This document shows, one piece after another, positions 1 to 64,000 of a stretch of 64,000 nucleotides of DNA. A program made the position numbers and the translations under genes. Under the pieces are notes generated by a model. That model did no database searches, had not been told where the DNA came from, and saw only the letters and a program-made list of their open reading frames with translations. Position 1 is the stretch's first letter, and the number at the start of each line of letters is the position of its first letter. The stretch is from a virus: positions 1 through 64,000 of the IMG/VR virus record IMGVR_UViG_3300025889_017816, one strand, 5' to 3'.

Positions 1-61
1 TAAAAGTTTTTCCTCTTGTAGGACGCTGTGGTATCATATCCTCAAATGTAATGTAACTCAT
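1..61 (-). CDS. Start of an unidentified gene (partial)
   Basis: An open frame starts with ATG at 61 and runs off the left edge of the window, giving MSYITFEDMIPQRPTRGKTF. Its ATG overlaps the TGA stop of the phosphoribosyltransferase gene in an ATGA arrangement, which is a common coupling of translated phage genes. Upstream of this ATG there is only a weak purine-rich run. A second ATG nine codons in is preceded by GAGGAT. Too little is visible to assign a family. Confidence 0.45.
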   Translation of the reverse strand, partial: MSYITFEDMIPQRPTRGKTF

Positions 62-501
62 CTTTCCCACCAAAATTCAAACCAAGTTTTATCAACACTC
101 CTATCTATTGAATCAGCAAAATAATCAGGCTTTATGTCTTGGTCCACATTATAAATCCAACAAGCAATTTTAAGGTCGGTGGAATTATATTCTCCTAGAT
201 TGAAAGATATTTCATGCATTGTAACACCGCTGTCAATGATATCATCAACCAATAAAACTTTTTTCCCAGCAAACAAATCATTAGGTAAATTCCCTAGGTC
301 TCTATCTTTAAAATCACGCAGGGACCATTTAACAACATCCATAGGAACGTTCAGTTTGTGGGACAGTGCTACAGCCAAAGGCAACCCGCCACGAGCAATC
401 CCATATATTTTATGAAATTGTATATTAGATTTTCTGATATCGGAAGCAATAAGATCAACGGCAGTAGCAAACTTTAAAAAATTCATGTAATAGGTTTTCA
501 T
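58..501 (-). CDS. Phosphoribosyltransferase
   Basis: This 147-residue protein has the type I phosphoribosyltransferase signature VLLVDDIIDSGVT near residues 82-94, where the two acidic residues and following loop bind PRPP and magnesium. An earlier stretch (KIYGIARGGLPLAVALS) matches the conserved segment of Gpt/Hpt-like purine enzymes. It probably joins a purine base to PRPP in nucleotide salvage, but the base cannot be read from sequence. The gene overlaps its upstream neighbour by 4 bp. Because the phage also makes 7-deazapurines, an unusual substrate is conceivable, but nothing in the sequence shows it. Confidence 0.85.
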   Translation of the reverse strand: MKTYYMNFLKFATAVDLIASDIRKSNIQFHKIYGIARGGLPLAVALSHKLNVPMDVVKWSLRDFKDRDLGNLPNDLFAGKKVLLVDDIIDSGVTMHEISFNLGEYNSTDLKIACWIYNVDQDIKPDYFADSIDRSVDKTWFEFWWER

Positions 502-803
502 TTTACTACTTTAATACCTGAAGAAGGTACAAGCAAACCACGACCAGTTAATCTGTGATATTCATTCTTAATATCAGCAGCAGGCTCAAATACATGAAGA
601 ATATGAGAGGTTTCAAAAGAAAATTCCTTATCGTTTGAAAAGGAAAGATAAGGAGCTAGACCTATCCCATACGAGCCGTTTCCCGTGGGTGCAATCATAA
701 TATTGAATGGTTGGGCCAAAGTTAAGGTGTTGGTGTTCTCTAATTTCTCTATGCGCTCACCAATCAAATTTTCACCAGCAATAGTTTTAATGCCTATAAT
801 CAT
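498..803 (-). CDS. Small LSm-like conserved phage protein
   Basis: I do not recognise a named family for this 101-residue protein. It opens with a beta-rich pattern (GIKTIAGENLIGERIEKL) followed by a proline after a hydrophobic strand and a late aromatic strand ending in HILHVFEP. The same layout (K-x-K/T-x-G-E, then x-x-P, then a P-x-x-x-LS segment and an E-F strand) occurs in the 144-residue protein at 18110-18544, so the two look like paralogues. The N-terminal half resembles an LSm/Hfq-type small barrel by eye. That is inference from pattern, not a domain match. It overlaps the phosphoribosyltransferase gene by 4 bp and is probably co-transcribed with hsp20. Confidence 0.7.
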   Translation of the reverse strand: MIIGIKTIAGENLIGERIEKLENTNTLTLAQPFNIMIAPTGNGSYGIGLAPYLSFSNDKEFSFETSHILHVFEPAADIKNEYHRLTGRGLLVPSSGIKVVK

Positions 804-813
804 AATAAACTCA

Positions 814-832
814 ACTGTAAGGGTGTTAGGAG
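814..832. repeat. Inverted repeat left copy, flanking hsp20
   Basis: This 19-bp segment reads ACTGTAAGGGTGTTAGGAG on the plus strand. It matches the minus-strand reading of 1334-1352 with one mismatch, so the two copies face each other across hsp20. The copy lies between the hsp20 stop and the start of the next gene. Confidence 0.75.
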
Positions 833-843
833 GTACTACTTAA

Positions 844-1269
844 TTACGAAATTTCAAACTTCTTAGGCTTCTTATCTTCAGGAATAATGCGTCTTAAATC
901 AATATTAAGAACACCATCCTGTAATGAAGCTCCCTCTACAATAACATCTTCTGCTAAGGTCCACTTACGAGTAAAGGCACGCTTAGCCAAGCCACGGTGA
1001 ATATATTGAGGCTCGTCTTCGGCCTTCTCACCTGAACCTGAAATAGAAAGGACTCCTTCGGCTAACTCCACCTCTAGATCGCTGCGCTTGAATCCAGCCA
1101 CAGCAATTTCGATGGTCCAATTCTCAGGATCATGCTTGATGATGTTATAAGGTGGGTAATTTGTGGCTTCATTGGCAGTTTGAATCTGTGATAAACGATC
1201 AAACCAACCATCAAAGCCAATTGCCCATGGGTTATGTGTTGAACTAAAAGTAAAGGTACGAGTATTCAT
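844..1269 (-). CDS. hsp20: Small heat-shock protein Hsp20
   Basis: The 141-residue product is an alpha-crystallin-domain chaperone. Seen directly: NIIKHDPENWTIEIAVAGF starts the domain near residue 43, the L-x-V-x-G-like strand is LSISGSGEK, and the conserved late strand is DGVLNIDLRRIIPED near residue 115. This family binds unfolding proteins without ATP and hands them to host chaperones. It is frequent in marine T4-like phages, where a capsid-assembly or stress role is suspected. The start has a strong AAGGAGG upstream. A sigma70-like promoter lies about 60 bp upstream, and a near-perfect inverted repeat flanks the gene. Confidence 0.95.
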   Translation of the reverse strand: MNTRTFTFSSTHNPWAIGFDGWFDRLSQIQTANEATNYPPYNIIKHDPENWTIEIAVAGFKRSDLEVELAEGVLSISGSGEKAEDEPQYIHRGLAKRAFTRKWTLAEDVIVEGASLQDGVLNIDLRRIIPEDKKPKKFEIS

Positions 1270-1326
1270 AATTCCTCCTTAGAGCGAATGTGTTAGTGAT
1301 ACCCTTTCGGCGTATCGTTGAGTTAA

Positions 1327-1355
1327 AATATAACTCCTAACACCCCTACAGTCAA
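1327..1355 (-). promoter_or_regulatory. Sigma70-like promoter before hsp20
   Basis: On the minus strand TTGACT (1350-1355) and TATATT (1327-1332) are separated by 17 bp. The same hexamer pair recurs before uvsY, the CobS-like gene and other genes in this window. The predicted start is near 1320, about 50 bases before the hsp20 ATG. Confidence 0.7.
1334..1352. repeat. Inverted repeat right copy, flanking hsp20
   Basis: This is the partner of 814-832 in opposite orientation (18 of 19 bases identical). It occupies the spacer between the -35 and -10 hexamers of the hsp20 promoter, so it could be a protein-binding site as well as a structural repeat. Confidence 0.75.
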
Positions 1356-1361
1356 GCTCTT

Positions 1362-1781
1362 TTACAGCTTTTTACCAATATTATATTTGGTAACTAAGTT
1401 CCAATCTTTCTTTTCTCCGAAAGACAAAACCTTAATTTGTGATAATGGTGCAGTATCTTCACAATCATCTGGATTAAGAATCTCTACTAATCCCCAATCT
1501 TCTAAAAGATGTGCTATTGTGTTTCTACGGTGCAAATCATTATCAGATAAATCTGCTCTTTTACCATCCAAAGCAAATAATTCTTTGAAATGTACAATGA
1601 AATATCGGCCTTGCTTGTGTAAAATATGGCAGCTTTGGAATAGAGTTTGTTCTTTCTTAGAAGCAACCCCTATGCGCGTTAAAGTCTCTCTGACTTTTAG
1701 GAAATCATCTGGATTAACAAGTATTATTTCTACTGGTTTGTATCCAGGAATTCCAGGTATATGTATTAAGTCATGTGCCAT
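1362..1781 (-). CDS. regA: RegA translational repressor
   Basis: The protein matches T4 RegA along its length: VEIILVNPDDFLKVRETLTRIG, then LFQSCHILHKQGRYFIVHFKELF, and HLLEDWGLVEI. RegA binds ribosome-binding regions of early phage mRNAs and blocks their translation. I chose the ATG at 1781, preceded by AGGTGGA at good distance. A longer frame starts with GTG at 1793. With the ATG the protein has 139 residues against 122 in T4, the extra being about 16 N-terminal residues. It overlaps the end of gene 62 by 11 bp, keeping the T4 order 45-44-62-regA. Nothing suggests it is broken. Confidence 0.93.
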   Translation of the reverse strand: MAHDLIHIPGIPGYKPVEIILVNPDDFLKVRETLTRIGVASKKEQTLFQSCHILHKQGRYFIVHFKELFALDGKRADLSDNDLHRRNTIAHLLEDWGLVEILNPDDCEDTAPLSQIKVLSFGEKKDWNLVTKYNIGKKL

Positions 1782-2220
1782 TACTAATTCCACCTATGTT
1801 CAATCTTTTTTTAATATTGTCAATGTTTTCAGGAGTCAAAATTTTCAAAGCCTGGAGTCCCTTTTCCGTATTATAATTATAATACTTTTTAACTATTTCC
1901 AAATCTTCGATCTTTTCGCTTTTAATCCATTTATTAAAACGCTTTTTGCCTCTGACAATATTTATAAGATAGTGGAATTGTAATTTCTTATCTAAGTGAG
2001 TTCTGCTATTCATTTCATTAGCTTGTATTACTGTATCACTACCAAAACTAAGTGCTCGATTCACAATATAAGGATTATAATATTTCTCACCATACTCATC
2101 CTCACACAAATCTTCTTTAGTGTAATGAATAGCATTAACATAATCAAAAGGAGAAGGCTTAGAAATTTTATGTTCTTCCTCTTGTATTTCTATAATTTCT
2201 TCACCGTCAAGATTAATCAT
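1771..2220 (-). CDS. 62: Clamp-loader small subunit gp62
   Basis: The 149-residue product carries the gp62 core: SPFDYVNAIHYTKEDL, PYIVNRALSFGSDTV, then ANEMN and DKKLQFHYLINIVR, followed by KRFNKWIK. T4 gp62 (187 residues) forms the clamp loader with four copies of gp44 and opens the gp45 ring at the primer junction. This version is shorter, as in other marine T4-like phages. Its ATG overlaps the gp44 stop by 4 bp, which fits translational coupling of loader subunits. Confidence is high from motif and position. Confidence 0.93.
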   Translation of the reverse strand: MINLDGEEIIEIQEEEHKISKPSPFDYVNAIHYTKEDLCEDEYGEKYYNPYIVNRALSFGSDTVIQANEMNSRTHLDKKLQFHYLINIVRGKKRFNKWIKSEKIEDLEIVKKYYNYNTEKGLQALKILTPENIDNIKKRLNIGGISNGT

Positions 2221-3161
2221 TTGAATTCACACACAGCCATGATTTCTGTCAAACAAGCAACCAAATTAATCTCAGCATCTGCAACAAAGGCAGCTTTGTA
2301 TTGATAATCAGCCAACAAAAGAATCAACTGAGGTACCTGTACCACTTCGTTAGATAGGTTATCATAAAGAAGCCTAAACAAAACTGCAGGATCATTATCT
2401 AGGTTATTAGCAACCCAGGTTCTCATTTTCTTAAAATCTTTTTCTCTAAGAGAAGATAAAAGATTTTTGATATTATCCTCGGAGATATTTACAAGAATTC
2501 CACTATCAATTTTGCCTGATACGGAATATCTTTGTAGTTCATTCAAAACTCTACGATAATCTGGAAAATGCTTGTTCAATAATTCAGCAACAACCTTTTC
2601 TTGATATTCTATATTTTCATTGTCCAGAATTTCTGTAACTCTCTTGAAGAACTTTGCTGCAATCTTAGGACGTTCTTCTTTTGTAATTCTAAAATCAATA
2701 ACTGTGGTTCTAGAATGCAAAGGAGAAATAATCCTGTTCTTGAAGTTACAAGTGAAAATAAACCTACAATTTTTACTGAACTCCTCAATAAAACCACGAA
2801 GTGCAGGTTGTGTACTATTAGGATTTAAATAATCGGCCTCATCTAAGATTACAATCTTTACCTTACCCGTGAAACTAACTGTACTAGCAAAGTCTTTAAT
2901 CTTTGTTCTAAGAACATCAATACCCGATTCTTCGGAACCGTTAATAATAATATAGTCACAACCAATTTCTTCACATAAAGCTCTAGCAATAGTGGTCTTA
3001 CCAGTACCTGCTGTACCGGACAGTAACAGATTTGGAACATTATCTTGTTCTACAAATTCTTGGAATGTATTCTTCAATTCTTCGGGAAGAATACAATCTT
3101 TAATTTTCTTAGGACGATATGCTTCTACCCACAAGAATTGTCCTTCTGTTTTTGTTACCAT
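2217..3161 (-). CDS. 44: Clamp-loader ATPase subunit gp44
   Basis: This is a 314-residue AAA+ ATPase of the RFC/DnaX type (T4 gp44 has 319). It shows WVEAYRPKKIKDCILP near residue 11, the Walker A loop GTAGTGKTT at 49-57, Walker B VILDEAD at 104-110, and an SRTT arginine-finger segment near 149. Together with gp62 it loads the gp45 clamp in an ATP-dependent step at the replication fork. It is separated from gene 45 by 2 bp and overlaps gene 62 by 4 bp, so 45-44-62-regA is one translation-coupled block. Confidence 0.96.
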   Translation of the reverse strand: MVTKTEGQFLWVEAYRPKKIKDCILPEELKNTFQEFVEQDNVPNLLLSGTAGTGKTTIARALCEEIGCDYIIINGSEESGIDVLRTKIKDFASTVSFTGKVKIVILDEADYLNPNSTQPALRGFIEEFSKNCRFIFTCNFKNRIISPLHSRTTVIDFRITKEERPKIAAKFFKRVTEILDNENIEYQEKVVAELLNKHFPDYRRVLNELQRYSVSGKIDSGILVNISEDNIKNLLSSLREKDFKKMRTWVANNLDNDPAVLFRLLYDNLSNEVVQVPQLILLLADYQYKAAFVADAEINLVACLTEIMAVCEFK

Positions 3162-3163
3162 AT

Positions 3164-3844
3164 TTAAATCCTAGAGCTAGCATCTGCTGCAATCAAATAA
3201 GTGAGATCACATCCCTCACATTCAAAGAAGAAAACAAGAACCTTTCCCCCACGACCAATAGCATTAGCTATATGAACTTTATATGTCTTAGGAATAACCT
3301 TAAAACTATCAATGGACAGCTTAACATCAAAACTCATATCTGAAACACCTAGCTTCTTTCTAAAAGAATGTGAAGTAGGATTTCTAGGATCATTGAGTAT
3401 AAGTGTTACCTCACCATTCTCAGCAGTAACACTCATCATTGTTGCATTGACAATGCCAGCAATCTTAGTAATAGAAGTAATATCGTTCGATTCGAGTGTG
3501 AACGAATACATTTCTTCTAACTCAGGAGGAGTTTCAAGAGGAGCACTTACCAGACTTTCATCTGCATAAAAATACTCCATCTCTCCCCCATCCTCTGTCT
3601 TAATAAGAAGACTCTTATCACCAAACTCAATTTCAGCACCACTAGAAACTGAAATAAGGGACAAAAGCTGATTAAGATCATAGATAGCAAACTGTGCAGG
3701 GAAGTTTTCTGAAACAATTGCTCTTGCCTGAATGCTATTCACAGCATTTTTTGTTGCCATTTTATTACCAGGCTTTACCAACAGATTGCTGCTAATCTGT
3801 GAAAAACTTTGCAAGAGTGAAACGGTTTCCGAACTAATCTTCAT
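3164..3844 (-). CDS. 45: Sliding clamp gp45
   Basis: The 226-residue product has the length of T4 gp45 (228) and sits immediately upstream of gene 44. Conserved features seen are the opening MKISSETVSLLQSFSQI, the NPTSHSFRK segment and the C-terminal GKVLVFFFECEGCDLTYLIA strand. The clamp encircles DNA as a trimer, gives the polymerase processivity and, in T4, also activates late transcription through gp55 and gp33. gp55 is present in this window (17524-18120). A strong CGGAGGA ribosome-binding site precedes the ATG. Confidence 0.93.
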   Translation of the reverse strand: MKISSETVSLLQSFSQISSNLLVKPGNKMATKNAVNSIQARAIVSENFPAQFAIYDLNQLLSLISVSSGAEIEFGDKSLLIKTEDGGEMEYFYADESLVSAPLETPPELEEMYSFTLESNDITSITKIAGIVNATMMSVTAENGEVTLILNDPRNPTSHSFRKKLGVSDMSFDVKLSIDSFKVIPKTYKVHIANAIGRGGKVLVFFFECEGCDLTYLIAADASSRI

Positions 3845-3858
3845 AATATATCCTCCGG

Positions 3859-4167
3859 TTAAAATTGAATGTAGTCGCCTATTTCACTATCAGGCTCAAC
3901 ATAAAAGTCATGTACATGAAGTAACATAACAGCATAGTGTAAAATTTTCAAGATGTCTTTACGATTGAATCCATCCTTTTTCCCATAACGTTGGGCATAC
4001 TTCATGATGTTACCAACCGTAAAACCAACACCATGACCAGTGTCAAAAATAAATTCTGAGGCCTGGAACTTTCTACGGGAATAATGCTCACCATAGGTAG
4101 AGTCAATATATTTCTTGAGTTCCTGTAAAATCTTATCCTCTGAATAACGATAATCAATCTTCTTCAT
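3859..4167 (-). CDS. DUF3310-like small protein
   Basis: The 102-residue protein contains GFTVGNIMKYAQRYGKK followed by DILKILHYAVMLL. This is the core of the DUF3310 group, small phage proteins that include T7 gp1.7, which is linked to nucleotide kinase activity. Function here is not certain. Its ATG overlaps the end of the zinc-finger-like gene upstream by 14 bp, and the clamp gene begins 14 bp after its stop, so it is transcribed with the replication block. Confidence 0.75.
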   Translation of the reverse strand: MKKIDYRYSEDKILQELKKYIDSTYGEHYSRRKFQASEFIFDTGHGVGFTVGNIMKYAQRYGKKDGFNRKDILKILHYAVMLLHVHDFYVEPDSEIGDYIQF

Positions 4168-4516
4168 TTATTGTGTCCCGTCCTTCTGCATGAATATCAC
4201 ACAGAGCCATAATATGTTCGCCTGATCTTAAGGAGCCTGAGGCTCCACAAACTTCACAAATATAACGACTTCTTTTTGCAATGTCAATTATTACTTTATC
4301 CACTTCTTCGTTAATTATATTTGTGTATATTCTTAATATACCCCATCTTTCTTTTACCTGTAAAATTTTTACTGGTGGGAATGTATCCTTTATAGCATCA
4401 AAAACTTCATGAAGCAAAGGAGCCCACCCTTCGCCTACTGAGCGAAGGGCGAGATCCAATGTATAACCTTCGTAATTTACTTCCTGTGGATTAACATCAG
4501 AAGGGCAAAGATTCAT
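4154..4516 (-). CDS. Putative zinc-binding conserved phage protein
   Basis: The open frame extends back to 4675, but the real start is most likely the ATG at 4516, preceded by a very strong GGAGGAGGAGT. This gives 120 residues starting MNLCPSDVNPQEV. The C-terminal part has CEVCGASGSLR and then CDIHAEGRD, a C-x2-C plus C-x2-H arrangement that could hold one zinc ion. A similar C-terminal segment is common in phage proteins of unknown role. It overlaps the end of the CobS-like gene by 20 bp and the next gene by 14 bp. No function can be assigned. Confidence 0.75.
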   Translation of the reverse strand: MNLCPSDVNPQEVNYEGYTLDLALRSVGEGWAPLLHEVFDAIKDTFPPVKILQVKERWGILRIYTNIINEEVDKVIIDIAKRSRYICEVCGASGSLRSGEHIMALCDIHAEGRDTINEED

Positions 4517-5648
4517 ACTCCTCCTCCGCGGTAGGCTCACCAACCTCTTCACCAACCTCTTCACCTGCATCAATCTTGGTATACAGGTCAATGAAACTAT
4601 TCTTAGTTTCAGTATTGAACCTGGACACACACAAGGTAACAGCCTTGATCCTATCACCAAACATTGCAAAGGCATTCACCACGTGCTCAAGTCTGCGGGT
4701 TGAGATAACCTCATCCACACCACCATCAAGATAGGTCTTACGAATAATCTCGGACCAAATTGTGAGCTTGTCAGCAAAGTCCTCGTCTACGCGGTCCACA
4801 CGCTCCATCTTCTTAATAAGAATCTTCTTTTCGATTGAAGGAGTAGGATATTCCTGCTCGACGGTGATGGCGAAACGCTCAAGGAAGGCATCGTCAAGAA
4901 TCTGTGCTGTAATAAACTTACCGTCCTCGGTTCCCTGTCCCTTGGTATTTGCTGTAGCAATGATATTGAAACCAGGAGCAGGGTAGATGGTCTCGCCTGT
5001 CTTCTTATTAAAGTAAGGCTTACCTTCAAGGATAGCCTGTAGGCACATAAGCTTGTTACTGCCACGATCCACCTCATCCAGAATCAGAATAGCACCACGC
5101 TTCATGGCGATAGACACAGGCCCTTCACGATAAACCACATTCCCGTCTACCAGAGTGTTACCACCAATGAGGTCATCCTCGTCAGTTTCAATACTGATAT
5201 TAACACGGATACACTCACGATTCAGAGAAGCACAAACCTGCTCTACCATTGTAGTCTTACCATTACCTGAAAGACCCGTTACGAAAACTGGGTAGAAAGA
5301 ATTACTTCCCACGATGGTCTTAAGGTCCTTGTAAAATCCGAAAGGAACAAATGTAGAATCCTTAGACGGTACCAGGTCCTTAATCTCAACATGGAGCTTT
5401 GGTTGAGACAGAAGCATCTGGGACTGCATACCAAGATGCGCCTGAGGCTGCGCGGCTGCTGGAGCAATTGTAACAGGCTCATATCTTTCCAACGAATACA
5501 TACCACGCCTAATCTTATGATTAGGGTCGTTTAGGATTACGTTTGGGTTGACTCCCAAGGACCTAGCCTGATCCTGAATTTCGGGCCTGGTAAATTCAGA
5601 CTTACCAGTCGAACGAAGAGCATCCTGCAAACGCTGATAGTTGGACAT
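4497..5648 (-). CDS. cobS: CobS/MoxR-type AAA+ ATPase
   Basis: This 383-residue protein is a MoxR-class AAA+ ATPase of the kind called CobS in marine T4-like phages. Walker A is GLSGNGKT at 125-132 and Walker B is ILILDEVD at 187-194. The first 55 residues look like a small helical DNA- or partner-binding domain. CobS proper inserts cobalt during B12 synthesis with CobN and CobT, but no CobN is present. The next gene upstream encodes a protein with a metallopeptidase-like site and a VWA domain. MoxR ATPases typically work with VWA partners in complex assembly, so the pair is better read as a MoxR-VWA remodelling machine. It has its own sigma70-like promoter and a GGAGG site. Confidence 0.9.
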   Translation of the reverse strand: MSNYQRLQDALRSTGKSEFTRPEIQDQARSLGVNPNVILNDPNHKIRRGMYSLERYEPVTIAPAAAQPQAHLGMQSQMLLSQPKLHVEIKDLVPSKDSTFVPFGFYKDLKTIVGSNSFYPVFVTGLSGNGKTTMVEQVCASLNRECIRVNISIETDEDDLIGGNTLVDGNVVYREGPVSIAMKRGAILILDEVDRGSNKLMCLQAILEGKPYFNKKTGETIYPAPGFNIIATANTKGQGTEDGKFITAQILDDAFLERFAITVEQEYPTPSIEKKILIKKMERVDRVDEDFADKLTIWSEIIRKTYLDGGVDEVISTRRLEHVVNAFAMFGDRIKAVTLCVSRFNTETKNSFIDLYTKIDAGEEVGEEVGEPTAEEEYESLPF

Positions 5649-5682
5649 TTTGCCTCCTATTGTAGGGATTTATTATATATTA

Positions 5683-5711
5683 AATATAATCAAAAATTAC
5701 TAGGTTGTCAA
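5683..5711 (-). promoter_or_regulatory. Sigma70-like promoter before the CobS-like gene
   Basis: On the minus strand TTGACA (5706-5711) and TATATT (5683-5688) are separated by 17 bp, about 35 bp before the ATG at 5648. Directly upstream of the -35 box, bases 5716-5729 match 7916-7929 before the VWA gene at the same distance from the -35 box. Confidence 0.75.
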
Positions 5712-5729
5712 GTCATGTAAGTGCTTATT
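5706..5729. repeat. Promoter-upstream direct repeat, copy 1
   Basis: These 24 bp match 7906-7929 at 22 positions in the same orientation. Each copy consists of the -35 hexamer plus AATAAGCACTTACA (minus strand) upstream of it. This suggests a shared regulator or a duplicated promoter. Confidence 0.75.
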
Positions 5730-7848
5730 ATGAAATAACTTCCACAAACCTGTTGAGAAAAACCCTAGAAATATTCTTATTATTCTGGGTCTTTTTAAAG
5801 GCTCGGAGAAGGGTTCCCTTACCCTGAGTCTTATAACCACCCAAGACTTCTTCCAAATCCTCTGTAGCAATCTTCATATTCCTACCCGAAATAAGATAAA
5901 AGACATCATATCCTCGGACAGGGATTTCCGCATACTTGTGAACCTTGGCCTGTTCCACCTTAGAGGAAACATCATCATAACTAAAATTCTCGCCTTTACG
6001 ATACCAATAGTCCTTAATGTTATTGGGGGTGAGATCACTGGTAATAAAGATACCAACTACATTGGACTTCGTAATCCTCTTATAAAGATCCAAAAGTGCA
6101 ACAGTAGTTTCCCGTTTGTAATGTGCAAAACTATTTTGATTATCAGCCTCAAAAACTACAGGAAACGATAGACGACCATCGGAGTTCTGTGCAGGGGGAT
6201 AAAGAGTGCTAGTAGAATCCCCATCCGTAAGAATTACGGTGTTGAGAATTTCCACTTTATTGGTGTTCTTAAAATCTTCTGCAATCCAACGAAGAACAGA
6301 AATAGTTTCATCCAGAGGAGTGCTGCCTAGGCGCATGATTTCAGGTATTTTACCTGACTCAAAATAATTATTAATCTTTTCACCATACCAAAGCAACTTC
6401 TTCACAGCATTATTATGTTCATTCATCCGCATGTTGGAAGAGAAAAGTTCCAACAACTTAAATCCATGATCTGCGATTCTGTATGCAGATAGGTCCTTGT
6501 CATTTTTAATGTAAAGATTATTCTCCCGTTCTGCTCTATTAGGGCCATTAGGATTAAGATAATTATGAGAATCACTAAACCCGTATACGGTGAACGGAAT
6601 ATTGATTTTCTTACAAAACATAACCAGAGCAATCGTTTGATGAATAGTTGCTTTCATATTAGAGGTCATGGAAGAAGACATATCCAACATCATTATCATC
6701 CCATGGTTTTTTCCGTTTGGAATTTCCGTTGACTGGAGAAATAAATCCTCTGTAAGTTTGTAACCCCAAAGTTTATCTACGTTCAACTTACCCGTCTTGG
6801 AAATTCTTGCCTTTGCAAACTGCTTTGCAGATTGCTTAAGAGTAAATTCCTTGACCATATAATCAATATACTTACGATTATTGGACATGAATTCATGGTA
6901 ATAATTTTCTGCAGCCTCCTTGTCAGCATTAAAATATGGCCAATACTCATAGACTTCGGAATGTCTGCGAATAAAATTCTTGGGGTCGAGCTTAGGCCAT
7001 TTTGCATAAGTGGGTGCTGTACCAGTATTATCAATTAAGGACTTTATAGAATTTTCTTCCAAAGAATCCTGAGTAATTGAACCACCTTCGGCCTCTGCAG
7101 AGGAAATTATCTTTTCCTGAAGTTCCTCCGATGCCTGCTCCAAACGATCTGCAAGATCCTCTCTACCATTTTCACGGAGAATAGCGATAGCCTGTTCCTT
7201 AGAAATAGGTTCAGTAGAATTTGCACTATCCTCATCAAAAGAAAGTTCAGTAAAGTCCCCGAAAGCCTCAGTAATATCTTCTCCCTCCTTCTTATGGAGT
7301 TCGAAGAGTTCCAAAGACAATTCCACAACATCATCCCATTCGGTTACATCCCGGATCCTATCTACAATAATTTGTTCCTCCTCCGAGAAACGAATAGCAG
7401 ATCGGGAACCAATTTTGAAGTAACAATTGATCCTATCAATAAGAGGGAGGAAATTCATCTCCTCGACCGAAACACCAAAAAAGTTACGGTCAACCAGCTT
7501 AGTGTAACCCGAATACATAGGCTTACGAATACCAGGATACTTTTCCTTCACTAGCTTTTCAATGCGTGCGTCCTCAACAATATTGAGGCAAGCCTTGAAA
7601 GAAGAACCCAATTCCTGAACCAGCTCTACCCAGCCTTCGGCTGGAGTAAAAAGAGAGTGTCCAATCTCGTGTCCAATGAGAAGGTCATAAACATCAGAAT
7701 CCATCTCCTTCCACAAGGGAAGGGTTAGAACCCGATTTTTGACATCAAAGGATGCAGTAGTAACATTACGATGCTCGATCCTAATATTCTCCGAAGCTAG
7801 TAGCTTACCAAGATTAGTCTTGGATGCATCTAAAACATTAATGGACAT
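5728..7848 (-). CDS. Metallopeptidase-like protein with VWA domain (CobT-like)
   Basis: The 706-residue protein has an HEIGH zinc-peptidase motif at 60-64, with a likely third ligand in NIVEDARIE near 89-97. A long acidic middle region (about 170-270) follows. A von Willebrand A domain then begins near 383 with the MIDAS sequence LDMSSS (388-393) and a later TDGDS element. VWA proteins of this type act with MoxR/CobS AAA+ ATPases, and the gene directly downstream is such an ATPase. Its substrate is unknown. It could process or assemble phage or host proteins. It has its own promoter, whose spacer and the ribosome-binding site carry the two arms of a 12-bp inverted repeat. Confidence 0.85.
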   Translation of the reverse strand: MSINVLDASKTNLGKLLASENIRIEHRNVTTASFDVKNRVLTLPLWKEMDSDVYDLLIGHEIGHSLFTPAEGWVELVQELGSSFKACLNIVEDARIEKLVKEKYPGIRKPMYSGYTKLVDRNFFGVSVEEMNFLPLIDRINCYFKIGSRSAIRFSEEEQIIVDRIRDVTEWDDVVELSLELFELHKKEGEDITEAFGDFTELSFDEDSANSTEPISKEQAIAILRENGREDLADRLEQASEELQEKIISSAEAEGGSITQDSLEENSIKSLIDNTGTAPTYAKWPKLDPKNFIRRHSEVYEYWPYFNADKEAAENYYHEFMSNNRKYIDYMVKEFTLKQSAKQFAKARISKTGKLNVDKLWGYKLTEDLFLQSTEIPNGKNHGMIMMLDMSSSMTSNMKATIHQTIALVMFCKKINIPFTVYGFSDSHNYLNPNGPNRAERENNLYIKNDKDLSAYRIADHGFKLLELFSSNMRMNEHNNAVKKLLWYGEKINNYFESGKIPEIMRLGSTPLDETISVLRWIAEDFKNTNKVEILNTVILTDGDSTSTLYPPAQNSDGRLSFPVVFEADNQNSFAHYKRETTVALLDLYKRITKSNVVGIFITSDLTPNNIKDYWYRKGENFSYDDVSSKVEQAKVHKYAEIPVRGYDVFYLISGRNMKIATEDLEEVLGGYKTQGKGTLLRAFKKTQNNKNISRVFLNRFVEVIS

Positions 7849-7906
7849 AAATGGTCTCCGCCTTGAGAATTATTGATACATAAATCTACAAGAACGGAGA
7901 CCATTT
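7849..7906. repeat. Inverted repeat spanning the VWA-gene promoter and ribosome-binding site
   Basis: AAATGGTCTCCG (7849-7860) and CGGAGACCATTT (7895-7906) form a perfect 12-bp inverted repeat with a 34-bp spacer. On the minus strand the downstream arm contains the CGGAGACC ribosome-binding site just before the ATG, and the upstream arm lies between the -35 and -10 boxes. Only read-through RNA from clpP would contain both arms. Confidence 0.8.
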
Positions 7907-7911
7907 GTCAA
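7883..7911 (-). promoter_or_regulatory. Sigma70-like promoter before the VWA gene
   Basis: TTGACA (7906-7911) and TAGATT (7883-7888) on the minus strand are separated by 17 bp. The -35 box and upstream flank match the CobS-like promoter almost exactly. Confidence 0.7.
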
Positions 7912-7929
7912 GACCTGTAAGTGCTTATT
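7906..7929. repeat. Promoter-upstream direct repeat, copy 2
   Basis: This is the partner of 5706-5729 (22 of 24 identical, same orientation, same relation to the -35 hexamer). It begins 6 bp after the ClpP-like stop codon in transcription order. Confidence 0.75.
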
Positions 7930-7935
7930 TTACAA

Positions 7936-8583
7936 TCACTTAGTTTTCTTGGTTTGCTTTTTCTTAGGTTTTACAGGCTTTTCTAGGCTGCTAACCGACC
8001 CAGCCTTCTTTTCCCTTTCTTCCTTTCTATTTTGGAGACGCTTTGCAACCTCGTCACCTGACATCCAAATATCTTTGTTATCCAAAATTTGTTTAATTTC
8101 ATCCTTGCTCAGGAAATCACCATAGGCATCTTTCCATAAATGCTCAGACCATTTTCTGAAATGTGTCAATTCATCATACATTTCTCCGCCCTTCCCAACT
8201 GCCCAGCTACTATAATCATGAAACATGAATACGCTGTGCGAAGAAATTTCCCAATGCTTTGCTGCAAGAAAAATTAAGGTTGCTGCACTCATACAAGCAC
8301 CTTCAACTGAAGCAACCACATTTGCATTAGTTTCTCTCATAACACGCATGAATTGAACTGCGGTAAATGCGTCCCCTCCACAAGAGTTGATATGTAAACA
8401 AACAATGTCATGTTCGGAAGCATTTCTGATTGTTTCAAACCACCCAGTATAACTTTCAGGACCTTTAATATGACCACCCAAATAAAAGGTGTGCATCTTT
8501 CCAATAGGTCTATCAAGATATGCTACAGTTTCGTTTGAAGCAGTTAAAGTTTCTCCACTAACAGTTCCATTCATTTTAATCAT
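7936..8583 (-). CDS. clpP: ClpP-like serine protease
   Basis: The protein matches the ClpP fold: LHINSCGGDAFTA near 63-75, the nucleophile segment GACMSAATLIF (Ser99), the histidine in VFMFHDYS (His122), and an LDNKDIWMSGDEVA segment that supplies the third triad residue. I chose the ATG at 8583, which has CCGGAG upstream and gives 215 residues. A longer frame begins at 8634 inside the preceding gene. The last 40 residues are a lysine-rich tail absent from bacterial ClpP. Phage ClpP relatives are often prohead proteases, but this genome also encodes gp21, so a regulatory or host-directed role is more likely. It neighbours deformylase and the AAA+/VWA pair. Confidence 0.85.
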   Translation of the reverse strand: MIKMNGTVSGETLTASNETVAYLDRPIGKMHTFYLGGHIKGPESYTGWFETIRNASEHDIVCLHINSCGGDAFTAVQFMRVMRETNANVVASVEGACMSAATLIFLAAKHWEISSHSVFMFHDYSSWAVGKGGEMYDELTHFRKWSEHLWKDAYGDFLSKDEIKQILDNKDIWMSGDEVAKRLQNRKEEREKKAGSVSSLEKPVKPKKKQTKKTK

Positions 8584-8587
8584 AATA

Positions 8588-8854
8588 TTATTCTCCGGAA
8601 TATAATTTATATAAGTAGTCCTCAAATTGTTCAACTTTTTCTACACGATCTGGCCAATACAGATATGGTTTTTCTGGTTTCATTTTTAAATTATTCAACA
8701 AAGGTATTACTGCATTGTAAAGTGCATTTAACCTATCTTGCACCGAAGAAGCTGTAGTGGTAACTTCTTGTATTTTAACTTCGGCTTGTTGTACAGCCTG
8801 AAGCTCGTCTTCGTCAACGGCGGTGAAGCCGAAATCAAAAATATTATCTGCCAT
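8588..8854 (-). CDS. Small conserved phage protein
   Basis: An 88-residue acidic protein starting MADNIFDFGFTAVDEDEL, followed by a predicted coiled-coil segment (about residues 20-45) and ending with YLYWPDRVEKVEQFEDYLYKL. The FDFGFT start and WPDRVEKVEQFE end resemble a small protein of unknown function in marine T4-like phages. It overlaps the deformylase gene by 11 bp and the ClpP-like gene starts 5 bp after its stop, so it belongs to that operon. No function can be assigned. Confidence 0.75.
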   Translation of the reverse strand: MADNIFDFGFTAVDEDELQAVQQAEVKIQEVTTTASSVQDRLNALYNAVIPLLNNLKMKPEKPYLYWPDRVEKVEQFEDYLYKLYSGE

Positions 8855-9386
8855 TTCTTACTGCCATCCTAGCTAAAAGTTTTTGTCTGTTCCTTTTTAT
8901 CTTGTCTAACTCCATTTTTAATTTGAAATTAGAAGCATGATGTGTGAAATTTATTCCCATCATATGGTCATACTCATGAAGTATGATTCGTGCAACAACT
9001 CCTTTCGCCTCAGCTATTTGTGATTCTCCTTTAACATCCTGAAACCTGATTACAACTTCAGCAGGTCTTTTTAAAGATAACACTAAATCAGGAAAACTCA
9101 AGCACCCCTCAGACATTGTGGTGATTTCTTTACTAGCTCCCACAACTACAGGATTAAACATCACCTGTTTTTCTGTTTCATTACCAAAAACAAAAACCTT
9201 GTATGGTAATCCTACTTGATTTGCTGACAATCCAACACCACCTAACTGGATCATTTTATTGTATAGAACCTCAAATAATTCTTCAGCCTTATCTCCATCT
9301 TTTTCAAAATCAAATTCTGGAGGAGGTGAAGACATTACAGGATCAGCAAAATGTATTAATTGTAATTCATCAATATTGAAATTCAT
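8844..9386 (-). CDS. def: Peptide deformylase
   Basis: All three family motifs are intact in this 180-residue protein: GVGLSANQVG at 50-59, EGCLSFP at 93-99 (metal-binding Cys95) and HEYDH at 137-141. Peptide deformylase removes the formyl group from nascent proteins. Marine phages often carry a short version, thought to keep host or phage protein maturation running during infection. It lacks a long C-terminal extension. GGTGATAAG precedes the ATG, and the gene starts 10 bp after gene 46. Confidence 0.96.
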   Translation of the reverse strand: MNFNIDELQLIHFADPVMSSPPPEFDFEKDGDKAEELFEVLYNKMIQLGGVGLSANQVGLPYKVFVFGNETEKQVMFNPVVVGASKEITTMSEGCLSFPDLVLSLKRPAEVVIRFQDVKGESQIAEAKGVVARIILHEYDHMMGINFTHHASNFKLKMELDKIKRNRQKLLARMAVRNGR

Positions 9387-9396
9387 CTTATCACCT

Positions 9397-11109
9397 TTAT
9401 GCGATTACGGAAAAGTTTTGCTTCTTCACAAATTTAACTACATGATGGAACTTGTCAAATAGTTGATCTCCTTTATGAGAAATCACCCAAATGTTTGTTC
9501 CTTCTCCCAACGTGTTTAATAGTGTTAACACATATTCTGTTGCTGCATTATCTAAACTGCTATCAAAAACCTCATCCAAAATTAATAGGTTAGTGCTTGC
9601 ACTATTCTTTAGCTTTGCTATTGTTCTCCATGTAAACAACAAAGCTAAATCTATTCTTTGTTTTTCACCTTCACTAAAACTATCATAACTGAATTCATCC
9701 CTGTGCCGAGATTTAATTACTTCCTTGAAATTTTCATCTAGATTAAACTGAACAAAGAAGTCCATTGACGTTAAATATTTATTTACTAATTTATTAATGA
9801 TTGGCAAATATTTTTTTATAATCTTTGTTTTGATACCTGTGTCCTTCAATAGGACAGAAGCAATTTCATAGTAGTCCGAAGTTTCATTTAACTCTACTTT
9901 CTTGCCTATAATTTGCATTGTATCTTTTGCTAAAGATACTAATTTGCTTTTTTCTGTATCAATATTACCAACCTTCTTTTGAATATCATCCTTCTCTAAC
10001 TCCAACCTTTGAAGATATCTTTCATTGGTAATAATATCATTTTTATTTTCATTTATTTTTTCATTTAAAGAATCAACTTCTTTAAGTGTTTTGTTTATAG
10101 CTGATATTCTTTGTTCAAGAATTTCTTTTTCTTTTTGTATATCTTGTATATTAGATTTTATTTTTTCAAGATCGGTTTGTTGTTCTTTAATAATATCAAC
10201 TTTGAATTCGTGTTCTATTCCTTGTTTACATTTAGGACAAGTATCATTATCATGATAAAAAGAAATGTCCTTTTCTATCTTAGAATAATTCCTTTCAAAA
10301 TCTTTAATGTCATTCATCACCACATTAATACTGTTTATTATATCATTTTGATCTTTGATAGAATCTAAAGCAGTAAACTTTTGGTCATTCAACTGAGCCA
10401 AAGAAGATTTCATAACCTGAACATCATTTAGTATGGAAACTATCTTTTCTTCTATATCTTTTATTTTAGCTTCCCTGTCATCTTCTAAAGTTTTGATATA
10501 CTCTTCTTGTAACTTAGCTTTATTTTTTGCCAATGAAATGTCGTTCTCAATAACCTGTAGATTATTTTTTAATTCATTTATTTTTTCTTTTAATACAAGA
10601 TTCATTGATGAAAAAATTCTAATATCTAAAATGTCCTCAATAATATCTCGACGAGCGCCTGTAGGTAATTGCATGAAAGGTGTGAACGAAGCAGAACCTA
10701 GAATTACAATCTGCGTAAAAGATTTATAATTTAATTTTAAAATTCCTTCTTCTAGATATTTTTGATAATCTCTAGTAGCAGAATTTTGATCTATCATAGT
10801 ATTGTTAATCCAAATTTCAAATTTATTTGGTTTAATACCACGAACAATTTTATAGTGTCTGCCTCCTATACTAAATTCAATTTCTACCAAACAACCTTTA
10901 CCATTAATAGAATTAACTAATTGAGGTTTATTGATATTACGATATGGTTTACCAAACAATGCAAAACAAATTGCATCCAATAAGGTACTTTTGCCGCTAC
11001 CATTCTCCCCAACTATTAATGTAGTGGGTCGTTTATCTAATTTTATCTCCGTGAAATTATTTCCTGTTGAAAGGAAATTTTTCCATCTTACAGTTTTAAA
11101 ATGAATCAT
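9397..11109 (-). CDS. 46: Recombination nuclease subunit gp46 (Rad50/SbcC-like)
   Basis: The 570-residue SMC-like ATPase has Walker A GENGSGKST at 34-42, two coiled-coil arms on either side of a CPKC zinc hook near 287, the ABC signature FSEGEKQRIDLALL near 477, and a Walker B segment NLLILDEVFD. T4 gp46 has 560 residues. With gp47 it resects DNA ends for recombination-dependent replication and helps degrade host DNA. Its ATG overlaps the gene 47 stop by 4 bp, so the two subunits are translationally coupled. Confidence 0.96.
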   Translation of the reverse strand: MIHFKTVRWKNFLSTGNNFTEIKLDKRPTTLIVGENGSGKSTLLDAICFALFGKPYRNINKPQLVNSINGKGCLVEIEFSIGGRHYKIVRGIKPNKFEIWINNTMIDQNSATRDYQKYLEEGILKLNYKSFTQIVILGSASFTPFMQLPTGARRDIIEDILDIRIFSSMNLVLKEKINELKNNLQVIENDISLAKNKAKLQEEYIKTLEDDREAKIKDIEEKIVSILNDVQVMKSSLAQLNDQKFTALDSIKDQNDIINSINVVMNDIKDFERNYSKIEKDISFYHDNDTCPKCKQGIEHEFKVDIIKEQQTDLEKIKSNIQDIQKEKEILEQRISAINKTLKEVDSLNEKINENKNDIITNERYLQRLELEKDDIQKKVGNIDTEKSKLVSLAKDTMQIIGKKVELNETSDYYEIASVLLKDTGIKTKIIKKYLPIINKLVNKYLTSMDFFVQFNLDENFKEVIKSRHRDEFSYDSFSEGEKQRIDLALLFTWRTIAKLKNSASTNLLILDEVFDSSLDNAATEYVLTLLNTLGEGTNIWVISHKGDQLFDKFHHVVKFVKKQNFSVIA

Positions 11110-12146
11110 ATCTCTAAATTCTGCGCTTCCACATAAAGAGTTTTCAATAAGGTTTTAATCTTTTCTTTATCTAATGTTGATTCTGTGCTATCAACATAAT
11201 CAGATAATAAAGTAACCGTGTCCTCTACATTAATATTATCATCAAGTGCGTCTGATTCAAATTCAGAAAAATCTTCATGAATTGTCAACTCTAAAACATC
11301 ATTAGCATATAATCCATCAATGAATTTATCAAATTTATGATAATCAGTTTTATGAACAACAGTTACCTTAACACAACATTCACTAAAATCTGAAGGTTTA
11401 GGTAAAGGCTTCCTGTCATCATAATGTATCTTTTTGAAAATAATATTTGGATTTTGAATAAAAGAAATTTCAGAAGTTTGTAAATCTAAAACATGAAATC
11501 CTCTTGGATCATCAAAATCATTCCATGTGAACCCATAAGGACTCCCCAAATAATAAATGTTGTCGTCTGTATTTCTATGATGGAAATGTCCTGTCAATAC
11601 CATTTCATAATCTTTTAATAGATTGCGATTTAATCCATGGTCGTTCTTAACACCACGAAACATATAAAATCCTTCTATTTCAAAATGCCCAAAGCAATAT
11701 CTTGTTGATTGTTTCAAAACTTCCATACACTCATCATAATTGTCTGAGCATATCCATGGGACAAAAGAACAAGATTGATTGTCTATTTCTTGGATGATGG
11801 GTTTTTCTAATATTTCTATGTTAGGATATTGGCGTAATAAAAGATCCAATGAATTAACTTCATTCGTGTTCTTATAATAAGTATCATGATTACCAATAAT
11901 AATTTTCATGTCAATCTCTAATTCCTGCAAAGGCTCAAAGAAATATTTCTTTGCTGACTTTAGAGTATTGAAATTAATATATTTTCTTCTGTCGAACACA
12001 TCACCTAGATGTATTAAAGTTTTAATTTTATTTTCTTCCATAAAGGGAAAGAATGTATTCTCATAAAACTTTTTAAAGAAACTATCAAAATTTTGTGAAT
12101 CGTTTCTAGCACCAAAATGTGTGTCTGCTAATATTGCAACACGCAT
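11106..12146 (-). CDS. 47: Recombination nuclease subunit gp47 (Mre11/SbcD-like)
   Basis: The 346-residue metallophosphoesterase shows the full metal-site set: LADTHFG at 7-13, HLGDVFDRR, IIGNHDTYY and LTGHFHHRN. This is the nuclease partner of gp46 in the T4 end-processing complex (T4 gp47, 339 residues). It begins 2 bp after the queD stop, so the 7-deazaguanine island and the 47-46 pair probably share a transcript. Confidence 0.96.
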   Translation of the reverse strand: MRVAILADTHFGARNDSQNFDSFFKKFYENTFFPFMEENKIKTLIHLGDVFDRRKYINFNTLKSAKKYFFEPLQELEIDMKIIIGNHDTYYKNTNEVNSLDLLLRQYPNIEILEKPIIQEIDNQSCSFVPWICSDNYDECMEVLKQSTRYCFGHFEIEGFYMFRGVKNDHGLNRNLLKDYEMVLTGHFHHRNTDDNIYYLGSPYGFTWNDFDDPRGFHVLDLQTSEISFIQNPNIIFKKIHYDDRKPLPKPSDFSECCVKVTVVHKTDYHKFDKFIDGLYANDVLELTIHEDFSEFESDALDDNINVEDTVTLLSDYVDSTESTLDKEKIKTLLKTLYVEAQNLEI

Positions 12147-12148
12147 TT

Positions 12149-12610
12149 TTAAATCCTATAGATTGCTGAGTTTGCGCCATGTTCTTTTACTTCACAAGAA
12201 ACACAAAAAACCCGTCCGTTAGTTAAATTCTGTACTAGATGATTTGCAGTATGAAAGGCGTGTTCAGCAAACTTTTCACAACCAACTCCATCCATGATTA
12301 TAACTTTAGCTAGCCCATCCTCTTCAAGTTTCATTAGTCTACTTAAACTAGGATCTTCACGATCTAATATTAGAGTATGATCAAAATTCTGTTCAAGCCA
12401 AGATTTTAATTGTTTAAGACCGCCAAAATCCATAACCCAATTTTTATTATCTAAGATGTGACACCCAAAAACAAATGAAAAACTTAGTGCATAACCATGA
12501 AGTAAAGAACAATGGCTATGATTTGCGTTCGGTTGACGGAAAACACACGACAATCCTTGTTCATGTCCATATGTTTTTGTAGAAAAATATTTAAAAGATT
12601 GCATATTCAT
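12149..12610 (-). CDS. queD: QueD-like 6-carboxytetrahydropterin synthase
   Basis: This 153-residue T-fold enzyme should convert 7,8-dihydroneopterin triphosphate, the FolE product, to 6-carboxytetrahydropterin. Seen: the catalytic cysteine block HCSLLHGY (Cys34, His38), the VMDFGGLKQLK strand, and a late EVKEHGANSAIY segment that aligns with the pterin-binding glutamate region. The usual C-x3-HGH zinc motif reads HGY here, so one zinc ligand is replaced or supplied by His31 or His33 just upstream. GAGGT precedes the ATG at good distance. The ATG overlaps the glycosyltransferase stop in ATGA. It works with folE and queE upstream. Confidence 0.85.
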   Translation of the reverse strand: MNMQSFKYFSTKTYGHEQGLSCVFRQPNANHSHCSLLHGYALSFSFVFGCHILDNKNWVMDFGGLKQLKSWLEQNFDHTLILDREDPSLSRLMKLEEDGLAKVIIMDGVGCEKFAEHAFHTANHLVQNLTNGRVFCVSCEVKEHGANSAIYRI

Positions 12611-13704
12611 TTCAGTACCTCACAAAGTTTATCGCAAGAAAAATAATTTTCCCTTAAGAAATCTCTATTCTTTTCAATCTTATCGCCATACTTATCAAAA
12701 TTATTCATCATATGTTTAATTTTTTCAACTAAGTTAACCTTACTTTTTTGAAATTTTGAAAAAGAAGAAGTCCAATCATACGGGTACATAAAAGAGTCAT
12801 CATACATTTCTGTATATGACAAACGATTTGGAACCAAAGGAATACCCCCTGCTTCTAAAATTTCATAACAACTAATACCTAAAGTCTCTTGTAAGTTTGC
12901 TGAGAATACCATCTTTGCTCTACCCAAAAGATCATAGTATTCCTCCTTTTTTAAATTATTTTCCTGTGCAAACACAAAAGTATATTCTGGCATTTCCTTT
13001 TTTAGTTCACGAAATATTTCTGGTTGTTTTTCAGGAGCTATTCTGTGTGGGAATACAATAATATCTTCTTTTTCTTTTTTTGATAATAACATAGAATATT
13101 GTGTATATTCCATAGGCCAACCAGTTCTTACTATTTTATTGCCTGGCTTATAACGAATTTTTCCTGTTCGTATATCTGTGTCAAGAAGATTATTTAAAAA
13201 TAATTCAATATGAAAATCCGAAGCAAAATAATTATGATTTATTGCTTCAAACAACCCCTTTTCAATATGTCGTAACCAAGGTACATATTTTTTTGCTTTT
13301 GTTTGGTCGATTGTTCTACCAAGAAAATCATGTGGATCATAACTGCCTGCATGCCAAAGAGCATGAATTTTTATATTCGCCTTTAACAAGTCAGCCATAT
13401 ATTTTAAATTTATAATACCTGGATGCCATGCGTCTGCAAAAACAAAATGGTCACCATCTTTAACATCACCCGAATGAAACAATCTTGCTAATGTATCTAC
13501 TTGTGCTGCTTTGTATATGTTCGTAGCAGCAAAATTCAAGAAAGCACCTTTAGTTGTTTCTCCACCACCCAAAGTATTTAAATCAGGGCCATCAATAACT
13601 TTTACTTCATGATTAGTTTTTTCTTTAAGAATCTTAGGGAAATGAGTTTTCCATTCTTTTGTATATCTAGATTCAACAGATTCTAAATCAATTAAGTATA
13701 TCAT
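12607..13704 (-). CDS. GT-B glycosyltransferase in the 7-deazaguanine island
   Basis: The C-terminal half matches GT4-type glycosyltransferases: VFPHRIAPEKQPEIF near residue 216, then MVFSANLQETLGISCYE and ILEAGGIPLVPN, where the E-x7-E type arrangement holds the nucleotide sugar. The N-terminal half has a Rossmann-like pattern. I chose the ATG at 13704, which overlaps the upstream stop in ATGA, giving 365 residues. A GTG lies three codons earlier. Its acceptor is unknown. Sitting between a T-fold gene and queD, it may glycosylate the modified DNA base, as T4 glucosyltransferases do for hydroxymethylcytosine. A role on virion proteins is the alternative. Confidence 0.8.
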   Translation of the reverse strand: MIYLIDLESVESRYTKEWKTHFPKILKEKTNHEVKVIDGPDLNTLGGGETTKGAFLNFAATNIYKAAQVDTLARLFHSGDVKDGDHFVFADAWHPGIINLKYMADLLKANIKIHALWHAGSYDPHDFLGRTIDQTKAKKYVPWLRHIEKGLFEAINHNYFASDFHIELFLNNLLDTDIRTGKIRYKPGNKIVRTGWPMEYTQYSMLLSKKEKEDIIVFPHRIAPEKQPEIFRELKKEMPEYTFVFAQENNLKKEEYYDLLGRAKMVFSANLQETLGISCYEILEAGGIPLVPNRLSYTEMYDDSFMYPYDWTSSFSKFQKSKVNLVEKIKHMMNNFDKYGDKIEKNRDFLRENYFSCDKLCEVLK

Positions 13705-14066
13705 GCGAACCACAGGTTTCTTAAAACAGCACCATTTTCACCATCTTCACTAACACTGACTTCCACATAACGATTAGGATAGGCACCTTCGATATAAAGC
13801 ATTAACTCTTCAGCTAACATTTCACAAGATTTGAAATCAACTTCAAATACCCCTTTGTATAGACTTTCCAATTCTCTCTTGAAAAGAATGAATTCAATAT
13901 CTCTATCATTATGATTCACTGATACACGAACTCTGAAATGAAACATATGTCTGTGTGGGTGACCCAAAAAAGAAACTTCTTCTAATTTAGGATCTTCCAA
14001 TGCTGCTGGATAACGATGTATACCTTCTTTTTGAAAGGTAACCTCAATAAATCTTTTAACGCCCAT
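13701..14066 (-). CDS. Divergent T-fold (QueD-related) protein
   Basis: This 121-residue protein has a T-fold-like order of elements: PHRHMFHFRVRVSV (His-rich strand like the QueD HGH strand), DIEFILFKRELESLY (like the xMDFxxLK strand-helix), SCEMLAEELMLYI, and a late VEVSVSEDGENGAV strand. It lacks the catalytic C-x3-HGH block, so it is unlikely to be a normal QueD. The same arrangement recurs in uncharacterised phage proteins. Position between dpdA and the glycosyltransferase suggests a role in the base-modification pathway. The DpdA-like gene ends 9 bp before its start. Confidence 0.7.
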   Translation of the reverse strand: MGVKRFIEVTFQKEGIHRYPAALEDPKLEEVSFLGHPHRHMFHFRVRVSVNHNDRDIEFILFKRELESLYKGVFEVDFKSCEMLAEELMLYIEGAYPNRYVEVSVSEDGENGAVLRNLWFA

Positions 14067-14075
14067 AATAAACTC

Positions 14076-15344
14076 CTATAGTAAATCCAAAGTTGCTGGA
14101 AGACCATCATTGAGAGATTGTGAAGGGACCGAAGATCTTCCTATCCCATTTTCCCAATAAACATAATCCTCACGATTTTTTATTTTACTAAAACTATCCA
14201 TCGCCTTATACATTTTATCGCCTATAATTTTCTCTGCTAATATAAAATCATTTGCTACAGTATTCAAGTGATTAATAAAGTTAATGGTTGAACCCATGAA
14301 ATAGGCATTAAAAGAAAGAATAGGTGGATTAGGGTCTCCTGTTTTCTTTTGAAATCTTCTAACACTTTCATTCATTGTGTAATGAAACAATTCATCTTCC
14401 ATATCCCATTCAGGATAATGTCTCTTGACATCTTCATTAATGACAGAATACATTGGTCCGTCGTTTGTTGTGAATTCCTTCCCAGGAGTAATCCATGTAA
14501 AGTCAGGACCGTAATATCTTCCCATCTGCACACCTGATGTATGTGTGGTACTATCATAGCTAACAAGAATGTCCTTATATAACCCTGCTCTTATCATAGC
14601 AAGAGTAGGAATCATTCTTGAAACTGAACCAACACCTAGAAGATGAACATGATTAACCTTTTCGAACAAAGGGAGCTGTGTGAAAAAGAAAGCTCTTCTA
14701 CAATCTTCTAAAGCGCCTGTTCCCATACCAGCAGAACCCATGGCAACACCACCTATATGTCCATGTAATTCTTCAGGAATTTCTTCTAATGCATATTCAG
14801 TCCAACGAATATAGGTATCAAGATCATGGCCTTGAACAATGAAAAAAGGTTTAGCTTCAGAATTTTTATTGATAAAGGTTTGTATTTGATCTCTAACATT
14901 TCTCCCAGATTCTCGTGCACACCATTCAAACTTGCTTCTATCAAAATACTTGTTTGTGATATCACCTCTTGTTGCTCTGTCAGCTAAAAGAGAAACAGGA
15001 ATTTCATCAAAGCTCATTGCATAATCTGAATACTCTGCTTGACTTGCATATACCTGTTGTTTTAATTCTGGAGTAATAGAAAGACCAAGGGTGATCATTT
15101 GTAGACCACCTGAATCTGCATATACTTTATTAATACCTTTGTTTCGATATTTACCGTAAAATACTTCACCAAAATGTTTTTCTACATGAGCATTGTAAAG
15201 AAAAGAAAACTCATGATTATGTTTACCACGAATGGTAGCCCATAAATCATTTAACTTACCCAGAAGTTCTCCTGTGTGTGTATCTTTAAAATTGCATCTT
15301 AGAAAAGACAATCCTGAAGCAACATATTCGAATTGTGCTTTCAT
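14076..15344 (-). CDS. dpdA: DpdA-like DNA guanine transglycosylase
   Basis: The 422-residue protein belongs to the tRNA-guanine transglycosylase superfamily: YADSGGLQM at 75-83 (substrate-binding Asp77), FFIVQGHD at 167-174, GGVAMGS at 198-204, LLGVGS at 235-240, and SYDSTTHTSG at 262-271 with the candidate nucleophile Asp264. The zinc-binding C-terminus of bacterial TGT (C-x-C-x2-C) is missing and the protein is divergent from tRNA enzymes. This matches DpdA, which swaps guanine in DNA for a 7-deazaguanine. It is encoded together with folE, queD and queE, which make the base. It overlaps the exonuclease gene by 4 bp. Confidence 0.82.
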   Translation of the reverse strand: MKAQFEYVASGLSFLRCNFKDTHTGELLGKLNDLWATIRGKHNHEFSFLYNAHVEKHFGEVFYGKYRNKGINKVYADSGGLQMITLGLSITPELKQQVYASQAEYSDYAMSFDEIPVSLLADRATRGDITNKYFDRSKFEWCARESGRNVRDQIQTFINKNSEAKPFFIVQGHDLDTYIRWTEYALEEIPEELHGHIGGVAMGSAGMGTGALEDCRRAFFFTQLPLFEKVNHVHLLGVGSVSRMIPTLAMIRAGLYKDILVSYDSTTHTSGVQMGRYYGPDFTWITPGKEFTTNDGPMYSVINEDVKRHYPEWDMEDELFHYTMNESVRRFQKKTGDPNPPILSFNAYFMGSTINFINHLNTVANDFILAEKIIGDKMYKAMDSFSKIKNREDYVYWENGIGRSSVPSQSLNDGLPATLDLL

Positions 15345-15844
15345 GAATTGAGTATCCTTAATAAGTGTTTAGTTTGATGTAATGCATCTTCAAGAGCATT
15401 ATGATAATTTTGTGTTCTGTCTTCTTCTGGAATTTTGATAAGTTCTTTAATTGTTCGATAACATCTATCATCCCAATATTTCCAAGGTCTAATCATACCT
15501 ACTGCTTTGAAAGCATTATCTAAAATTACATTATCAAATCCTGCCCCACAACCCCAAGTAGGTAGAGAAATATTTCCATACCATTCACTGAAGTTATTAA
15601 GTGCATCTTTCAATGAGACATTGTTTTTTCTTAATTCTTCAAAAACGTGTTTAGGTTGTTGGCTCCACCAATAAACCGTATCTTTGGAAACATGAAGACC
15701 ATATTTCTTACAATCTAATACATCGACTGTGCAGTAAAATTGATCAAGAATTCCACCATCAAAAGAAAATTTTACTGCTCCTATAGAACATATAGCTGCA
15801 TTAGATTCCGTACTCATGGTCTCTAAGTCAATCATTACGTCCAT
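15341..15844 (-). CDS. DEDDh 3'-5' exonuclease
   Basis: A 167-residue DnaQ-superfamily exonuclease. It shows MIDLETMSTESNA (Asp and Glu of motif I at 6 and 8), GAGFDNVILDNAF for motif II, and YHNALEDALHQ for motif III, giving the DEDDh set. The layout resembles the Rv2179c/RNase AS or DexA group of single-domain phage exonucleases. The substrate, DNA or RNA, cannot be read. It sits between folE and dpdA with only 2-4 bp at the joins, so it belongs to the 7-deazaguanine operon, although a direct link to modification is unproven. Confidence 0.85.
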   Translation of the reverse strand: MDVMIDLETMSTESNAAICSIGAVKFSFDGGILDQFYCTVDVLDCKKYGLHVSKDTVYWWSQQPKHVFEELRKNNVSLKDALNNFSEWYGNISLPTWGCGAGFDNVILDNAFKAVGMIRPWKYWDDRCYRTIKELIKIPEEDRTQNYHNALEDALHQTKHLLRILNS

Positions 15845-15846
15845 AA

Positions 15847-16548
15847 TTATTCCTTGATTAGTGTCATGAACTCCTGACGAAGTGCTTGATCACGGAAACC
15901 ACCACCCAACTTGGAGGTGATAGTTCTAGAATGAGGATCTTGAATTCCTCTTGCCTTTACACAGAAATGATCGGCATCAATAACAACTGCAACATCAATG
16001 GTCCCAAGAATATAACTCAAAGCATGATAAACCTGTTCGGTTAATCTTTCTTGAATTTGAGGACGCCTTGAAAAATATTCCACAATTCTATTTAACTTAG
16101 AAAGTCCAATTACTTTCTCAGATGGAATATATGCAACATGAGCAACACCATTAATAGTTACGAAATGATGTTCACAAACAGAAGTAACATTGATGTTTTT
16201 TGATAATACCATTTCATCATACATCATTTTATTATCTACTGTAGTGCATTTAGGAAATGCAGATATATTCAATCCTGAAAATAATTCGTTCACGAACATC
16301 TTTGCAACTCGTTTCGGAGAGTCTTGCAAAGAGTCATCAGTAAGATCTAAGCCTAAAGTTTTCATAATATCAGAAAAACTTTTCTCTATCTTCTTAACCT
16401 TTTTGTCAGAAAAATCATCAGTTTCAAAAAAAGGAGTTTCAACACCTAAAGAAGCAAGATGCTTATGTACACGTTGACCTAAATCAGGATCACACTTCTC
16501 TAGTGCATTACGAAGAGCTACGGCATTATATTTGTGTTGCGATTTCAT
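15847..16548 (-). CDS. folE: GTP cyclohydrolase I
   Basis: FolE opens the 7-deazaguanine pathway by turning GTP into 7,8-dihydroneopterin triphosphate. The zinc motif CEHHF lies near residue 124, followed by GLSKLNRIVEYFSRRPQIQERL and a C-terminal DHFCVKARGI with the second zinc cysteine. The ATG at 16548 has a strong GGGAGGT just upstream, whereas the longer frame to 16572 runs into queE and has none. The protein is then 233 residues, close to bacterial FolE. It starts 1 bp after the queE stop. Confidence 0.95.
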   Translation of the reverse strand: MKSQHKYNAVALRNALEKCDPDLGQRVHKHLASLGVETPFFETDDFSDKKVKKIEKSFSDIMKTLGLDLTDDSLQDSPKRVAKMFVNELFSGLNISAFPKCTTVDNKMMYDEMVLSKNINVTSVCEHHFVTINGVAHVAYIPSEKVIGLSKLNRIVEYFSRRPQIQERLTEQVYHALSYILGTIDVAVVIDADHFCVKARGIQDPHSRTITSKLGGGFRDQALRQEFMTLIKE

Positions 16549-16549
16549 T

Positions 16550-17464
16550 TTACCTCCCAATAACGTTGCCAAAAACGTAGCAGTGATTTCTTGTAGCTAC
16601 ATTGTACCCTCTATTCATTGCTTCAATAGCAATGTTTCCTATATCCTCTCTTTCCTGTGAATCTTTTGTAGCTCCAACAGGCATGACCCATACATTAGGC
16701 ATAGGGAAAGGATCAAACTTTAATCTAATATTATTTAGGTGTTTGTCAAGTTCTAACCAGTTGTTTATTGTTCCATTACATACAAATTTAAGTATACTTG
16801 TTACACCATAACTCAAAGTAGAATATGAATGAATTATTTCGGGGTCTACTACATTTTGCTCACCCGATACTGTGAATAATTTAGGACTCATTGCAAAATG
16901 CCAACGCCTACCTCCTAAATCACGAAAGCCACCTGGTCTAGTTAAGAATTCTTTTAATTCATCTGTTATGGTTTTTGTAGCATTAGTTTCAACCGTAACA
17001 ATTTCAGGCATATTATTTCTTGCTTTCAATTCTTTAATAATTTCTATCATTGCCTTTTGTTGCATCATAGGTTCACCACCTGTAAAGCAAAGCATGATAG
17101 GTTGATGGGTTAAAGGATGAACAAACAAACCCTCAGGATTATGTTCACTTTTATTTGTTTCTACTAAACGGTCGCAGATAGATTCGACTGTACCATCATT
17201 TGCAAGATGCTTATATTTTACTGACCATGAATAAGAACTATCACAACCAGTTGTCCACACAGGTAATTGTTTCACATCATTAATTCCAGATCCATCAAAA
17301 TCCATATAAGGTAAAACATAACTGGATGGATCAGTTGGGTCTTGTTGACCAAAACCATTACAATTTAAATTACAACCAAAAAAACGAAGCCAAACTGCTG
17401 GGTAACCAGACAGCTCCGCTTCGCCTTGGAAAGAATAAAATATTTCTGAATAACGAATTCTCAT
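16550..17464 (-). CDS. queE: QueE-like 7-carboxy-7-deazaguanine synthase with split cysteine motif
   Basis: This 304-residue radical-SAM enzyme should rearrange 6-carboxytetrahydropterin to 7-carboxy-7-deazaguanine. It opens like QueE (YSEIFYSFQGEAELSGYPAVW, then LRFFGCNLNC) and has TGGEP at 128-132. The cluster motif is unusual. Cys31 and Cys35 are in place, but the third cysteine (in GCDSSYSW, Cys74) comes after an insert of roughly 36 residues, giving C-x3-C-x38-C. The C-D-S-x-Y after Cys74 aligns with the C-D-T of normal enzymes. A sigma70-like promoter lies upstream, and folE follows at once. Confidence 0.88.
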   Translation of the reverse strand: MRIRYSEIFYSFQGEAELSGYPAVWLRFFGCNLNCNGFGQQDPTDPSSYVLPYMDFDGSGINDVKQLPVWTTGCDSSYSWSVKYKHLANDGTVESICDRLVETNKSEHNPEGLFVHPLTHQPIMLCFTGGEPMMQQKAMIEIIKELKARNNMPEIVTVETNATKTITDELKEFLTRPGGFRDLGGRRWHFAMSPKLFTVSGEQNVVDPEIIHSYSTLSYGVTSILKFVCNGTINNWLELDKHLNNIRLKFDPFPMPNVWVMPVGATKDSQEREDIGNIAIEAMNRGYNVATRNHCYVFGNVIGR

Positions 17465-17490
17465 AACAACCTCATATCAAAAGACAAATA

Positions 17491-17519
17491 AATTTAACAA
17501 AAAATATTTAAAAAATCAA
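17491..17519 (-). promoter_or_regulatory. Candidate promoter before queE
   Basis: TTGATT (17514-17519) and TAAATT (17491-17496) on the minus strand have a 17-bp spacer. The match is weaker than the other promoters of this class. It would drive the 7-deazaguanine island and perhaps genes 47 and 46. Confidence 0.4.
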
Positions 17520-17523
17520 GTAC

Positions 17524-18120
17524 TTAATAATCCAATTCTAAAATATTTTCTTGTTCCTCTTCTTCTATAGAAATTGGAACATAATCATCTTCTAACTTCT
17601 GTAAGTATTTAGGTTTCCTCTTTATGCTACTTTCCTTTGTGTCAGAAGTTTCTTCTTTGGCAAGAGTTGCTTGTTGCTTTAGATACTTCAGAAAGTTAAC
17701 ATCATAAGTACCTTCATCATGGATTTGTCTTATAAGGTTATCCATATCCATGGATTCAATATACTTGTATTTGGTTTGAAGTTGTCTTTTTTCTTTTTGA
17801 ATTCTACGAACAAACGCATAATAGGAAATCTGCGTGAAATATGCAAAGGGATTGCTTGATTTGTTCGGATCAAAATTATGCATATAAGTTAAGCAATTTT
17901 CTATTGCATCAAGTACCATTTCGTCACGAAAGGTATAATTAATAAAATTGCTTTTATATGCTAGATGATTTGCAATCTTGATAAAACAATCACCTATATA
18001 ATCTGGAACAATTGGTCTTTCTTCTCCCGCTGCTTCTGCAATTGAAACTTCTTCTTTGTATGCTACCATAGCAGAAAGAAATTCCTTGTTGTTCACATAA
18101 TGTTTACTCTCATCTTTCAT
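17524..18120 (-). CDS. 55: Late sigma factor gp55
   Basis: The 198-residue product matches T4 gp55 (185 residues), the small sigma factor that directs host RNA polymerase to late promoters. The conserved central part reads DEMVLDAIENCLTYMHNFDP, then SSNPFAYFTQISYYAFVRRI, which is the sigma region 2-like helix pair that reads the TATAAATA element. Eight perfect TATAAATA sites occur in the structural part of this window. The gene overlaps the LSm-like gene upstream by 11 bp. Confidence 0.93.
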   Translation of the reverse strand: MKDESKHYVNNKEFLSAMVAYKEEVSIAEAAGEERPIVPDYIGDCFIKIANHLAYKSNFINYTFRDEMVLDAIENCLTYMHNFDPNKSSNPFAYFTQISYYAFVRRIQKEKRQLQTKYKYIESMDMDNLIRQIHDEGTYDVNFLKYLKQQATLAKEETSDTKESSIKRKPKYLQKLEDDYVPISIEEEEQENILELDY

Positions 18121-18544
18121 GATCTATTTCATCCTCATTAATAATATACACATTTCCACTGGGACTTAATTCTTCTAATAGAGAATGTATTGCTCTTCTA
18201 TCTGCTTGTCTCTGTTTGGTTTCATGAGTGTGTTCTATGTAATTGATATATTGCTCACGAACCTCATTTTTTTGGTCGCCAATGGTTAAAATAATATCCG
18301 TACTTACTGTAAATTCTTCTGTATCACTTAAACCAATCCAAGGACGAAGTAGGTAGGTTTCACCCACAATCATATTACCTTGTCTTTTTTCTTGTTGTCC
18401 TACAACTTGAACAGGCTCAATTAATCCTATATGTGTTTCTGATGCTAAAGATTTTACGTCTCTATCCATAGCACATAAAATAAATTCTCCTGTTTTCAAC
18501 TTAACAATTTTACAAAAACTGTTTTCTAAAGCCGCTCTATCCAT
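18110..18544 (-). CDS. LSm-like conserved phage protein, larger paralogue
   Basis: This 144-residue protein, between uvsW and gene 55, is unrecognised by name. Its first 90 residues (VKLKTGEFILCAM, then IGLIEPVQVV, then LLRPWIGLSDTEEFTVSTDIILTI) follow the same strand order as the small protein at 498-803, with a G-E turn, a proline after strand 3 and an LS-x-x-EF segment. The tail from about residue 95 is charged and helical. A small barrel of LSm/Hfq type is my inference. Overlaps of 8-11 bp with both neighbours show tight coupling to the late sigma factor. Confidence 0.7.
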   Translation of the reverse strand: MDRAALENSFCKIVKLKTGEFILCAMDRDVKSLASETHIGLIEPVQVVGQQEKRQGNMIVGETYLLRPWIGLSDTEEFTVSTDIILTIGDQKNEVREQYINYIEHTHETKQRQADRRAIHSLLEELSPSGNVYIINEDEIDHER

Positions 18545-20015
18545 TTATGTTTACCGTTATAAGTTTATAATCGAACCCTTCTTCATTGTATATTTTTACT
18601 CTTTCAATCAAATGTTTCAATGTATAATTCTTATGGTTTTTCCATGATAAGTTATCGCCTATATCAAACAATTTGCATTTAGTTTTGTTCTCTCCTAATC
18701 TTAGTCCTCTACCTATACTTTGTAGATTTCTTATCCTAGATTTTGATGGAGACGCAAAAATAATATTATGTAAGTTTCTAATATTTATTCCTGTAGAAAA
18801 CGTACCGTATGAAGCAACAATGATTGCACTGTTTTCTTTTTCTGTAATATAACGGACTTGTTCTCTTTCTTCCGCGCCAACACCACCATGAACAAAGAAA
18901 ACCTTTCTGTCTGGTTCTTGTTTTCTTATAAGATCATATAAAATTTTTCCGTGTTTTTCTACATACTGAAACAACAGCAAAGTATTTCCTTTTTGATCTA
19001 TAGCTAAATTTTTAATGAAATTATTTCTCTTTGGATGTGTAACCAGCCAATCAATTTCTTCCTGATATGAAAATTTTTTACATAGCTGTTTTTCTTCGTC
19101 AGCATAATCCAACTGTAAACAGGTTATCTTTAAATTGGCTAATTGATTTTCATCCATTAACTGCCTTGTAGAAGTAACTTTATATGCAGGACCGAACAAA
19201 CCTTCAAGAACTAGTTTATGTGTTTTACTTCCATCCAAAGTTCCTGTTGTCCCAACTTTGAAATTTGCATTGACACATTTGGTCATAATAGAAGTTAACG
19301 ATTTACTTTTAAACAAATGTGCCTCATCACCATATATAACATCAAACTCTTCAAAATATTTTTTAGGTAATTTGTAAATACTTTGCCAGGTAGAAATAAT
19401 TACAGGAACATCATTAACCTTTTCTTTACCTGAATATATTCTAGTACAATTCTCAGAAACCTTCCATGTATCCTCACTAGCATAGTCAGCAAAATCACCA
19501 TACATCTGTTCAACCAAAGATGTGGTTGGTACAATAATTAATTGTTTTCTATTTTGTTTTTGATGCCATCTTACTAACGAGTATATCATTAAACTTTTGC
19601 CACTAGCAGTAGGAGAGAGTAACAAAGTTTTTTTATTTTTCAAAGCTCTAACTACACCGTCTATTTGATAATCTCTTATATTAATCTTTTTTCCTTTAGA
19701 ATGAAAATTTAACTCAGTTAGAAACCCTTCTAAGGGTGATATGTCCTCAACATCTTCTTTTAAATTATTAACAAAAGTATAATCATTCTTTTCACAAAAG
19801 ATTTTTACATACTCTGCAAGTCCTAAATATAATTCTCTTGTCATTACATTTAACAAACGGATTTTTCCATCCCACATTTTTGCTCTGTACATGGGAGTGA
19901 ATTGAGCACCAGGAACCATGAAGGTAAAAAAGTCACTCATTTCTAACAGAACATTTGGTTCTGCATCAACAAGGAGATGTACCTCGTTTTTCTTATGTAT
20001 GGTTACTTTGCTCAC
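18537..20015 (-). CDS. uvsW: UvsW helicase
   Basis: A 492-residue superfamily 2 helicase. Walker A is SPTASGKS at 134-141, motif II is DEAH at 230-233, motif III is TGTLDGS, and motif VI QSIGRGLR lies near residue 445. The first 100 residues match the small UvsW N-terminal domain. In T4, UvsW unwinds R-loops and branched recombination intermediates and so switches replication from origin- to recombination-dependent mode. It overlaps uvsY by 4 bp. Confidence 0.95.
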   Translation of the reverse strand: MSKVTIHKKNEVHLLVDAEPNVLLEMSDFFTFMVPGAQFTPMYRAKMWDGKIRLLNVMTRELYLGLAEYVKIFCEKNDYTFVNNLKEDVEDISPLEGFLTELNFHSKGKKINIRDYQIDGVVRALKNKKTLLLSPTASGKSLMIYSLVRWHQKQNRKQLIIVPTTSLVEQMYGDFADYASEDTWKVSENCTRIYSGKEKVNDVPVIISTWQSIYKLPKKYFEEFDVIYGDEAHLFKSKSLTSIMTKCVNANFKVGTTGTLDGSKTHKLVLEGLFGPAYKVTSTRQLMDENQLANLKITCLQLDYADEEKQLCKKFSYQEEIDWLVTHPKRNNFIKNLAIDQKGNTLLLFQYVEKHGKILYDLIRKQEPDRKVFFVHGGVGAEEREQVRYITEKENSAIIVASYGTFSTGINIRNLHNIIFASPSKSRIRNLQSIGRGLRLGENKTKCKLFDIGDNLSWKNHKNYTLKHLIERVKIYNEEGFDYKLITVNING

Positions 20016-20452
20016 AATCCACCGTTAGTAAATTTATACCATTCGATTGCAGATTTAATATCCCAAGTTCTGCTATTAATGCTACGAATAATTTGTTCTA
20101 AATGATAAACCAAAGTCTTAAGATATTCCACCTTATCTAAGATACGAATAATATCTTCATCCGAATTTACAATATCTTCTAATTCATTTTTTAGTGGACG
20201 ATTAAGTAAATAAGGTTCCCAACCCAAATCATCTAGTTCCTGCTTAGATAGCTCACCGCGGTAATAAGATGATTTTATTCTACGGAGTTTAATGTAATCA
20301 GTATCAGCTTTTCTAAGCTGTAATTTCAAAGTAGAAAGAATATTAATATATTTTGCATGAAGTTCTGGAACTCTAGCTGCAGCACGACCTAAATTGGTTT
20401 GATCAACCTTAGAGTCTTCTTCCCACATATTTTGCAAATCTTCTAGTTTCAT
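20012..20452 (-). CDS. uvsY: UvsY recombination mediator
   Basis: The 146-residue protein starts MKLEDLQNMWEEDSKVDQTN, matching the MRLEDLQ-type start of T4 UvsY (137 residues), and is mostly helical with a basic Y-I-K-L-RRIKSSYYRG segment. UvsY loads the UvsX recombinase on gp32-coated single strands. It is directly upstream of uvsW as in related phages. A consensus sigma70-like promoter ends 28 bp before the ATG, and AAGGAGT provides the ribosome-binding site. Confidence 0.9.
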   Translation of the reverse strand: MKLEDLQNMWEEDSKVDQTNLGRAAARVPELHAKYINILSTLKLQLRKADTDYIKLRRIKSSYYRGELSKQELDDLGWEPYLLNRPLKNELEDIVNSDEDIIRILDKVEYLKTLVYHLEQIIRSINSRTWDIKSAIEWYKFTNGGL

Positions 20453-20479
20453 TATTCACTCCTTGAATATCATACAAGG

Positions 20480-20508
20480 AATATAAAACATTTTAAATGA
20501 TTTGTCAA
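20480..20508 (-). promoter_or_regulatory. Sigma70-like promoter before uvsY
   Basis: TTGACA (20503-20508) and TATATT (20480-20485) on the minus strand with a 17-bp spacer. This is a perfect -35 box. It marks the join between late structural genes and the recombination operon. Confidence 0.78.
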
Positions 20509-20509
20509 G

Positions 20510-21121
20510 TTATAAAGTTTCGATTGTGAAATGACGATACTTAAATACTGCCTGTGCAGTAAAGTATCCTGGATCACCTGTGGTGATATCAAACTCTACA
20601 CCAGATAAAGAAGTGGGGAAACATTCAACAAAGTTTAGTCTAACAATAGGATTTCTATTACCATCAAGAACCATAAGAACAGCATCACTAAAATCCAAAG
20701 CATCTGTAGTTCTTAATGCAGGTGTGCCATCAGCATATGTTACTACACTATTATCAGGATTTCTGAATGCCTGTGATCTTTGTCTATCACGGAATTGACT
20801 ATGGTTTTCTGGGAATCCTAAACCTATAATCCAATTGTACAATTCAATGTAATTGGACATATCTTTTTGAATCATGAATTTTATGATTAAATCACCAAAA
20901 GTAATTTTTTCGCCTGGTTTACTAATATCCAAGAAGGGGGTTGGCTGTGTAGCAAACCCTAAATCTAAAGAAGGTAAATTTGCTGCCTGACAAAAATAAG
21001 TAACCTTAGGCAAACTTTGAATTATGAATCTGAAACCATTAGGTCTAAGATAATCTAATTCTTCGGGTTGCTTATTTTGCCACTGTGCTTCTTGGATTGT
21101 AATTTTTGATTGAGTAGGCAT
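20510..21121 (-). CDS. Tail-tube-fold protein between gene 23 and uvsY
   Basis: The 203-residue protein shows the tail-tube-like pattern RPNGFRFIIQSLPKVTYFCQ, then ANLPSLDLG, GEKITFGDLIIKFMI and NYIELYNWIIGLGFP. This resembles tube-initiator and tube-cap proteins of myophages rather than gp19, which is encoded at 28051-28566. In related marine T4-like phages this position holds a tail-completion protein annotated as gp3. I cannot decide between gp3 and a gp54-type initiator. It has an exact late promoter 28 bp upstream. Confidence 0.75.
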   Translation of the reverse strand: MPTQSKITIQEAQWQNKQPEELDYLRPNGFRFIIQSLPKVTYFCQAANLPSLDLGFATQPTPFLDISKPGEKITFGDLIIKFMIQKDMSNYIELYNWIIGLGFPENHSQFRDRQRSQAFRNPDNSVVTYADGTPALRTTDALDFSDAVLMVLDGNRNPIVRLNFVECFPTSLSGVEFDITTGDPGYFTAQAVFKYRHFTIETL

Positions 21122-21148
21122 AATCTTATTGGTTAAAGTATATAATAC

Positions 21149-21156
21149 TATTTATA
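21149..21156 (-). promoter_or_regulatory. T4-type late promoter before the 203-residue tail gene
   Basis: Exact TATAAATA on the minus strand, 28 bp before the ATG at 21121. A terminator for gene 23 lies just upstream of it. Confidence 0.8.
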
Positions 21157-21163
21157 AGATAGC

Positions 21164-21199
21164 AAAAAATGGAGGGAACATCAAGTGCTCCCCCCATTT
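21164..21199 (-). terminator. Rho-independent terminator after gene 23
   Basis: On the minus strand AAATGG-x-GGGA pairs with TCCC-x-CCATTT (one mismatch) and is followed by a run of six T. It lies 25 bp past the gene 23 stop, as expected for the most abundant late transcript. Confidence 0.8.
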
Positions 21200-21223
21200 A
21201 ATGTTTTTAATGTAAAACAAATA

Positions 21224-22516
21224 TTACATTAAGTTTGTTACTGCCATTAAGCGGTAGTAGTGGTTACGATCAGCGGTGAATGTTGCGCCGTCTGTGTTAC
21301 CTGAACCGTCAACAACGAATGGGTTTGCGATCATGCCGTAGCGTGTCTTGAACCCAATCTTTGGCTGGAACGTGTCTGGATCAAGAGCACGAACCATTTG
21401 TAGAGGAACGTAAGGGCAGTAGAAAATACCTGCGTCATAAGCATTAGCACCTTTGTAACCTACTAGTAGGAACTGTGATGCTGCGTTTGTGTTGGCTGAG
21501 TATGGGTCGATGAAGACTTTGAAACGGCCATTCAATACGCCTGCGAATGTGTTACCTGTGTCGTCCATTGAAAGTGAATCGTTGCCTGAAAGGGCTGGTG
21601 TGTAGTCTAGCTTGCCTGCCATTGCTAGAGCTGCTGCAACGTCTGATGAGCAGACGATGAAGTTACCACGACCACGACGAGTCTCTTGTGCGATTACGTT
21701 AGCATCACGCTCGATCTGGAACATTAAGCCCTTGAAGCGCTCAACTGACCAACGGCCATTTGAATCAACATCAAGATCGAATGTACCAGGTGTTGCTGCT
21801 GATGCTGCGCCTGGCTTAGCAACCTTGTAAATTGTACGAATAACTTCACGGTTGATCTCAGCTAAGATCTCTTGTGAAAGAATATTTGACAACTCACTCT
21901 CAGCATCAAGACCATGAATTGCCTTCAAGTCTTGTGCCAATTCAACTGTGTACTCGGCCTTTAATGCACGTGTCTTGGCTGTAACGGTTGTCTTCTCAAT
22001 TGAGAATGCCATTTCACCAAAGTTTGTGCCTGTGCCTAGGTCCTCAGCAGTTGCTGTTGAAAGACCTACACCAGTTGTGAATGTACCTGATACTGGGTTT
22101 GAACCAGCGTGTGTGCCTGAGCCTGAGAAGTCTGTGTCGGCTTCATTGAATAGAGCCTCTGCGCCATTCATTGCTGAATAACGTGACTTCATGGCGAAGA
22201 TCAAACCTGTTGGACCTGTCATTGGCTGAACGCCAGCAACATCATAAGCCATCAAGTTTGGTAGTGAACGACGAACCAATGAAATAAGAATTGGATCGTA
22301 TGTGTCTAGGTTGTCAGCACCACCAGTAGTGGCCTGTGCAACGTTGTTTGCTGGGATTGCTTCGAAGAGTGCCTGCTTCTCCTCACGGAGTGCTCTTTGC
22401 TGGTTCTCCAAAACAACAGCAGTTACAGCACGCTTGTACTGATCTTGAATCTTTGGAAGATTCTCATGATCGAGGACAGGTGCCCACTTCTTTTGAAGAT
22501 TCTCTGATAAAAACAT
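21224..22516 (-). CDS. 23: Major capsid protein gp23
   Basis: The 430-residue protein follows gp22 and gp21 and starts MFLSENLQKKWAPVLDHENL, as gp23 does. The middle contains YDPILISLVRRSLPNLMAYD and VQPMTGPTGLIFAM, both conserved in T4-like capsid proteins. A likely gp21 cleavage site, LFE followed by A, ends at Glu52, which would remove the delta domain (T4 cleaves after residue 65). It is shorter than T4 gp23 (521) because the insertion domain is small. An exact late promoter lies 39 bp upstream and a strong terminator follows the gene. Confidence 0.97.
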   Translation of the reverse strand: MFLSENLQKKWAPVLDHENLPKIQDQYKRAVTAVVLENQQRALREEKQALFEAIPANNVAQATTGGADNLDTYDPILISLVRRSLPNLMAYDVAGVQPMTGPTGLIFAMKSRYSAMNGAEALFNEADTDFSGSGTHAGSNPVSGTFTTGVGLSTATAEDLGTGTNFGEMAFSIEKTTVTAKTRALKAEYTVELAQDLKAIHGLDAESELSNILSQEILAEINREVIRTIYKVAKPGAASAATPGTFDLDVDSNGRWSVERFKGLMFQIERDANVIAQETRRGRGNFIVCSSDVAAALAMAGKLDYTPALSGNDSLSMDDTGNTFAGVLNGRFKVFIDPYSANTNAASQFLLVGYKGANAYDAGIFYCPYVPLQMVRALDPDTFQPKIGFKTRYGMIANPFVVDGSGNTDGATFTADRNHYYRLMAVTNLM

Positions 22517-22554
22517 TTAAGTTCTCCTGGTTAATTATGTTTAAACCTTATTAT

Positions 22555-22562
22555 TATTTATA
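22555..22562 (-). promoter_or_regulatory. T4-type late promoter before gene 23
   Basis: Exact TATAAATA on the minus strand, 39 bp before the gene 23 ATG, in the 58-bp gap after gene 22. Confidence 0.85.
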
Positions 22563-22574
22563 AGAGTTTGGACT

Positions 22575-23912
22575 TTAAAACTTTGTTCTAGAAATCATTT
22601 CTGCATACTTGTTGACAAAAGTATCAGAAACTTCTTCGGTTGAATTCTCAACGTCTTCCTGAATTGGAGATGTTGCGTTTGACTTAGGGAAGAAATTAGC
22701 CTTAACTACTGTAACTTTTTCTTCAAATAATTCCTCTGACTCAAAAACGACATCTTCTACTAGGCCGCGAAGTTTCTCAACTTCTGTCTGGGCCAAATCT
22801 GATGAAACCTTGTTAACAATGATTTCACGTTTTGCTTCAACGAGTTGTTCTGCAAGAGAAATAGCATCTTCGATTTTTGTATTGACTGATTCAGTTAATT
22901 CATCAATCTGTGCTTGCATTTCGCCTAAAACGTCATACTTCTCTTCTGGAACATCAATGTAGTGTTCAGTAAATAGAACACGAAGACCTGCAATGAAATC
23001 CTCAGTAATCTCGTTACGAAGACCATTTTCAATTGCAACTTGGTTCTGCTCTAACCACTGCTCTGCAACATAGGAAAGATAAGAATCAATCTTGTTAACT
23101 AGAGCCTCTTGCATTTGGACAACTGTATTAGCTGCCTCTTCTGCAAGAACGTCTTGGAGTTGCTCAACTTCATGAGCAACACGGGCTGTTACTACAGCCT
23201 CAAACAATGAAGCGGCCTTGGACTTGAATTCTTCAGATAGCTCAGTTTCCTCAGCAAATAGATTTTCAACATCTTTTGCTAATTCTTCTTTAACCTTTGC
23301 CATCTTCATTTTCTCTTCTTCGTCCTCGTCCTCTTCATCCTCTTCTTCATCTTCCATTTTGGCTTCTTCAATTTCATCTTCTACTAACTCATACTCTGAC
23401 TTTTCCTCATCGGAAAGAGCATTGTATTCGTCTTCAGAAATGATTTCCTCAGCCTCAACTTCTGACTCCTGAAGTTCTTCTGTTTCAGCCTCAGCCTCGA
23501 TTTCCTCGCGCTGAACCTGACCTTTTGTATCCATGCTTAGGATGTCAGCAAACTTCTTGAAGTTTGGTGCTTCACCTGGACCTTGGCCTGCTGGTAAAGT
23601 ACTGTCCTTTGATGTTGCACTTGCTGCATCACGACCGGCTGTTTCTTCATCTGACTCCTGATCAACATCAGCGTCTTCAGAACTACCTTGCTTCATAGGT
23701 TGAGCTTCTTTAGCACCAACACCTGCTGCTAAAGGAGCACTGGCCTGACGCATATTTGCACCAGCCTTTGAACCAAGCGGTAGAGTTTCGACAGCGGGCT
23801 TTTCTGAGCTGCCTTGCATAGGTGCTGACTCTTCCTTGTTTTTGCCCATACCAGGAAAAGCTTCATCTAGCTTTTGGCTCATAAGCTCTCTAATCTTGTT
23901 TTCTACAGACAT
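22575..23912 (-). CDS. 22: Prohead core scaffold gp22
   Basis: The 445-residue protein precedes gene 23 and is highly charged and helical, as scaffold proteins are. A long run of acidic residues (KMEDEEEDEEDEDEEE) lies near residues 185-203. The C-terminal part has the QAQIDELTESV and VVKANFFPKS segments typical of gp22 in marine relatives. gp22 forms the inner core of the prohead and is destroyed by gp21 when the head matures. It is larger than T4 gp22 (269) because of an acidic, low-complexity N-terminal extension. A late promoter lies 40 bp upstream. Confidence 0.9.
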   Translation of the reverse strand: MSVENKIRELMSQKLDEAFPGMGKNKEESAPMQGSSEKPAVETLPLGSKAGANMRQASAPLAAGVGAKEAQPMKQGSSEDADVDQESDEETAGRDAASATSKDSTLPAGQGPGEAPNFKKFADILSMDTKGQVQREEIEAEAETEELQESEVEAEEIISEDEYNALSDEEKSEYELVEDEIEEAKMEDEEEDEEDEDEEEKMKMAKVKEELAKDVENLFAEETELSEEFKSKAASLFEAVVTARVAHEVEQLQDVLAEEAANTVVQMQEALVNKIDSYLSYVAEQWLEQNQVAIENGLRNEITEDFIAGLRVLFTEHYIDVPEEKYDVLGEMQAQIDELTESVNTKIEDAISLAEQLVEAKREIIVNKVSSDLAQTEVEKLRGLVEDVVFESEELFEEKVTVVKANFFPKSNATSPIQEDVENSTEEVSDTFVNKYAEMISRTKF

Positions 23913-23951
23913 TGATTTTCTCCTAATGTAGTGTTATCAAAATTGTAATAT

Positions 23952-23959
23952 TATTTATA
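23952..23959 (-). promoter_or_regulatory. T4-type late promoter before gene 22
   Basis: Exact TATAAATA on the minus strand, 40 bp before the gene 22 ATG at 23912. Confidence 0.85.
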
Positions 23960-23963
23960 AGAC

Positions 23964-24614
23964 CTATATCTTTGAAATCCTATTTAAGAAACTTTCAAAC
24001 ATTTTAAACTTCACATCTTCTAATTGTTTCTTATTTGTTGCCTCAATCAACTTCCTTGTTTCGTCAATGTTTTGATAGGTCCATTGTCCATTAACGAACA
24101 TCCATTCTTTATTCTCCATTATACCCTGAACAAACGCATCTGGAGCTGAAGGATCTGCTACGATATCAGCTGCTGTTGCAAGAAAGAAATCATCTTGAAC
24201 TTCATTGATACCATCTGAATTTTCTTTTAAAGAACCTAAACCTCTGGAAGAAACGCCTAGCTGTGCGCCGCCTTCGATAAGATTCTTAACAATGTTTCCC
24301 ATAGGTGTTTCAAGAATTTTTGCACGACCAACATAATTATTACCATCTTCTTTTAAAGAAGTAATAATATGTGATACACGATCTAAATTAATTGTTGGGC
24401 CATCCGGATGTCCTAACTCACCAAAAGCACGTTTTGCTTCAACATACTCTTTAATGTAACGTTGTACTTCACGTTCCATTACTGGCTTAGGATATATTCT
24501 TTTATTTCTATTAGCAACTTCGCTTTGTAGAAAAACACCTTCGATAAAAAGACCTTTGCCTTTTTCTTCATTAATTACTTGTACGGTTTCAACAATTTCG
24601 GCAATAAGTTTCAT
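23964..24614 (-). CDS. 21: Prohead core protease gp21
   Basis: The 216-residue protein matches gp21 (T4: 212). It has EVANRNKRIYP near 32-42, FGELGHPDGP with the catalytic histidine at 69, and GVSSRGLGS with the nucleophile serine at 122 or 123. It cleaves gp22, gp23 and other head proteins after (L/I)-x-E. The order 21-22-23 is the T4 head order. The gene starts 12 bp after its upstream neighbour. Confidence 0.95.
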   Translation of the reverse strand: MKLIAEIVETVQVINEEKGKGLFIEGVFLQSEVANRNKRIYPKPVMEREVQRYIKEYVEAKRAFGELGHPDGPTINLDRVSHIITSLKEDGNNYVGRAKILETPMGNIVKNLIEGGAQLGVSSRGLGSLKENSDGINEVQDDFFLATAADIVADPSAPDAFVQGIMENKEWMFVNGQWTYQNIDETRKLIEATNKKQLEDVKFKMFESFLNRISKI

Positions 24615-24626
24615 TGTAACCCCTTA

Positions 24627-25286
24627 TTAATTTACGTTTTGATTTAGGTGTTGTGCGTCACTGTAACCACTTACTTTGGTTAATTCGACAATAACAGTTG
24701 CACCACTAGCTGGTGTAACAACAACAATGTCACTTGCATTTTCGCGGTTATCGGTCCAACCATTAAATTGTAAATCATCGGAGCCTGATAAGGTCCAAGT
24801 TACAACTGAATTTCTTGTAATAGTTGCAGTTTCGTCATATGAACCTACAGCCCATGTAACTGAAGTTATATTAACAACAGGCGATGAACCATATTGTCCC
24901 TTGTATAATTTATGTGTTGTTCCAGTACCTAGTCCTGTTAGATCAACAACTACAGGTGTTGCTGCTGTAGCATTTGCAAATGTTGTTGCCAGTTTAATGG
25001 TATTTGCGTCAATAACTACAACAAAGTATGTTGCTTCATGAGCTAATCCAGTAATTACAGCACCGCCACCATGGGAATAAACTACTCTATCACCAGTTGC
25101 CAGACCATGAGAGGCTGAAACAATACTATCGCTGGCAAGAACAACTACAGCGGCGTTTGTTGCATCAAAGGTTTTTACAGTCCCATAAAGAATATCTACA
25201 TCTAGGTCAATAGTTTCAGTAGCACTATTTCCTGAAACAGCAACCACACAATGTATTGGTGTGTTTTTTAATACGGTCTTTGCCAT
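24627..25286 (-). CDS. Head-region structural protein with a portable HGL module
   Basis: I do not recognise this 219-residue protein as a whole. Residues 52-128 form a distinct module (SHGLATGDRVVY, then GLAHEATYFVVVIDANTIKLA and a trailing GTGTTHKLY). The same module occurs once in the 1501-residue protein at 50989-55494 and three times in the gp8-like protein. The C-terminal 80 residues look like an immunoglobulin-type beta sandwich (TATITRNSVVTWTLSGSDDL). It lies between the prohead core genes and gene 21, where a head decoration or core protein would be expected. A decoration role is an inference. Confidence 0.75.
   Translation of the reverse strand: MAKTVLKNTPIHCVVAVSGNSATETIDLDVDILYGTVKTFDATNAAVVVLASDSIVSASHGLATGDRVVYSHGGGAVITGLAHEATYFVVVIDANTIKLATTFANATAATPVVVDLTGLGTGTTHKLYKGQYGSSPVVNITSVTWAVGSYDETATITRNSVVTWTLSGSDDLQFNGWTDNRENASDIVVVTPASGATVIVELTKVSGYSDAQHLNQNVN
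24903..25133. repeat. HGL module coding segment (head-region copy)
   Basis: This segment codes for a roughly 77-residue module with the signature HGL-x-TGD-x-V-x-Y, then G-x-TYFVVVID-x-NTIKLAT. Related copies are encoded at about 53299-53520 and three times within 57040-57860. Confidence 0.75.
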
Positions 25287-25303
25287 TAGGTTTTACTCCT
25301 AGT

Positions 25304-25894
25304 TTATTCTTTTGATTTACTGTTCATATATTGGGCAGCAGTAACTACATAATCTTCAGCTAAAGTTATTTTCCCTTGTACCCATTCAGGTAAATTGGTA
25401 TCATCCTTTAACATATCATGTAACATCTGTGCATTATGTATTATAGTACGAAGTTGAGATTTTGCCATGTCGCCTTCGTAATCATATTCTCCTTTATCTA
25501 CTTGCTCAGAACGTGCGGCGTAATTACCTGGTGCACGATCTTGATCTTGTCTGCCTGATACTGGCCTGCGTGCCAACTGTTTGCGACCTGCTCTTTTAAA
25601 ATCAGCAGGTGACTGTGGGTCACCGCCCCATTTGCTTGGTACATCACGCTTTGGGTCAGCAACAGGTGGACGGCCACCTACCTTTTGAACAAAAGCATTT
25701 TTCTTTGCTTTGTTTACAGGATTGCCTTCGTCGATCTGTTCCATATCTTCGCGCATAGCCATCTTTGTAGCAGTAGCATACATAACATCTTTTGCTCTGC
25801 TACCATATCTTTTACGGAAATCTTTGAAAGACTTCTTCATTGACTTTACGATTTCCTCGCGCTTTTTCATATCCGCATCAGACATAGTTGCCAT
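25304..25894 (-). CDS. Conserved prohead-region protein
   Basis: A basic, mostly helical 196-residue protein. Its start (MKKREEIVKSMKKSFKDFRK, then YGSRAKDVMYATATKMAM) and end (YDYEGDMAKSQLRTIIHNAQ, then NLPEWVQGKITLAEDYVVTA) look like two separate conserved segments joined by a low-complexity linker rich in R, P and G. Similar segments recur in marine T4-like phages. Its place between gene 20 and gene 21 suggests a prohead core component. No function can be stated. Confidence 0.75.
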   Translation of the reverse strand: MATMSDADMKKREEIVKSMKKSFKDFRKRYGSRAKDVMYATATKMAMREDMEQIDEGNPVNKAKKNAFVQKVGGRPPVADPKRDVPSKWGGDPQSPADFKRAGRKQLARRPVSGRQDQDRAPGNYAARSEQVDKGEYDYEGDMAKSQLRTIIHNAQMLHDMLKDDTNLPEWVQGKITLAEDYVVTAAQYMNSKSKE

Positions 25895-25895
25895 T

Positions 25896-26465
25896 TTACT
25901 GTCCTGAACTTCTCATAGCTTGCATATCGGCTTTTGCTAATTGACGAGCTTTTTCCATTTCTGGGCTTCTAGCTTTTTTCTTAGCAGGTGATGGGGCAGG
26001 AGCTGCTGCAACTTTCTTTGGACGCCCACGTGGACGCTTAGCTGCTTCTTTTGCCTTTTCTGCTCTTTTTTGTTTTTCTGCTCTGTATGTAGCAATTGCA
26101 GAAGCTGCATCCATAGAAGGTCTCTTAGCTGCTGAAACTATGGCCTCATCAACTTGTGTTTCTTCCTTCATGCCTTTCTTTCTGAAGCGAAGCATTTTGA
26201 AATCCTGGGCATCAAGTTTACCATTTTTGTTCATATCAATGTTTTTCTGAGCACCTTTTAATTCTTCATCAACTTCTGTTTCTTCATCACATTCTGAGCA
26301 TCCAGTAAACATAGATTGTGCAACTTCATTCTTTTTTTGATTTAATGTATCGTCTATCTTTGTCATCATGATAGCATTGAACATTTTTTCAGCATCAAAA
26401 GAATTTCCAGATTCAATAGCATCTATCATGTCGTTAATGGTTTCTAATAATGTTTCGTTATTCAT
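25896..26465 (-). CDS. gp68-like prohead core protein with EF-hand and AT-hook motifs
   Basis: The 189-residue protein starts immediately downstream of gene 20, where T4 encodes gp67 and gp68. Its first 53 residues (AEKMFNAIMMTKIDDTLNQK, then KNEVAQSMF) resemble gp68. Residues 77-88 (DMNKNGKLDAQD) form an EF-hand-type calcium loop. Residues 144-151 (RPRGRPKK) form a canonical AT-hook that would bind the minor groove of AT-rich DNA. The rest is a lysine/alanine-rich helical tail. It overlaps the portal gene by 4 bp. Assignment to gp68 is by position and partial likeness. Confidence 0.7.
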   Translation of the reverse strand: MNNETLLETINDMIDAIESGNSFDAEKMFNAIMMTKIDDTLNQKKNEVAQSMFTGCSECDEETEVDEELKGAQKNIDMNKNGKLDAQDFKMLRFRKKGMKEETQVDEAIVSAAKRPSMDAASAIATYRAEKQKRAEKAKEAAKRPRGRPKKVAAAPAPSPAKKKARSPEMEKARQLAKADMQAMRSSGQ

Positions 26466-28027
26466 TGTTCTTCCTCTTCAGGTTGATTTTGTTGCATTTG
26501 CATTTGTTGACTATGTGTGTCTACCATATCATCATGAGCTTGCATTACATTTTCATGTCCTGCTTTGTCTTGGTTTTCTTTTTCTATATCAGAAATTTCT
26601 TCGTCAGATAATCTTAAAATATTCTTTTGAATATAACTTTTACTTACATATGTTCCGTCAAACTGAGCCAATTGTCCAACCAATTCTGCTCTTGAACGAA
26701 TAATTTCCTGATCTTTACTTTCTGCATAATATGCATCAGATGTAAATTGATAATGTATATCTTGACGCATTTTTTCCCAATCTTCTTCAGTTAATACACC
26801 TTTTAATACAAGATTGGTTTTTAATAAATCTTCAAAAATTCTTGAGAATTGTCTACGAAGTTTGTTAAGAAATTTTGTAAACTTTAATTCGTCACGATTA
26901 ATTTCTGCTGCTCTTCCAAAATTTAAACCTTGTGCTTGCTGCAATCTTGAAACAGGAACATATAAACTCTCATATAACTTACGTTGGAAATATTCAATAT
27001 CTTGGATTTCTCCTAGATTTTGTCCTCCAGGTAATGTATCAATTTGTGTTCCTCTTCCACCTTCACGACGAGGTAGCCAGAAATCTTCTAACAAACTCAT
27101 TGTCTTTTTATCATCACGAATCTCACCTGTATTGGCATCGTAAACTAATTTGTTACGATAACGATTCATGATGTCTTTCAAATATTGTTCTGCTTTCAAT
27201 TTAGGTAAGTTACCTACATCAATATAAAATATTCTTCTTTCAGGTGCTCTTGCTAACCTGTAAATAACTAGAGCATTTTCCATCATACGAAGTTGGTTTG
27301 CTGGCTTAATTGCCTTGTGCAAATAACCCAAAACCAAATTATTATCTAGATCCATTAACCCAGAAGGAGCATAACAAATAGCGTCTTTAGTAATTTTCAA
27401 ACCTTGACTTGACACAGATGAAGAATGTATGTTTGATGCTCCATGTATACCATTTTGGTGATACATGAAAAATTCTTCAACCTTAGTTACAAATTCAGCT
27501 CCTGTCTTAGGATCTTTTTGTTTACTAACATTACGAATTTTTCTGATCTTTCTAGGATCAATATAACGAATATCAGTTATACCTTGTTTAGGTTTTGCTG
27601 TATCAATGACTTTATGAAAGTAAATTCTTCCGTCAACATACCATCTACGGAAATAATCATGTGCTCTTTCATTAAATCTTAATAAAGTAAGAACCTCTTC
27701 AAATTCTTTTTCTATTGCTTTTTTAATTGTTGCAGATGTTTTTAAATTTGACAAATCAAGTTCTACTGGAACCTCATCATCAACATTTGCAATTGATTCA
27801 TTAACAATATCGTCAATTGCTGCATCCACATCGGCGAACAAAGAAATCTCACGATATCTTTTAATTAACTCACTCTCATTTTTAGCTGCACCATCAAGGT
27901 CAAGATAGGTACCATAGTACCCACCCGCTCTGACGGTATCTAAAGCCCCATCATCGGAAGGCGGCACAAACGATCTTTCCGTCTGTGCCGGTTCCTTCCT
28001 TTTGATGGTATACCCAAATATATCCAT
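26462..28027 (-). CDS. 20: Portal vertex protein gp20
   Basis: The 521-residue protein has the length and pattern of T4 gp20 (524): an N-terminal YLDLDGAAKNESELIKRYREI, then DVDAAIDDIVNESIANVDDE, and further on PERRIFYIDVGNLPKLKAEQ, MNRYRNKLVYDANTGEI, and FWLPRREGGRGTQIDTLPGG. Twelve copies form the DNA channel and the start point for head assembly. The C-terminus is glutamine- and glutamate-rich. Confidence 0.97.
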   Translation of the reverse strand: MDIFGYTIKRKEPAQTERSFVPPSDDGALDTVRAGGYYGTYLDLDGAAKNESELIKRYREISLFADVDAAIDDIVNESIANVDDEVPVELDLSNLKTSATIKKAIEKEFEEVLTLLRFNERAHDYFRRWYVDGRIYFHKVIDTAKPKQGITDIRYIDPRKIRKIRNVSKQKDPKTGAEFVTKVEEFFMYHQNGIHGASNIHSSSVSSQGLKITKDAICYAPSGLMDLDNNLVLGYLHKAIKPANQLRMMENALVIYRLARAPERRIFYIDVGNLPKLKAEQYLKDIMNRYRNKLVYDANTGEIRDDKKTMSLLEDFWLPRREGGRGTQIDTLPGGQNLGEIQDIEYFQRKLYESLYVPVSRLQQAQGLNFGRAAEINRDELKFTKFLNKLRRQFSRIFEDLLKTNLVLKGVLTEEDWEKMRQDIHYQFTSDAYYAESKDQEIIRSRAELVGQLAQFDGTYVSKSYIQKNILRLSDEEISDIEKENQDKAGHENVMQAHDDMVDTHSQQMQMQQNQPEEEEQ

Positions 28028-28050
28028 AATATTTTTACCTAGTTTTTAGA

Positions 28051-28566
28051 TTAAGCGGGAGAAACTTCAAAGTGAATGTACTGGAAAGTAACATTGAACT
28101 CTGAAATTACATCGTTAGCACTGTATGCTAAACCAACTTCTGAAACAGTAATTGGGAAAGCATTGTAAATTGTATACTTACGAATTACAGCATCATTTCT
28201 ATCTAATTGTGCAACTTCTAAATCACACATATATGATGATGGTGCTAATGATCCACCGTTATCTACATAGTTATTCATTAAGTTTGACCAACCTTCAAAT
28301 AATTGGCGTAGACGCATTGATGTGTCGTTCAATACAGTAATGGTCCAAGGATCAAATGTACGCTCGCCCGCCAATTTAATTTCACGACCTCTATATGTTA
28401 CCACAGTTGGGTTAACGTTTGAGGCAGGAAGTGCTGCTGCAGTTACAAGCAATGAATCATCACTTGAGCCTGCGCCAACAGCAGCTGGGAAGGTTAACGT
28501 AACTAAAAATTGATTTGGACGTGCACCACCTGCGCCTAACTTATTCTTAAATTGTGAAATATCCAT
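28051..28566 (-). CDS. 19: Tail tube protein gp19
   Basis: The 171-residue protein sits between the sheath and portal genes, as gp19 (163 residues) does. It starts MDISQFKNKLGAGGARPNQF and has the tube pattern VTYRGREIKLAGERTFDPWTI, a middle MRLRQLFEGWSNLMNNYV helix, and NAFPITVSEVGLAYSANDV near the end. It stacks as hexameric rings inside the sheath. AGGAGAAAA gives a good ribosome-binding site. Confidence 0.94.
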   Translation of the reverse strand: MDISQFKNKLGAGGARPNQFLVTLTFPAAVGAGSSDDSLLVTAAALPASNVNPTVVTYRGREIKLAGERTFDPWTITVLNDTSMRLRQLFEGWSNLMNNYVDNGGSLAPSSYMCDLEVAQLDRNDAVIRKYTIYNAFPITVSEVGLAYSANDVISEFNVTFQYIHFEVSPA

Positions 28567-28592
28567 TAGTTAATTTTCTCCTATAAGTTTGT

Positions 28593-30470
28593 TTAGGCGC
28601 CAGCAACTTCTTCAAATGCTACGCCAGTGCGAGTAGCAACGAAGTTAAGTGTAATGAAATTGATTGAACGAGCAGGCTTGATGAAAATGTCAGCTACGAA
28701 TTCGTTTCTGTCAATTACATCACCTGTGTTATTTGTCTCGTCACAAATTACACGGAAGTCGTAAATACCACGACGACCTTTGATGTCACGCAAGAATGGT
28801 TCAACCAAGTTGCGGAACTGTGCTCTTGTGAATGCGTCATTGAACTCAAACAATTGATATTTTGCTGCTAGTGCAATTGCCTTCTCAAGAACAATGAACA
28901 ATCTACGAACGTTGATTCTATCAAATGCTGATGGCTTAGAAAGTAAGGTCTTATCACCGAACAATACTGTGCCTTCACCTGGGAAAGAAACAACTGGGTT
29001 GATTCCTTTCTTATATAGTGTGTCACGATCTGCTTTACTTGGTGACCATGCCAACTTAACTACGTTTCTGATTTGGCCTCTGTTTAAACCACCTGGTGAG
29101 AACCAAGGATCAGCAACTGCGTCTGTACGAGCACATAGACCAGCAATGTCAGCGTTCAATGGAACCCAACGATATTTGTCAGCATATTTGTCGTATTGAT
29201 ATTTCCAGCCTGAATCCATAACAGCATATGATGTACTCTTATTTAAAGCTGTGTGGAAACCAACAACATCTGTTGCTTCAGAACCTGCATTGTTATAAAC
29301 ATCTGCCAATTCAGGTGAAACGAATGCGATACAATCTAATCTTGCTACTGCAATATCAACTACATATGCAGCAACTGTTGAGCTGTGTGGGCCAACAATT
29401 AGTAGGTTTACGTCTACTAACTCAGGATTGGACAATTCATCCCAACCAGTTTGTAAATCAGAATCAGCGGGTGAAGGATTTACACCGCCTGTTAGTGAAA
29501 CTGTTACAGCAGAAGATAATGAAGCAAAGGCAGTACTAGATGCATCAGAACCCCAGTTGGTTCCGTCTGCTGTGTGGTCCATCCACCAAATATATCTAGA
29601 ACCTCTTAGTACTTCTTTATAATAGTTTGAAGCACCTGTATCAGATTTTGCGTCTCTGGCTTTAGAAATATTAGAAAACTTCTCCAAGACTGTACCTTCA
29701 GTGCCTGTGATTAAACCATCTTCATCAATGACGATAATGTGCATTTCGTCATTTGAGCCGCCTATTGAACTAACATAAGATGATACTCCTGGAGCCCCAT
29801 CAAACTGTGCTGCATACTGCCAGTTTGCCTTGACAGCTTCGCCTGATAAAGCAACTGCAGCACCTGCTGCAAGTGTCAGTGATGTTGCTGAAGCAATTGC
29901 AGAAACTGTGCCGACAACTGTACCTGAAGCGTTTGTTAGAATGCTTCCAACAACAAGTTCTGTATCGAAGGCTGTTGTCGAACCCGTAACTGTTGTTCCG
30001 GAAAGTGTTACAGTTGCTGTACCTGTTAGTGTCTGACCCTCGAAAGTTGCTGAGTCAGCCATAGAAACTCTCAATGAGTTTCCTAGTCTTCCTGCATACT
30101 TGGCTGCAAACTCACCAACAGTTGCCTCACCTGCTGCATAGTTTGCGTCCCAATCTGTTTCATTTTTGATTAAGACTGCTGTACCACTTGCAACAGCATT
30201 TTTAGCTACTGATGAAGAAGCACGAACAACCTTTAAATTGTTTGAATAGCTTAAAAAATTTGCTGCAGAAAAGAAGCTAGTAAAAGTAGTTTCATTTGGC
30301 TTACCAAATGTTTTTACTAACTCGACTTCTGAGCTAATAGTGATTGGTTCATTTATAGGACCCCATTGAAAGTCACCAACAAAGCCACCAATAGAGGTTG
30401 CAACTGCCGGAACTACGTTGGTTAGATCCTTTTCAACAACCAATACACCTGGTGATAGTTGAAATGCCAT
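28593..30470 (-). CDS. 18: Tail sheath protein gp18 with inserted module
   Basis: The 625-residue protein has the contractile-sheath core: an N-terminal SPGVLVVEKDLTNVVPAVAT, then the C-terminal KYRWVPLNADIAGLCARTD, VVKLAWSPSKADRDTLYKKG and FRNLVEPFLRDIKGRRGIYD. T4 gp18 has 659 residues. Residues 147-213 do not look like sheath but form a Thr/Ser/Ala-rich beta module (VTGSTTAFDTELVVGS, SATSLTLAAGAA) that recurs in the 765-residue baseplate protein at 48673-50970. The module sits in the N-terminal variable region, so it probably projects from the tail surface. A late promoter and a palindrome precede the gene. Confidence 0.95.
   Translation of the reverse strand: MAFQLSPGVLVVEKDLTNVVPAVATSIGGFVGDFQWGPINEPITISSEVELVKTFGKPNETTFTSFFSAANFLSYSNNLKVVRASSSVAKNAVASGTAVLIKNETDWDANYAAGEATVGEFAAKYAGRLGNSLRVSMADSATFEGQTLTGTATVTLSGTTVTGSTTAFDTELVVGSILTNASGTVVGTVSAIASATSLTLAAGAAVALSGEAVKANWQYAAQFDGAPGVSSYVSSIGGSNDEMHIIVIDEDGLITGTEGTVLEKFSNISKARDAKSDTGASNYYKEVLRGSRYIWWMDHTADGTNWGSDASSTAFASLSSAVTVSLTGGVNPSPADSDLQTGWDELSNPELVDVNLLIVGPHSSTVAAYVVDIAVARLDCIAFVSPELADVYNNAGSEATDVVGFHTALNKSTSYAVMDSGWKYQYDKYADKYRWVPLNADIAGLCARTDAVADPWFSPGGLNRGQIRNVVKLAWSPSKADRDTLYKKGINPVVSFPGEGTVLFGDKTLLSKPSAFDRINVRRLFIVLEKAIALAAKYQLFEFNDAFTRAQFRNLVEPFLRDIKGRRGIYDFRVICDETNNTGDVIDRNEFVADIFIKPARSINFITLNFVATRTGVAFEEVAGA
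29832..30032. repeat. STAF module coding segment within gene 18
   Basis: This segment encodes gp18 residues 147-213, a module (TVTGSTTAF, GTVVGTVSAI, SATSLTL) that matches residues 553-619 of the protein at 48673-50970 (49114-49314). It looks like a portable insertion in the sheath. Confidence 0.7.
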
Positions 30471-30488
30471 GTTATTCTCCTATATATG

Positions 30489-30500
30489 TTGATTAATCAA
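30489..30500. promoter_or_regulatory. Palindrome in the gene 18 leader
   Basis: TTGATTAATCAA is a perfect 12-bp palindrome, flanked on both sides by TATAT-type sequence. It lies between the late promoter and the AGGAGA ribosome-binding site of gene 18, so it could be an operator or a small mRNA hairpin. Confidence 0.45.
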
Positions 30501-30530
30501 TATATAATTTCAATCCTTTTACCGTTGAAT

Positions 30531-30538
30531 TATTTATA
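30531..30538 (-). promoter_or_regulatory. T4-type late promoter before gene 18
   Basis: Exact TATAAATA on the minus strand, 61 bp before the gene 18 ATG and 4 bp past the gene 17 stop codon. Confidence 0.8.
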
Positions 30539-30541
30539 CTT

Positions 30542-32182
30542 TTAATAATCTATAACGTCTTTCCAGCGGTAATTTGGATCCGAAGACCATAGAATGTTGT
30601 CCTCCACATAATAATCATCTTCCAAACCATAATCCACAATCCCAAAAGGAGTTAATTCGTCTTCTATTTGCATCATCTGTTGTTGATAGATCCGTTCTCT
30701 TACTTTTACATCGGTTAATTCTTGGAAATATTGATTGGTTGTTAACCACCCAAATAAAACCAAAGTCATTACTAAATCATCATGATACCCTTCATCTGCT
30801 TTGTATGTTCCTGTCTTTTCGATGAAAGTTGAAAATTCATGAATTACATCTGCATCAAAAATTTGTAGTTTTTGCTCTTCTAACAAACTTTTGATTGCAA
30901 AACATCCTTGTCTTTTAACTGACTTGGTTGTTCTAACACCCATGGTTGTATTTTTTGCGAAACCTGGGCTTATATAAGTTTGATTATTTTCTTTTATTGT
31001 ACCTAGAATATTCTCACATTCTAATTCCATGTGAAGAATATCAGCAACTTGTCCTCCAATATCATTTGTTTCAACGAGCAAATATGCGTCATTATAATCT
31101 TTTGCTGTTTTAAAAATAATATTAGGAAACAACATTGGTGCAATTTGATTATTTTTAAACTTACCTACAAGTTTGTAAGGCATTTCAGTAACATCTACTA
31201 TTGTAAAAGCAGAATAATCACCACCAACACCTCTTGCTACGTCAACTGAAATTACATATATCCTATCCTTTTCTGGTTCCTGATATATTTGTAATCCCAT
31301 TTCATTACTGTAAATAGGATCAATACTACTTAGACTACCTAATGTTCTGCCATTAATTAGTGTATTGCTTGATCCTAAAAATTCACACAGAACCTCCTGA
31401 TTATATTTAACTTCACCAAGAGTTTTTAATTGTTCTTCAGCCCAAGTTTCGTCACGACCTGGAATTTCCCAGTAAGGAATAAAATGTGAGATAAAACCAT
31501 TTTTGCCCTTTTCTGCTTCGTTCCAAAATTTCCAAAAATGATTATAACCTAATGGGGTTGAAGTAAGTAGGATCTTTGTGGTTGTACCTGCAGAAATTGT
31601 AGGATAAACAGAAGCAAAGAATTGTTCTGCAACGTTATTGGGAATAATTGCTGCCTCATCAATGTACAGCCAGTTAACAGATTTACCACGAATACCTGAA
31701 GCAGTGGTTGCTGCTGTGAATACTTTACTTCCGTTTTCTAATTCTACGTTACCTTTGTTCCATGTTCGAACACCTTGTTGCATCCAAATAGGTAATTCTT
31801 CATACATGATTTGATAACGATCTAAAACTTCACGAGCAGCTGCGCCTTTGTTTGCAAGAATTGCAACAGTTTTATTATCTTGAAAAAGAGTGTACCATAA
31901 TATACAAGCAGCAGCCGTAACAGTTTTACCTTGCTGACGGCCTTCCATCAACACTACTTTTCTGTTATTTAATATAACTTTAACCTTTTCTTTTTGGCAT
32001 TCGTATAATTTAAACTTTTGCAAACCAGAATCTAGAGTTACAATATAACAATAATTTTCAATAAAATATATTGGGTCTTTTTGACATTTTACAATTTCAC
32101 TAATTTCTTCATTAGTAAATTGATGTTCGTAGCCAACAGGTTTTAAATTAGGATTGCCGTGGTATGAAGTTTCATTATTCAT
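30542..32182 (-). CDS. 17: Terminase large subunit gp17
   Basis: The 546-residue packaging motor has Walker A GRQQGKT at 81-87, Walker B WLYIDEAAII (Asp175-Glu176), a coupling LTSTPLG motif, and an RNase H-like nuclease that begins ISVDVARGVGGDYSAF with the metal aspartates and continues with the LLVETND segment. T4 gp17 has 610 residues. It cuts concatemeric DNA and pumps it into the head through gp20. It overlaps gp16 by 8 bp. Confidence 0.97.
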   Translation of the reverse strand: MNNETSYHGNPNLKPVGYEHQFTNEEISEIVKCQKDPIYFIENYCYIVTLDSGLQKFKLYECQKEKVKVILNNRKVVLMEGRQQGKTVTAAACILWYTLFQDNKTVAILANKGAAAREVLDRYQIMYEELPIWMQQGVRTWNKGNVELENGSKVFTAATTASGIRGKSVNWLYIDEAAIIPNNVAEQFFASVYPTISAGTTTKILLTSTPLGYNHFWKFWNEAEKGKNGFISHFIPYWEIPGRDETWAEEQLKTLGEVKYNQEVLCEFLGSSNTLINGRTLGSLSSIDPIYSNEMGLQIYQEPEKDRIYVISVDVARGVGGDYSAFTIVDVTEMPYKLVGKFKNNQIAPMLFPNIIFKTAKDYNDAYLLVETNDIGGQVADILHMELECENILGTIKENNQTYISPGFAKNTTMGVRTTKSVKRQGCFAIKSLLEEQKLQIFDADVIHEFSTFIEKTGTYKADEGYHDDLVMTLVLFGWLTTNQYFQELTDVKVRERIYQQQMMQIEDELTPFGIVDYGLEDDYYVEDNILWSSDPNYRWKDVIDY

Positions 32183-32579
32183 TTTCTATAATCTCAGCTT
32201 CAGGTATTTCTTCCGTAGAAGTTTTTAATGCCTTCAAAAGATCATGTGTGGAACCAACAAAAAGATTATTTTGTGTTTGTATATTCTTTGGTTGGTCTTG
32301 TTCTAATTCTTTCTTTTTCTTTTGTACATCTAACAAATCTTTTGCTACATCTGAAACTGTTTTGATTAATTGACCAGCAACTTCATATGCTCTAGGATGA
32401 TCACTGTTTTTAGCAATATGTAAAATACCGTCTATAGCCTCACTACCTTTATCAATCAAGATATGTAAGGTTTCTCTAGCATGAGCAGCATCATCTTCAA
32501 TTTGCTTCTTTTCAAACTTTTCAACGGTTTGATTTTCAGTTGCAGTCACATTAAATTTTTCATCTAATTCTTCAAACAT
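32175..32579 (-). CDS. 16: Terminase small subunit gp16
   Basis: The 134-residue helical protein is encoded just before gene 17. It has ARETLHILIDKGSEAIDGIL, then NSDHPRAYEVAGQLIKTVSD and KDLLDVQKKKKELE, a pattern shared by marine T4-like gp16 proteins. gp16 forms a ring that recognises the DNA and stimulates the gp17 nuclease and ATPase. T4 gp16 has 164 residues. This version lacks part of the variable N-terminus. Confidence 0.9.
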   Translation of the reverse strand: MFEELDEKFNVTATENQTVEKFEKKQIEDDAAHARETLHILIDKGSEAIDGILHIAKNSDHPRAYEVAGQLIKTVSDVAKDLLDVQKKKKELEQDQPKNIQTQNNLFVGSTHDLLKALKTSTEEIPEAEIIENE

Positions 32580-32581
32580 AA

Positions 32582-33379
32582 TTAATCTTCACTTGTGAAT
32601 ATTTGATCAAAATCCTGTATATATGAATAGTTATCTGTTGGCAAGGCTGTAGATGGTGATAGATTAGTGGTAATTCTTGTACCAACTGTAGTATCGGGTG
32701 TAGATGTTGCTGTTAATGTAGGGTCATCATATATATTCTGAATAGTTTTCTTAATGAGACCTGCATCACGAACATAACCATAGAAGTTTAATTTAACAGT
32801 AAAGTCTAGGTTCCATATCACACTCAATCTTTTGTCAAAAGCTCCTTCCCACTCATCTTCATAAGAAACATTTTCTAATACAATTTGTAAATCGGTTTTA
32901 ACACCTAAAGAAGGAATTTCATTAACTGTTACATTGAAATCAGGATTAAAATAAGGTAGAATTTGTTCTACGATTTGTAATCCGTCTTCTTGATTTTTTG
33001 CATATGCACTCAAACTTATTCCCATGTTATAAGGCGTTGACACAAAGGAATATACCACTCCGTTGTTGGTAGTGTCTAACGAACGAACAGTTTGGGTAAT
33101 AGCTAATTTTCTTGCTGGGTCATATCTAAAATCAGTAATCTCGAAACCCATTCTTGGTAAAGTTATTTGATAGGTTGCACGACCTGTTTCTAAATTAGGA
33201 GCTTCACGAATACGGTCAATAAATTTTTGCTTTGGCGCATAACTCAAAGGAACCAGAATACTTTGCACAATTTCATCACTAGAATTAGTTCTTCTTATTT
33301 GGATATTATTAAACAATGTTCCAAATGCAATAATAGCTTTTCTAATATGCTGATGATAGAAATGTTGATTCTTAAACAT
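32582..33379 (-). CDS. 15: Tail sheath stabiliser gp15
   Basis: The 265-residue protein opens with MFKNQHFYHQHIRKAIIAFG and FNNIQIRR, then has VPLSYAPKQKFIDRI, LPRMGFEITDFRYDPARK and PYNMGISLSAYAKNQEDGLQ, all typical of gp15 (T4: 272). It caps the tail and joins it to the head. It overlaps gene 14 by 1 bp and is followed by gene 16 after 2 bp. Confidence 0.94.
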   Translation of the reverse strand: MFKNQHFYHQHIRKAIIAFGTLFNNIQIRRTNSSDEIVQSILVPLSYAPKQKFIDRIREAPNLETGRATYQITLPRMGFEITDFRYDPARKLAITQTVRSLDTTNNGVVYSFVSTPYNMGISLSAYAKNQEDGLQIVEQILPYFNPDFNVTVNEIPSLGVKTDLQIVLENVSYEDEWEGAFDKRLSVIWNLDFTVKLNFYGYVRDAGLIKKTIQNIYDDPTLTATSTPDTTVGTRITTNLSPSTALPTDNYSYIQDFDQIFTSED

Positions 33380-34119
33380 TAGTATTCACCGAATGGGTTT
33401 ATTTCTGTGAAATCAAGAATATCCAAACCTTCAGATTCAAAGTCTGCATTGTCAGAGAAAGGTGTTTGAGTTCTTGTATTGTATTTTTCTAGAATAATTG
33501 CTCCTGAAGTTTGATTCAGTAACAAGTCTCCTGTTTCTAACAATACTTGATATTCAAACATATCCATACTCAAGTCGTCTACAGTATCATCAATAGCAGT
33601 AACACCAGTATCCATAATTTCTGAGCTGTACTGATAAAGCTCACATTGCATAGAATAGATATGGAATTTTCCTAATTGATAAAAAGGATCAAGATGCTGA
33701 ACAAATTTAATCTCAAACATACTATTAGTTTTAGGGAAATAAATTAAATCTCCCTCAGCAGGTCTAGATGCAATTTGTAAGACAGGAGTTCCGAAAGCAC
33801 CAACAACATCTTCCCAGCGACGTTTACTTACAACAAAGGTGGCTTGATCGGTAACACTAATACCAAACTTAGTAAATAATTCTCCGTCACCTTCCCATCC
33901 CTGAATATTGGTTAAAAACATTTCTAAGGGATATGCATTATCAAACTGGGATAATACATCCTCTCCAAGAATTTCATCCTGATCAACGGAAGTTCTTGGG
34001 AGATAATAAACATCATGACCATAGATCTTGATGCTCTCTATGATAAGATCTTCAAGTAATCTTTGTTCAGAAGTAGTTCCAGAAGTACTTCCACTTTGGA
34101 AATAAAAATTGGTAGCCAT
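33379..34119 (-). CDS. 14: Neck protein gp14
   Basis: The 246-residue protein matches gp14 (T4: 256): IKIYGHDVYYLPRTSVDQDE, then ILGEDVLSQFDNAYPLEMFL, SVTDQATFVVSKRRWEDVVG, and GDLIYFPKTNSMFEIKFVQH. It forms the head-to-tail joining collar with gp13. The gene lies between 13 and 15 as in T4, with 1-bp joins on both sides. Confidence 0.94.
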   Translation of the reverse strand: MATNFYFQSGSTSGTTSEQRLLEDLIIESIKIYGHDVYYLPRTSVDQDEILGEDVLSQFDNAYPLEMFLTNIQGWEGDGELFTKFGISVTDQATFVVSKRRWEDVVGAFGTPVLQIASRPAEGDLIYFPKTNSMFEIKFVQHLDPFYQLGKFHIYSMQCELYQYSSEIMDTGVTAIDDTVDDLSMDMFEYQVLLETGDLLLNQTSGAIILEKYNTRTQTPFSDNADFESEGLDILDFTEINPFGEY

Positions 34120-34120
34120 T

Positions 34121-35089
34121 TTAACCTACCATAAAATCAACGGGAAGCTCGTATCTTAATTGCATTTCCTGTTCGATTTGTGATATTTCTTCATTTGCCT
34201 CATCAAATATTTTTTGACCGTTCATTGTAATTCCCCCAGGGAGTTGCATACCTTCAAATTTCTTAAGGTTGATTCCCCATTGGCGTTTGATAAGAGCAGT
34301 AGAATATCTTTTTAAGAATATATCATCATATATCTCGGTCCATGTTGCGGGATCAAGAACTTTGTAAACTTCAAATATGATGTAATCTCCTGGCTTGAAT
34401 GTTTCTTGCCAATGTACATCTAGATATATTCTGTTTTGTTTTCTGTTGAATCTAATATTTCTATTACCTGCAAACATATCATCTAATAATTGTAGATGCA
34501 TTTTTACCTGATTATAATAGGTTACATCACTAGATAATAAGTTATACATATCGTTCAAACGGAACTGATATACAACGTCGAAAATATTAGTGCCTGCATG
34601 GCTACTACCAATAGTTCCTAATGGAAATGCACGGATAACACCTGTTACAGAATCAGCAACTTCAAAATAACGATCATCCCAATTTTTTTGTACATATGCA
34701 GATGATGCTGCTAGTGTAGCAGTTGTAGCAGATTGGTCTCCGGTAATGGTTTCTCCGTTGGAGAAAGTCCCAGAAACACCTTTTAGTAATAATTTATTTG
34801 ACCCGCTTATTTCATAAACCTTTGCTGTAGCTTCAGAAGTTCCACCTGTGATAGTTTCACCCACAGTAAAATTTGCGGCAACTAAAGTAGCTAAGCTAAC
34901 ATAGGAAGCCTCTATTTGCTCAGAGACATAAACACGCTCAACACCATCAAAATGATATTCTTGCCAAAACTCTAAGGCATCGTCAATTCTATCGCTTACT
35001 TGGTCATCATCAACGTTAATTTCTATAACTGGATGCCCTAAACGACGAAGACAGTAATCTACTAATTCAGTACGGGTTGTAACAGCCAT
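34121..35089 (-). CDS. 13: Neck protein gp13 with inserted module
   Basis: The protein has the gp13 frame: TELVDYCLRRLGHPVIEINV near the start, ALEFWQEYHFDGV, then IRAFPLGTIGSSHAGTNIFD and YRLDVHWQ-like positions in the second half, ending with ELPVDFMVG. Residues 73-129 form an inserted module (FTVGETITGGTSEATAKVYE, then FSNGETITGDQSATTATL) that recurs in baseplate proteins here. I chose the ATG at 35089 (GAGGT upstream), giving 322 residues. The longer frame begins with TTG and has no ribosome-binding site. The promoter is inside a 17-bp hairpin. Confidence 0.92.
   Translation of the reverse strand: MAVTTRTELVDYCLRRLGHPVIEINVDDDQVSDRIDDALEFWQEYHFDGVERVYVSEQIEASYVSLATLVAANFTVGETITGGTSEATAKVYEISGSNKLLLKGVSGTFSNGETITGDQSATTATLAASSAYVQKNWDDRYFEVADSVTGVIRAFPLGTIGSSHAGTNIFDVVYQFRLNDMYNLLSSDVTYYNQVKMHLQLLDDMFAGNRNIRFNRKQNRIYLDVHWQETFKPGDYIIFEVYKVLDPATWTEIYDDIFLKRYSTALIKRQWGINLKKFEGMQLPGGITMNGQKIFDEANEEISQIEQEMQLRYELPVDFMVG
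34703..34873. repeat. GETITG module coding segment within gene 13
   Basis: This segment codes for gp13 residues 73-129. The module has two GETITG turns about 35 residues apart and resembles parts of the proteins at 48673-50970 (near 49660-49845) and 50989-55494. Confidence 0.65.
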
Positions 35090-35103
35090 GTTACCTCGCA
35101 ATA

Positions 35104-35156
35104 AAAAGTTAGTTGGTATTACTATTTATAATCTTTAGCAATACCAACTAACTTTT
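35104..35156. repeat. 17-bp inverted repeat enclosing the gene 13 late promoter
   Basis: AAAAGTTAGTTGGTATT (35104-35120) and its perfect complement (35140-35156) flank a 19-base loop that holds the late promoter TATAAATA (35123-35130). Read-through RNA would form a long hairpin followed by a T-rich tract, while promoter-started RNA carries only the downstream arm. It can therefore act as a terminator for upstream genes and still allow gene 13 expression. Confidence 0.85.
35123..35130 (-). promoter_or_regulatory. T4-type late promoter before gene 13, in a hairpin loop
   Basis: Exact TATAAATA on the minus strand, 33 bp before the ATG at 35089, located within the loop of the inverted repeat 35104-35156. 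Confidence 0.85.
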
Positions 35157-35158
35157 AT

Positions 35159-35563
35159 TTAATCTACGAGTATTGGTTGTAGTGCAGCAAGTGCATTAGC
35201 TGCAATTTCTAGACTTTCTGGAAGATCATTCATAGAAAGAGAAACATTACTAACTTCTACCTCAACGTTGAGTAAGTCACGAATTTCTTGATTCAAGGCA
35301 GAAATACTATCTGGATTAATTTGAATGGTGCCTTGAACAGGATTTCCATTAGTATCTACTCCTGGTACCACGTTACCATTCTCATCTCTCACTGCATGAC
35401 GCATACGAGCTTCATCCAAGGTCTTTTGTAAAGACTCAAAAAACGGAGTTAAAGTTGTTTTAGCTGTAAGTATCTTCCACGCAGTTCGTGCTGGAAGTCT
35501 TTCATCACTAAGAAGACTAAGTCCGTTTACAACACCATAAATTTGTTCATTTGTAAGATTCAT
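35159..35563 (-). CDS. Unknown protein between fibres and neck genes
   Basis: A 134-residue protein of unknown family. It starts MNLTNEQIYGVVNGLSLLSD and has a central DENGNVVPGVDTNGNPVQGT stretch with two NGN turns, flanked by two helices (FFESLQKTLDEARMRH and NQEIRDLLNVEVEV). It lies between the fibre locus and gene 13, and has its own sigma70-like promoter instead of a late promoter. A large hairpin starts right after its stop. AGGAGGAA... precedes the ATG. Confidence 0.7.
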   Translation of the reverse strand: MNLTNEQIYGVVNGLSLLSDERLPARTAWKILTAKTTLTPFFESLQKTLDEARMRHAVRDENGNVVPGVDTNGNPVQGTIQINPDSISALNQEIRDLLNVEVEVSNVSLSMNDLPESLEIAANALAALQPILVD

Positions 35564-35591
35564 TTTTCCTCCATAGTTAAAATCACCTAAT

Positions 35592-35619
35592 AATATAACA
35601 TATTTTTATTATATGTCAA
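35592..35619 (-). promoter_or_regulatory. Sigma70-like promoter before the 134-residue gene
   Basis: TTGACA (35614-35619) and TATATT (35592-35597) on the minus strand, with a 16-bp spacer, about 29 bp before the ATG at 35563. It follows the long fibre gene. Confidence 0.72.
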
Positions 35620-35622
35620 GCT

Positions 35623-38600
35623 TTATTTATCTAACATTTTTTTAAGTTCTTCAATTTGCTCTTGTTGTTCCTTGATTGCTTCGATCAATACTGGAACCAA
35701 TTTTCCATAATCTAAGGTCAAGTAATTTTCACCTGACTTAGAAACTACATTATCTTCTTCGTCTCTAACCATGTCAAATGGTGCCAATTTAACAATCTCT
35801 GGAGCTACTTTTTGTACATCTTGTGCACTTAAACCTAGTTGTAGTTCTTTGCCTTCGAAACCTAATGATTGTGCTAGTTCATTATTTGTATATCTGAAAG
35901 CCTTTAGAGATTTAACCATATCAAGTGCATTGGTTACATCCTCGACCTTTTCCTTCAATCTTTCATCAGAATAGTAGGCCGTAATTTCACTTGTTGCAAT
36001 AATTTGTCCAGTAACGTGTAATGCTTGTGCGGGAGCTGCATTACCGATACCGACCTTGCCGGTGCTGTCTACTCTGACTCTTTCTACTCCGGCTGTCGTA
36101 ATACCAAGGGTGTCAGCAGCTGGAGCGTATATACCGGTATTTGTATCACCTGTCCAACTAAAGCTAGGTGCTGTCACCGTGTCTGCTGCGTTACCCAAGA
36201 ACTTAGCAAAGTCAACTGTTCCTGAACCTGTTAAGTTGGTCATACCTGTATATGAACCACTGATACGAGCATCTGGAACAGTTCCAGAACTTAAATTACT
36301 TGCATTCAATGAAGATAATGAAGCACCAGATCCACTAAATGTACCTGCAACTAATGTATTAGTACTAGGATTATAGTTAAGACTACTATCTTCATTTAGG
36401 CGCTTGTAACCACCAGCACTATTATCAGTAAATACAATATATCGTGTTGCAGCCGTACCTTCATCGTCCTCGATATATGGTTCAACTGTGATGTTTGCAG
36501 AACCATTGAATGAGACACCATTGATAGTACGAGATGTTTGTAATGTAGTGGCTGTTGATGCGTTACCTGACAATGCTGCTGTCACAGTACCTGCACTGAA
36601 GTTTCCAGAAGCATCACGGAAAACAATTGTACTTGCTGTGTTGGCATTTGTGGCATTAGATGTTACAGTAAAAGTACCGCCTTCGGAACTTACTGAACCA
36701 CTGATACCATTGCCTGATGTTGCACCTGCTCCAACATAGTTACCTGTTGTATCTGTACCTAGTGCCACGGAGTTGGCAGCAATAGTTGCTGTTAATGTAC
36801 CGCTTGCTAAATCAGTTAAAGTAACCGAGCCTGTTAAATCACCACCTAATGTAATTGTTGGGTCTGGCTTACTTAATACGTCAGCCCATTCAATGTTGGC
36901 ATCAACTGTTCCCTTAGTACCCGAAAAAACTTCGCTTGTGTTTGTGGCATCTGGGATGAATGTGAGTTTACCTGAACTATCATCAAATCCAAAGAAACCA
37001 ACTTTAGCTGCAGTCCCATTATGCCAACGGAATTCAACACCTCGATCCTTGTTATCATCTGTACTTGGAGCAGTATCACCACCTAAAGTAATGATTGGGT
37101 CATCAAGTGTTACTGTGGTTGAATTAACAGTTGTAGTTGTGCCGTTAACGGTTAAGTTACCACTCAATGACAAATTGGCAGCATTTACAGTACCTGTAAA
37201 TGTTGGTGATGCTAATGGAGCTTTTGCATTCAATTGTGTCTGAATGTTGCTCGTAACACCATCGGTATAGTTAAGTTCTGTTACTGTAGCTGTAATGCCG
37301 TCTAATGCATTCAACTCTGATGCTGTTGCAGTTAAATCTGTGATGTCAGCAACTGTATGTGTATGACCTGTAGCAGAAATACCAGCCTCTGCAAGGGTGT
37401 TGTTTATCCAAGCACTACCATTCCACTTTAATATCTCACCAGCACTATTAGTTGTAATAGTGGTGTTACTTAATGAATCTAAAGTATGGTTATGGGAAGT
37501 AGCGGAGATACCAGCCTCTGCAAGGGTGTTGTTTATCCAAGCACTACCATTCCACTTTAGAATTTCACCAGCACTATTAGTTGTAATAGTGGTGTTACTT
37601 AATGAATCTAAAGTATGGTTATGGGAAGTACTTGACTTACCATCTAACTGAGTTTGAATGTTGCTTGTAACACCATCAGTATAGTTAAGTTCTGCTGCTG
37701 TTGCAGTTAAATCTGTGATGTCAGCAACTGTATGTGTATGACCTGTAGCAGAAATACCAGCTTCAGCTAATGTGTTGTTTATCCAAGCACTACCATTCCA
37801 CTTTAGAATTTCACCAGCACTATTAGTTGTAATAGTGGTGTTACTTAGACCATCAAGAGTATGGTTATGGGAAGTACTTGACTTGCCATCTAACTGAGTT
37901 TGAATGGCAGAAGTAACACCGTCAACATAGTTGAGTTCTGTTACTGTAGCAGTAATGCCATCTAAAGTATTAAGTTCAGTAGCAGTAGCAGTTAAATCTG
38001 TGATGTCAGCAACTGTATGTGTATGACCTGTAGCGGAGATACCAGCTTCAGCTAATGTGTTGTTTATCCAAGCAGTACCGTTCCACTTTAATATCTCACC
38101 AGCACTATTAGTTGTAATAGTGGTGTTACTTAATGAATCTAAAGTATGGTTATGGGAAGTACTTGACTTACCATCTAACTGAGTTTGAATGGCAGAAGTA
38201 ACGCCGTCGGTATAATTAAGTTCTGTTACTGTAGCTGTGATACCATCCAAAACATTGAGTTCTGAAACTGTGGCAGTTAAGTCTGTTAATGTTGTGGCTG
38301 TTGAAGCATTACCACTTAGTGCTGCTGTGATTGTGCCTGCGGCAAAATTACCGGAAGCATCACGAGCAACGATGGCTGATGCTGTATTTGCATCAGTAGC
38401 AGTTGTGGCGGAATTACTTACCTTGCCTGCTGTAGAAATTGTTGACAATTTACTGTCAGCAATTGAACCAGCTAACATTGCATTAGTTACTGTGCCTGTA
38501 TCAGTGGTATAAACACCGTTAGTTACGGTGCCAGCATTGCCTGAAACATCACCAGTTACGTCACCTGTTAAGTCACCTGTAATTGTGCCTGTAGTGGTGA

Positions 38601-39684
38601 TGTTGTTAGCACCCATATCAAGTGGCTTGTTCATTGTCCACTTGTCACCAGTAGAAGCATAGGTGAATGTAGCAGAAGCTCCGTCTACTGTAATACCTGC
38701 ACCATTAGCTGCTGCAGCATTTACAGCACCAGATGCTACTGTAATGTTGAGGTCGTCTACTGATAATGAAGTAGAATTAATGGTAGTTGTAGTACCATCT
38801 ATCTGTAAATTACCTGTAACAGTTAAATTACCACCAATTGAAGCATTACTTGTTGTTGACAAAGTACCTGTAATAGCAGTATTGTCATTAAGTGCAATAG
38901 TACCTGTACCATTTCCACTCAAGGCAAGAGTGGTGTCTGCTGTTTTAGTGGTGATGCTATCTGTTTTAATACCACTAGCAAAAGAAACAGGGTTACCTGC
39001 ACTGTTTGAAACATTAGTACCATCTTCAATTTGAAGGGTACCTTTGATTTGAATAATTCCTGAGCCTGTAGGATCTAATTTAATATCACCGGAGCCTGAA
39101 GTTTGTACAGCAACATCTTGATTGGTATCAGCAGAAATTGTGATAGTACCAGAATTATCAGATACCACCTGCTGTCCATTAACATACAAAGAACCTGGGC
39201 CGACGAATATATCGGACCATTGTTTCAAGGCTGAACCAAGTGCATATGTGTTATCTACACTAGGAACAATGTTTCCTGAAACAGTTGAGTTACCTGTAAG
39301 CGTTACACCCGCAAATGATGGTGTATCTGATGTCCCAACAGCTTGACCAATAGATACCGCACCTGACGAAATACTAACACCAGTACCTGCTGTAATATGT
39401 GCTTGCACCTCAGCTGCACTAGGTCCAGTATATGTAATGACACCTGTACTGTTATTATACGACAGTGAACCATCACCGCCTGCGTCAGTAACACTAATAT
39501 TAGTTAGAGCAATAGCAGAAGTATTAGATAAGTCTGCTCTTGCTATCTCAAAACCACCCTGTGTAGAACCATCGTGCACTACAAGGGTGTCTTTAGAGGT
39601 ATCGACGGTTACCTCACCTTCTGCACCTGTGAATGATGCATGCTGTGTTGTGGTTCCTCGTCTAAATTGAACTGCTGTAGGCAT
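35623..39684 (-). CDS. Long tail fibre with S74 chaperone domain
   Basis: The 1353-residue protein begins with a fibre-attachment module (FRRGTTTQHASFTGAEGEV, VVHDGSTQGGFE) shared with the small protein at 39724-39948. A long beta-rich shaft follows, including four tandem units of about 43 residues (SHNHTLDSLSNTTITTNSAG, then EILKWNGSAWINNTLAEAG). The C-terminal 115 residues are an intramolecular chaperone of the Peptidase_S74 type, starting at Ser1239 in SDERLK, which trims itself off after trimer assembly. This is a receptor-binding candidate. An 80-residue block (DNKDRGVEFRWHN etc.) is nearly identical in the other long fibre at 45484-48468. Confidence 0.9.
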   Translation of the reverse strand: MPTAVQFRRGTTTQHASFTGAEGEVTVDTSKDTLVVHDGSTQGGFEIARADLSNTSAIALTNISVTDAGGDGSLSYNNSTGVITYTGPSAAEVQAHITAGTGVSISSGAVSIGQAVGTSDTPSFAGVTLTGNSTVSGNIVPSVDNTYALGSALKQWSDIFVGPGSLYVNGQQVVSDNSGTITISADTNQDVAVQTSGSGDIKLDPTGSGIIQIKGTLQIEDGTNVSNSAGNPVSFASGIKTDSITTKTADTTLALSGNGTGTIALNDNTAITGTLSTTSNASIGGNLTVTGNLQIDGTTTTINSTSLSVDDLNITVASGAVNAAAANGAGITVDGASATFTYASTGDKWTMNKPLDMGANNITTTGTITGDLTGDVTGDVSGNAGTVTNGVYTTDTGTVTNAMLAGSIADSKLSTISTAGKVSNSATTATDANTASAIVARDASGNFAAGTITAALSGNASTATTLTDLTATVSELNVLDGITATVTELNYTDGVTSAIQTQLDGKSSTSHNHTLDSLSNTTITTNSAGEILKWNGTAWINNTLAEAGISATGHTHTVADITDLTATATELNTLDGITATVTELNYVDGVTSAIQTQLDGKSSTSHNHTLDGLSNTTITTNSAGEILKWNGSAWINNTLAEAGISATGHTHTVADITDLTATAAELNYTDGVTSNIQTQLDGKSSTSHNHTLDSLSNTTITTNSAGEILKWNGSAWINNTLAEAGISATSHNHTLDSLSNTTITTNSAGEILKWNGSAWINNTLAEAGISATGHTHTVADITDLTATASELNALDGITATVTELNYTDGVTSNIQTQLNAKAPLASPTFTGTVNAANLSLSGNLTVNGTTTTVNSTTVTLDDPIITLGGDTAPSTDDNKDRGVEFRWHNGTAAKVGFFGFDDSSGKLTFIPDATNTSEVFSGTKGTVDANIEWADVLSKPDPTITLGGDLTGSVTLTDLASGTLTATIAANSVALGTDTTGNYVGAGATSGNGISGSVSSEGGTFTVTSNATNANTASTIVFRDASGNFSAGTVTAALSGNASTATTLQTSRTINGVSFNGSANITVEPYIEDDEGTAATRYIVFTDNSAGGYKRLNEDSSLNYNPSTNTLVAGTFSGSGASLSSLNASNLSSGTVPDARISGSYTGMTNLTGSGTVDFAKFLGNAADTVTAPSFSWTGDTNTGIYAPAADTLGITTAGVERVRVDSTGKVGIGNAAPAQALHVTGQIIATSEITAYYSDERLKEKVEDVTNALDMVKSLKAFRYTNNELAQSLGFEGKELQLGLSAQDVQKVAPEIVKLAPFDMVRDEEDNVVSKSGENYLTLDYGKLVPVLIEAIKEQQEQIEELKKMLDK
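37370..38165. repeat. Tandem repeats in the long fibre gene
   Basis: Four copies of a roughly 130-bp unit (boundaries approximate) encode the repeated SHNHTLDSLSNTTITTN... block. The copies begin near 37374, 37503, 37744 and 38034. The third and fourth are spaced by an extra segment coding for TELNYVDGV-type sequence. The high identity suggests recent duplication or recombination. Confidence 0.8.
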
Positions 39685-39723
39685 AAGTTAATCTCCAGGA
39701 CTCTTATATTGTAAATTAGTTGG

Positions 39724-39948
39724 TTAGTAAGTTCCACCATCAATTGTGTCAACCTGCGAACCAGGTATGGTTGCAGACGCACTTAAATTATTTAGATCAG
39801 CTCTACAAAGTTCAAAACCACCTTGTGTAGATCCATCATGTACTACTGCTGTTTTTTTTGTTGTGTTTACTGTAATTTCAGCTTCTGCACCAGTAAATGA
39901 TGCATGCTGTGTTGTAGTGCCACGTCTAAATCTAATTCTAGTTGACAT
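39724..39948 (-). CDS. Small fibre-tip protein (RRGTTTQHASF type)
   Basis: This 74-residue protein is almost only the fibre-attachment module. Positions 7-52 (RFRRGTTTQHASFTGAEAEI, then VVHDGSTQGGFELCRAD) match the first 55 residues of the 1353-residue fibre. It ends in IDGGTY, a C-terminus also seen in two neighbouring genes. It has no shaft or chaperone. It may be a stand-alone connector between fibre and baseplate, or a capping protein. GGGAG lies upstream of its ATG. Confidence 0.75.
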   Translation of the reverse strand: MSTRIRFRRGTTTQHASFTGAEAEITVNTTKKTAVVHDGSTQGGFELCRADLNNLSASATIPGSQVDTIDGGTY

Positions 39949-39951
39949 TTA

Positions 39952-40305
39952 TTATAAGCTCCCGTAATCTATATTGTTACCGGATCCTACGCTATCAGCG
40001 ATAGAACCATAATCCTGATCTGAATTATAAGTCATTCTAACAATGGCTGTATTGCTTTCAGATGAAGTATCTATGGTGAATAGCCCACTAGAAGTATCTG
40101 CAAATTTTAAAATATCTACCGTTGCTGTACTATCGGTATCTGTAACCACCATTCCGCCTTGTATTGCTTTAATAGCATCAGAAGAATCTCTAATATAGAT
40201 TTTTTTATCTGCAGTATTAACAGCAATTTCACCTACAGCAATATCTGCTGTGGTGGGGGCGCTACTGCCAGTTTCACTTCTTTTAGGTTTAATTACAAGT
40301 GCCAT
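39952..40305 (-). CDS. Small fibre-tip protein (KPKRSETGSSAPTT type)
   Basis: The 117-residue protein starts MALVIKPKRSETGSSAPTTA, followed by VGEIAVNTADKKIYIRDS. This is the second kind of attachment module and matches the start of the 620-residue fibre-like protein. The remaining 70 residues form a compact beta-rich part with no chaperone, ending in NNIDYGSL. It starts 112 bp downstream of the 620-residue gene, after a strong hairpin, and is followed at once by the 74-residue protein. Confidence 0.7.
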   Translation of the reverse strand: MALVIKPKRSETGSSAPTTADIAVGEIAVNTADKKIYIRDSSDAIKAIQGGMVVTDTDSTATVDILKFADTSSGLFTIDTSSESNTAIVRMTYNSDQDYGSIADSVGSGNNIDYGSL

Positions 40306-40368
40306 TGATTTTATTCCCGAGTTAGTTGTTTTTATAGTTACAATGACATATTTGTTTTATACAACCCA

Positions 40369-40395
40369 GGAAGTCGGGCCACTGACCCGACTTCC
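40369..40395 (-). terminator. Strong hairpin after the 620-residue gene
   Basis: GGAAGTCGGG and CCCGACTTCC form a perfect 10-bp GC-rich stem with a 7-base loop, 22 bp past the stop of the fibre-like gene. There is no clean T run on the minus-strand side, so it may be a terminator of weaker type or an RNA-stabilising hairpin. Confidence 0.55.
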
Positions 40396-40417
40396 GTGGT
40401 TATAATTACTTCACATA

Positions 40418-42280
40418 TTAATATGTACCACCATCCACTACGTTGGTCCAAGCAGGTGTACCTGAGTTTGAATACAGGAAGTATCCACTAGTACCTGCTG
40501 CTGTTACTTGAACAGCACTTGTACCATTACCATAAAGAATACCATTACTGGTGAAAGTTGTAGCACCTGTACCACCATCACCTACTGCAATTGCTGATGA
40601 TAGTGAAGATACTGTACCGCCAGTAACGTTACCCTCAAGGTTTGCTACTATTGTTGCTACAGCATAGCCTGTACCAGCAACGTTAACTGTTGTGGTTGGG
40701 GCAGCTTGTAGATCTTTGAACAAACGGAACTTGCCGTCTGATGCATCACGGAAAAGACCGGCATATAGATCCAATGAACCTGATGTGTCATATAAACCAT
40801 AGAAACCAATATCGACAGCATCGGTTGAGTTATTATCGTTACCTAAGATAATTAGAGGATCTGTTACACTTAAGGTTGATGAGTTAACTGTAGTGGTTGT
40901 ACCTGAAACAGTCAAGTTACCAGCAACAGTTACGTTAGCACCTGAAAGTGTGATTGCGGTTGTGCCGCCACTTGATTTAATGTCGTTACCACCGACTGTC
41001 AAGTCACCGACCAATACTACGTCATCGGTTAATGCGACTGTAACTGCTGCACCTTCACCTGAACCACTAACTGCAATTTGATTTGATGTACCAGCTACGG
41101 TTGCTACATAATCACCTGTTGTATCTGTGCCAAGTGCAACTGAATTGGCAGCAATTGTTGCTGTCAAAGTTGCATTTGCTGAACCATCAATTGATACGCT
41201 ACCTGAAAGGTCACCACCAAGTGTGATTGTGCGTGCTGTTGCCCATGCTGATGCGGTTGTAGCATTACCACTTAGTGCTGCTGTGATTGTACCAGCGGCA
41301 AAGTTACCTGAACCGTCACGAGCAACAACCTTTGAAGCTGTGTTAAGTGCTGTGGCGTCAACTGCCAATGTGATAGCTGCACCCTCAGAACCACCATCAC
41401 CACCGGTCATGTATGAGCCGTTTGTGATACTTGCAACATAGTTGCCTGTTGTGTCTGTACCAAGTGCTACTGAGTTTGCTTGAATGGTTGCTGTTCCGTC
41501 CTCAGCAATTAGAACATCACCTGAAACTGCTGCATAAACATAATCAGCAACATCTTCTGCTGTGATTTTTCTGTTTGCTGTTGCTGATGCATCATAAACA
41601 AGGAACAAGTCAGCATCTGCAAGAGCAGTTAATGCTGTACCGCCGTTAATGTTTACTAAGGTGTCTGTAACTGAGTTAAGACTAACTGCACCTGAAGAAA
41701 CAGAGAAATCTGTTGAATTGAATGATGCAACACCCTTGTTTGATGTTGTTGCATCTTCGCCTGAAACTGTTACTGTGTTGTCTGTAATGGCAATGTCAAT
41801 ACCTTCACCACCAGTAAAGGTCATTGTTTGGCCAGTACTGAAAGTATCAGAACCTGTATCGCCTGCAATTGTGAAACTTGATGAAGCTGGTGATGCAAAT
41901 GATAGTACACCTGAACCATTGGTGGTTAGGATTTGACCACTTGTACCATCAGCTCCTGGTAGAGTAAATGCTACATTTGCTGTAACAGTTGCTGGGGCCT
42001 TAAGTGTTACACTTGCTGAACCATCAGCATCTGCCAAAACAACTGCTGCACCATTGGTGCCATCTTTAGGATCTAAGAAAGCATCAACTGTATCGGTGTA
42101 GTATTTACCACCAACTTTTTGAATAACAGCAGCAGAACCAGAATCTACAGATTCGATATAAAGAACGGCACTGGCACCGTCATTGGATGCATCTTCTGCG
42201 TACGCTAGCTCGCCTTCAACCAAATCTGAAGTTGTTGGTGCTGAAGAACCAGAAGAACGTTTAATTTGAATTACGGTCAT
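40418..42280 (-). CDS. Fibre-like structural protein ending in DGGTY
   Basis: The 620-residue protein has an attachment module ([38 protein letters not shown]), then a beta-rich shaft with [18 protein letters not shown] and [20 protein letters not shown] segments that it shares with the two long fibres. It has no S74 chaperone at its end. It stops at NVVDGGTY, the same C-terminus as the 74-residue and (as DGGTF) the 70-residue protein nearby. It may be a short fibre or a fibre that is assembled without a cleavable chaperone. Confidence 0.8.
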
Positions 42281-42337
42281 CGGAATTTCCTTGTTTTTAG
42301 GTTTATGATTGCTTTTTCCTGCGTTGCTTTAATAATA

Positions 42338-42550
42338 TTAAAAAGTTCCGCCATCTATATTAGATACACCAGCCACAGCTTGCGGTACCCATTTTTCTAA
42401 TACCGAATCATAAACCAAAGTATAACCATTTTCTAAACCGCCTGAGGCGTCAATATTTTTCAATTCTTCCACATTCAAATTATCCAGTTGAACTCTTTTT
42501 ATAGAAGTATTTATTCTATTTGGTGTTCCCACCTTTACTTGAATAGCCAT
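42338..42550 (-). CDS. Small protein ending in DGGTF
   Basis: This 70-residue protein has an ATG that overlaps the TAA of the upstream 110-residue gene by 1 bp. It starts MAIQVKVGTPNRINTSIKRV and ends SNIDGGTF, the C-terminus shared with two fibre-region proteins. The middle (GYTLVYDSVLEKWVPQAV) resembles the short Y-x-x-x-x-x-W repeats of fibre shafts. It is probably a structural connector. The family is not named. Confidence 0.7.
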   Translation of the reverse strand: MAIQVKVGTPNRINTSIKRVQLDNLNVEELKNIDASGGLENGYTLVYDSVLEKWVPQAVAGVSNIDGGTF

Positions 42551-42882
42551 TATCGCGTTACCTGAGGTGTTACGGTGATTATTCCTTCTACTATTCTGGT
42601 TACAACTCCTGCTGTGTCTTCCATTTCTACATCATAAACATATCTACCTGCTTTTAACTCACCTGTTTGTGTAGCCGTCAAAGAAATATCTATCACTCCT
42701 GACGTAGGTGTTGCTGAAACTGCGGTAAATGATGTATAAGATGATGAAGCATAAGATTTACGCATTTGACCTCGTAAAAGATAACTAGTCAAATTCAAAG
42801 CATCTCCTTCCGCATCTGTCACGGTGACTGATGTTGAAAAAGTAGCTCCTTGATCAATAACTAGATTTTGTATATATGCCAT
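42550..42882 (-). CDS. Conserved beta-sandwich structural protein
   Basis: A 110-residue protein resembling one common in T4-like marine phages, built as a beta-sandwich: QGATFSTSVTVTDAEGDALN, LRGQMRKSYASSSYTSFTAV, GRYVYDVEMEDTAG, and IVEGIITVTPQVTR at the end. Its function is unknown. Its place next to fibre genes and the exact late promoter upstream suggest a virion component. Confidence 0.78.
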   Translation of the reverse strand: MAYIQNLVIDQGATFSTSVTVTDAEGDALNLTSYLLRGQMRKSYASSSYTSFTAVSATPTSGVIDISLTATQTGELKAGRYVYDVEMEDTAGVVTRIVEGIITVTPQVTR

Positions 42883-42922
42883 AAAAATCCAATTAGTATG
42901 AGGTTAATATACAGTTATCAAT

Positions 42923-42930
42923 TATTTATA
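42923..42930 (-). promoter_or_regulatory. T4-type late promoter before the 110-residue gene
   Basis: Exact TATAAATA on the minus strand, 41 bp before the ATG at 42882. It overlaps the -10 box TATAAA of a second possible promoter whose -35 box TTGACG lies at 42947-42952 (16-bp spacer), so the gene could be expressed both early and late. Confidence 0.8.
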
Positions 42931-42948
42931 ATGGTTTTATTTTTTACG

Positions 42949-44049
42949 TCAATGATTTTCATTGTAATGTTCCTTTAACCATTCCCAATTTTCACTATTT
43001 CTTAGAGCTTTAGGGTTATTTATATTTTCTAGAGCAAACTTATTTCCTTCTCTAGCTCCCTTCAAAACCCAATCAGAATTTTCGCCTTCAGCAAAAGCTA
43101 ACCAACGATCCAACCACATATCACTATCTGATTGTAAGGTTAATTTAACTACCTCACGAAATGCTGTTCTCCAAGCCTCATATGGAGATGTAGCAAATGT
43201 AGCTTCACTAACAGTTCTAGGAACAGTTACAGTTTTGCTATATTGTGTGAAATCCAATCCAAAGTTTTCAGGAGTACTTAAAACAAGATCACTATTATAA
43301 CAAACAATACCCATGTGCCCATAACTCAAACGATTACTCATGTTCTTGGCATGAAAAATAATATGAGAATCAGGATGCAATTCAACAGGATATTCAAATA
43401 CAGAAACATCCGTGACATAATTTTTTGCAGTTACTACAAAGAATTGTTTTGCACCATTACTTAGGTCAACACAACGATGGAACATTTTTCTTCTTCCATT
43501 AATTCCGTCTATTCTTATTACATTAGGATTTAATTTAACTAAATGTTCCCAATTTTCCTCTGCATTACTTTCACCATTACTAACAAAAAACACAGGCGCT
43601 AAATCTTTCTTTGCTGGTCTTCTTGCTTTGAGTGTGTGAAGTGCAATAATTGGATCTATTTCTATAATGATTTTATCAGGCCATTCCCAAGGATCTTCAC
43701 TTATCTTTTTTGCTTTTGCAATAGACTTTTTATCTCCTGCCCAACCAGCAACATGAATATGTTCGATATCTTTCTTAACCACAAAAATTACTGGTCCTGA
43801 AATATGTTGCCAGGATATACCGTTTTCACAAAGATATAATTTTTCTTCTGAATTAGGAGCATCAATTATATCAACATAATCAAAAGGAGTTAATTCTTTA
43901 TCACCTGCCTGGACCCATCCTTTGGCATCTTTAACGGTTTCTATAAAATCTGTGAACCACCCAAGACTACGAACCCAATGCTTTGTTTCAATAATCCAGT
44001 GCTTTTCGAACAAATCGCTATGTGCTAACCAAGTTTCATTATTTAACAT
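42949..44049 (-). CDS. Glycosyltransferase-like protein
   Basis: This 366-residue protein has no clear enzyme motif but resembles glycosyltransferase-associated phage proteins. APVFFVSNGESNAEENWEHL begins the second half, followed by VIRIDGINGRRKMFHRCVD, a weak K-x-F-F-V-V-T-A segment, and FEYPVELHPDSHIIFHAKN. A D-x-D metal motif is not obvious. It overlaps the GT-A gene downstream by 11 bp, so the two probably act together, perhaps on a fibre or capsid component or on a host surface polymer. Part of the assignment is by likeness only. Confidence 0.65.
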   Translation of the reverse strand: MLNNETWLAHSDLFEKHWIIETKHWVRSLGWFTDFIETVKDAKGWVQAGDKELTPFDYVDIIDAPNSEEKLYLCENGISWQHISGPVIFVVKKDIEHIHVAGWAGDKKSIAKAKKISEDPWEWPDKIIIEIDPIIALHTLKARRPAKKDLAPVFFVSNGESNAEENWEHLVKLNPNVIRIDGINGRRKMFHRCVDLSNGAKQFFVVTAKNYVTDVSVFEYPVELHPDSHIIFHAKNMSNRLSYGHMGIVCYNSDLVLSTPENFGLDFTQYSKTVTVPRTVSEATFATSPYEAWRTAFREVVKLTLQSDSDMWLDRWLAFAEGENSDWVLKGAREGNKFALENINNPKALRNSENWEWLKEHYNENH

Positions 44050-44764
44050 TTTTCACCTTTTTAATTTTAGCTTTTTTAACTTCAGAATTTTTCTTTCGTT
44101 CTATTATTCTTTCTTCATTTGCATGAATACTAGGACCGAAAGCCCATTGCCCAACGTGTCTTATTTGACGACTCAAGTTCATATCAACTAAAACTTTATA
44201 TCCTGCATTTTGTAATTTCTTTTGAAAATAAAAATCCTCACCATGCCATTCATTGTCTCTGTATTCAAATTCAAAGAAAGGAGGTTCAATGTTTTTCATG
44301 ATTTCTGTTTTCATCATTACACACCCCATTCCAATACCTTCAACTTCCTCTAATTCTTCTTGGGATTCTAGAGGAACCCATTCTTGCCAATTACCCCTTT
44401 CTGTGTATGCAACAGTCTGTAATGGAATAGAACGCTTCATATAATTACCACAAACAATAGGAACATTATGAGCCATTAATCTCATTGCTGTGGTGCTAGG
44501 AAACATCATATCAGAATCAAGCCATAAACAATAATCTGATTTCATGTTTAATGCTTGTTTTGCTAATCTTTCACGTTGTGCAAGAAGGATAGTGCTTTGA
44601 TCATATATCACATGAACATCTATCCCAGCCATGGCTGTGGTTTTAACTAATTCTACCAATGAAGAAGTAAACAGACTGTAAACATATTCTTTACAAGGAA
44701 TTAGTATTGCAAGTTTTGTTGGTTTGCTTTTCCATATACTTAAATCAAAAATGTTTTTACTCAT
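44039..44764 (-). CDS. GT-A (family 2-like) glycosyltransferase
   Basis: A 241-residue protein with a GT-A pattern: LAILIPCKEYVYSLFTSSLV at the start, DYCLWLDSDMMFPSTTAMR with the DSD metal/sugar motif, GIGMGCVMMKTEI, and WHGEDFYFQKKLQNAGYKVL with the acceptor-side acid. These features fit nucleotide-sugar transfer. The lysine-rich tail is extra. It overlaps both neighbours and lies in the adhesin locus, so a role in decorating virion proteins or host surfaces is plausible but not shown. Confidence 0.85.
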   Translation of the reverse strand: MSKNIFDLSIWKSKPTKLAILIPCKEYVYSLFTSSLVELVKTTAMAGIDVHVIYDQSTILLAQRERLAKQALNMKSDYCLWLDSDMMFPSTTAMRLMAHNVPIVCGNYMKRSIPLQTVAYTERGNWQEWVPLESQEELEEVEGIGMGCVMMKTEIMKNIEPPFFEFEYRDNEWHGEDFYFQKKLQNAGYKVLVDMNLSRQIRHVGQWAFGPSIHANEERIIERKKNSEVKKAKIKKVKNVK

Positions 44765-45210
44765 ACCCCAGCAACTCCTTCTGCTAGTGCAGAAGCCTGG
44801 GTAGTTACATCTCTGATAAGAGCCACTATTTCATGAACACGTTTTACTATTAACTGATAATCAGCTAAAGGAAATTGAGTTATAATATTTAAAGTATCAA
44901 TACTATAACGATCAAAAATTAAAACTTCTAAAGCTGCTTGTCTTGCATATTTTTCTATAGCAATCATTCTAGAAGTTTGTGGTTCACTTGTAAGAATATT
45001 AATTAAATGTTCTTCATCATGCTCTTCTAGAATACTTTCTAAGAAAGCTTGACGTTCGGGCCATTCTTCATTTTCTCTGAGATATTTCAATTCATAAAGA
45101 AGTTCGGCGAGGGCCTTTTTATCATATCCAATAGAAACCCATCGAACATATTTTTCTTCATAGTCCGATGGGTTAGCATTAATATGCGAAATTAAATTAT
45201 CAAGATCCAT
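44761..45210 (-). CDS. Unknown helical protein
   Basis: The 149-residue protein is all-helical by eye: DLDNLISHINANPSDYEEKY, ALAELLYELKYLRENEEWPE, LESILEEHDEEHLINIL, and a final VHEIVALIRDVTTQASALAE. I recognise no family. It has a sigma70-like promoter and a GAGGTGA ribosome-binding site and is followed directly by the GT-A gene (4-bp overlap), so it belongs with the glycosyltransferases. Confidence 0.65.
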   Translation of the reverse strand: MDLDNLISHINANPSDYEEKYVRWVSIGYDKKALAELLYELKYLRENEEWPERQAFLESILEEHDEEHLINILTSEPQTSRMIAIEKYARQAALEVLIFDRYSIDTLNIITQFPLADYQLIVKRVHEIVALIRDVTTQASALAEGVAGV

Positions 45211-45238
45211 AAATCACCTCAAAAAATAAATGTAAAAT

Positions 45239-45266
45239 AATATAACTAAAAAAATTATAATGTCAA
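45239..45266 (-). promoter_or_regulatory. Sigma70-like promoter before the 149-residue gene
   Basis: TTGACA (45261-45266) and TATATT (45239-45244) on the minus strand with a 16-bp spacer, 28 bp before the ATG at 45210. It starts the glycosyltransferase operon. Confidence 0.72.
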
Positions 45267-45269
45267 GTA

Positions 45270-45446
45270 TTAATATGTATTAGGAGTTGTTCTACCACCA
45301 AAATCGGCTGAAAGAGTAATTGAACCGGACGATATACCAATTTGTGCTCCTAGATTCCCTCTTAGTGTTACTGCACCAGAAAGACCATATGCGTTGCGCA
45401 CTCGACCCATTACAATTTCTGATCCGGTGGCTGGTATTAACCCCAT
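45270..45446 (-). CDS. 58-residue protein next to the S74 fibre
   Basis: An open frame of 58 codons from ATG 45446 to TAA 45270 translates to a compact protein: MGLIPATGSEIVMGRVRNAY, then GLSGAVTLRGNLGAQIGISS, ending DFGGRTTPNTY. AGGAG stands at good distance before the ATG. Its start lies 38 bp downstream of the 994-residue fibre gene. The sequence is beta-rich with alternating hydrophobic positions and resembles small tail proteins of marine phages. It fills an otherwise empty gap of about 270 bp. Function is unknown. Confidence 0.72.
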   Translation of the reverse strand: MGLIPATGSEIVMGRVRNAYGLSGAVTLRGNLGAQIGISSGSITLSADFGGRTTPNTY

Positions 45447-45483
45447 GTTACACTCCTAAAAATGAATCTTTTAATGTTGGCAC

Positions 45484-48468
45484 TTATTGGCACTTACAAT
45501 TGGTTTTTACTGCATCTAATTCTATTTTCAATTCTTTGATTGCTTCGATCAATAGTGGAACAATCTTTTCATAACGAACTGCTTTGAAGCCGTCTTCACG
45601 ATCAGCAACAACTTCAGGGAGAACTGCTTCAATTTCTTGTGCGATAACACCAACATCATGTTTGCGCACAAAATAATCATCCTCACCGCCACGAGAATCC
45701 ATATGCTCTTGTGTCCAATCAAACTCTACACCATTTATACTATTTAGTTTTTTCATAGCGTCTGAAATAACAACAACATTTTCCTTTAAGCGTGAATCAG
45801 AAGCATAGTATGCGGTGATTTCATTGGTGGCTCTAATTTCACCTGCTGTTCCTGAACCTGCTGTACCAACACCCAAACTATTGAATTGAACGTTAGATGA
45901 TGTAGCGACTGCCTGACCAATAGAGAATGTAACAGCTCCTGTTGCTCCTGAAACACTTACACCTGTTCCTGCTACAGCACTTGTTACACCAGAGTTACTA
46001 ATTGTGGTGCCAGAAATACTTAAGCCAGTACCTGCTGTACCCCAAGCAGTTGCGCCAGCACTATCGTCCCAGAAAAGAATTCTATCAGCATTTGGGTCAA
46101 CCAAATTTTGTATTCCAAGATGTGATAGTGAGAAAGTAGTACCACCTAAAGAAATACCAGTTCCAGCAGAATAAGTTGTGTTTGTATCAGTAGAGGCAAT
46201 TGTAATTGTATCAGTGGTTGCGTTTGTTGTGATAGTGATATTTGAACCAGCTGCTAATGTAAGTGTATCATTATTGGAATCTGCAACTACGGTTGATTGA
46301 CCTGATACTGCAACGTTCTTGAAAATGTTCTGACTACTACCTAAGTCTGAATTACTAATTGTGGTGCCAGAAATACTTAAGCCAGTACCTGCTGTACCCC
46401 AAGCAGTTGCTCCAGCACTATCGTCCCAGAAAAGGATTCTGTCAGCATTTGGATCAACCAAATTCTGTATCCCAAGATGTGATAGTGATATTGTATGAGC
46501 AATACCTTCACCTGATGAAGCACCTGTTGTTGCTATGCCAGTGCCTGCAGCAATTGTACCTACATAGTTGCCTGTTGTGTCAGTTCCTAATGCTACTGAA
46601 TTGGCAGCAACAGTTGTTGCAACAGTTATTGTACCACTTGCTAGGTCGGTCAAAGTTGTATTTGCACTACCAGTTACATCACCTGTTAGTGTGACAGTAA
46701 CAACTGGGTCTGGCTTACTTAATACGTCAGCCCATTCAATGTTGGCATCAACTGTTCCTTTAGTGCCTGAGAACACTTCACTTGTGTTTGTGGCATCAGG
46801 AATAAAGGTCATCTTGCCTGTGCTATCATCAAATCCAAAGAAACCAACCTTAGCGGCAACACCATTGTGCCAACGGAATTCAACACCACGGTCCTTGTTA
46901 TCATCCGAACCAGGAGCAGTATCACCACCTAGTGTGAAAATAGGATCATCTATAGTAACGGTTGTAGAATTTACTGTTGTAGTTGTTCCGCTTACAGTTA
47001 GGTCTCCTGTAACACTAAGAGCACCACTTACAGTTAATGTAGCACCATCAAATGTTAAGTTAGATTCACCTGTGATGGTGTTACCATCAGTAAATGTAGC
47101 AATTTGATTGTTTGTGTTAGTTCCTGTGTAATCAACTAATGAAGAACCCCAAACTCGGGAATCAATTTCGTCGGTTACGAGAGTAGAACCATTATAAACA
47201 ACTACTGTGTTGTCTGTACCAGCAGCAATATTAGCTGGGTTAATTGTAGCTGCATTAATTGTTAAGGTATCAGCACCTGCATCACCCAAAGTAGTATTGC
47301 CTGTAACAGTAAGAGCACCTGTGACTGCTAAAGTAGAACCATCAAATGTTAGGTTAGATTCACCATTGATGGTATTAGTATCGGTAAATGTAGCTAATTG
47401 ATTATTGGATGCAGTTCCTGTGTAATCAACTAATGAAGAACCCCAAACTCGGGAATCAATTTCGTCGGTTACAAGAGTTGAACCATTATAAACAACAACT
47501 GTGTTATCAGTTCCTGCGGCTATATTAACTGGGTTAATTGTAGCTGCATTAATTGTTAAGGTATCTCCGCTGGCATTACCTATAGTAGTATTACCATTAG
47601 ATGCTAAATCACCTGCAACAGTTACGTTAGCACCTGAAAGTGTGATTGCTGTTGCTGTTGATGATTTAATATCATTACCTGTTACAGTCAAATCACCTGC
47701 TACTGCAACATTACCTGTTGTGGTAGATAATGTTAGTGCTGTAGTGGCATCAGAGGCTTTAATGTCGTTTCCACCTACAGTCAAATCACCTTCGGTTCTA
47801 ACATTAGCTCCAGTTAATGTTAAAGCAGCAGTTGGTGTTGCACCTGATTTAATCTGTAGTTCATTGCTTGATTGGGTTAGACTACCATATGTAACTCCCC
47901 CGTCTTTCAATACTACGTCAGCTCCACCAGCATCAAGAGTAATATCATTGTCGGCGTCAATTAAGAAAGTTGCGCCTGAACTATTAATAGTATCAATGTT
48001 ATTGACAATTGCATTTGAGCTAACTAAAACAACTGTACCATCAGCATCTATCATAGTAACTGTTCTATCAGCAGTTGGATCTACAACCGTAAGTTGTGTT
48101 TCGAATCCATCCTCAGTAGAACCTTCAAAAAACAAACCACTGGTTATAACAGCAGCATCAAGTGTTTTGTTAGTTAAAGTTTCTGTACCAGTTAAGGTTG
48201 CTAAAGTAAGAGTTGTTCCGTTATAAAATTTAAGAGCACCATTATTGTTCCATATGTCGCCTGAAACAGGAGCAGAAGGATCGGCAGATCCTGCTGTAGC
48301 ACGAATACTGGCAGTTGAAGTACCACTCGCAACTAGGGTTAATTTACCCGTCATTGCTGTGGTTCCATCTTTTTCAACCTTATCGGTATTCAAATTACTG
48401 AAGTTGTTATCAACCTCAGTATTTGTTAATGGAGTTCCTTTGGTATTTCTTAGAGTTAACGTTGACAT
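45484..48468 (-). CDS. Second long tail fibre with S74 chaperone
   Basis: The 994-residue fibre starts with TLRNTKGTPLTNTEVDNNFS, an attachment start common in phage fibres. The shaft contains two copies of a roughly 95-residue unit (TVVVYNGSTLVTDEIDSRVW etc.) and two copies of HLGIQNLVDPNADRILFWDD. A block of about 83 residues is nearly identical to the 1353-residue fibre. The last 105 residues, from Ser890 in SDSRLKENV, are the Peptidase_S74 chaperone (VGVIAQEIEAVLPEVV) that cleaves itself off. An exact late promoter lies inside the gene just upstream. Confidence 0.9.
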   Translation of the reverse strand: MSTLTLRNTKGTPLTNTEVDNNFSNLNTDKVEKDGTTAMTGKLTLVASGTSTASIRATAGSADPSAPVSGDIWNNNGALKFYNGTTLTLATLTGTETLTNKTLDAAVITSGLFFEGSTEDGFETQLTVVDPTADRTVTMIDADGTVVLVSSNAIVNNIDTINSSGATFLIDADNDITLDAGGADVVLKDGGVTYGSLTQSSNELQIKSGATPTAALTLTGANVRTEGDLTVGGNDIKASDATTALTLSTTTGNVAVAGDLTVTGNDIKSSTATAITLSGANVTVAGDLASNGNTTIGNASGDTLTINAATINPVNIAAGTDNTVVVYNGSTLVTDEIDSRVWGSSLVDYTGTASNNQLATFTDTNTINGESNLTFDGSTLAVTGALTVTGNTTLGDAGADTLTINAATINPANIAAGTDNTVVVYNGSTLVTDEIDSRVWGSSLVDYTGTNTNNQIATFTDGNTITGESNLTFDGATLTVSGALSVTGDLTVSGTTTTVNSTTVTIDDPIFTLGGDTAPGSDDNKDRGVEFRWHNGVAAKVGFFGFDDSTGKMTFIPDATNTSEVFSGTKGTVDANIEWADVLSKPDPVVTVTLTGDVTGSANTTLTDLASGTITVATTVAANSVALGTDTTGNYVGTIAAGTGIATTGASSGEGIAHTISLSHLGIQNLVDPNADRILFWDDSAGATAWGTAGTGLSISGTTISNSDLGSSQNIFKNVAVSGQSTVVADSNNDTLTLAAGSNITITTNATTDTITIASTDTNTTYSAGTGISLGGTTFSLSHLGIQNLVDPNADRILFWDDSAGATAWGTAGTGLSISGTTISNSGVTSAVAGTGVSVSGATGAVTFSIGQAVATSSNVQFNSLGVGTAGSGTAGEIRATNEITAYYASDSRLKENVVVISDAMKKLNSINGVEFDWTQEHMDSRGGEDDYFVRKHDVGVIAQEIEAVLPEVVADREDGFKAVRYEKIVPLLIEAIKELKIELDAVKTNCKCQ

Positions 48469-48470
48469 TT

Positions 48471-48671
48471 CTATCCTCTATTTTGTATTATATGTTGGAG
48501 CATTTGTTTTATTTCCAAGAGTTCGTTTCTTACATTATTTATATCATTTTCTAAATTAGAAATTTTATTAGAATGATTTCTTTGTTTTTTATATGCTTCT
48601 AAACCATCAATATCAGAATTTATTATAGCTGTGCTATGATCATCCCTAATATACTTATGTTCTTTTTCCAT
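48471..48671 (-). CDS. Short coiled-coil protein
   Basis: A 66-residue protein with a heptad-type helix from about residue 30 (KISNLENDINNVRNELLEIK, then MLQHIIQ). The start MEKEHKYIRDDHSTAIINSD is polar. It lies between the 765-residue baseplate protein and the second fibre gene, separated by 1-2 bp. A trimeric coiled coil could link fibre and baseplate. This is inference from context. Confidence 0.7.
   Translation of the reverse strand: MEKEHKYIRDDHSTAIINSDIDGLEAYKKQRNHSNKISNLENDINNVRNELLEIKQMLQHIIQNRG
48536..48543 (-). promoter_or_regulatory. T4-type late promoter before the second fibre, inside the coiled-coil gene
   Basis: Exact TATAAATA on the minus strand, 68 bp before the fibre ATG at 48468 and within the reading frame of the 66-residue protein. 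Confidence 0.6.
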
Positions 48672-48672
48672 T

Positions 48673-50970
48673 TTATGCCATCAACGCTAAGGCTCTTAGA
48701 GCATAAATTGTTGGTTTTATATAGGTATCAGAACTTAACATCACGATTTTAATTTGGAAAGTTCCGAATTGGGTATAGGCATTACCACTTACATCTTCAT
48801 ATTCAAAAACACCACTAGAATTTATACCACCAATTTGTGTGTTTTCATCATGACCGTTCTTGGATAATTTATATACAAATTCACCAGCACCTAAAGTATT
48901 TTTATTAATTGTTTTATTCATTAAAGTCCAATATCTAGGATCACGGTCACCACGTGCTTGTAATTTCACATAAACACGAACATCGGTTTTTTCAGGCATA
49001 TCAGCATCTAAGAAAACAATTATATCATCAGATTCTTGTCCTGAAGGTAATTGTACGGTCTTAGTATGATATTTTGCATTACCATCAATATCAGATGCTT
49101 CATAATCTACTGTACAAATTTCGTTAGTTGCATCTACAGTTAGTGCTGCATTTCTTGTTAACGTCAAACTAGTTGCACTTTCAATACTCTTAACAACACC
49201 AATAACCTTACCTGCTGTATCTCTTAAAGCTGATCCTACAGATACCTGGTCAATAAATGCTGTACTTGTTCCAGTAACAGTTGCTGAACCAGTTCCTGCT
49301 GCCAATGTACCAGCCAATGTTTTACGAATATTTCTAATATCATAAGCATATGTGAGGACAGCTGCTTTTTCCAAATCAACTACAGGACTTATTGTAGACT
49401 TATTGGTTGATAAAGAAAGTTGAAATAGATTTTTTCCTGTTCCGCTAGAAGCAGAAAAAACACCTTTTTCACTACCAATTTCTACCATACCTCTTTTTCC
49501 AAATGTTTTATAGGTTGAAGGAAGAGTTCCTGCAACATTTCTTAATTTATGAGCAAAAACAATATTTGTATCATTAAAATCTAGATGTCCTATAGCATTA
49601 TGTAGTAGATGAAAATTTCTACCTGACATTGATGTGCCATATGAATATGGATTATTAACTAATACTGTTGCTGTTTTTGTATATACACCACTAACCGCAC
49701 CTGCTTCAATCTCATCATTTTCCACGAAACTTCCACTTGTGACTAATACCTGTGCAACATCCTCAAATGTATCATAAGCTATAACTTCACCTGTACCTGT
49801 ACGGGTTGTGTTATTAATAAAATCACCAACTTGTAAAGATGCGCTTTCATTAGCTATTTGAAGATAATCAATATCTTTATTTTCTAATACCAAAGTACCT
49901 GAACTTGGTGAGAAATTTGCATTGTAAACAGTAAATTTAATATCTTTTGTATCAGAAGGTGTCCAATTAATACTATTGGATGAAAGATATAAACGGCCTG
50001 CTGAAGGTTGTTTATCAATTACTTCATTAGTTCCTAGTTTATTTTGCCCCAATTCTGCGGTCCATACTTCATAACTTGTGTTACCACCTGCAGGTAAAAG
50101 AACCATTGCATATTCTTCGTTGTTCTTAAGATGAACAGGTGATGTGAAAATAAACTTGGTTGGTGCTGAAGCATCAGTTGAAACATTAACATCTTTAGGA
50201 AACAAAGTAACTGTACTTAGAGGAATAATATTTTGTGATGGATTTCCATTAACAGTTTCTCTTAATTGTAAAGTTATTGGTACATTGCCATCGGTTGGTC
50301 TAGATTTAAAATAAACATCAATTTTCGTAACGAAAATTCCTTCAAGTTCACCAGACACAAAGAATGTTTGTGCAATAGGATCTTTAAAAGTTTGTCCTGA
50401 TGGATTTGTAGAAACAAATCTTTCAACGTCAATGCTTCTTGGTCTGATAATTTTAGAAAATGTTGATTTGAGTGTTCTTGTTGAACTTGTCTTAGTTCCA
50501 TCATAAGTTATGGAGGCCATACCAACAAATTCTGAAACAGCTCTACAATCTGTATCAGCATCAGGATTAGTTGAACTATTGGTTATAACAAAAGTTCTAC
50601 TACCTGTTTTAAAGGTTCTTGGGGGAATAACAAAATAAAAAGTGATAGAACCTTTGCTATCAGTCTTTAATGCTGCACCAAAAGCACCAGAACGAGTTAG
50701 CTGACAATTTGATGAAACCGCCTGCCCATCAAAATATGGATAAACTCTTGTATTTGGTTTCAAACCTTTCGCTGAAACTGTAACAACTATAGGACGAATA
50801 TAAGGAAGAGGCTCATCAGCAAGAGGTTTTCTTAGAGGAGGTGGAGCAGTAATACCTGAAGAACTAGAACCAATTGGAGTTCTGTTTTCTGCAGCTTGCC
50901 TCCCTCCAGTTATATATTCCCATTCTTCTGGATTATTACTACCTTTTCCAGTTATATCATCTCCGCGCAT
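48673..50970 (-). CDS. Baseplate/fibre-network protein with STAF module
   Basis: The 765-residue protein has a Gly/Pro-rich start, a beta domain (RPIVVTVSAKGLKPNTRVYP, then IIRPRSIDVERFVSTNP), a conserved DPIAQTFFVSGELEGIFVT segment near 197-215 seen in several phage baseplate-associated proteins, and a C-terminal SDDIIVFLDADMPEKTDV. Residues 553-619 match the inserted module of gp18, and residues 376-437 are like the module of gp13. The DUF4815-type gene ends 18 bp before its start. I could not place it as gp9 or gp10. Confidence 0.8.
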   Translation of the reverse strand: MRGDDITGKGSNNPEEWEYITGGRQAAENRTPIGSSSSGITAPPPLRKPLADEPLPYIRPIVVTVSAKGLKPNTRVYPYFDGQAVSSNCQLTRSGAFGAALKTDSKGSITFYFVIPPRTFKTGSRTFVITNSSTNPDADTDCRAVSEFVGMASITYDGTKTSSTRTLKSTFSKIIRPRSIDVERFVSTNPSGQTFKDPIAQTFFVSGELEGIFVTKIDVYFKSRPTDGNVPITLQLRETVNGNPSQNIIPLSTVTLFPKDVNVSTDASAPTKFIFTSPVHLKNNEEYAMVLLPAGGNTSYEVWTAELGQNKLGTNEVIDKQPSAGRLYLSSNSINWTPSDTKDIKFTVYNANFSPSSGTLVLENKDIDYLQIANESASLQVGDFINNTTRTGTGEVIAYDTFEDVAQVLVTSGSFVENDEIEAGAVSGVYTKTATVLVNNPYSYGTSMSGRNFHLLHNAIGHLDFNDTNIVFAHKLRNVAGTLPSTYKTFGKRGMVEIGSEKGVFSASSGTGKNLFQLSLSTNKSTISPVVDLEKAAVLTYAYDIRNIRKTLAGTLAAGTGSATVTGTSTAFIDQVSVGSALRDTAGKVIGVVKSIESATSLTLTRNAALTVDATNEICTVDYEASDIDGNAKYHTKTVQLPSGQESDDIIVFLDADMPEKTDVRVYVKLQARGDRDPRYWTLMNKTINKNTLGAGEFVYKLSKNGHDENTQIGGINSSGVFEYEDVSGNAYTQFGTFQIKIVMLSSDTYIKPTIYALRALALMA
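49114..49314. repeat. STAF module coding segment (baseplate copy)
   Basis: This segment codes for residues 553-619 of the 765-residue protein (TVTGTSTAF, GKVIGVVKSIES, ATSLTLTRNAAL). It matches the insertion in gp18 encoded at 29832-30032. Confidence 0.7.
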
Positions 50971-50988
50971 TTATATTCTCCTAATATA

Positions 50989-53900
50989 TTAGATGAGGTC
51001 GTCACTTTGTTGATTGTATGTCCAGGATGTACCAGTTGTACTCATATGACTTTCCGAACCCAACGATGTACCACCAGATCCAGTCTTTGGACTGGTCTTA
51101 GGTGTTTCAACCACAGGAGCAGGCGAATCAACAGGTAACACCGGTTTTACTGCCTCTACCGGAACTACCGGTGTTGAAGTCACGGTTGTTGGTAGTGCTA
51201 TACTTTCTTTTACTATTGGTAGTTTAGGATTACTTACTGGTGTAGTTGATCTATCTATCTTAACCGCCTTAGATACAATTATTTCAGGTTCAACAGGTGT
51301 AGCCTTTGCTATCTTGATTGGTGGAGTCTTTGGTAGAAATACACGGTTAACAACTTTTTTAACTATATCTCTCTGTGCTATTTCTGCTTTATCCATCTGT
51401 TTTAATATTGGTGTATTTAAAGGCTTGGAATCATCACGGTCAACCTTTGCTGCCACTATAACCGGAGGTTCGGGTAAATCACGATGATCAAACCATATAT
51501 CTTCTGAAGGAGATAATATTATTTCACCCTCATATCCATAAATTACGGTTTCTGTAACTTTGACTGCCTCAGAAGCATATGGGTTTTCCGTATATACTGA
51601 ATGTGTGTAAGGTAGAGTTGCAATAGTTCCATTTGATACAGTAGAAATCAAATCAGGTCTAAGTGCAGTAGCTAACGTTGCTGTCGATAATCCTGCATAT
51701 GTAATTACACCAGATGAGGATGATGTTCCTCCTGAAACAGTATAACTTGTTTCAGCAAAAGTACCTGTAACTGAAGTTAGGTATAATCTAATCCATTTAT
51801 AACTGATGTTTCTTGCAATTTGTACTGCATGTTCTAATTTGCCTGTGGCAAGCGATGTTGCTTGTGTAATAGTTTCGCCTTTAGTAAACTGAGCCTCAGC
51901 AACGGGTTGTCTGATTACGATTTGCGCATCAGCAGGAGCTCTGTATATATTACTTGAGGATGAAAATTCTAGTTCTAAAGGATCTGAATCAATCTTTGCT
52001 GTTAGTACACCGTTTCCAACTGTGCAACGATTAGTACCGTTTGTGTAATCTAACTTTGTTCCTCTTTCAAACGAATCAACTAAAATACCATTTTTAAATC
52101 TTTCATTTCCTGAATCATTATAAAGAAGAGCATTAATAGTTTTTTGTTCTAAGAAAGATAGTTTGGTATATTTTTCTAAGTTTGTTAATCTTGTGTCAAT
52201 CTCACCAATATCAGACATGGTGTATCTACGTTGTTGTTCTGAGGCAGAGAATCCAGCCTTGTATGCTTTTCTTCCTATTTGCCCTGCAGCCTTAGGAGAC
52301 ATAGCAGGATATGGTGGAAGAGTAAGAATTCCCAAATCCATTGAATTTGCTGGTTGCAATGGAATTTCAGGGACAACTGCTGCTGTACCTGTAACTGATT
52401 TAAACACACCTTCTGTATCTAAAACAACACGATCTATTCTTGGGATGTTCCAAGAAATAGGTGTAGTAAATTCTTCTTCTGGATGTGGGAAGTATGTAGG
52501 GGTGAATCCAGTAAATGATTTATTAGAATTGGTGTATCCTGAAGGATTGATAGTAGATGATGTTAAAATTGTAGTTGTTACTGCTGTTGCAGCAACAGTA
52601 AATCTAAAATCAATATTATTTCTTAGATCATAAAGAACACCGTTCTGTGCTTCATATGTTGGAATCTCATACCAATAAATTTCACCTGACGCAGGATTAT
52701 CACCCTGTGTAGGTAATGGGTATGAATCTACACAAAAATATGCACCTGCGTTATGTTCAAAATGATCTACACGAACAACATATCTTCTGTATTCAGCAAA
52801 GGTTCCACGTATTACACCTAAGTTGTAGTTATCATCTTCCTGACCATTTGTAACAGTAAAATTGTTAGTTCTGTCTGTACCAGAAGTATTAATTGCTGCC
52901 CAATTCGAAGTAGAAGCACCCGCCTTAATATAATCCACTTTGAACAAATCATATAAACCTAACGAAGGTTCACTACCTTTAGGGAATGATTTTGTAGCAA
53001 GGTCCCAACTAGGATGTGCAACTGTAAAGAAATTAGTTCCTGATGCAGTAGGTGTTCCTGGAATAGTAGTATCACAAGTTACAATATATCTTGTAGTGCT
53101 ACCAGGACCACTGTTATCTGTGCTAAATGAAGCAACAGTTCCTAAATTAGTAGTTCCGTTATAAACAATATTATCTACAGGACATTCTTCAGCCGTGACC
53201 TGTGAACTACTCCATGTAGTTGCAGCAGCTGCTGTTGGGAAGGCCCAAATTAAATTAGAACCGGAATCACTAGCATCCATGTAGTTACCTTGTGTGAAGA
53301 ATTGGTAACTATTGCCTGTGCCTGTTAGATTAATTGCGGTTCCTGCTGTTGCATTAGCTGAACTTGTTGCCAATTTAATTGTATTTGAATCAACAACAAT
53401 AACATAATATGTTGTTCCATCAGTCAAACCACCTAAAACTGTACCTTCTGCAGCATAGTAAACTAAAGAATTTGTAACTGAAAATCCATGTGAAGTCCAA
53501 GCAATTGTATCATTGGTTGTAGAAACATCACCAGTAGAGATTACTTTGTGTAATAAACCCAACTTTGCAGAAGTTTGTAATCTTACAAATCTATCTTCTC
53601 TCAAAGTTTTAGTTCTAGCAACAACATCGGATCGTACTACACTAACAATAATAGTTACTGTTGCACCTGCGTCTAATGTTGTCGTTCCATAAATGTCAAC
53701 AGTTAATGATGTTGAAGTTATGCTAGTTACACCATTATTAGTTGCTGTTAAATCTACAATCTGACCTGCTGTATATACAGTAGTAGCTCCTGAAGTATGT
53801 GTAACATTGGTTTCGGTGATAACAACAATTTCAGAATTAATTGTTGCATTCATAGCAGAGTTAAAAGCAAAAGTTTCATCACCACTCAAAGTAACGGTTA

Positions 53901-55494
53901 CTCTACCATCAGTCCCTACACTTTGTCCAGCAAATACTTTTCTGTAAATAAAACTATTATCTAACGTGTCAGGTTGTAATGATTTTACATAATCATATGA
54001 TGTAGGAAAAATTAATGGAGCAAATCCTGTTTCCTTTAATTCATAATCCGTCCCCTGAACGTCAGCATGAAAATCAGGTGAACCATTGTAATAAACACCA
54101 CGAACATCACCAATAGAACCAGCAACCATTTCAATATCATACAAATATAATCTGTATTTACAGGCAGCTGCACCTGATGTTCCTGAGATATATTCTAAGT
54201 TTGCAATTCTGGCTGTTCCGATTTCTGAACCTGGAGCAGAAGCACCTGAAAAAGTAGTTGCTGTTACTGCGCCTGCTGCAGCACTTCTCAGAGAAACTAC
54301 TGATCCATCCATAGGAGGCGGACCAGCAACTTCATCAACAATTAAATAATTTCCGTATGCAGTAGAAACACGAAGATTAGTTTGTGATAAACTATCCGTT
54401 GGTTTGTCAACATCTAGATATTTTGTTGCATTTAATTCATACTCATATCCACGAACATATGCTTTTCCTGGTTCTATACCTACAGCCAACTTACCTGCAT
54501 CACCACCTTGACCAGAAGTATATACACCACCATTTTCACCATTAACTAAATGTTCACGAATATGATACTTGAAAGGCACAATTACATAATCACCTGATTC
54601 ATCATATGTTCTACGAGCAAGTGTTCTATTTAACTCTGCATATTGTGTTCTGTCATATCTGCGACTAATTTCACCTGATTGTACTTCATAAAGTATAGAG
54701 AAATTTTCAACTAATTCATTAACTCCATATGCAGCTAATGTGGTTGATAATTTAAATCTATCAGCACCTTGTGCTGTGTAATTGAAAGCACCTTGTGCAG
54801 GATCTAATAATGTTTCATCATCTTCTGAGTCAACAATAGTTTCATTTACTAAGAACCCAACTTTTTTTGTTGGTGATGAACTAAATGGTTCAAGAATAAT
54901 GGTTTGTGTGTAATGTCTGATAAAATTACCGTTTGCATAAACTACACCATCACCTACAGTAAATAAAGAACCTTTTGTGATGGGAGAAGCTGCGCTATCA
55001 GCAACCACAACAGTTATATCTGTGTCATCTTCCTGTGTTAAAGTTTCACCTGCAGCAAACGTACTTGTGGTTCCTGAATCACCCTGAGAAAGATATTGTA
55101 AGAACAAACCCTTAAATGCTGATTGTCCTAAATCATCTCTACCTGTTTTAACTTTTTTAACTAATGCTCTAACATTATCAGTTGCTCCTACTAAAACTTT
55201 CCCAACTAAAGCATTTAATGCTGCATCAGAAATTGTTGCACTTGAACTATCTAAGTCTTTAATTTTAACTACATCTACATCGAAATTTGTAGATTCAGGA
55301 CAACCTGAAATTACACTACCTTCCTTAAATATATTATCACCAAATCTTTTGATTTGATCTTGGAGGATAGTTTGTAATTGTGTTAATTCTCTAGCCTGTA
55401 CGGCATATCCTGGCTTGAAAAGAACTTTATGAAAATTCTTGTCAAGATCAAAATCGTCGTAGTAAGGATATGTATTTAAGTTTAGCTTAGCCAT
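50989..55494 (-). CDS. DUF4815-type virion protein
   Basis: The 1501-residue protein begins YYDDFDLDKNFHKVLFKPGY, then ARELTQLQTILQDQIKRFGD and FKEGSVISG, the start of the DUF4815 family of phage virion proteins. The middle holds an HGL module (about 53299-53520) and GETIT-type repeats. The last 100 residues are Pro/Val/Thr-rich and low complexity (PVVPVEAVKPVLPVDSPAPV), probably a flexible linker to the next protein. By position it replaces T4 genes 9-12. It is the largest protein in the window and probably belongs to the baseplate periphery. Confidence 0.85.
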   Translation of the reverse strand: MAKLNLNTYPYYDDFDLDKNFHKVLFKPGYAVQARELTQLQTILQDQIKRFGDNIFKEGSVISGCPESTNFDVDVVKIKDLDSSSATISDAALNALVGKVLVGATDNVRALVKKVKTGRDDLGQSAFKGLFLQYLSQGDSGTTSTFAAGETLTQEDDTDITVVVADSAASPITKGSLFTVGDGVVYANGNFIRHYTQTIILEPFSSSPTKKVGFLVNETIVDSEDDETLLDPAQGAFNYTAQGADRFKLSTTLAAYGVNELVENFSILYEVQSGEISRRYDRTQYAELNRTLARRTYDESGDYVIVPFKYHIREHLVNGENGGVYTSGQGGDAGKLAVGIEPGKAYVRGYEYELNATKYLDVDKPTDSLSQTNLRVSTAYGNYLIVDEVAGPPPMDGSVVSLRSAAAGAVTATTFSGASAPGSEIGTARIANLEYISGTSGAAACKYRLYLYDIEMVAGSIGDVRGVYYNGSPDFHADVQGTDYELKETGFAPLIFPTSYDYVKSLQPDTLDNSFIYRKVFAGQSVGTDGRVTVTLSGDETFAFNSAMNATINSEIVVITETNVTHTSGATTVYTAGQIVDLTATNNGVTSITSTSLTVDIYGTTTLDAGATVTIIVSVVRSDVVARTKTLREDRFVRLQTSAKLGLLHKVISTGDVSTTNDTIAWTSHGFSVTNSLVYYAAEGTVLGGLTDGTTYYVIVVDSNTIKLATSSANATAGTAINLTGTGNSYQFFTQGNYMDASDSGSNLIWAFPTAAAATTWSSSQVTAEECPVDNIVYNGTTNLGTVASFSTDNSGPGSTTRYIVTCDTTIPGTPTASGTNFFTVAHPSWDLATKSFPKGSEPSLGLYDLFKVDYIKAGASTSNWAAINTSGTDRTNNFTVTNGQEDDNYNLGVIRGTFAEYRRYVVRVDHFEHNAGAYFCVDSYPLPTQGDNPASGEIYWYEIPTYEAQNGVLYDLRNNIDFRFTVAATAVTTTILTSSTINPSGYTNSNKSFTGFTPTYFPHPEEEFTTPISWNIPRIDRVVLDTEGVFKSVTGTAAVVPEIPLQPANSMDLGILTLPPYPAMSPKAAGQIGRKAYKAGFSASEQQRRYTMSDIGEIDTRLTNLEKYTKLSFLEQKTINALLYNDSGNERFKNGILVDSFERGTKLDYTNGTNRCTVGNGVLTAKIDSDPLELEFSSSSNIYRAPADAQIVIRQPVAEAQFTKGETITQATSLATGKLEHAVQIARNISYKWIRLYLTSVTGTFAETSYTVSGGTSSSSGVITYAGLSTATLATALRPDLISTVSNGTIATLPYTHSVYTENPYASEAVKVTETVIYGYEGEIILSPSEDIWFDHRDLPEPPVIVAAKVDRDDSKPLNTPILKQMDKAEIAQRDIVKKVVNRVFLPKTPPIKIAKATPVEPEIIVSKAVKIDRSTTPVSNPKLPIVKESIALPTTVTSTPVVPVEAVKPVLPVDSPAPVVETPKTSPKTGSGGTSLGSESHMSTTGTSWTYNQQSDDLI
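53299..53520. repeat. HGL module coding segment (DUF4815 copy)
   Basis: Codes for TSHGF, then GLTDGTTYYVIVVDSNTIKL and a trailing GTGNSYQFF (boundaries approximate). It matches the head-region copy at 24903-25133 and the three copies in the gp8-like gene. Confidence 0.7.
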
Positions 55495-55499
55495 AGTAC

Positions 55500-58187
55500 C
55501 TAAAAGTTGATAAAGAATTTGAGTGTTTCAGTTTGTCCGGTTGTTCTAACTATAGGAGATATATTTGTTAAATGAATTACATCTCCAGAATTTTGTGAAA
55601 TTTCAGGGGTTGTTAATGTAGTAATTGACAACGTGGGGACACCTGTAGTTTCATTTCTTAAAATACTTGTTTGTTGTATACTATTTATCACAGGTTGCAA
55701 ATAGATTGTATTATCTTTAACATACACCACCGTGAATATACCACCTGAATCAGTAGTGATATTATCATCTAAATTATACTGCGAACCATCCGGCACGGTT
55801 ATAACGTAGCAACCATTTCCTGTGGCAGATGAAAACACAGTAGAACTATTATATCCTTTAATATTTTTAATTATTCCGTATTGTCTAAAATCATTATTTA
55901 AGAAAAAGTCACTTTGGAAATCTTCTATATTAGCTATGATAGCTACTTTTGTTGCAAACAATTCTTGAGGAACATTTGAACCATGTCCACCTTGAGGTGA
56001 AATAGTTGCCTTTGCTGTAGCACCAGTTCCTATACCTGTAAAAGATATATCTGCATAAGTGTAACCAGTACCACCATCAGTGACTTGAATGGAAGTAATA
56101 GCACCAGCTGCAACTGTTGCTACTGCTGCAGCACCAGAACCATCACCTTTAATAACCACACTAGTAGAATTACCACCAGTATTAGAATATCCAGAACCAC
56201 CAGCTGTTACTTCTATTTTATTAATTTGACCATTAACAGCCACAGCATATCCTGCCACATTTTGATTTACAATACTAGGAAGATCGGTTGTTTCTAATGT
56301 TGCTACTGCTGAAGCTCCGGTTCCTCCCCCACCATAAAAATATACAAATGCAAAACTATATCCTACACCACCCGAGGTAATCGTTAATGTATCTAAAAGT
56401 CCTGCAGGGGTAATACTTGCTGTTGCTGTTGCTCCATTACCATCACCTAATATTATAACATTAGGAGCAGAAGTATAACCCGATCCAACACCAGTTATTG
56501 TAATATCTGAAACTGTTCCATTATGATCAAATCTTGAAGAGGTACCATAAAATTTAACAGGGATATAATCGGTTGTCAAGAACTTAGTTCTGTCAGCAGA
56601 AGGCACTTCATATATTAACTGCCAGGTATACCCATCAGACAAAACTTTAGGTCCTGCGTCAGAATGTGCGGGTTTAACTGTTGATTGACCACCACTATTA
56701 TTATCTAAGCACTTATATATTCTGTAATTATCTGGATTATAAACATAAAAGTTAAGAGAAGATATGTTTGCATTATCGGCATATTCAGCATAAACCGTAC
56801 CTGAAACCCAATCTCTTCTAGTTACAATTAATGAAACATCACTTGGGTTAATTTTTTTAACACCTAAAATAGATCTTTTAGCTTCAGAATCCGTAACTCT
56901 TGTATCTGTAGGTGTAGGTGGAGATACTTCATTTGTCCAAGCTAAAGGTCTTCCTAAAAATACATGAAAATAATCATTAGGATTCAAGAAATTTGTAATA
57001 GAAAAAGTATTAATAGTTACAGTTTGATTTAAAGGACCTGTTAATGTAAAGGTACCTGGAATAACAACTTCAGAAATTGGTATTTCTGTTCCTGCATTTG
57101 CATTAGATAAACTTGTAGCTAATTGTATATTATAATTATCATTTTTAATGATAAAATAATTAGTACCGTTAGTCAATCCATTTATAGCAGTAGACCCAGT
57201 AACAGAATAAGTTATTTCATCACCTGTAACTAATGTATGATTTGGTATATGTATTTTATCATTTGCTAAATCTAATGGAAAATCATCCAATCTAACTAAT
57301 TGAAAATCATTACCAGAACCAGTAGAAGTTATATTTACTTTGGTGCCTGCAATTGCGTTAGACAATGATGTTGCTAAAGACAAAGTATTATCTGCAACAT
57401 CAATAACATAATAAGTTGTATCGTCAACCAATCCACCAGGTACTGTACCTGAATTTACATAAAAATGTACACGATCACCTGTGTTAAAACCGTGTGCATA
57501 TATTGATATTCTATCATAAGATGTGTCTATAATAGTATCAGAAAATGTTTTTGTAGTTAAAGGAACTAATAGAAAATTAGACCCAGAAGGACCTCCAGCT
57601 AAATTAATTCTTTTGCTTATATCACCAGATGTAGCTCTTGCATAACCACTACCAGTACCTGAACCAGTTGCTTCTGCTAAGGCAACAACATCTGCTTCGT
57701 CTCTTATTGCCCAATATCTTGTATTATTTGTTAAATTAGTTATGCCTGCGCTTGCTCCATTTTCCAAGTAAAGAACAACATCACCTGAGTTTAATCCATG
57801 AGCAGTAATGTCAATTTCATTATTTGGGAGATCAACTGCAGTGTCTGCAAATTTTAATGCAGTAACTTGAAAAGTTGTGGTTGAACTACCTATAGCATCA
57901 TCTAACGTAATGCTAGTTCCATTTGTAGCAGTATAAGCTGAAGAATTAACTTTCACGCCATCTAGAAATACTTCTACTCTTCCTGGTGTATAACGTAATG
58001 TTCTTCCATTAGTATCCGCACCTGAGAAAGTAACATCTCCCTCAGTGCCGTTATAGTCGAAAACATATCCGTCCAAAGTGGTGAGCGTGTTTAGCTCACC
58101 ACTTGGGACGTTAATATGGTTTACTATGTCTCTATGGAACGAACGAGCTAACTCGGTTCGGAACCTTATAGGTAGTAAAGAAGCCAT
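55500..58187 (-). CDS. 8: gp8-like baseplate wedge protein with HGL modules
   Basis: The 895-residue protein starts LLPIRFRTELARSFHRDIV. Its middle has the gp8 block FHVFLGRPLAWTNEVSPPTP, then KKINPSDVSLIVTRRDWVSG and FYVYNPDNYRIYKCLDNNSG, VKPAHSDAGP, and LSDGYTWQLIYEVPSADRTK. It is much larger than T4 gp8 (334). Three HGL modules are inserted near residues 110-385. A second repeat family follows in the C-terminal half (GSGYTSAPNVIILGDGNGAT and three related units). gp8 links the baseplate wedges, so the extra modules probably face outward. Confidence 0.85.
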   Translation of the reverse strand: MASLLPIRFRTELARSFHRDIVNHINVPSGELNTLTTLDGYVFDYNGTEGDVTFSGADTNGRTLRYTPGRVEVFLDGVKVNSSAYTATNGTSITLDDAIGSSTTTFQVTALKFADTAVDLPNNEIDITAHGLNSGDVVLYLENGASAGITNLTNNTRYWAIRDEADVVALAEATGSGTGSGYARATSGDISKRINLAGGPSGSNFLLVPLTTKTFSDTIIDTSYDRISIYAHGFNTGDRVHFYVNSGTVPGGLVDDTTYYVIDVADNTLSLATSLSNAIAGTKVNITSTGSGNDFQLVRLDDFPLDLANDKIHIPNHTLVTGDEITYSVTGSTAINGLTNGTNYFIIKNDNYNIQLATSLSNANAGTEIPISEVVIPGTFTLTGPLNQTVTINTFSITNFLNPNDYFHVFLGRPLAWTNEVSPPTPTDTRVTDSEAKRSILGVKKINPSDVSLIVTRRDWVSGTVYAEYADNANISSLNFYVYNPDNYRIYKCLDNNSGGQSTVKPAHSDAGPKVLSDGYTWQLIYEVPSADRTKFLTTDYIPVKFYGTSSRFDHNGTVSDITITGVGSGYTSAPNVIILGDGNGATATASITPAGLLDTLTITSGGVGYSFAFVYFYGGGGTGASAVATLETTDLPSIVNQNVAGYAVAVNGQINKIEVTAGGSGYSNTGGNSTSVVIKGDGSGAAAVATVAAGAITSIQVTDGGTGYTYADISFTGIGTGATAKATISPQGGHGSNVPQELFATKVAIIANIEDFQSDFFLNNDFRQYGIIKNIKGYNSSTVFSSATGNGCYVITVPDGSQYNLDDNITTDSGGIFTVVYVKDNTIYLQPVINSIQQTSILRNETTGVPTLSITTLTTPEISQNSGDVIHLTNISPIVRTTGQTETLKFFINF
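55985..56520. repeat. Glycine-rich beta repeats in the gp8-like gene
   Basis: Four units with the pattern G-x-GY, then a strand, then GDG-x-GA-x-A-x-A, then a strand I-x-x-I-x-V/I-T. They are tandem, imperfect and about 40-50 residues each (boundaries approximate). Confidence 0.7.
57040..57860. repeat. Three HGL module coding segments in the gp8-like gene
   Basis: Three tandem copies: IDITAHGLNSGDVVLYL, ISIYAHGFNTGDRVHFY and IHIPNHTLVTGDEITYS, each followed by an LT-x-x-T-x-Y strand and an IQLATS-type strand (boundaries approximate). The first copy is longest and most diverged. Confidence 0.75.
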
Positions 58188-58190
58188 TTA

Positions 58191-58649
58191 TTATGCTAGT
58201 GTTACTGTCCAAGTAATAGTCATTGCGTCAGCAGCGCCTTTGTTAACAGTTGAGAAAACTGTACGGCAAAGCATTGTACCTCCTGAAGCAGCATTGAAAA
58301 TACCTGCCTCAGTTAATGCGCCTGTGCCTGTACCTGCTGGGAATGTGCAAATATATTCAATTGAATCGTCTGTACTGCTTGATGTTGCTTGGTTTGATGA
58401 TGTAAGAGATGTACGAGAAGCAGCAACAGCAGCACCTAATGCTGTATCAGTAACAGCGGCTGCAGTAGAATTTGTACCTACTTCCATGTGTGACATAACA
58501 GCTTGACCTGTACCAATCATACGCTCAGTAATGAACTGCAAACCTACATCTGTAACAACGTTAGGAACATGATGCTCTTCCTTAACATTGCCATTTTCGT
58601 CGTGAAGGACAATCTTCAAACTGCCCTTTGCTTTTAATGTGTCTTTCAT
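58191..58649 (-). CDS. Small structural protein between the wedge genes
   Basis: The 152-residue protein contains DENGNVKEEHHVPNVVTDVG, FITERMIGTGQAVMSHMEVG, and GALTEAGIFNAASGGTMLCR, a pattern found in small tail proteins of many tailed phages. It ends in a beta strand (TITWTVTLA). Function is not known. It lies between the gp7-position and gp8-like genes, with 3 and 26 bp to its neighbours. Confidence 0.78.
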   Translation of the reverse strand: MKDTLKAKGSLKIVLHDENGNVKEEHHVPNVVTDVGLQFITERMIGTGQAVMSHMEVGTNSTAAAVTDTALGAAVAASRTSLTSSNQATSSSTDDSIEYICTFPAGTGTGALTEAGIFNAASGGTMLCRTVFSTVNKGAADAMTITWTVTLA

Positions 58650-58675
58650 TTTTGCCTCTAAAAGTTTAAGTTAAA

Positions 58676-61183
58676 TTAAAATATGTAAGTTGTTCCAACA
58701 TATTGTTCTGCGAAATACTCAGGTGAGTATGAATTATTGAATATTTCTCCACCAGCATCGGTCGCAGTGGCCGAATCAGAGAGAGATTTATTAGTATTTA
58801 TAACACTATTTTCTGATGTTGAAGCAGCATCAGAAACACTTCTACTGAAGGAAATTGCAGGTGAATCTGTTACTGAAACATCATCTTGTAGATCAGATGT
58901 TACGTCATCTTGTTGATCAAAAGTATAACTTATACCAGAATCGGTTACTGTAACTGTATCAGTAAGATTTACTGGTATAACCACTAAGGTTGATACATTT
59001 TCTGAAGTTGTTACAGTCTCAGTAAACGGTACGTTAATAGATTTAACTGGTGAATCTGTGACTGATATATCTTCTTGAAGATCTGAAGATATATCATTTT
59101 CCTGATAGAAATGTTTTTGTACATTCTCTGAAACAGGTATTGTTTCAGTTATATTTTTTGCAATATTTAATGAATCAACAGCTTCGGAAGTTGTTACAGA
59201 TTCGGTAAATGGTACGTTAATAGATTTAGCTGGAGAATCTGAAACAGTTGAATTATCACTTATAGGTGTACTAAATGATTTTGCGTCAGATTCAGAAGAT
59301 GTGACCGTATCAGACAATACCTTATCTAATTGGAATACACTATTTTCAGAAACTGCAATATCTTCCTGTAGATCAGATGTTAAGTCATCTTCCTGTGCAA
59401 ATTCATATCTAGATGATTCTGTAACCGCAACTGTTTCTGAAGAAGCAATCACATTTAAGGATTTAATTACACTTTCAGAAACCGTAATATTTTCCTGTAG
59501 ATCAGAGGTTACGTCATCTTCTTGAATGAATTGTTTTCCGACATTTTCTGATACAACAATTGATTCGGAAACATTTAGATTAAAAATCTTTACTTCAGAT
59601 TCGGAAACCGATACAGATTCCGATTTTTCTAATGATGTTGAAATAGAATCTACTTCAGAAGAAGTTACCGTTTCAAAGAACTCTCGCAAGTAAGTTAGAG
59701 TAACTTCTTCTGAATCTGTAACCGTAGCAGAATCAGAAATTGGTCTAGTTAAAGACTTAGCATCAGATTCAGAAACCGTAACTGTATCCGAGGCTTCTAA
59801 GAAAACATGATAATCAACTTCAGTAATACTGGATGTTACTGAAGGTGTTACTGAGATCTCACCTTCCAAATTCAATTCAGAAAACAACTTAAATCCAGCA
59901 GGGTGAGTGCTTTCTAAGAATGTAGTATCCCAGTCGTTTCTTTGTTTTGATGATGATACTACATAGGAATATGGTTGATAATAATCATAGTCCTGTAAAT
60001 GAATATTACTTGATAAGAATCCTTCATTATTTTTGAATTCACCAGGCGCATGATATACTAAACCAGTATTGAATGTAACAGTTGCGGATGACCCTGTAAT
60101 TCTTGGTTCAAATTCAATAGTAAATGTTTTTACAGGTTCTCCCGAATCATCACGGAAAGCAAATTTTTCACCTGTATCAATAATGGCTAATCTCTTTAAC
60201 AATCCAACGGTTGTTGCCTCAGCATAATCTCCCGTCAAAACATAATCTTCAGCAAAATATGTTGCCGAAGATCTTTTTCCTGTTTTTGTAACACGAACAA
60301 TTGCATTATTTTGTATCAAATCATAAACATATGCATCAGCGCCTGTTAGTATTTCTGTATAATCTCCAGCAAAATAAAGACCCTCAACACCTGTTTCACT
60401 AATAAAATATGAATCATCTCTAACAAAACTTGAACCTTCATCATCAACTTTAGATATAGAAACTAACTGTTTGGTTATAGAACCATATGTAACCCCTGCT
60501 TTTTCAACATAAACATGAGTATCATGGCTTCCTAATGATGTTGTTAAATTAGAATCTAAAGAAATATAATCAGGCCACGCATAGTCTGGATCTAAATCTA
60601 CTTCTAATTGATAGATGTTAGGACGAGTCCTAAAAACATCATAACATCTAGTAGTTACAGTTCTTTCAATATTTCCTGCACCTGGAATAAATTCCAAATA
60701 TCTTAATGTAATTATGGAAGCATTTAAGGCATAGATGTTGTTACTAGAAAAATTAGTATTGTTTACTTTAATAAACTTTTTTCTTCTCCAACGACCATCA
60801 GAAGCACGAAGTATATAATCACCGGGATACGTTACTGATGCTGTATCGTTGAACATGAAACGGAAAAACATTTCCGTAGAATTTTCTGAACCTTTAGATT
60901 CATAATATTGATTGATATACTTTACTAGCTTTCTCGTAGAAAGCTCAATTTGATCGGAGAATTCATTTGCAAATTGTTTTCTAAACTCAGGAATAAAAAC
61001 ATCTAATGTAGCATCAATGTCCATCCAGTCGTCAGAATTAAGAAGATAATAATGCGATTGTCCGGATTTTTCCATCCATGTGTAATAATGTTCTAGGAAG
61101 GTGACAAAATCAGGGTACTCGGCCCTTACGAAATCAGGGAGCTGCCCTGAAATTAAATGATGCAGTTTCTTCCTAATAGACAT
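58676..61183 (-). CDS. Baseplate wedge protein at the gp7 position, with SES/DDV repeats
   Basis: The 835-residue protein lies between gp6 and gp8, which is where T4 encodes gp7. The first 380 residues have a folded look (LPDFVRAEYPDFVTFLEHYY, TWMEKSGQ, STRKLVKYINQYYESKGSEN, then RASDGRWRRKKFIKV). From about residue 455 to 810 the protein consists of imperfect repeats with signatures SESVTVSESD-like and DDVTSDLQEDISVSES, rich in Ser, Thr, Val, Asp and Glu. The repeated part probably forms an extended, acidic, fibre-like arm. Its 3' end contains another TATAAATA. It overlaps gene 6 by 1 bp. Confidence 0.78.
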   Translation of the reverse strand: MSIRKKLHHLISGQLPDFVRAEYPDFVTFLEHYYTWMEKSGQSHYYLLNSDDWMDIDATLDVFIPEFRKQFANEFSDQIELSTRKLVKYINQYYESKGSENSTEMFFRFMFNDTASVTYPGDYILRASDGRWRRKKFIKVNNTNFSSNNIYALNASIITLRYLEFIPGAGNIERTVTTRCYDVFRTRPNIYQLEVDLDPDYAWPDYISLDSNLTTSLGSHDTHVYVEKAGVTYGSITKQLVSISKVDDEGSSFVRDDSYFISETGVEGLYFAGDYTEILTGADAYVYDLIQNNAIVRVTKTGKRSSATYFAEDYVLTGDYAEATTVGLLKRLAIIDTGEKFAFRDDSGEPVKTFTIEFEPRITGSSATVTFNTGLVYHAPGEFKNNEGFLSSNIHLQDYDYYQPYSYVVSSSKQRNDWDTTFLESTHPAGFKLFSELNLEGEISVTPSVTSSITEVDYHVFLEASDTVTVSESDAKSLTRPISDSATVTDSEEVTLTYLREFFETVTSSEVDSISTSLEKSESVSVSESEVKIFNLNVSESIVVSENVGKQFIQEDDVTSDLQENITVSESVIKSLNVIASSETVAVTESSRYEFAQEDDLTSDLQEDIAVSENSVFQLDKVLSDTVTSSESDAKSFSTPISDNSTVSDSPAKSINVPFTESVTTSEAVDSLNIAKNITETIPVSENVQKHFYQENDISSDLQEDISVTDSPVKSINVPFTETVTTSENVSTLVVIPVNLTDTVTVTDSGISYTFDQQDDVTSDLQDDVSVTDSPAISFSRSVSDAASTSENSVINTNKSLSDSATATDAGGEIFNNSYSPEYFAEQYVGTTYIF
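58750..59830. repeat. SES/DDV repeat region in the gp7-position gene
   Basis: At least four DD-x-(T/S)SDLQ(E/D)(D/N) units alternate with SES/SEN/SD-type units (boundaries approximate). The repeats are imperfect and highly polar. Confidence 0.75.
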
Positions 61184-63066
61184 TATTCATTAAACGGAAC
61201 AGAATTAATCACCAAACCTGGTTTAATATTTGCTTCAGCAATACTCAAAGAATTATCCAATGTAACAATTGTGTTTTTTGCAGGTAATGCTGTAACAGCA
61301 AATTTTGAAATATCAGAAGCACGAACCAACCCACTGGTTATATTTTGATATAAAGGTTGAGGTCTGACATTTAAATATAACTTGTTAACGTTGCCTACAT
61401 ATCTCGTTACTTTTATTTCTTTCAAAGTAACTATTCCTGTCTCATAGTTTACGGTTCCATAAGAAGTAATTTTTTGTTTATCTTCTTTGTTTACAAAATA
61501 TAAAGTTCCAGTTCCCGTATCATCTTGAATTGCTGCATCACTAAAATCTTGTAAATATCCTGTGTATTCTACGCCATTAACTGTAGTAGTAAAAACTGAG
61601 CTTACAACAGTTTCAGGATCAATAGCAGTAAGATAATTCAATACCTGTGAGTATGCGGATGAAGCACCAGCACCTATTGATATTCTTTTCTGAAGATTCA
61701 TCTTGAACAATGAACCCACAACTGAACGATTTAAATCCTTAACTCTTTGTTGTACTCTAGAAAGAATAAAGGTTCTACTTAGTGTACCTAATTCCGTAGA
61801 AAAATAATTTTCAATTTCTGCTTTAACTAATGCTGAAAGATCTTTTGCTTTTAATGTAGTTAATTTAGGATCATAATTAACTGTACCTGTAAGACCCAAA
61901 TACAAATAATCAGGATCAACAAACTCATGTTGAATACTCATTACAGAACGTGGTCTTAATAAAGTTTCTGTAATATAATCTTTATCTGCTTCAGTTAAAA
62001 CTTGTCCGGAAACTGTATCAATAGAAATGAAAACTTTACCATAAATTGGAGGAGAATTTTCTTCGCCGCCCCAAACGGTAACTTCTCGTGCTTTTGATAA
62101 ATTTTGTTTGATGATTGTTCTATAATCATCAGAAGTTACAGCACGATTTCTATTAGCATTAAATTTAGGAGCATTGTGTCTAATGCTATCAATGGTTTCT
62201 TTTTCAGCACCATTTGCAGCTGCAGTGTTAATGGTTATTGTTGCTGCATCTTCACCATCAATATCACCTATTAACGTGAAATTTCTTGCACCATTTGCAA
62301 TAGAACCTCTGGAAACAACATAAGAAATTGTAACAATATTTCCTGCTGTTAATTTTGCACCTACATTATCATCACCAAAAACTAATTGAAATTTTCCTTC
62401 TTTGTTTTCTTCAACCCAAAATACTTTACTAGTTGAAGTAACATCAAGAATGTTAGAAGCCTTGGTCCATGTGGCTGTTGTTAAATCTGAAATACTAGTT
62501 TGAACAGACACAGAAATTGTAGATGTATCAACAGAATCATTTGGAATAACTAAAGGACCTGAAACATTGTCAGAAACAATTGTGAAAGAATTGGATAAAC
62601 GTATACCTTCAATCAAATCAATCGAAGTAAAAACAAAGTTTCCTGATTCATTTAATGTTGCTGTTTGTGATTCATTTACATTAAAGGTAAATGTTTCATC
62701 ATTAATTGTTGCAGAAAATTTATTTGAAGGTGTTATGGTTAATGTTACACCCACAGTATCAATTCTTGGTACCGTAATGTTAACGTTTGCTATTGCAGAG
62801 GTTGTTGATCTAGGTGTATAACCTAACATTTTTGCAATTGATGTTACCGAACTTCTTTTTATTGCAGTATCAATAAACATTTCATTGGCTTGAAGATTAG
62901 CCAATACTGCATTATAATGTGTATTATATGCTAAAACATCCAACAACAAACTTAATGCTGAACCGTTGAAATCATAATCTGTAAATTCATTTTGGGCAGC
63001 AAGATATGTTTTTAAGTTAGTTTTAATATCAGCAAAATCTAATTCGGTAATATTTAATTCAGCCAT
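61183..63066 (-). CDS. 6: Baseplate wedge protein gp6
   Basis: The 627-residue protein is the gp6/baseplate-J-like wedge protein (T4 gp6: 660). The start ELDFADIKTNLKTYLAAQNE, FTDYDFNGSALSLLLDVLAY, NTHYNAVLANLQANEMFIDT and AIKRSSVTSIAKMLGYTPRS is the conserved N-terminal block. DYRTIIKQN and VTVWGGEENSPPIYGKVFIS lie in the middle. Its stop overlaps the next gene by 1 bp and gene 25 ends 4 bp before its start. Confidence 0.95.
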   Translation of the reverse strand: MAELNITELDFADIKTNLKTYLAAQNEFTDYDFNGSALSLLLDVLAYNTHYNAVLANLQANEMFIDTAIKRSSVTSIAKMLGYTPRSTTSAIANVNITVPRIDTVGVTLTITPSNKFSATINDETFTFNVNESQTATLNESGNFVFTSIDLIEGIRLSNSFTIVSDNVSGPLVIPNDSVDTSTISVSVQTSISDLTTATWTKASNILDVTSTSKVFWVEENKEGKFQLVFGDDNVGAKLTAGNIVTISYVVSRGSIANGARNFTLIGDIDGEDAATITINTAAANGAEKETIDSIRHNAPKFNANRNRAVTSDDYRTIIKQNLSKAREVTVWGGEENSPPIYGKVFISIDTVSGQVLTEADKDYITETLLRPRSVMSIQHEFVDPDYLYLGLTGTVNYDPKLTTLKAKDLSALVKAEIENYFSTELGTLSRTFILSRVQQRVKDLNRSVVGSLFKMNLQKRISIGAGASSAYSQVLNYLTAIDPETVVSSVFTTTVNGVEYTGYLQDFSDAAIQDDTGTGTLYFVNKEDKQKITSYGTVNYETGIVTLKEIKVTRYVGNVNKLYLNVRPQPLYQNITSGLVRASDISKFAVTALPAKNTIVTLDNSLSIAEANIKPGLVINSVPFNE

Positions 63067-63070
63067 TTTA

Positions 63071-63469
63071 CTACCTTAGTCTTTCTAGTGTTATTGATAA
63101 TGAACTTGTTTGACTGATCCCTAATACTTTAAAAAATATAGTAACCTCATATTCATTTTCATCATAATTAGGAATAACATCTACTCTCTGTACTGTTACC
63201 CGCGGTTCATTGTTTTCCAAAACTATTTGTATTTTTTTTGCTAAAACATTAGAAGAAATATTGTCCATAGGTTCAAACAAAACAGCGTTTAAACCAGATC
63301 CAATATCTGGGCGAAACAATCTTTCACCAAAATTAGTAAATAATAAAATTTTCATGGACTGTTTTACAGCATTAATGTCCACCTTTTTCAAAACATCTTT
63401 GGTTTCAGGATGTTTATCAAAAGAAAGATCTAGGTCTTTATATATTTTGTTGGATTTTAGAATACTCAT
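63071..63469 (-). CDS. 25: Baseplate wedge protein gp25
   Basis: The 132-residue protein has the same length as T4 gp25 and contains ILLFTNFGERLFRPDIGSGL, then VLFEP, and a C-terminal EYEVTIFFKV strand, which together form the conserved gp25/lysozyme-like wedge fold without the active site. It joins wedge and hub. There is no Shine-Dalgarno sequence before its ATG, but an exact TATAAATA ends 10 bp upstream. Confidence 0.94.
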   Translation of the reverse strand: MSILKSNKIYKDLDLSFDKHPETKDVLKKVDINAVKQSMKILLFTNFGERLFRPDIGSGLNAVLFEPMDNISSNVLAKKIQIVLENNEPRVTVQRVDVIPNYDENEYEVTIFFKVLGISQTSSLSITLERLR

Positions 63470-63478
63470 TTTTACTTT

Positions 63479-63486
63479 TATTTATA
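63479..63486 (-). promoter_or_regulatory. T4-type late promoter before gene 25
   Basis: Exact TATAAATA on the minus strand in the 21-bp gap after the gp5-like gene. The gene 25 ATG follows 9 bp later, so RNA started here would have almost no leader. Confidence 0.55.
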
Positions 63487-63490
63487 TGAA

Positions 63491-64000
63491 TTATACTGAG
63501 ATGCCTACTGAACCTGCCAATTGTAAAAGAACCCCTATTCCTTGTGGATGTGGTTTATGATCTAAGTAAGTAATCATGTTTCTTCTCGGACCATCACGGT
63601 TAAAAGATAAATGAATCCAAGGAGTTCCACCTCTTTGATATTCTAATAACATTTGATCAAAATTAACATTATCTCTTATCCATTTTGCAATTTCAAAATA
63701 TTGACTATTGGTTGCGCCTCGGAATTGTATATCAGCAGCCTGTCCCTTTAGGTGTTGGGAAGTTAAAGATCCTCCTTCAGGAACATCCGTTCTGAACCCA
63801 GATGTTATTATCATATTAGGATATTTTGCTTTTATCGGATCAAGCACCTGTGTTGCCAATCCTCTTAGATTGCAAGCAATTTCTCTTTTAGATAAAGTAC
63901 CTTGCGCCCTCAATCTCCTGTTTGGATCACTACAACAAATTGCTTTATATGTTAAATCTTCAATTTTAAAAAATGTAGAAATTTGATATGTTTCGGGTAT
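63491..64000 (-). CDS. 5: gp5-like baseplate hub protein, C-terminal part with M15 peptidase domain (partial)
   Basis: The frame is open to the right edge of the window, so only the C-terminal 169 residues are visible. It contains TSGFRT, then TSQHLKGQAADIQF with the S-x-H-x6-D zinc motif, and WIHLSF with the last zinc histidine, as in Peptidase_M15 D-Ala-D-Ala endopeptidases/carboxypeptidases. The segment before it (SKREIACNLRGLATQVLDPI) is like the C-terminal part of cyanophage gp5. The order before gene 25 fits gene 5. It would open peptidoglycan during infection, in place of the T4 lysozyme domain. The start of the gene is outside the window. Confidence 0.85.
   Translation of the reverse strand: MPETYQISTFFKIEDLTYKAICCSDPNRRLRAQGTLSKREIACNLRGLATQVLDPIKAKYPNMIITSGFRTDVPEGGSLTSQHLKGQAADIQFRGATNSQYFEIAKWIRDNVNFDQMLLEYQRGGTPWIHLSFNRDGPRRNMITYLDHKPHPQGIGVLLQLAGSVGISV

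Follow-up and report, generated by a model that had tools for sequence, protein, structure and literature searches.

A QueC-less phage gene island and its predicted role in glycosylated 7-deazaguanine DNA modification

Introduction

To our knowledge, the 7-deazaguanine bases described from DNA bear small groups at C7. Cui et al. reportedly described dCDG and 7-deazaguanine (dDG) in phages in 2023, and are said to have predicted a decarboxylase, DpdL, acting on 7-carboxy-7-deazaguanine (CDG). The closest described systems, those of phages 9g, CAjan, nt-1 and Rosebush, have FolE, QueD, QueE and a DNA guanine transglycosylase in common (Hutinet et al. 2019, PMC6884629), and the DNA of nt-1 contains dPreQ0, dADG and dG+ (PMC6884629). 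The island described here has the same set, with a transglycosylase of the nt-1 DpdA2 subfamily, but differs from these systems in having neither QueC nor an amidotransferase and in carrying a QueD-fold paralogue, a GT4 glycosyltransferase (GT) and an exonuclease as constant components. Cellulophaga phage phiST is likewise QueC-less and has a homologous T-fold gene in its operon (39% identity); unlike the island, it encodes a small TGT-like protein, which we term DpdA3-type, and no detectable homologue of the island GT. With the T4 alpha- and beta-glucosyltransferases, which act on 5-hydroxymethylcytosine, the island presumably shares the principle of a modified phage base shielded by a sugar, but the enzyme family and the base are different, and there is no hydroxymethyl handle.

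Results

The window analysed comprises positions 1-64,000 of the 119,474-bp IMG/VR record IMGVR_UViG_3300025889_017816. An earlier note on this DNA had described a seven-gene set on the minus strand between gene 55 and genes 47/46, for the most part tightly spaced. Every gene was found there, in a closely packed block of the stated composition (Table 1), and the spacing is operon-like once two start sites are revised. For the GT, the likeliest start codon is the ATG at 13704, which forms an ATGA overlap with the T-fold stop, the full ORF starting with GTG at 13713; for FolE it is the ATG at 16548, which is preceded by GGGAGG, the longer ORF beginning with TTG at 16572. A gap of 2 bp separates the end of QueD from the start of gp47. 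Synteny shows gp55 overlapping gp47 in Methylophilales phage Melnitz, and in Pelagibacter phage HTVC008M the two are separated by ~0.1 kb; both phages lack the island. Because the two genes adjoin in these phages, the island is an insertion between gp55 and gp47/46. Identical seven-gene order was found in further IMG/VR contigs (for example L045, L058, L061, L102, L103 and L104), and in most islands of this layout the exonuclease gene directly precedes DpdA2.

Table 1. Genes of the island and of its two edges, by position in the 64,000-nucleotide window
Feature	Position	Strand	Evidence
gp47-like recombination nuclease, downstream edge of insertion	11106..12146	-	synteny with Melnitz and HTVC008M
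QueD-like 6-carboxytetrahydropterin synthase, 153 aa	12149..12610	-	Pfam PTPS 2.6e-13; phrog_2389 1.4e-40
GT4-type retaining glycosyltransferase (predicted)	12607..13704	-	EX7E motif; Foldseek; linkage to T-fold and transglycosylase
T-fold protein, QueD-fold paralogue, 121 aa	13701..14066	-	phrog_17812; predicted structure
DpdA2-subfamily DNA guanine transglycosylase (predicted), 422 aa	14076..15344	-	nt-1 DpdA2 similarity; phrog_10773 1.7e-90
DEDDh 3'-5' exonuclease, Rv2179c-like	15341..15844	-	Pfam Rv2179c-like 1.2e-45
FolE, GTP cyclohydrolase I	15847..16548	-	NCBIfam equivalog 302.8 bits vs cut-off 202
QueE-like radical SAM CDG synthase, 304 aa	16550..17464	-	phrog_2076 6e-45
gp55-like late sigma factor, upstream edge of insertion	17524..18120	-	synteny with Melnitz and HTVC008M

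The route to CDG through FolE, QueD and QueE, as proposed earlier, is supported by family matches of all three proteins. QueD carries a CxxxHGY motif that aligns with that of other phage QueD proteins. The third cysteine of the QueE cluster is shifted (C31-x3-C35-x38-C74); as the QueE of nt-1 shows an identical displacement, we reject the shift as a mark of a dead gene. On the 119,474-bp record we found no QueC or Gat-QueC, no QueA, no tRNA TGT recognisable by Pfam, no tRNA genes and no QueF, the sole QueF match being sub-threshold and lying inside FolE. The island is thus complete-looking, as had been suggested, as far as CDG but not beyond it, and we reject the idea that it is complete in the way of the usual preQ0 pathways. 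Since QueC is absent, dPreQ0, dADG and dG+ are not expected as products, which corrects the earlier reading; the predicted base is CDG-derived and probably glycosylated. The record is probably a fragment of the phage genome, as the nearest isolates measure 141-147 kb. We noticed no DNA polymerase gene among its genes.

Across 244 aa, the island transglycosylase is 38% identical (pairwise 5e-45) to YP_008125322, which we confirmed as the nt-1 DpdA2 gene. Its only match in the library search, phrog_10773, is annotated as of unknown function; it has no match to the Pfam TGT family PF01702, and a PDB sequence-profile search gave no hit of any kind. Profile alignment with E. coli Tgt (hhalign, probability 92.5%) aligned the Asp residues, and the catalytic pair D76 and D263 (numbered as in the alignment, without the initial Met) is invariant among the DpdA2 proteins aligned. 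No cysteine is invariant in the alignment of its relatives, so that a zinc site of the tRNA-TGT type is lacking. The DpdA of 9g did not align with DpdA2, in agreement with Hutinet et al. (PMC6884629). The 540-aa partner of the PA5oct type is not of the 9g type and instead groups as sister to DpdA2 (98.3%). By sequence, the island enzyme is assigned to the DpdA2 subfamily of DNA-type DpdA proteins, with a predicted activity of inserting deazaguanine into DNA. With CDG as the end point of FolE, QueD and QueE, and with a DpdA of the DNA type, a 7-deazaguanine base in phage DNA, as the earlier note had it, is the best reading.

By sequence the T-fold protein matches only phrog_17812, annotated as of unknown function, and a PDB sequence-profile search returned weak QueD-like matches. 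Its AlphaFold2 model (pLDDT 92.4; structure predictions used alignments of IMG/VR relatives) has E. coli QueD 4ntk as its best Foldseek match (TM ~0.72). Three invariant histidines are positioned as in the QueD metal site, together with an invariant Glu; the family has its own invariant SCE motif and, as judged by eye from the alignment, has lost the QueD catalytic cysteine, with no Cys ahead of the HxH pair. These features identify a QueD-fold paralogue with a putative QueD-like metal site. QueC was missing from 12 of the 13 records that carry the T-fold gene, ten of these being isolate genomes searched whole, and was present in all three related records without it; running counter to this pattern, Vibrio phage D479 combines the T-fold gene with a partial match to QueC. 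From this distribution, the T-fold protein appears largely to take the place of QueC.

The GT gave weak matches to Pfam Glycos_transf_1 (2.3e-4) and in the PDB sequence-profile search. Foldseek placed BshA (E 1.2e-9) and MshA as the best matches of its model, and the EX7E glutamates, E275 and E283, are invariant, which in the model marks it as a retaining enzyme of GT-B/GT4 fold. It has the fold and motif in common with BshA and MshA, but identity is ~12%, the gene context is one of DNA modification and a different acceptor is expected. T4 alpha- or beta-glucosyltransferase was absent from its top 50 PDB structural matches, and neither family matched it in Pfam.

Homologues of the GT occur in only 19 of 50,697 phage records, within a handful of phage groups. 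Gene context was inspected in these records except Ep032 and the PhiXhv records other than PhiXhv-12: in PA5oct, Phosso, ACP17 and X1 the GT lies within a deazaguanine gene set, and in PhiXhv-12 a distant GT lies near Gat-QueC. Each of the 56 examined IMG/VR GT loci whose upstream DNA spans 4 kb or more has the T-fold gene and a transglycosylase adjoining, a count whose members are not independent, as many derive from one large-phage lineage. This association leads us to reject the GT as a random passenger. Conversely, the GT is present at 47 of 53 flanked T-fold loci; of the remaining six, five encode a DpdA3-type protein in its place. The GT adjoins a transglycosylase at 17 of 21 GT loci in bacterial genomes, several of the 17 holding no other pathway gene. 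The T-fold and GT genes, previously read as embedded extras, are indeed present, but are conserved transglycosylase partners in phages that differ widely and in some bacteria; likewise, the set does occur in a T4-like marine phage but is widespread in IMG/VR.

Discussion

We propose, with a probability of about 0.6, that the seven genes form a self-contained operon for DNA hypermodification by which a CDG-derived base is put into DNA and then glycosylated. The enzyme families, catalytic residues, gene linkage and near-exclusion of QueC are documented by sequence and structure prediction; the mechanism draws on these and on gene order. FolE, QueD and QueE would convert GTP to CDG, which the T-fold protein would tailor as a free base in QueC's stead, the likeliest reaction being decarboxylation to 7-deazaguanine; this protein may be DpdL. 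Once the phage DNA has been replicated, DpdA2 would put the tailored base in place of guanine, and the GT would add a sugar to the inserted base, with UDP-GlcNAc, UDP-glucose or another host UDP-sugar as the probable donor. This would leave the DNA with a bulky, sugar-carrying 7-deazaguanine able to block host nucleases. The T-fold chemistry, the sugar and its attachment atom, the order of the last two steps and the nuclease protection are what we infer. As 7-deazaguanine offers no hydroxyl, amine or acid at C7, a decarboxylating T-fold protein would oblige the GT to form a C-glycoside; otherwise the T-fold reaction must differ. SAR11 cells, the hosts of related phages, are nearly free of restriction systems (PMC7029224), which counts against a clear benefit from DNA protection.

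The lack of an ordinary acceptor on a bare C7 also favours a CDG-type base that stays unglycosylated, either dCDG or plain 7-deazaguanine, with the GT sharing the operon yet acting elsewhere, on a different DNA base, on a protein or on the host surface. Pelagimyophages often carry surface-acting GTs (PMC7029224), and T-fold and DpdA3-type sets free of the GT exist at five or six loci and in phiST. We consider this unlikely, however, given the tie of GT to transglycosylase at every flanked IMG/VR locus and at most bacterial GT loci, including those that lack other pathway genes.

It is much less probable that a pterin cofactor is made and glycosylated by FolE, the T-fold protein and the GT, in the manner of cyanobacterial pterin glucosyltransferases, with DpdA2 serving a separate function. 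The T-fold protein does resemble a pterin-binding enzyme, and tetrahydrobiopterin glucosyltransferase 9v0l is among the Foldseek matches of the GT, but at rank 34, behind BshA and MshA; moreover, QueE is regularly present, and bacterial loci retain GT and transglycosylase without FolE or T-fold. We give similarly low credence to a QueC in the unsequenced part that would yield a preQ0-type base, the T-fold protein being an accessory: the shortfall of the record against its relatives, together with our noticing no polymerase gene on it, would allow this, but the whole isolate genomes that have the T-fold gene without QueC speak against it. That the pathway raises or alters host tRNA queuosine is the least credible, for although FolE, QueD and QueE are common to queuosine synthesis, the record lacks QueA, QueF, a Pfam TGT and tRNA genes, and the transglycosylase groups with DpdA2, with no invariant Cys for a tRNA-TGT zinc site.

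Returning to the glycosylated base, a GT that accompanies the base-exchange gene in many viruses unrelated to one another, and in some bacteria, suggests a DNA decoration that we have not found described so far; the literature searched, which did not extend to Cui et al. 2023, held no description of glycosylated 7-deazaguanine DNA. Were a sugar added, phages would be using a new class of DNA decoration, paralleling the glucosylated cytosine of T4 but placed on guanine via post-replication base exchange. It would also give a function to phrog_17812 and phrog_10773, and allow a prediction of which of the abundant marine and jumbo phages carry DNA resistant to restriction enzymes, Cas nucleases or sequencing preparation. 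It would point, too, to a mobile bacterial version. A text search of the PA5oct, MIJ3 and Callisto papers found no restriction digests of phage DNA. The question is testable now, as related gene sets exist in the isolates Acidovorax phage ACP17, Sinorhizobium phage Phosso and Pseudomonas phage PA5oct.

More tentatively, and at slightly less than even odds, the same core of transglycosylase and GT4 enzyme may represent a widespread undescribed hypermodification, a glycosylated 7-deazaguanine (possibly a C7 C-glycoside) from a QueC-less pathway, in marine T4-like phages, jumbo phages and mobile elements of bacteria, which may salvage the precursor. At the three bacterial GT-transglycosylase loci that were checked, the pair adjoins a gene of the VUT/YhhQ type (preQ0-transporter-like); preQ0 uptake requires YhhQ (PMC5372724). 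Against the linkage of the GT to deazaguanine genes stands a Paenibacillus GT homologue (L207) outside any such gene context, albeit with a T-fold homologue elsewhere in the same genome.

The island and its place in the phage genome

The window belongs to a 119,474-bp IMG/VR record from a T4-like marine phage. In its major capsid protein the phage shares 68% identity with Methylophilales phage Melnitz and 66% with Pelagibacter phage HTVC008M. All seven genes that the earlier note had named between genes 55 and 47/46 were found there, with revised starts for FolE (preceded by GGGAGG) and the glycosyltransferase, GT (overlapping the T-fold stop by 4 bases). The family assignments stood unevenly: QueE, FolE, exonuclease and QueD were backed by family scans, while the GT gave a weak Pfam match, and the transglycosylase and the T-fold protein, a 121-aa QueD-fold paralogue, matched only PHROGs of unknown function. 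Because gp55 and gp47 overlap in Melnitz and lie about 0.1 kb apart in HTVC008M, the island is, judged by these spacings, an insertion at a single point of the T4-like core. The seven-gene order recurs in at least six other contigs, and the exonuclease adjoins the transglycosylase in most islands of the same layout.

Positions of the island and of other features in the phage contig and compared loci
Feature	Sequence	Position	Strand
Seven-gene island	window	12149-17464	minus
QueE	window	16550-17464	minus
FolE start (ATG)	window	16548	minus
GT start (ATG)	window	13704	minus
Phosphoribosyltransferase	window	58-501	
Carbamoyltransferase-, radical SAM- and dehydrogenase-like genes	contig, outside window	78350-102093	
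PurA/PurZ-like adenylosuccinate synthetase (phrog_1211)	contig, outside window	105434-106477 (L009:1434-2477)	
GMP reductase/IMPDH-like gene	contig, outside window	L008:18090-19148	
Altered gene texture	contig	about 110000-119474	
176-aa family member	L132	5576-6106	
Gat-QueC, deacetylase, GT relative	L018 (Xanthomonas phage PhiXhv-12)	5618-8852	

The transglycosylase probably acts on DNA

The 422-aa transglycosylase shares 38% identity over 244 aa with YP_008125322 of Vibrio phage nt-1, the founding DpdA2, and dPreQ0, dADG and dG+ have been reported from nt-1 DNA (PMC6884629). Pfam TGT found no match in it; a profile of 12 relatives aligned to E. coli Tgt with 92.5% probability, placing D76 and D263 on both catalytic aspartates. 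The alignment contains no invariant cysteine, so the zinc site of tRNA-TGT is missing, and no tRNA genes, QueA or QueF were found on the 119,474-bp record. Together with the resemblance to nt-1 DpdA2, these features make the proposed role on DNA a better reading of the sequence than one on tRNA, and we place the probability of a 7-deazaguanine base in the phage DNA at roughly 0.85.

The glycosyltransferase is a fixed member of the gene set

The GT was modelled as a retaining GT4 enzyme, with BshA and MshA as its best structural matches and the EX7E motif invariant in its family. The gene does lie inside the island, as the description "embedded" had implied, and it is a fixed member of the set rather than a mere extra. 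An IMG/VR scan returned at least about 590 relatives; among the best 80, all 56 loci with at least 4 kb upstream carried both the T-fold gene and a transglycosylase, and three seeming GT-only loci start at the GT itself. Flanked T-fold loci (n=53) had a transglycosylase in every case and a GT in 47, a DpdA3-type protein being present in five of the six others; since most loci counted come from one large-phage lineage, these are not independent trials. The association is seen in several phage groups and with transglycosylases of two subfamilies, DpdA2 and a PA5oct type that aligns to DpdA2 at 98.3% probability. The GT thus very probably belongs to the 7-deazaguanine pathway.

Among phage records, GT relatives are rare (19/50,697). 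In Phosso, ACP17 and X1 the set includes the T-fold gene, QueE and FolE; in PA5oct, which belongs to a group of 11 similar Pseudomonas jumbo records, it includes the T-fold gene and QueE, with no FolE in the stretch read. The PA5oct sequence is 286.8 kb, against about 375 kb reported from pulsed field (PMC3936114), for which hypermodified DNA and terminal redundancy are both possible causes. In PhiXhv-12 a distant GT relative is found two genes away from Gat-QueC, separated from it by a BshB-like N-deacetylase, a row that suggests GlcNAc addition, then deacetylation, on a dG+-type base.

The T-fold protein and a possible route

QueC was not found on the 119,474-bp record. It is missing from 12 of 13 records with the T-fold gene and present in 3/3 related records without it, and a profile of two phage QueCs detected none in the IMG/VR loci. 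The QueC-less phage phiST carries a T-fold homologue inside its FolE-QueD-QueE operon. The T-fold model (pLDDT 92.4) best matches E. coli QueD (TM about 0.72); its family retains a C-terminal glutamate and three histidines at positions resembling those of the metal ligands in QueD. The catalytic cysteine of QueD is missing from the family, which carries an invariant SCE motif of its own. These residues fit a metal-dependent step on 7-carboxy-7-deazaguanine (CDG), decarboxylation being the simplest, although we hold the decarboxylase assignment only tentatively. Cui et al. in 2023 reportedly detected 7-deazaguanine in the DNA of phages and predicted that a protein, DpdL, decarboxylates CDG.

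The window's QueE has 38 residues instead of 2 between its second and third cluster cysteines; similar insertions in nt-1, PA5oct and others mark a phage-specific form. In islands of large phages, L132 and about 100 related loci encode a 176-aa family close to the T-fold gene; neither Pfam nor PHROG matched it. QueD is seldom seen in those islands, so this family may substitute for it.

FolE, QueD and QueE are the established families of CDG synthesis. CDG made by them would be tailored by the T-fold protein and, given the family membership of DpdA2, exchanged for guanine in DNA; the GT, to go by its gene linkage, would then put a sugar on the inserted base, an outcome we consider somewhat favoured. 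Chemistry is the weak point, as 7-deazaguanine itself offers no usual sugar acceptor; the route would call for a C-glycoside at the nucleophilic C7 or a T-fold product retaining a handle. The proteins are individually of known families, and the literature searched, which took in few subscription journals, contained no description of a 7-deazaguanine set combined with a GT.

Bacterial versions and other genes of the phage

Across 84,980 species genomes we found 21 GT loci (two truncated), 17 adjoining a PA5oct-type transglycosylase, which makes GT plus transglycosylase the smallest conserved core, its precursor phage-made or perhaps salvaged. Some of these contigs are probably viral (e.g. L187, L189, L190). 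A further locus (L204), outside those 17, carries T-fold, FolE, QueD and QueE genes; a Paenibacillus homologue (L207) stands without such neighbours. Directly before the GT in Devosia, a Rhizobiales isolate and Shimia (L191, L192, L194) lies a gene for a membrane protein of the VUT family, whose E. coli member YhhQ is required for preQ0/preQ1 uptake (PMC5372724). Phage-integrase genes occur near two of these three modules, which combine a YhhQ-like transporter gene, GT and transglycosylase and are possibly mobile bacterial DNA-modification elements.

Besides the phosphoribosyltransferase gene of the window, 74 IMG/VR island loci carry a phosphoribosyltransferase family that might salvage guanine freed by base exchange. 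The PurA/PurZ-like protein (GDTGKGK motif) and the GMP reductase/IMPDH-like gene point to putative purine rerouting in the same phage. The contig's end, with few long genes, a Ser-rich 539-aa protein and lipoprotein-like genes, is either hypervariable or marks a join made in assembly.

Follow-up and report, generated by a model that had tools for sequence, protein, structure and literature searches.

Sugar-decorated 7-deazaguanine DNA as a likely new disguise of phage genomes

We analyzed a 64,000-nucleotide stretch of viral DNA (hereafter the window), which is part of a 119,474-base IMG/VR virus record, and identified a glycosyltransferase gene (GT) within a cluster of genes for 7-deazaguanine DNA modification. 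The best explanation is that GT is a predicted retaining-type enzyme that is co-produced with the enzymes by which the phage introduces 7-deazaguanine into its DNA, and that it adds a sugar to the 7-deazaguanine put into DNA by a DpdA2-type guanine transglycosylase. We give this joint reading a probability of roughly 60%.

The preliminary description of this DNA had placed the gene at 12607–13704 and named no strand. GT is a real gene of the minus strand. The mechanical open reading frame covers 12607–13713 and begins with GTG, whereas the natural start codon, ATG at 13704, yields a protein of 365 amino acids; the plus strand has many stops across the same coordinates. The 4-bp overlaps claimed for the two neighboring genes were also confirmed, as ATGA is read at both ends of GT. 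The stop of the upstream T-fold gene and the start of GT share positions 13701–13704 (ATG/TGA overlap, TTCGCATGATATAC), and the stop of GT and the start of queD share positions 12607–12610 (equivalent overlap, CTGAAATGAATATG), both on the minus strand. The order on this strand is queE (16550–17464), folE (15847–16572), a 3'-5' exonuclease gene (Rv2179c-like/RNase T; 15341–15844, within the same overlapping run), a gene resembling those of tRNA-guanine transglycosylases (TGT-like; 14076–15344), the T-fold gene (13701–14066), GT and queD (12149–12610), and genes for T4-type recombination nuclease subunits lie 3' of queD. Profile matches identified FolE (GTP cyclohydrolase I), QueD (6-carboxytetrahydropterin synthase) and QueE (a QueE-like radical SAM enzyme, 7-carboxy-7-deazaguanine synthase) in the cluster. 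The window QueE begins with CX3C and contains a long insertion ahead of a third cysteine (TTGCDSSYSW), and both features are also present in other family members.

No confident name for GT was returned by Pfam, PHROGs, NCBIfam, PADLOC or a phmmer search of the PDB, so we used profile, fold and neighborhood evidence. For the window protein, neither PHROGs nor the phmmer search yielded any match. Its score to the Pfam family Glycos_transf_1 (PF00534) was 21.2 bits against a cut-off of 26.4, and the divergent homologue of Xanthomonas phage X1 reached 45.5 bits, above the cut-off. Because the window protein falls under this cut-off, AlphaFold and Foldseek were needed to assess the GT-B class proposed earlier, and they bear it out. 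The model, calculated from 53 family members, reached a mean pLDDT of 87 and a pTM of 0.87, and shows the two Rossmann-like domains of the GT-B fold. Its best PDB matches in Foldseek are GT4 enzymes (E ~1e-8, TM ~0.6), namely BshA, MshA, PglA and synthases of the trehalose/sucrose-phosphate type. H118, R221, K226 and E273-x7-E281 are invariant in 57 of 57 GT homologues; from GT4 enzymes such as PimA, we take these to be the catalytic and donor-binding residues. On the predicted structure, GT is thus a GT4-type GT-B glycosyltransferase with the GT4 active-site set intact. It shares the fold and the GT4 catalytic residues with BshA and MshA of bacillithiol and mycothiol synthesis, but these are 10–14% identical to GT (TM ~0.6) and act on malate or inositol phosphate.

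Two further features are conserved in the family. The N-terminal signature E8-x2-E11-x-R-Y-T-x2-W18 is peculiar to it, and a loop with the sequence S-Y-D-P-x-D-F-L-G-R contains the sole stretch of the model with pLDDT <50 (residues 123–129), which may fit a flexible acceptor loop. The isoelectric point is acidic to neutral (family median 6.0, window protein 6.9), unlike that of a typical DNA-binding protein, and would be compatible with sugar transfer ahead of insertion. In that case, the substrate of GT would be free 7-deazaguanine, as base or nucleotide, and DpdA2 would insert the sugared base. BshA and MshA, the GT4 matches of best E-value, have small-molecule substrates, and a phosphoribosyltransferase gene occurs in many clusters, both of which are in keeping with this order of events. 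However, pockets of TGT-type enzymes are generally tight and queuosine in tRNA receives its sugar after insertion, and we consider the early addition of the sugar unlikely.

The phosphoribosyltransferase gene of the window lies far from GT (58–501, minus strand), but its homologues in the close relatives L012, L013, L015 and L083 are flanked by queE and folE. It is a probable distant member of the pathway and may recycle the guanine released by DpdA2.

The assignment of the TGT-like gene to the DpdA2 type (phrog_10773) relies on homology and conserved residues. By tblastn, the window protein aligned to positions 238041–238748 of Vibrio phage nt-1 (E 3e-37, 38% identity over 56% of the query), and this locus is YP_008125322. 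Hutinet et al. (2019, PMC6884629) named that protein DpdA2 and reported dPreQ0 in nt-1 DNA. All PDB matches of the window DpdA2 profile are tRNA-guanine transglycosylases, and a DSGG motif and one aspartate are invariant. The nt-1 system resembles the window cluster in that genes for FolE, QueD, QueE and DpdA2 share a region. It differs in that the window record lacks a QueC match and has an added QueD-like T-fold protein as well as GT.

The T-fold protein (phrog_17812, 121 amino acids) was correctly named at the outset: its model matches Escherichia coli QueD (E 5.8e-6, TM 0.72) and has the order beta-beta-alpha-alpha-beta-beta. It keeps H17, H38, H40 and E107, and has the motifs C-E-x2-A/S-E/D and E-x-G-x-N in common with phage QueD. 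It lacks the cysteine of the phage QueD motif HC-x3-HGY and has its own invariant Cys81 instead. The T-fold protein is therefore probably a QueD paralogue that catalyzes a different reaction on a related ring. We rejected it as the QueD of the window pathway, because the true QueD is adjacent and the T-fold protein is without the QueD cysteine. It may correspond to the 7-carboxy-7-deazaguanine decarboxylase DpdL (Cui et al. 2023).

The T-fold gene also occurs without GT and without DpdA2, in phages phiST, Ahp1, RHph_I1_18, D479, MA9V-3 and Bakedbeans, whereas a DpdA2-like gene is present in every GT phage that was searched for it. GT thus tracks DpdA2 and not the T-fold gene. In Vibrio phage Bakedbeans (L095:6212-7363), the T-fold protein carries a long fused N-terminal region that may contain a helix-turn-helix. 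In Rhizobium phage RHph_I1_18 (L092:8417-9241), the gene after the T-fold gene is annotated as an Appr-1-p processing enzyme, and Pfam returned no confirmation of a macro domain.

To assess how consistently these genes occur together, we retrieved GT relatives from IMG/VR and confirmed at least 580. Among the best 80 of these viral loci, 30 have full flanks (≥ 7 kb on each side of GT). All 30 have DpdA2-like, T-fold and queE genes on the GT strand, and folE is also present in 27 of them. With a looser flank requirement, the T-fold gene was found in 70 of 70 loci, queE in 52 of 52 and DpdA2 in 56 of 56. The 80 contigs are nearest relatives, and these counts do not represent independent samples. 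The isolates weigh more than the contig counts because the gene order differs in each of them. It is T-fold-GT-folE-queE in Sinorhizobium phage Phosso, with DpdA2 ~170 kb distant, and DpdA2-GT-T-fold-phosphoribosyltransferase-queE in PA5oct and Paride. Acidovorax phage ACP17 has the order queD-folE-DpdA2-GT-T-fold-queE, and Xanthomonas phage X1 has folE-GT-DpdA2-T-fold-queE. The order in Synechococcus phage BUCT-ZZ01 is queE-phosphoribosyltransferase-queD-folE-second GT-DpdA2-T-fold-GT-exonuclease. The gene set persists through this reshuffling and is therefore functionally tied. Conserved co-occurrence strongly supports a functional link of GT to the 7-deazaguanine pathway. The preliminary interpretation, which had grouped GT with the base-modification enzymes on account of the gene overlaps and had pointed to T4 for glucosylated DNA bases, thus holds for the pathway (30 of 30 full-flank contigs and shuffled orders in unrelated isolates), while its comparison with T4 stands as an analogy only.

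The same counts bear on the possibility that the operon adjacency is due to chance and that GT targets a capsid or tail protein, a lipid or lipopolysaccharide. Most phage GT-B enzymes of the same fold are generally assigned surface or unknown roles, and BUCT-ZZ01 encodes a second, different GT-B in its cluster, so such a target is conceivable. It is at odds with the co-occurrence with DpdA2, the T-fold protein and QueE in 30 of 30 loci, kept through gene shuffling, and with the family's own conserved N-terminal motif (E-x2-E-x-RYT-x2-W), and we regard it as improbable. The second GT-B of BUCT-ZZ01 (L093:4364-5707) lies in the same 7-deazaguanine cluster and makes a two-sugar modification possible there. 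A kinship between it and GT is unsupported past the common fold.

The gene content varies around this core. In the freshwater group (L009–L087), almost all loci are without detectable QueD and yet keep FolE and QueE; QueD was detected in only 2 of the 30 full-flank loci. A 183-amino-acid protein of no recognized family (L054:6776-7324 and homologues) is encoded next to DpdA2 in ACP17 and in the freshwater group, where 31 of the 32 long loci selected have it, and is absent from the group of the window. Of the 32 freshwater-group loci selected, 28 encode a cupin (PHROG 'cysteine dioxygenase'; L035:10280-10762 and homologues) between folE and queE.

The GT family is nearly phage-only. A search of a species-level genome collection gave three matches, weak or fragmentary. 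Two lie on short MAG contigs that also encode the T-fold protein and probably come from viruses; the third is weak and partial. The annotated isolates with GT are Phosso, the PA5oct/Paride/Callisto group of Pseudomonas aeruginosa phages, ACP17 and X1, and BUCT-ZZ01 was added through a profile search. A distant homologue set in the PhiXhv phages (27% identity over 62%), which lacks the T-fold protein, was excluded from the family counts. The DpdA2-like gene of these phages encodes 573 amino acids (E 9e-9). In Xanthomonas phage PhiXhv-15 (L006:7138-8852 and L114), the distant homologue adjoins a GFAT-like aminotransferase gene and a GlcNAc-malate deacetylase-like gene, a neighborhood that hints at an amino-sugar modification. 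The PhiXhv-15 genome also encodes a TGT-like protein and QueD.

The distribution of QueC is informative about the starting base. With PF06508 at E ≤ 1, we detected no QueC in the window's 119 kb record, which is possibly incomplete. Phosso, PAC2, ACP17 and BUCT-ZZ01 gave no QueC match either; X1 has only one below the cut-off. By contrast, nt-1, Marzo and pf16, which have DpdA2 and gave no match in a GT profile search, encode QueC within the cluster. The absence of QueC from the GT phages and its presence in the GT-less DpdA2 phages suggest that GT phages begin from 7-carboxy-7-deazaguanine (CDG) and not from preQ0. The rule is not strict, because PF06508 matched 2 of 13 viral contigs in part, with scores above the cut-off, and the association of GT with missing QueC is suggestive only. 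A QueC of the host could also contribute in GT phages. The GT-less DpdA2/QueC cluster of Stenotrophomonas phage Marzo contains a gene annotated as an inositol-1-phosphate synthase (L102:3520-4770).

FolE, QueD and QueE make CDG in an established pathway (PMC13329287), and by homology the window enzymes would do the same. The QueD-like T-fold enzyme probably processes CDG, and DpdA2, as its homology implies, would put the processed base in place of guanine in phage DNA after replication. GT would then move a sugar from a host nucleotide-sugar to the inserted 7-deazaguanine. The product would shield the DNA from nucleases, in analogy to the glucosylated hydroxymethylcytosine of T4. In this scheme we infer the DNA base as acceptor, the donor sugar, the acceptor atom, the timing and the protective role.

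The main weakness of this model is its chemistry. CDG, preQ0 and 7-deazaguanine are without an alcohol hydroxyl, so the sugar would need another site: a carboxylate, an amide, carbon 7 or a group that the T-fold enzyme introduces. The attachment needs an ester, an N- or C-glycoside or a further intermediate. The same gap is the rationale for a scenario in which GT belongs to the pathway but its sugar is missing from the final product, either because it serves only transiently, for activation or protection, or because another base is the acceptor. The presence of an extra T-fold enzyme in every full-flank cluster is in keeping with this scenario. Against this, the scenario is invoked purely to fill the acceptor gap, and we know of no precedent for a transient sugar in a 7-deazaguanine pathway; we judge it quite unlikely. 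A sugar retained on the DNA base, our preferred reading, can be specified further at about even odds: a widespread, phage-specific GT4-type enzyme would make a new class of DNA hypermodification with a sugar on 7-deazaguanine, possibly a glycosyl ester of CDG or a C-glycoside on 7-deazaguanine, and perhaps with a second sugar added by the second GT in BUCT-ZZ01.

We compared GT to known enzymes that attach sugars to nucleic acids. Like GT, the T4 alpha- and beta-glucosyltransferases are phage GT-B enzymes paired with a base-modification pathway. They differ in that GT is GT4-like, with BshA, MshA and PglA as best matches, and in that they act on hydroxymethylcytosine whereas the presumed acceptor of GT is a deazapurine. 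The top 50 PDB matches of the GT model include no T4-type DNA glucosyltransferase, and PHROGs gave no match of GT to the T4 alpha-GT or beta-GT sequence families. A cyanophage 'DNA alpha-GT' ranks 36th among the fold matches in a viral library.

QTMAN, the tRNA-queuosine alpha-mannosyltransferase of animals, is also GT4-like and adds a sugar to a 7-deazaguanine derivative, and GT would act near such a base as well. GT could accordingly modify 7-deazaguanine in tRNA and serve translation instead of DNA protection. The C-terminal motif P-D-R-L-S-Y-x-E of GT may resemble QTMAN, which we treat as a lead only. Unlike QTMAN, however, GT is linked to a DNA transglycosylase, is nearly confined to phages and is without the QTMAN_N domain (PF12038): at E ≤ 10, neither the window's record nor the GT homologues gave a match. 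PF12038 also gave no match above the cut-off in the window's record, in G001–G003 or in 145 genomes of one phylum, a set in which no positive control matched. A tblastn search of plasmids with a human QTMAN query was likewise negative and is not counted as evidence. In addition, the partner transglycosylase is DpdA2, of a DNA-linked family, and not TGT (PMC6884629), and Hutinet et al. detected no QueA, QueG or QueH in their surveyed viruses (PMC6884629). A tRNA target is thus very unlikely, and we retain DNA as the probable substrate.

Sugars in DNA are best known on modified pyrimidines, such as the cytosines of T4 and RB69. In the PMC full text searched, which covers few subscription papers and excludes Cui et al. 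(2023), no account of glycosylated 7-deazaguanine DNA or of a glycosyltransferase in DpdA2 clusters came up. The parts of the system are of known kinds, and their combination is new if the chemistry holds. If the model is true, at least hundreds of phage contigs, as well as the Pseudomonas phages PA5oct and Paride, would have a sugar-bearing deazapurine, which would be both a DNA nucleoside of a new kind and a novel coat against restriction. Several recurrent 'hypothetical' genes of the clusters would then acquire a function.
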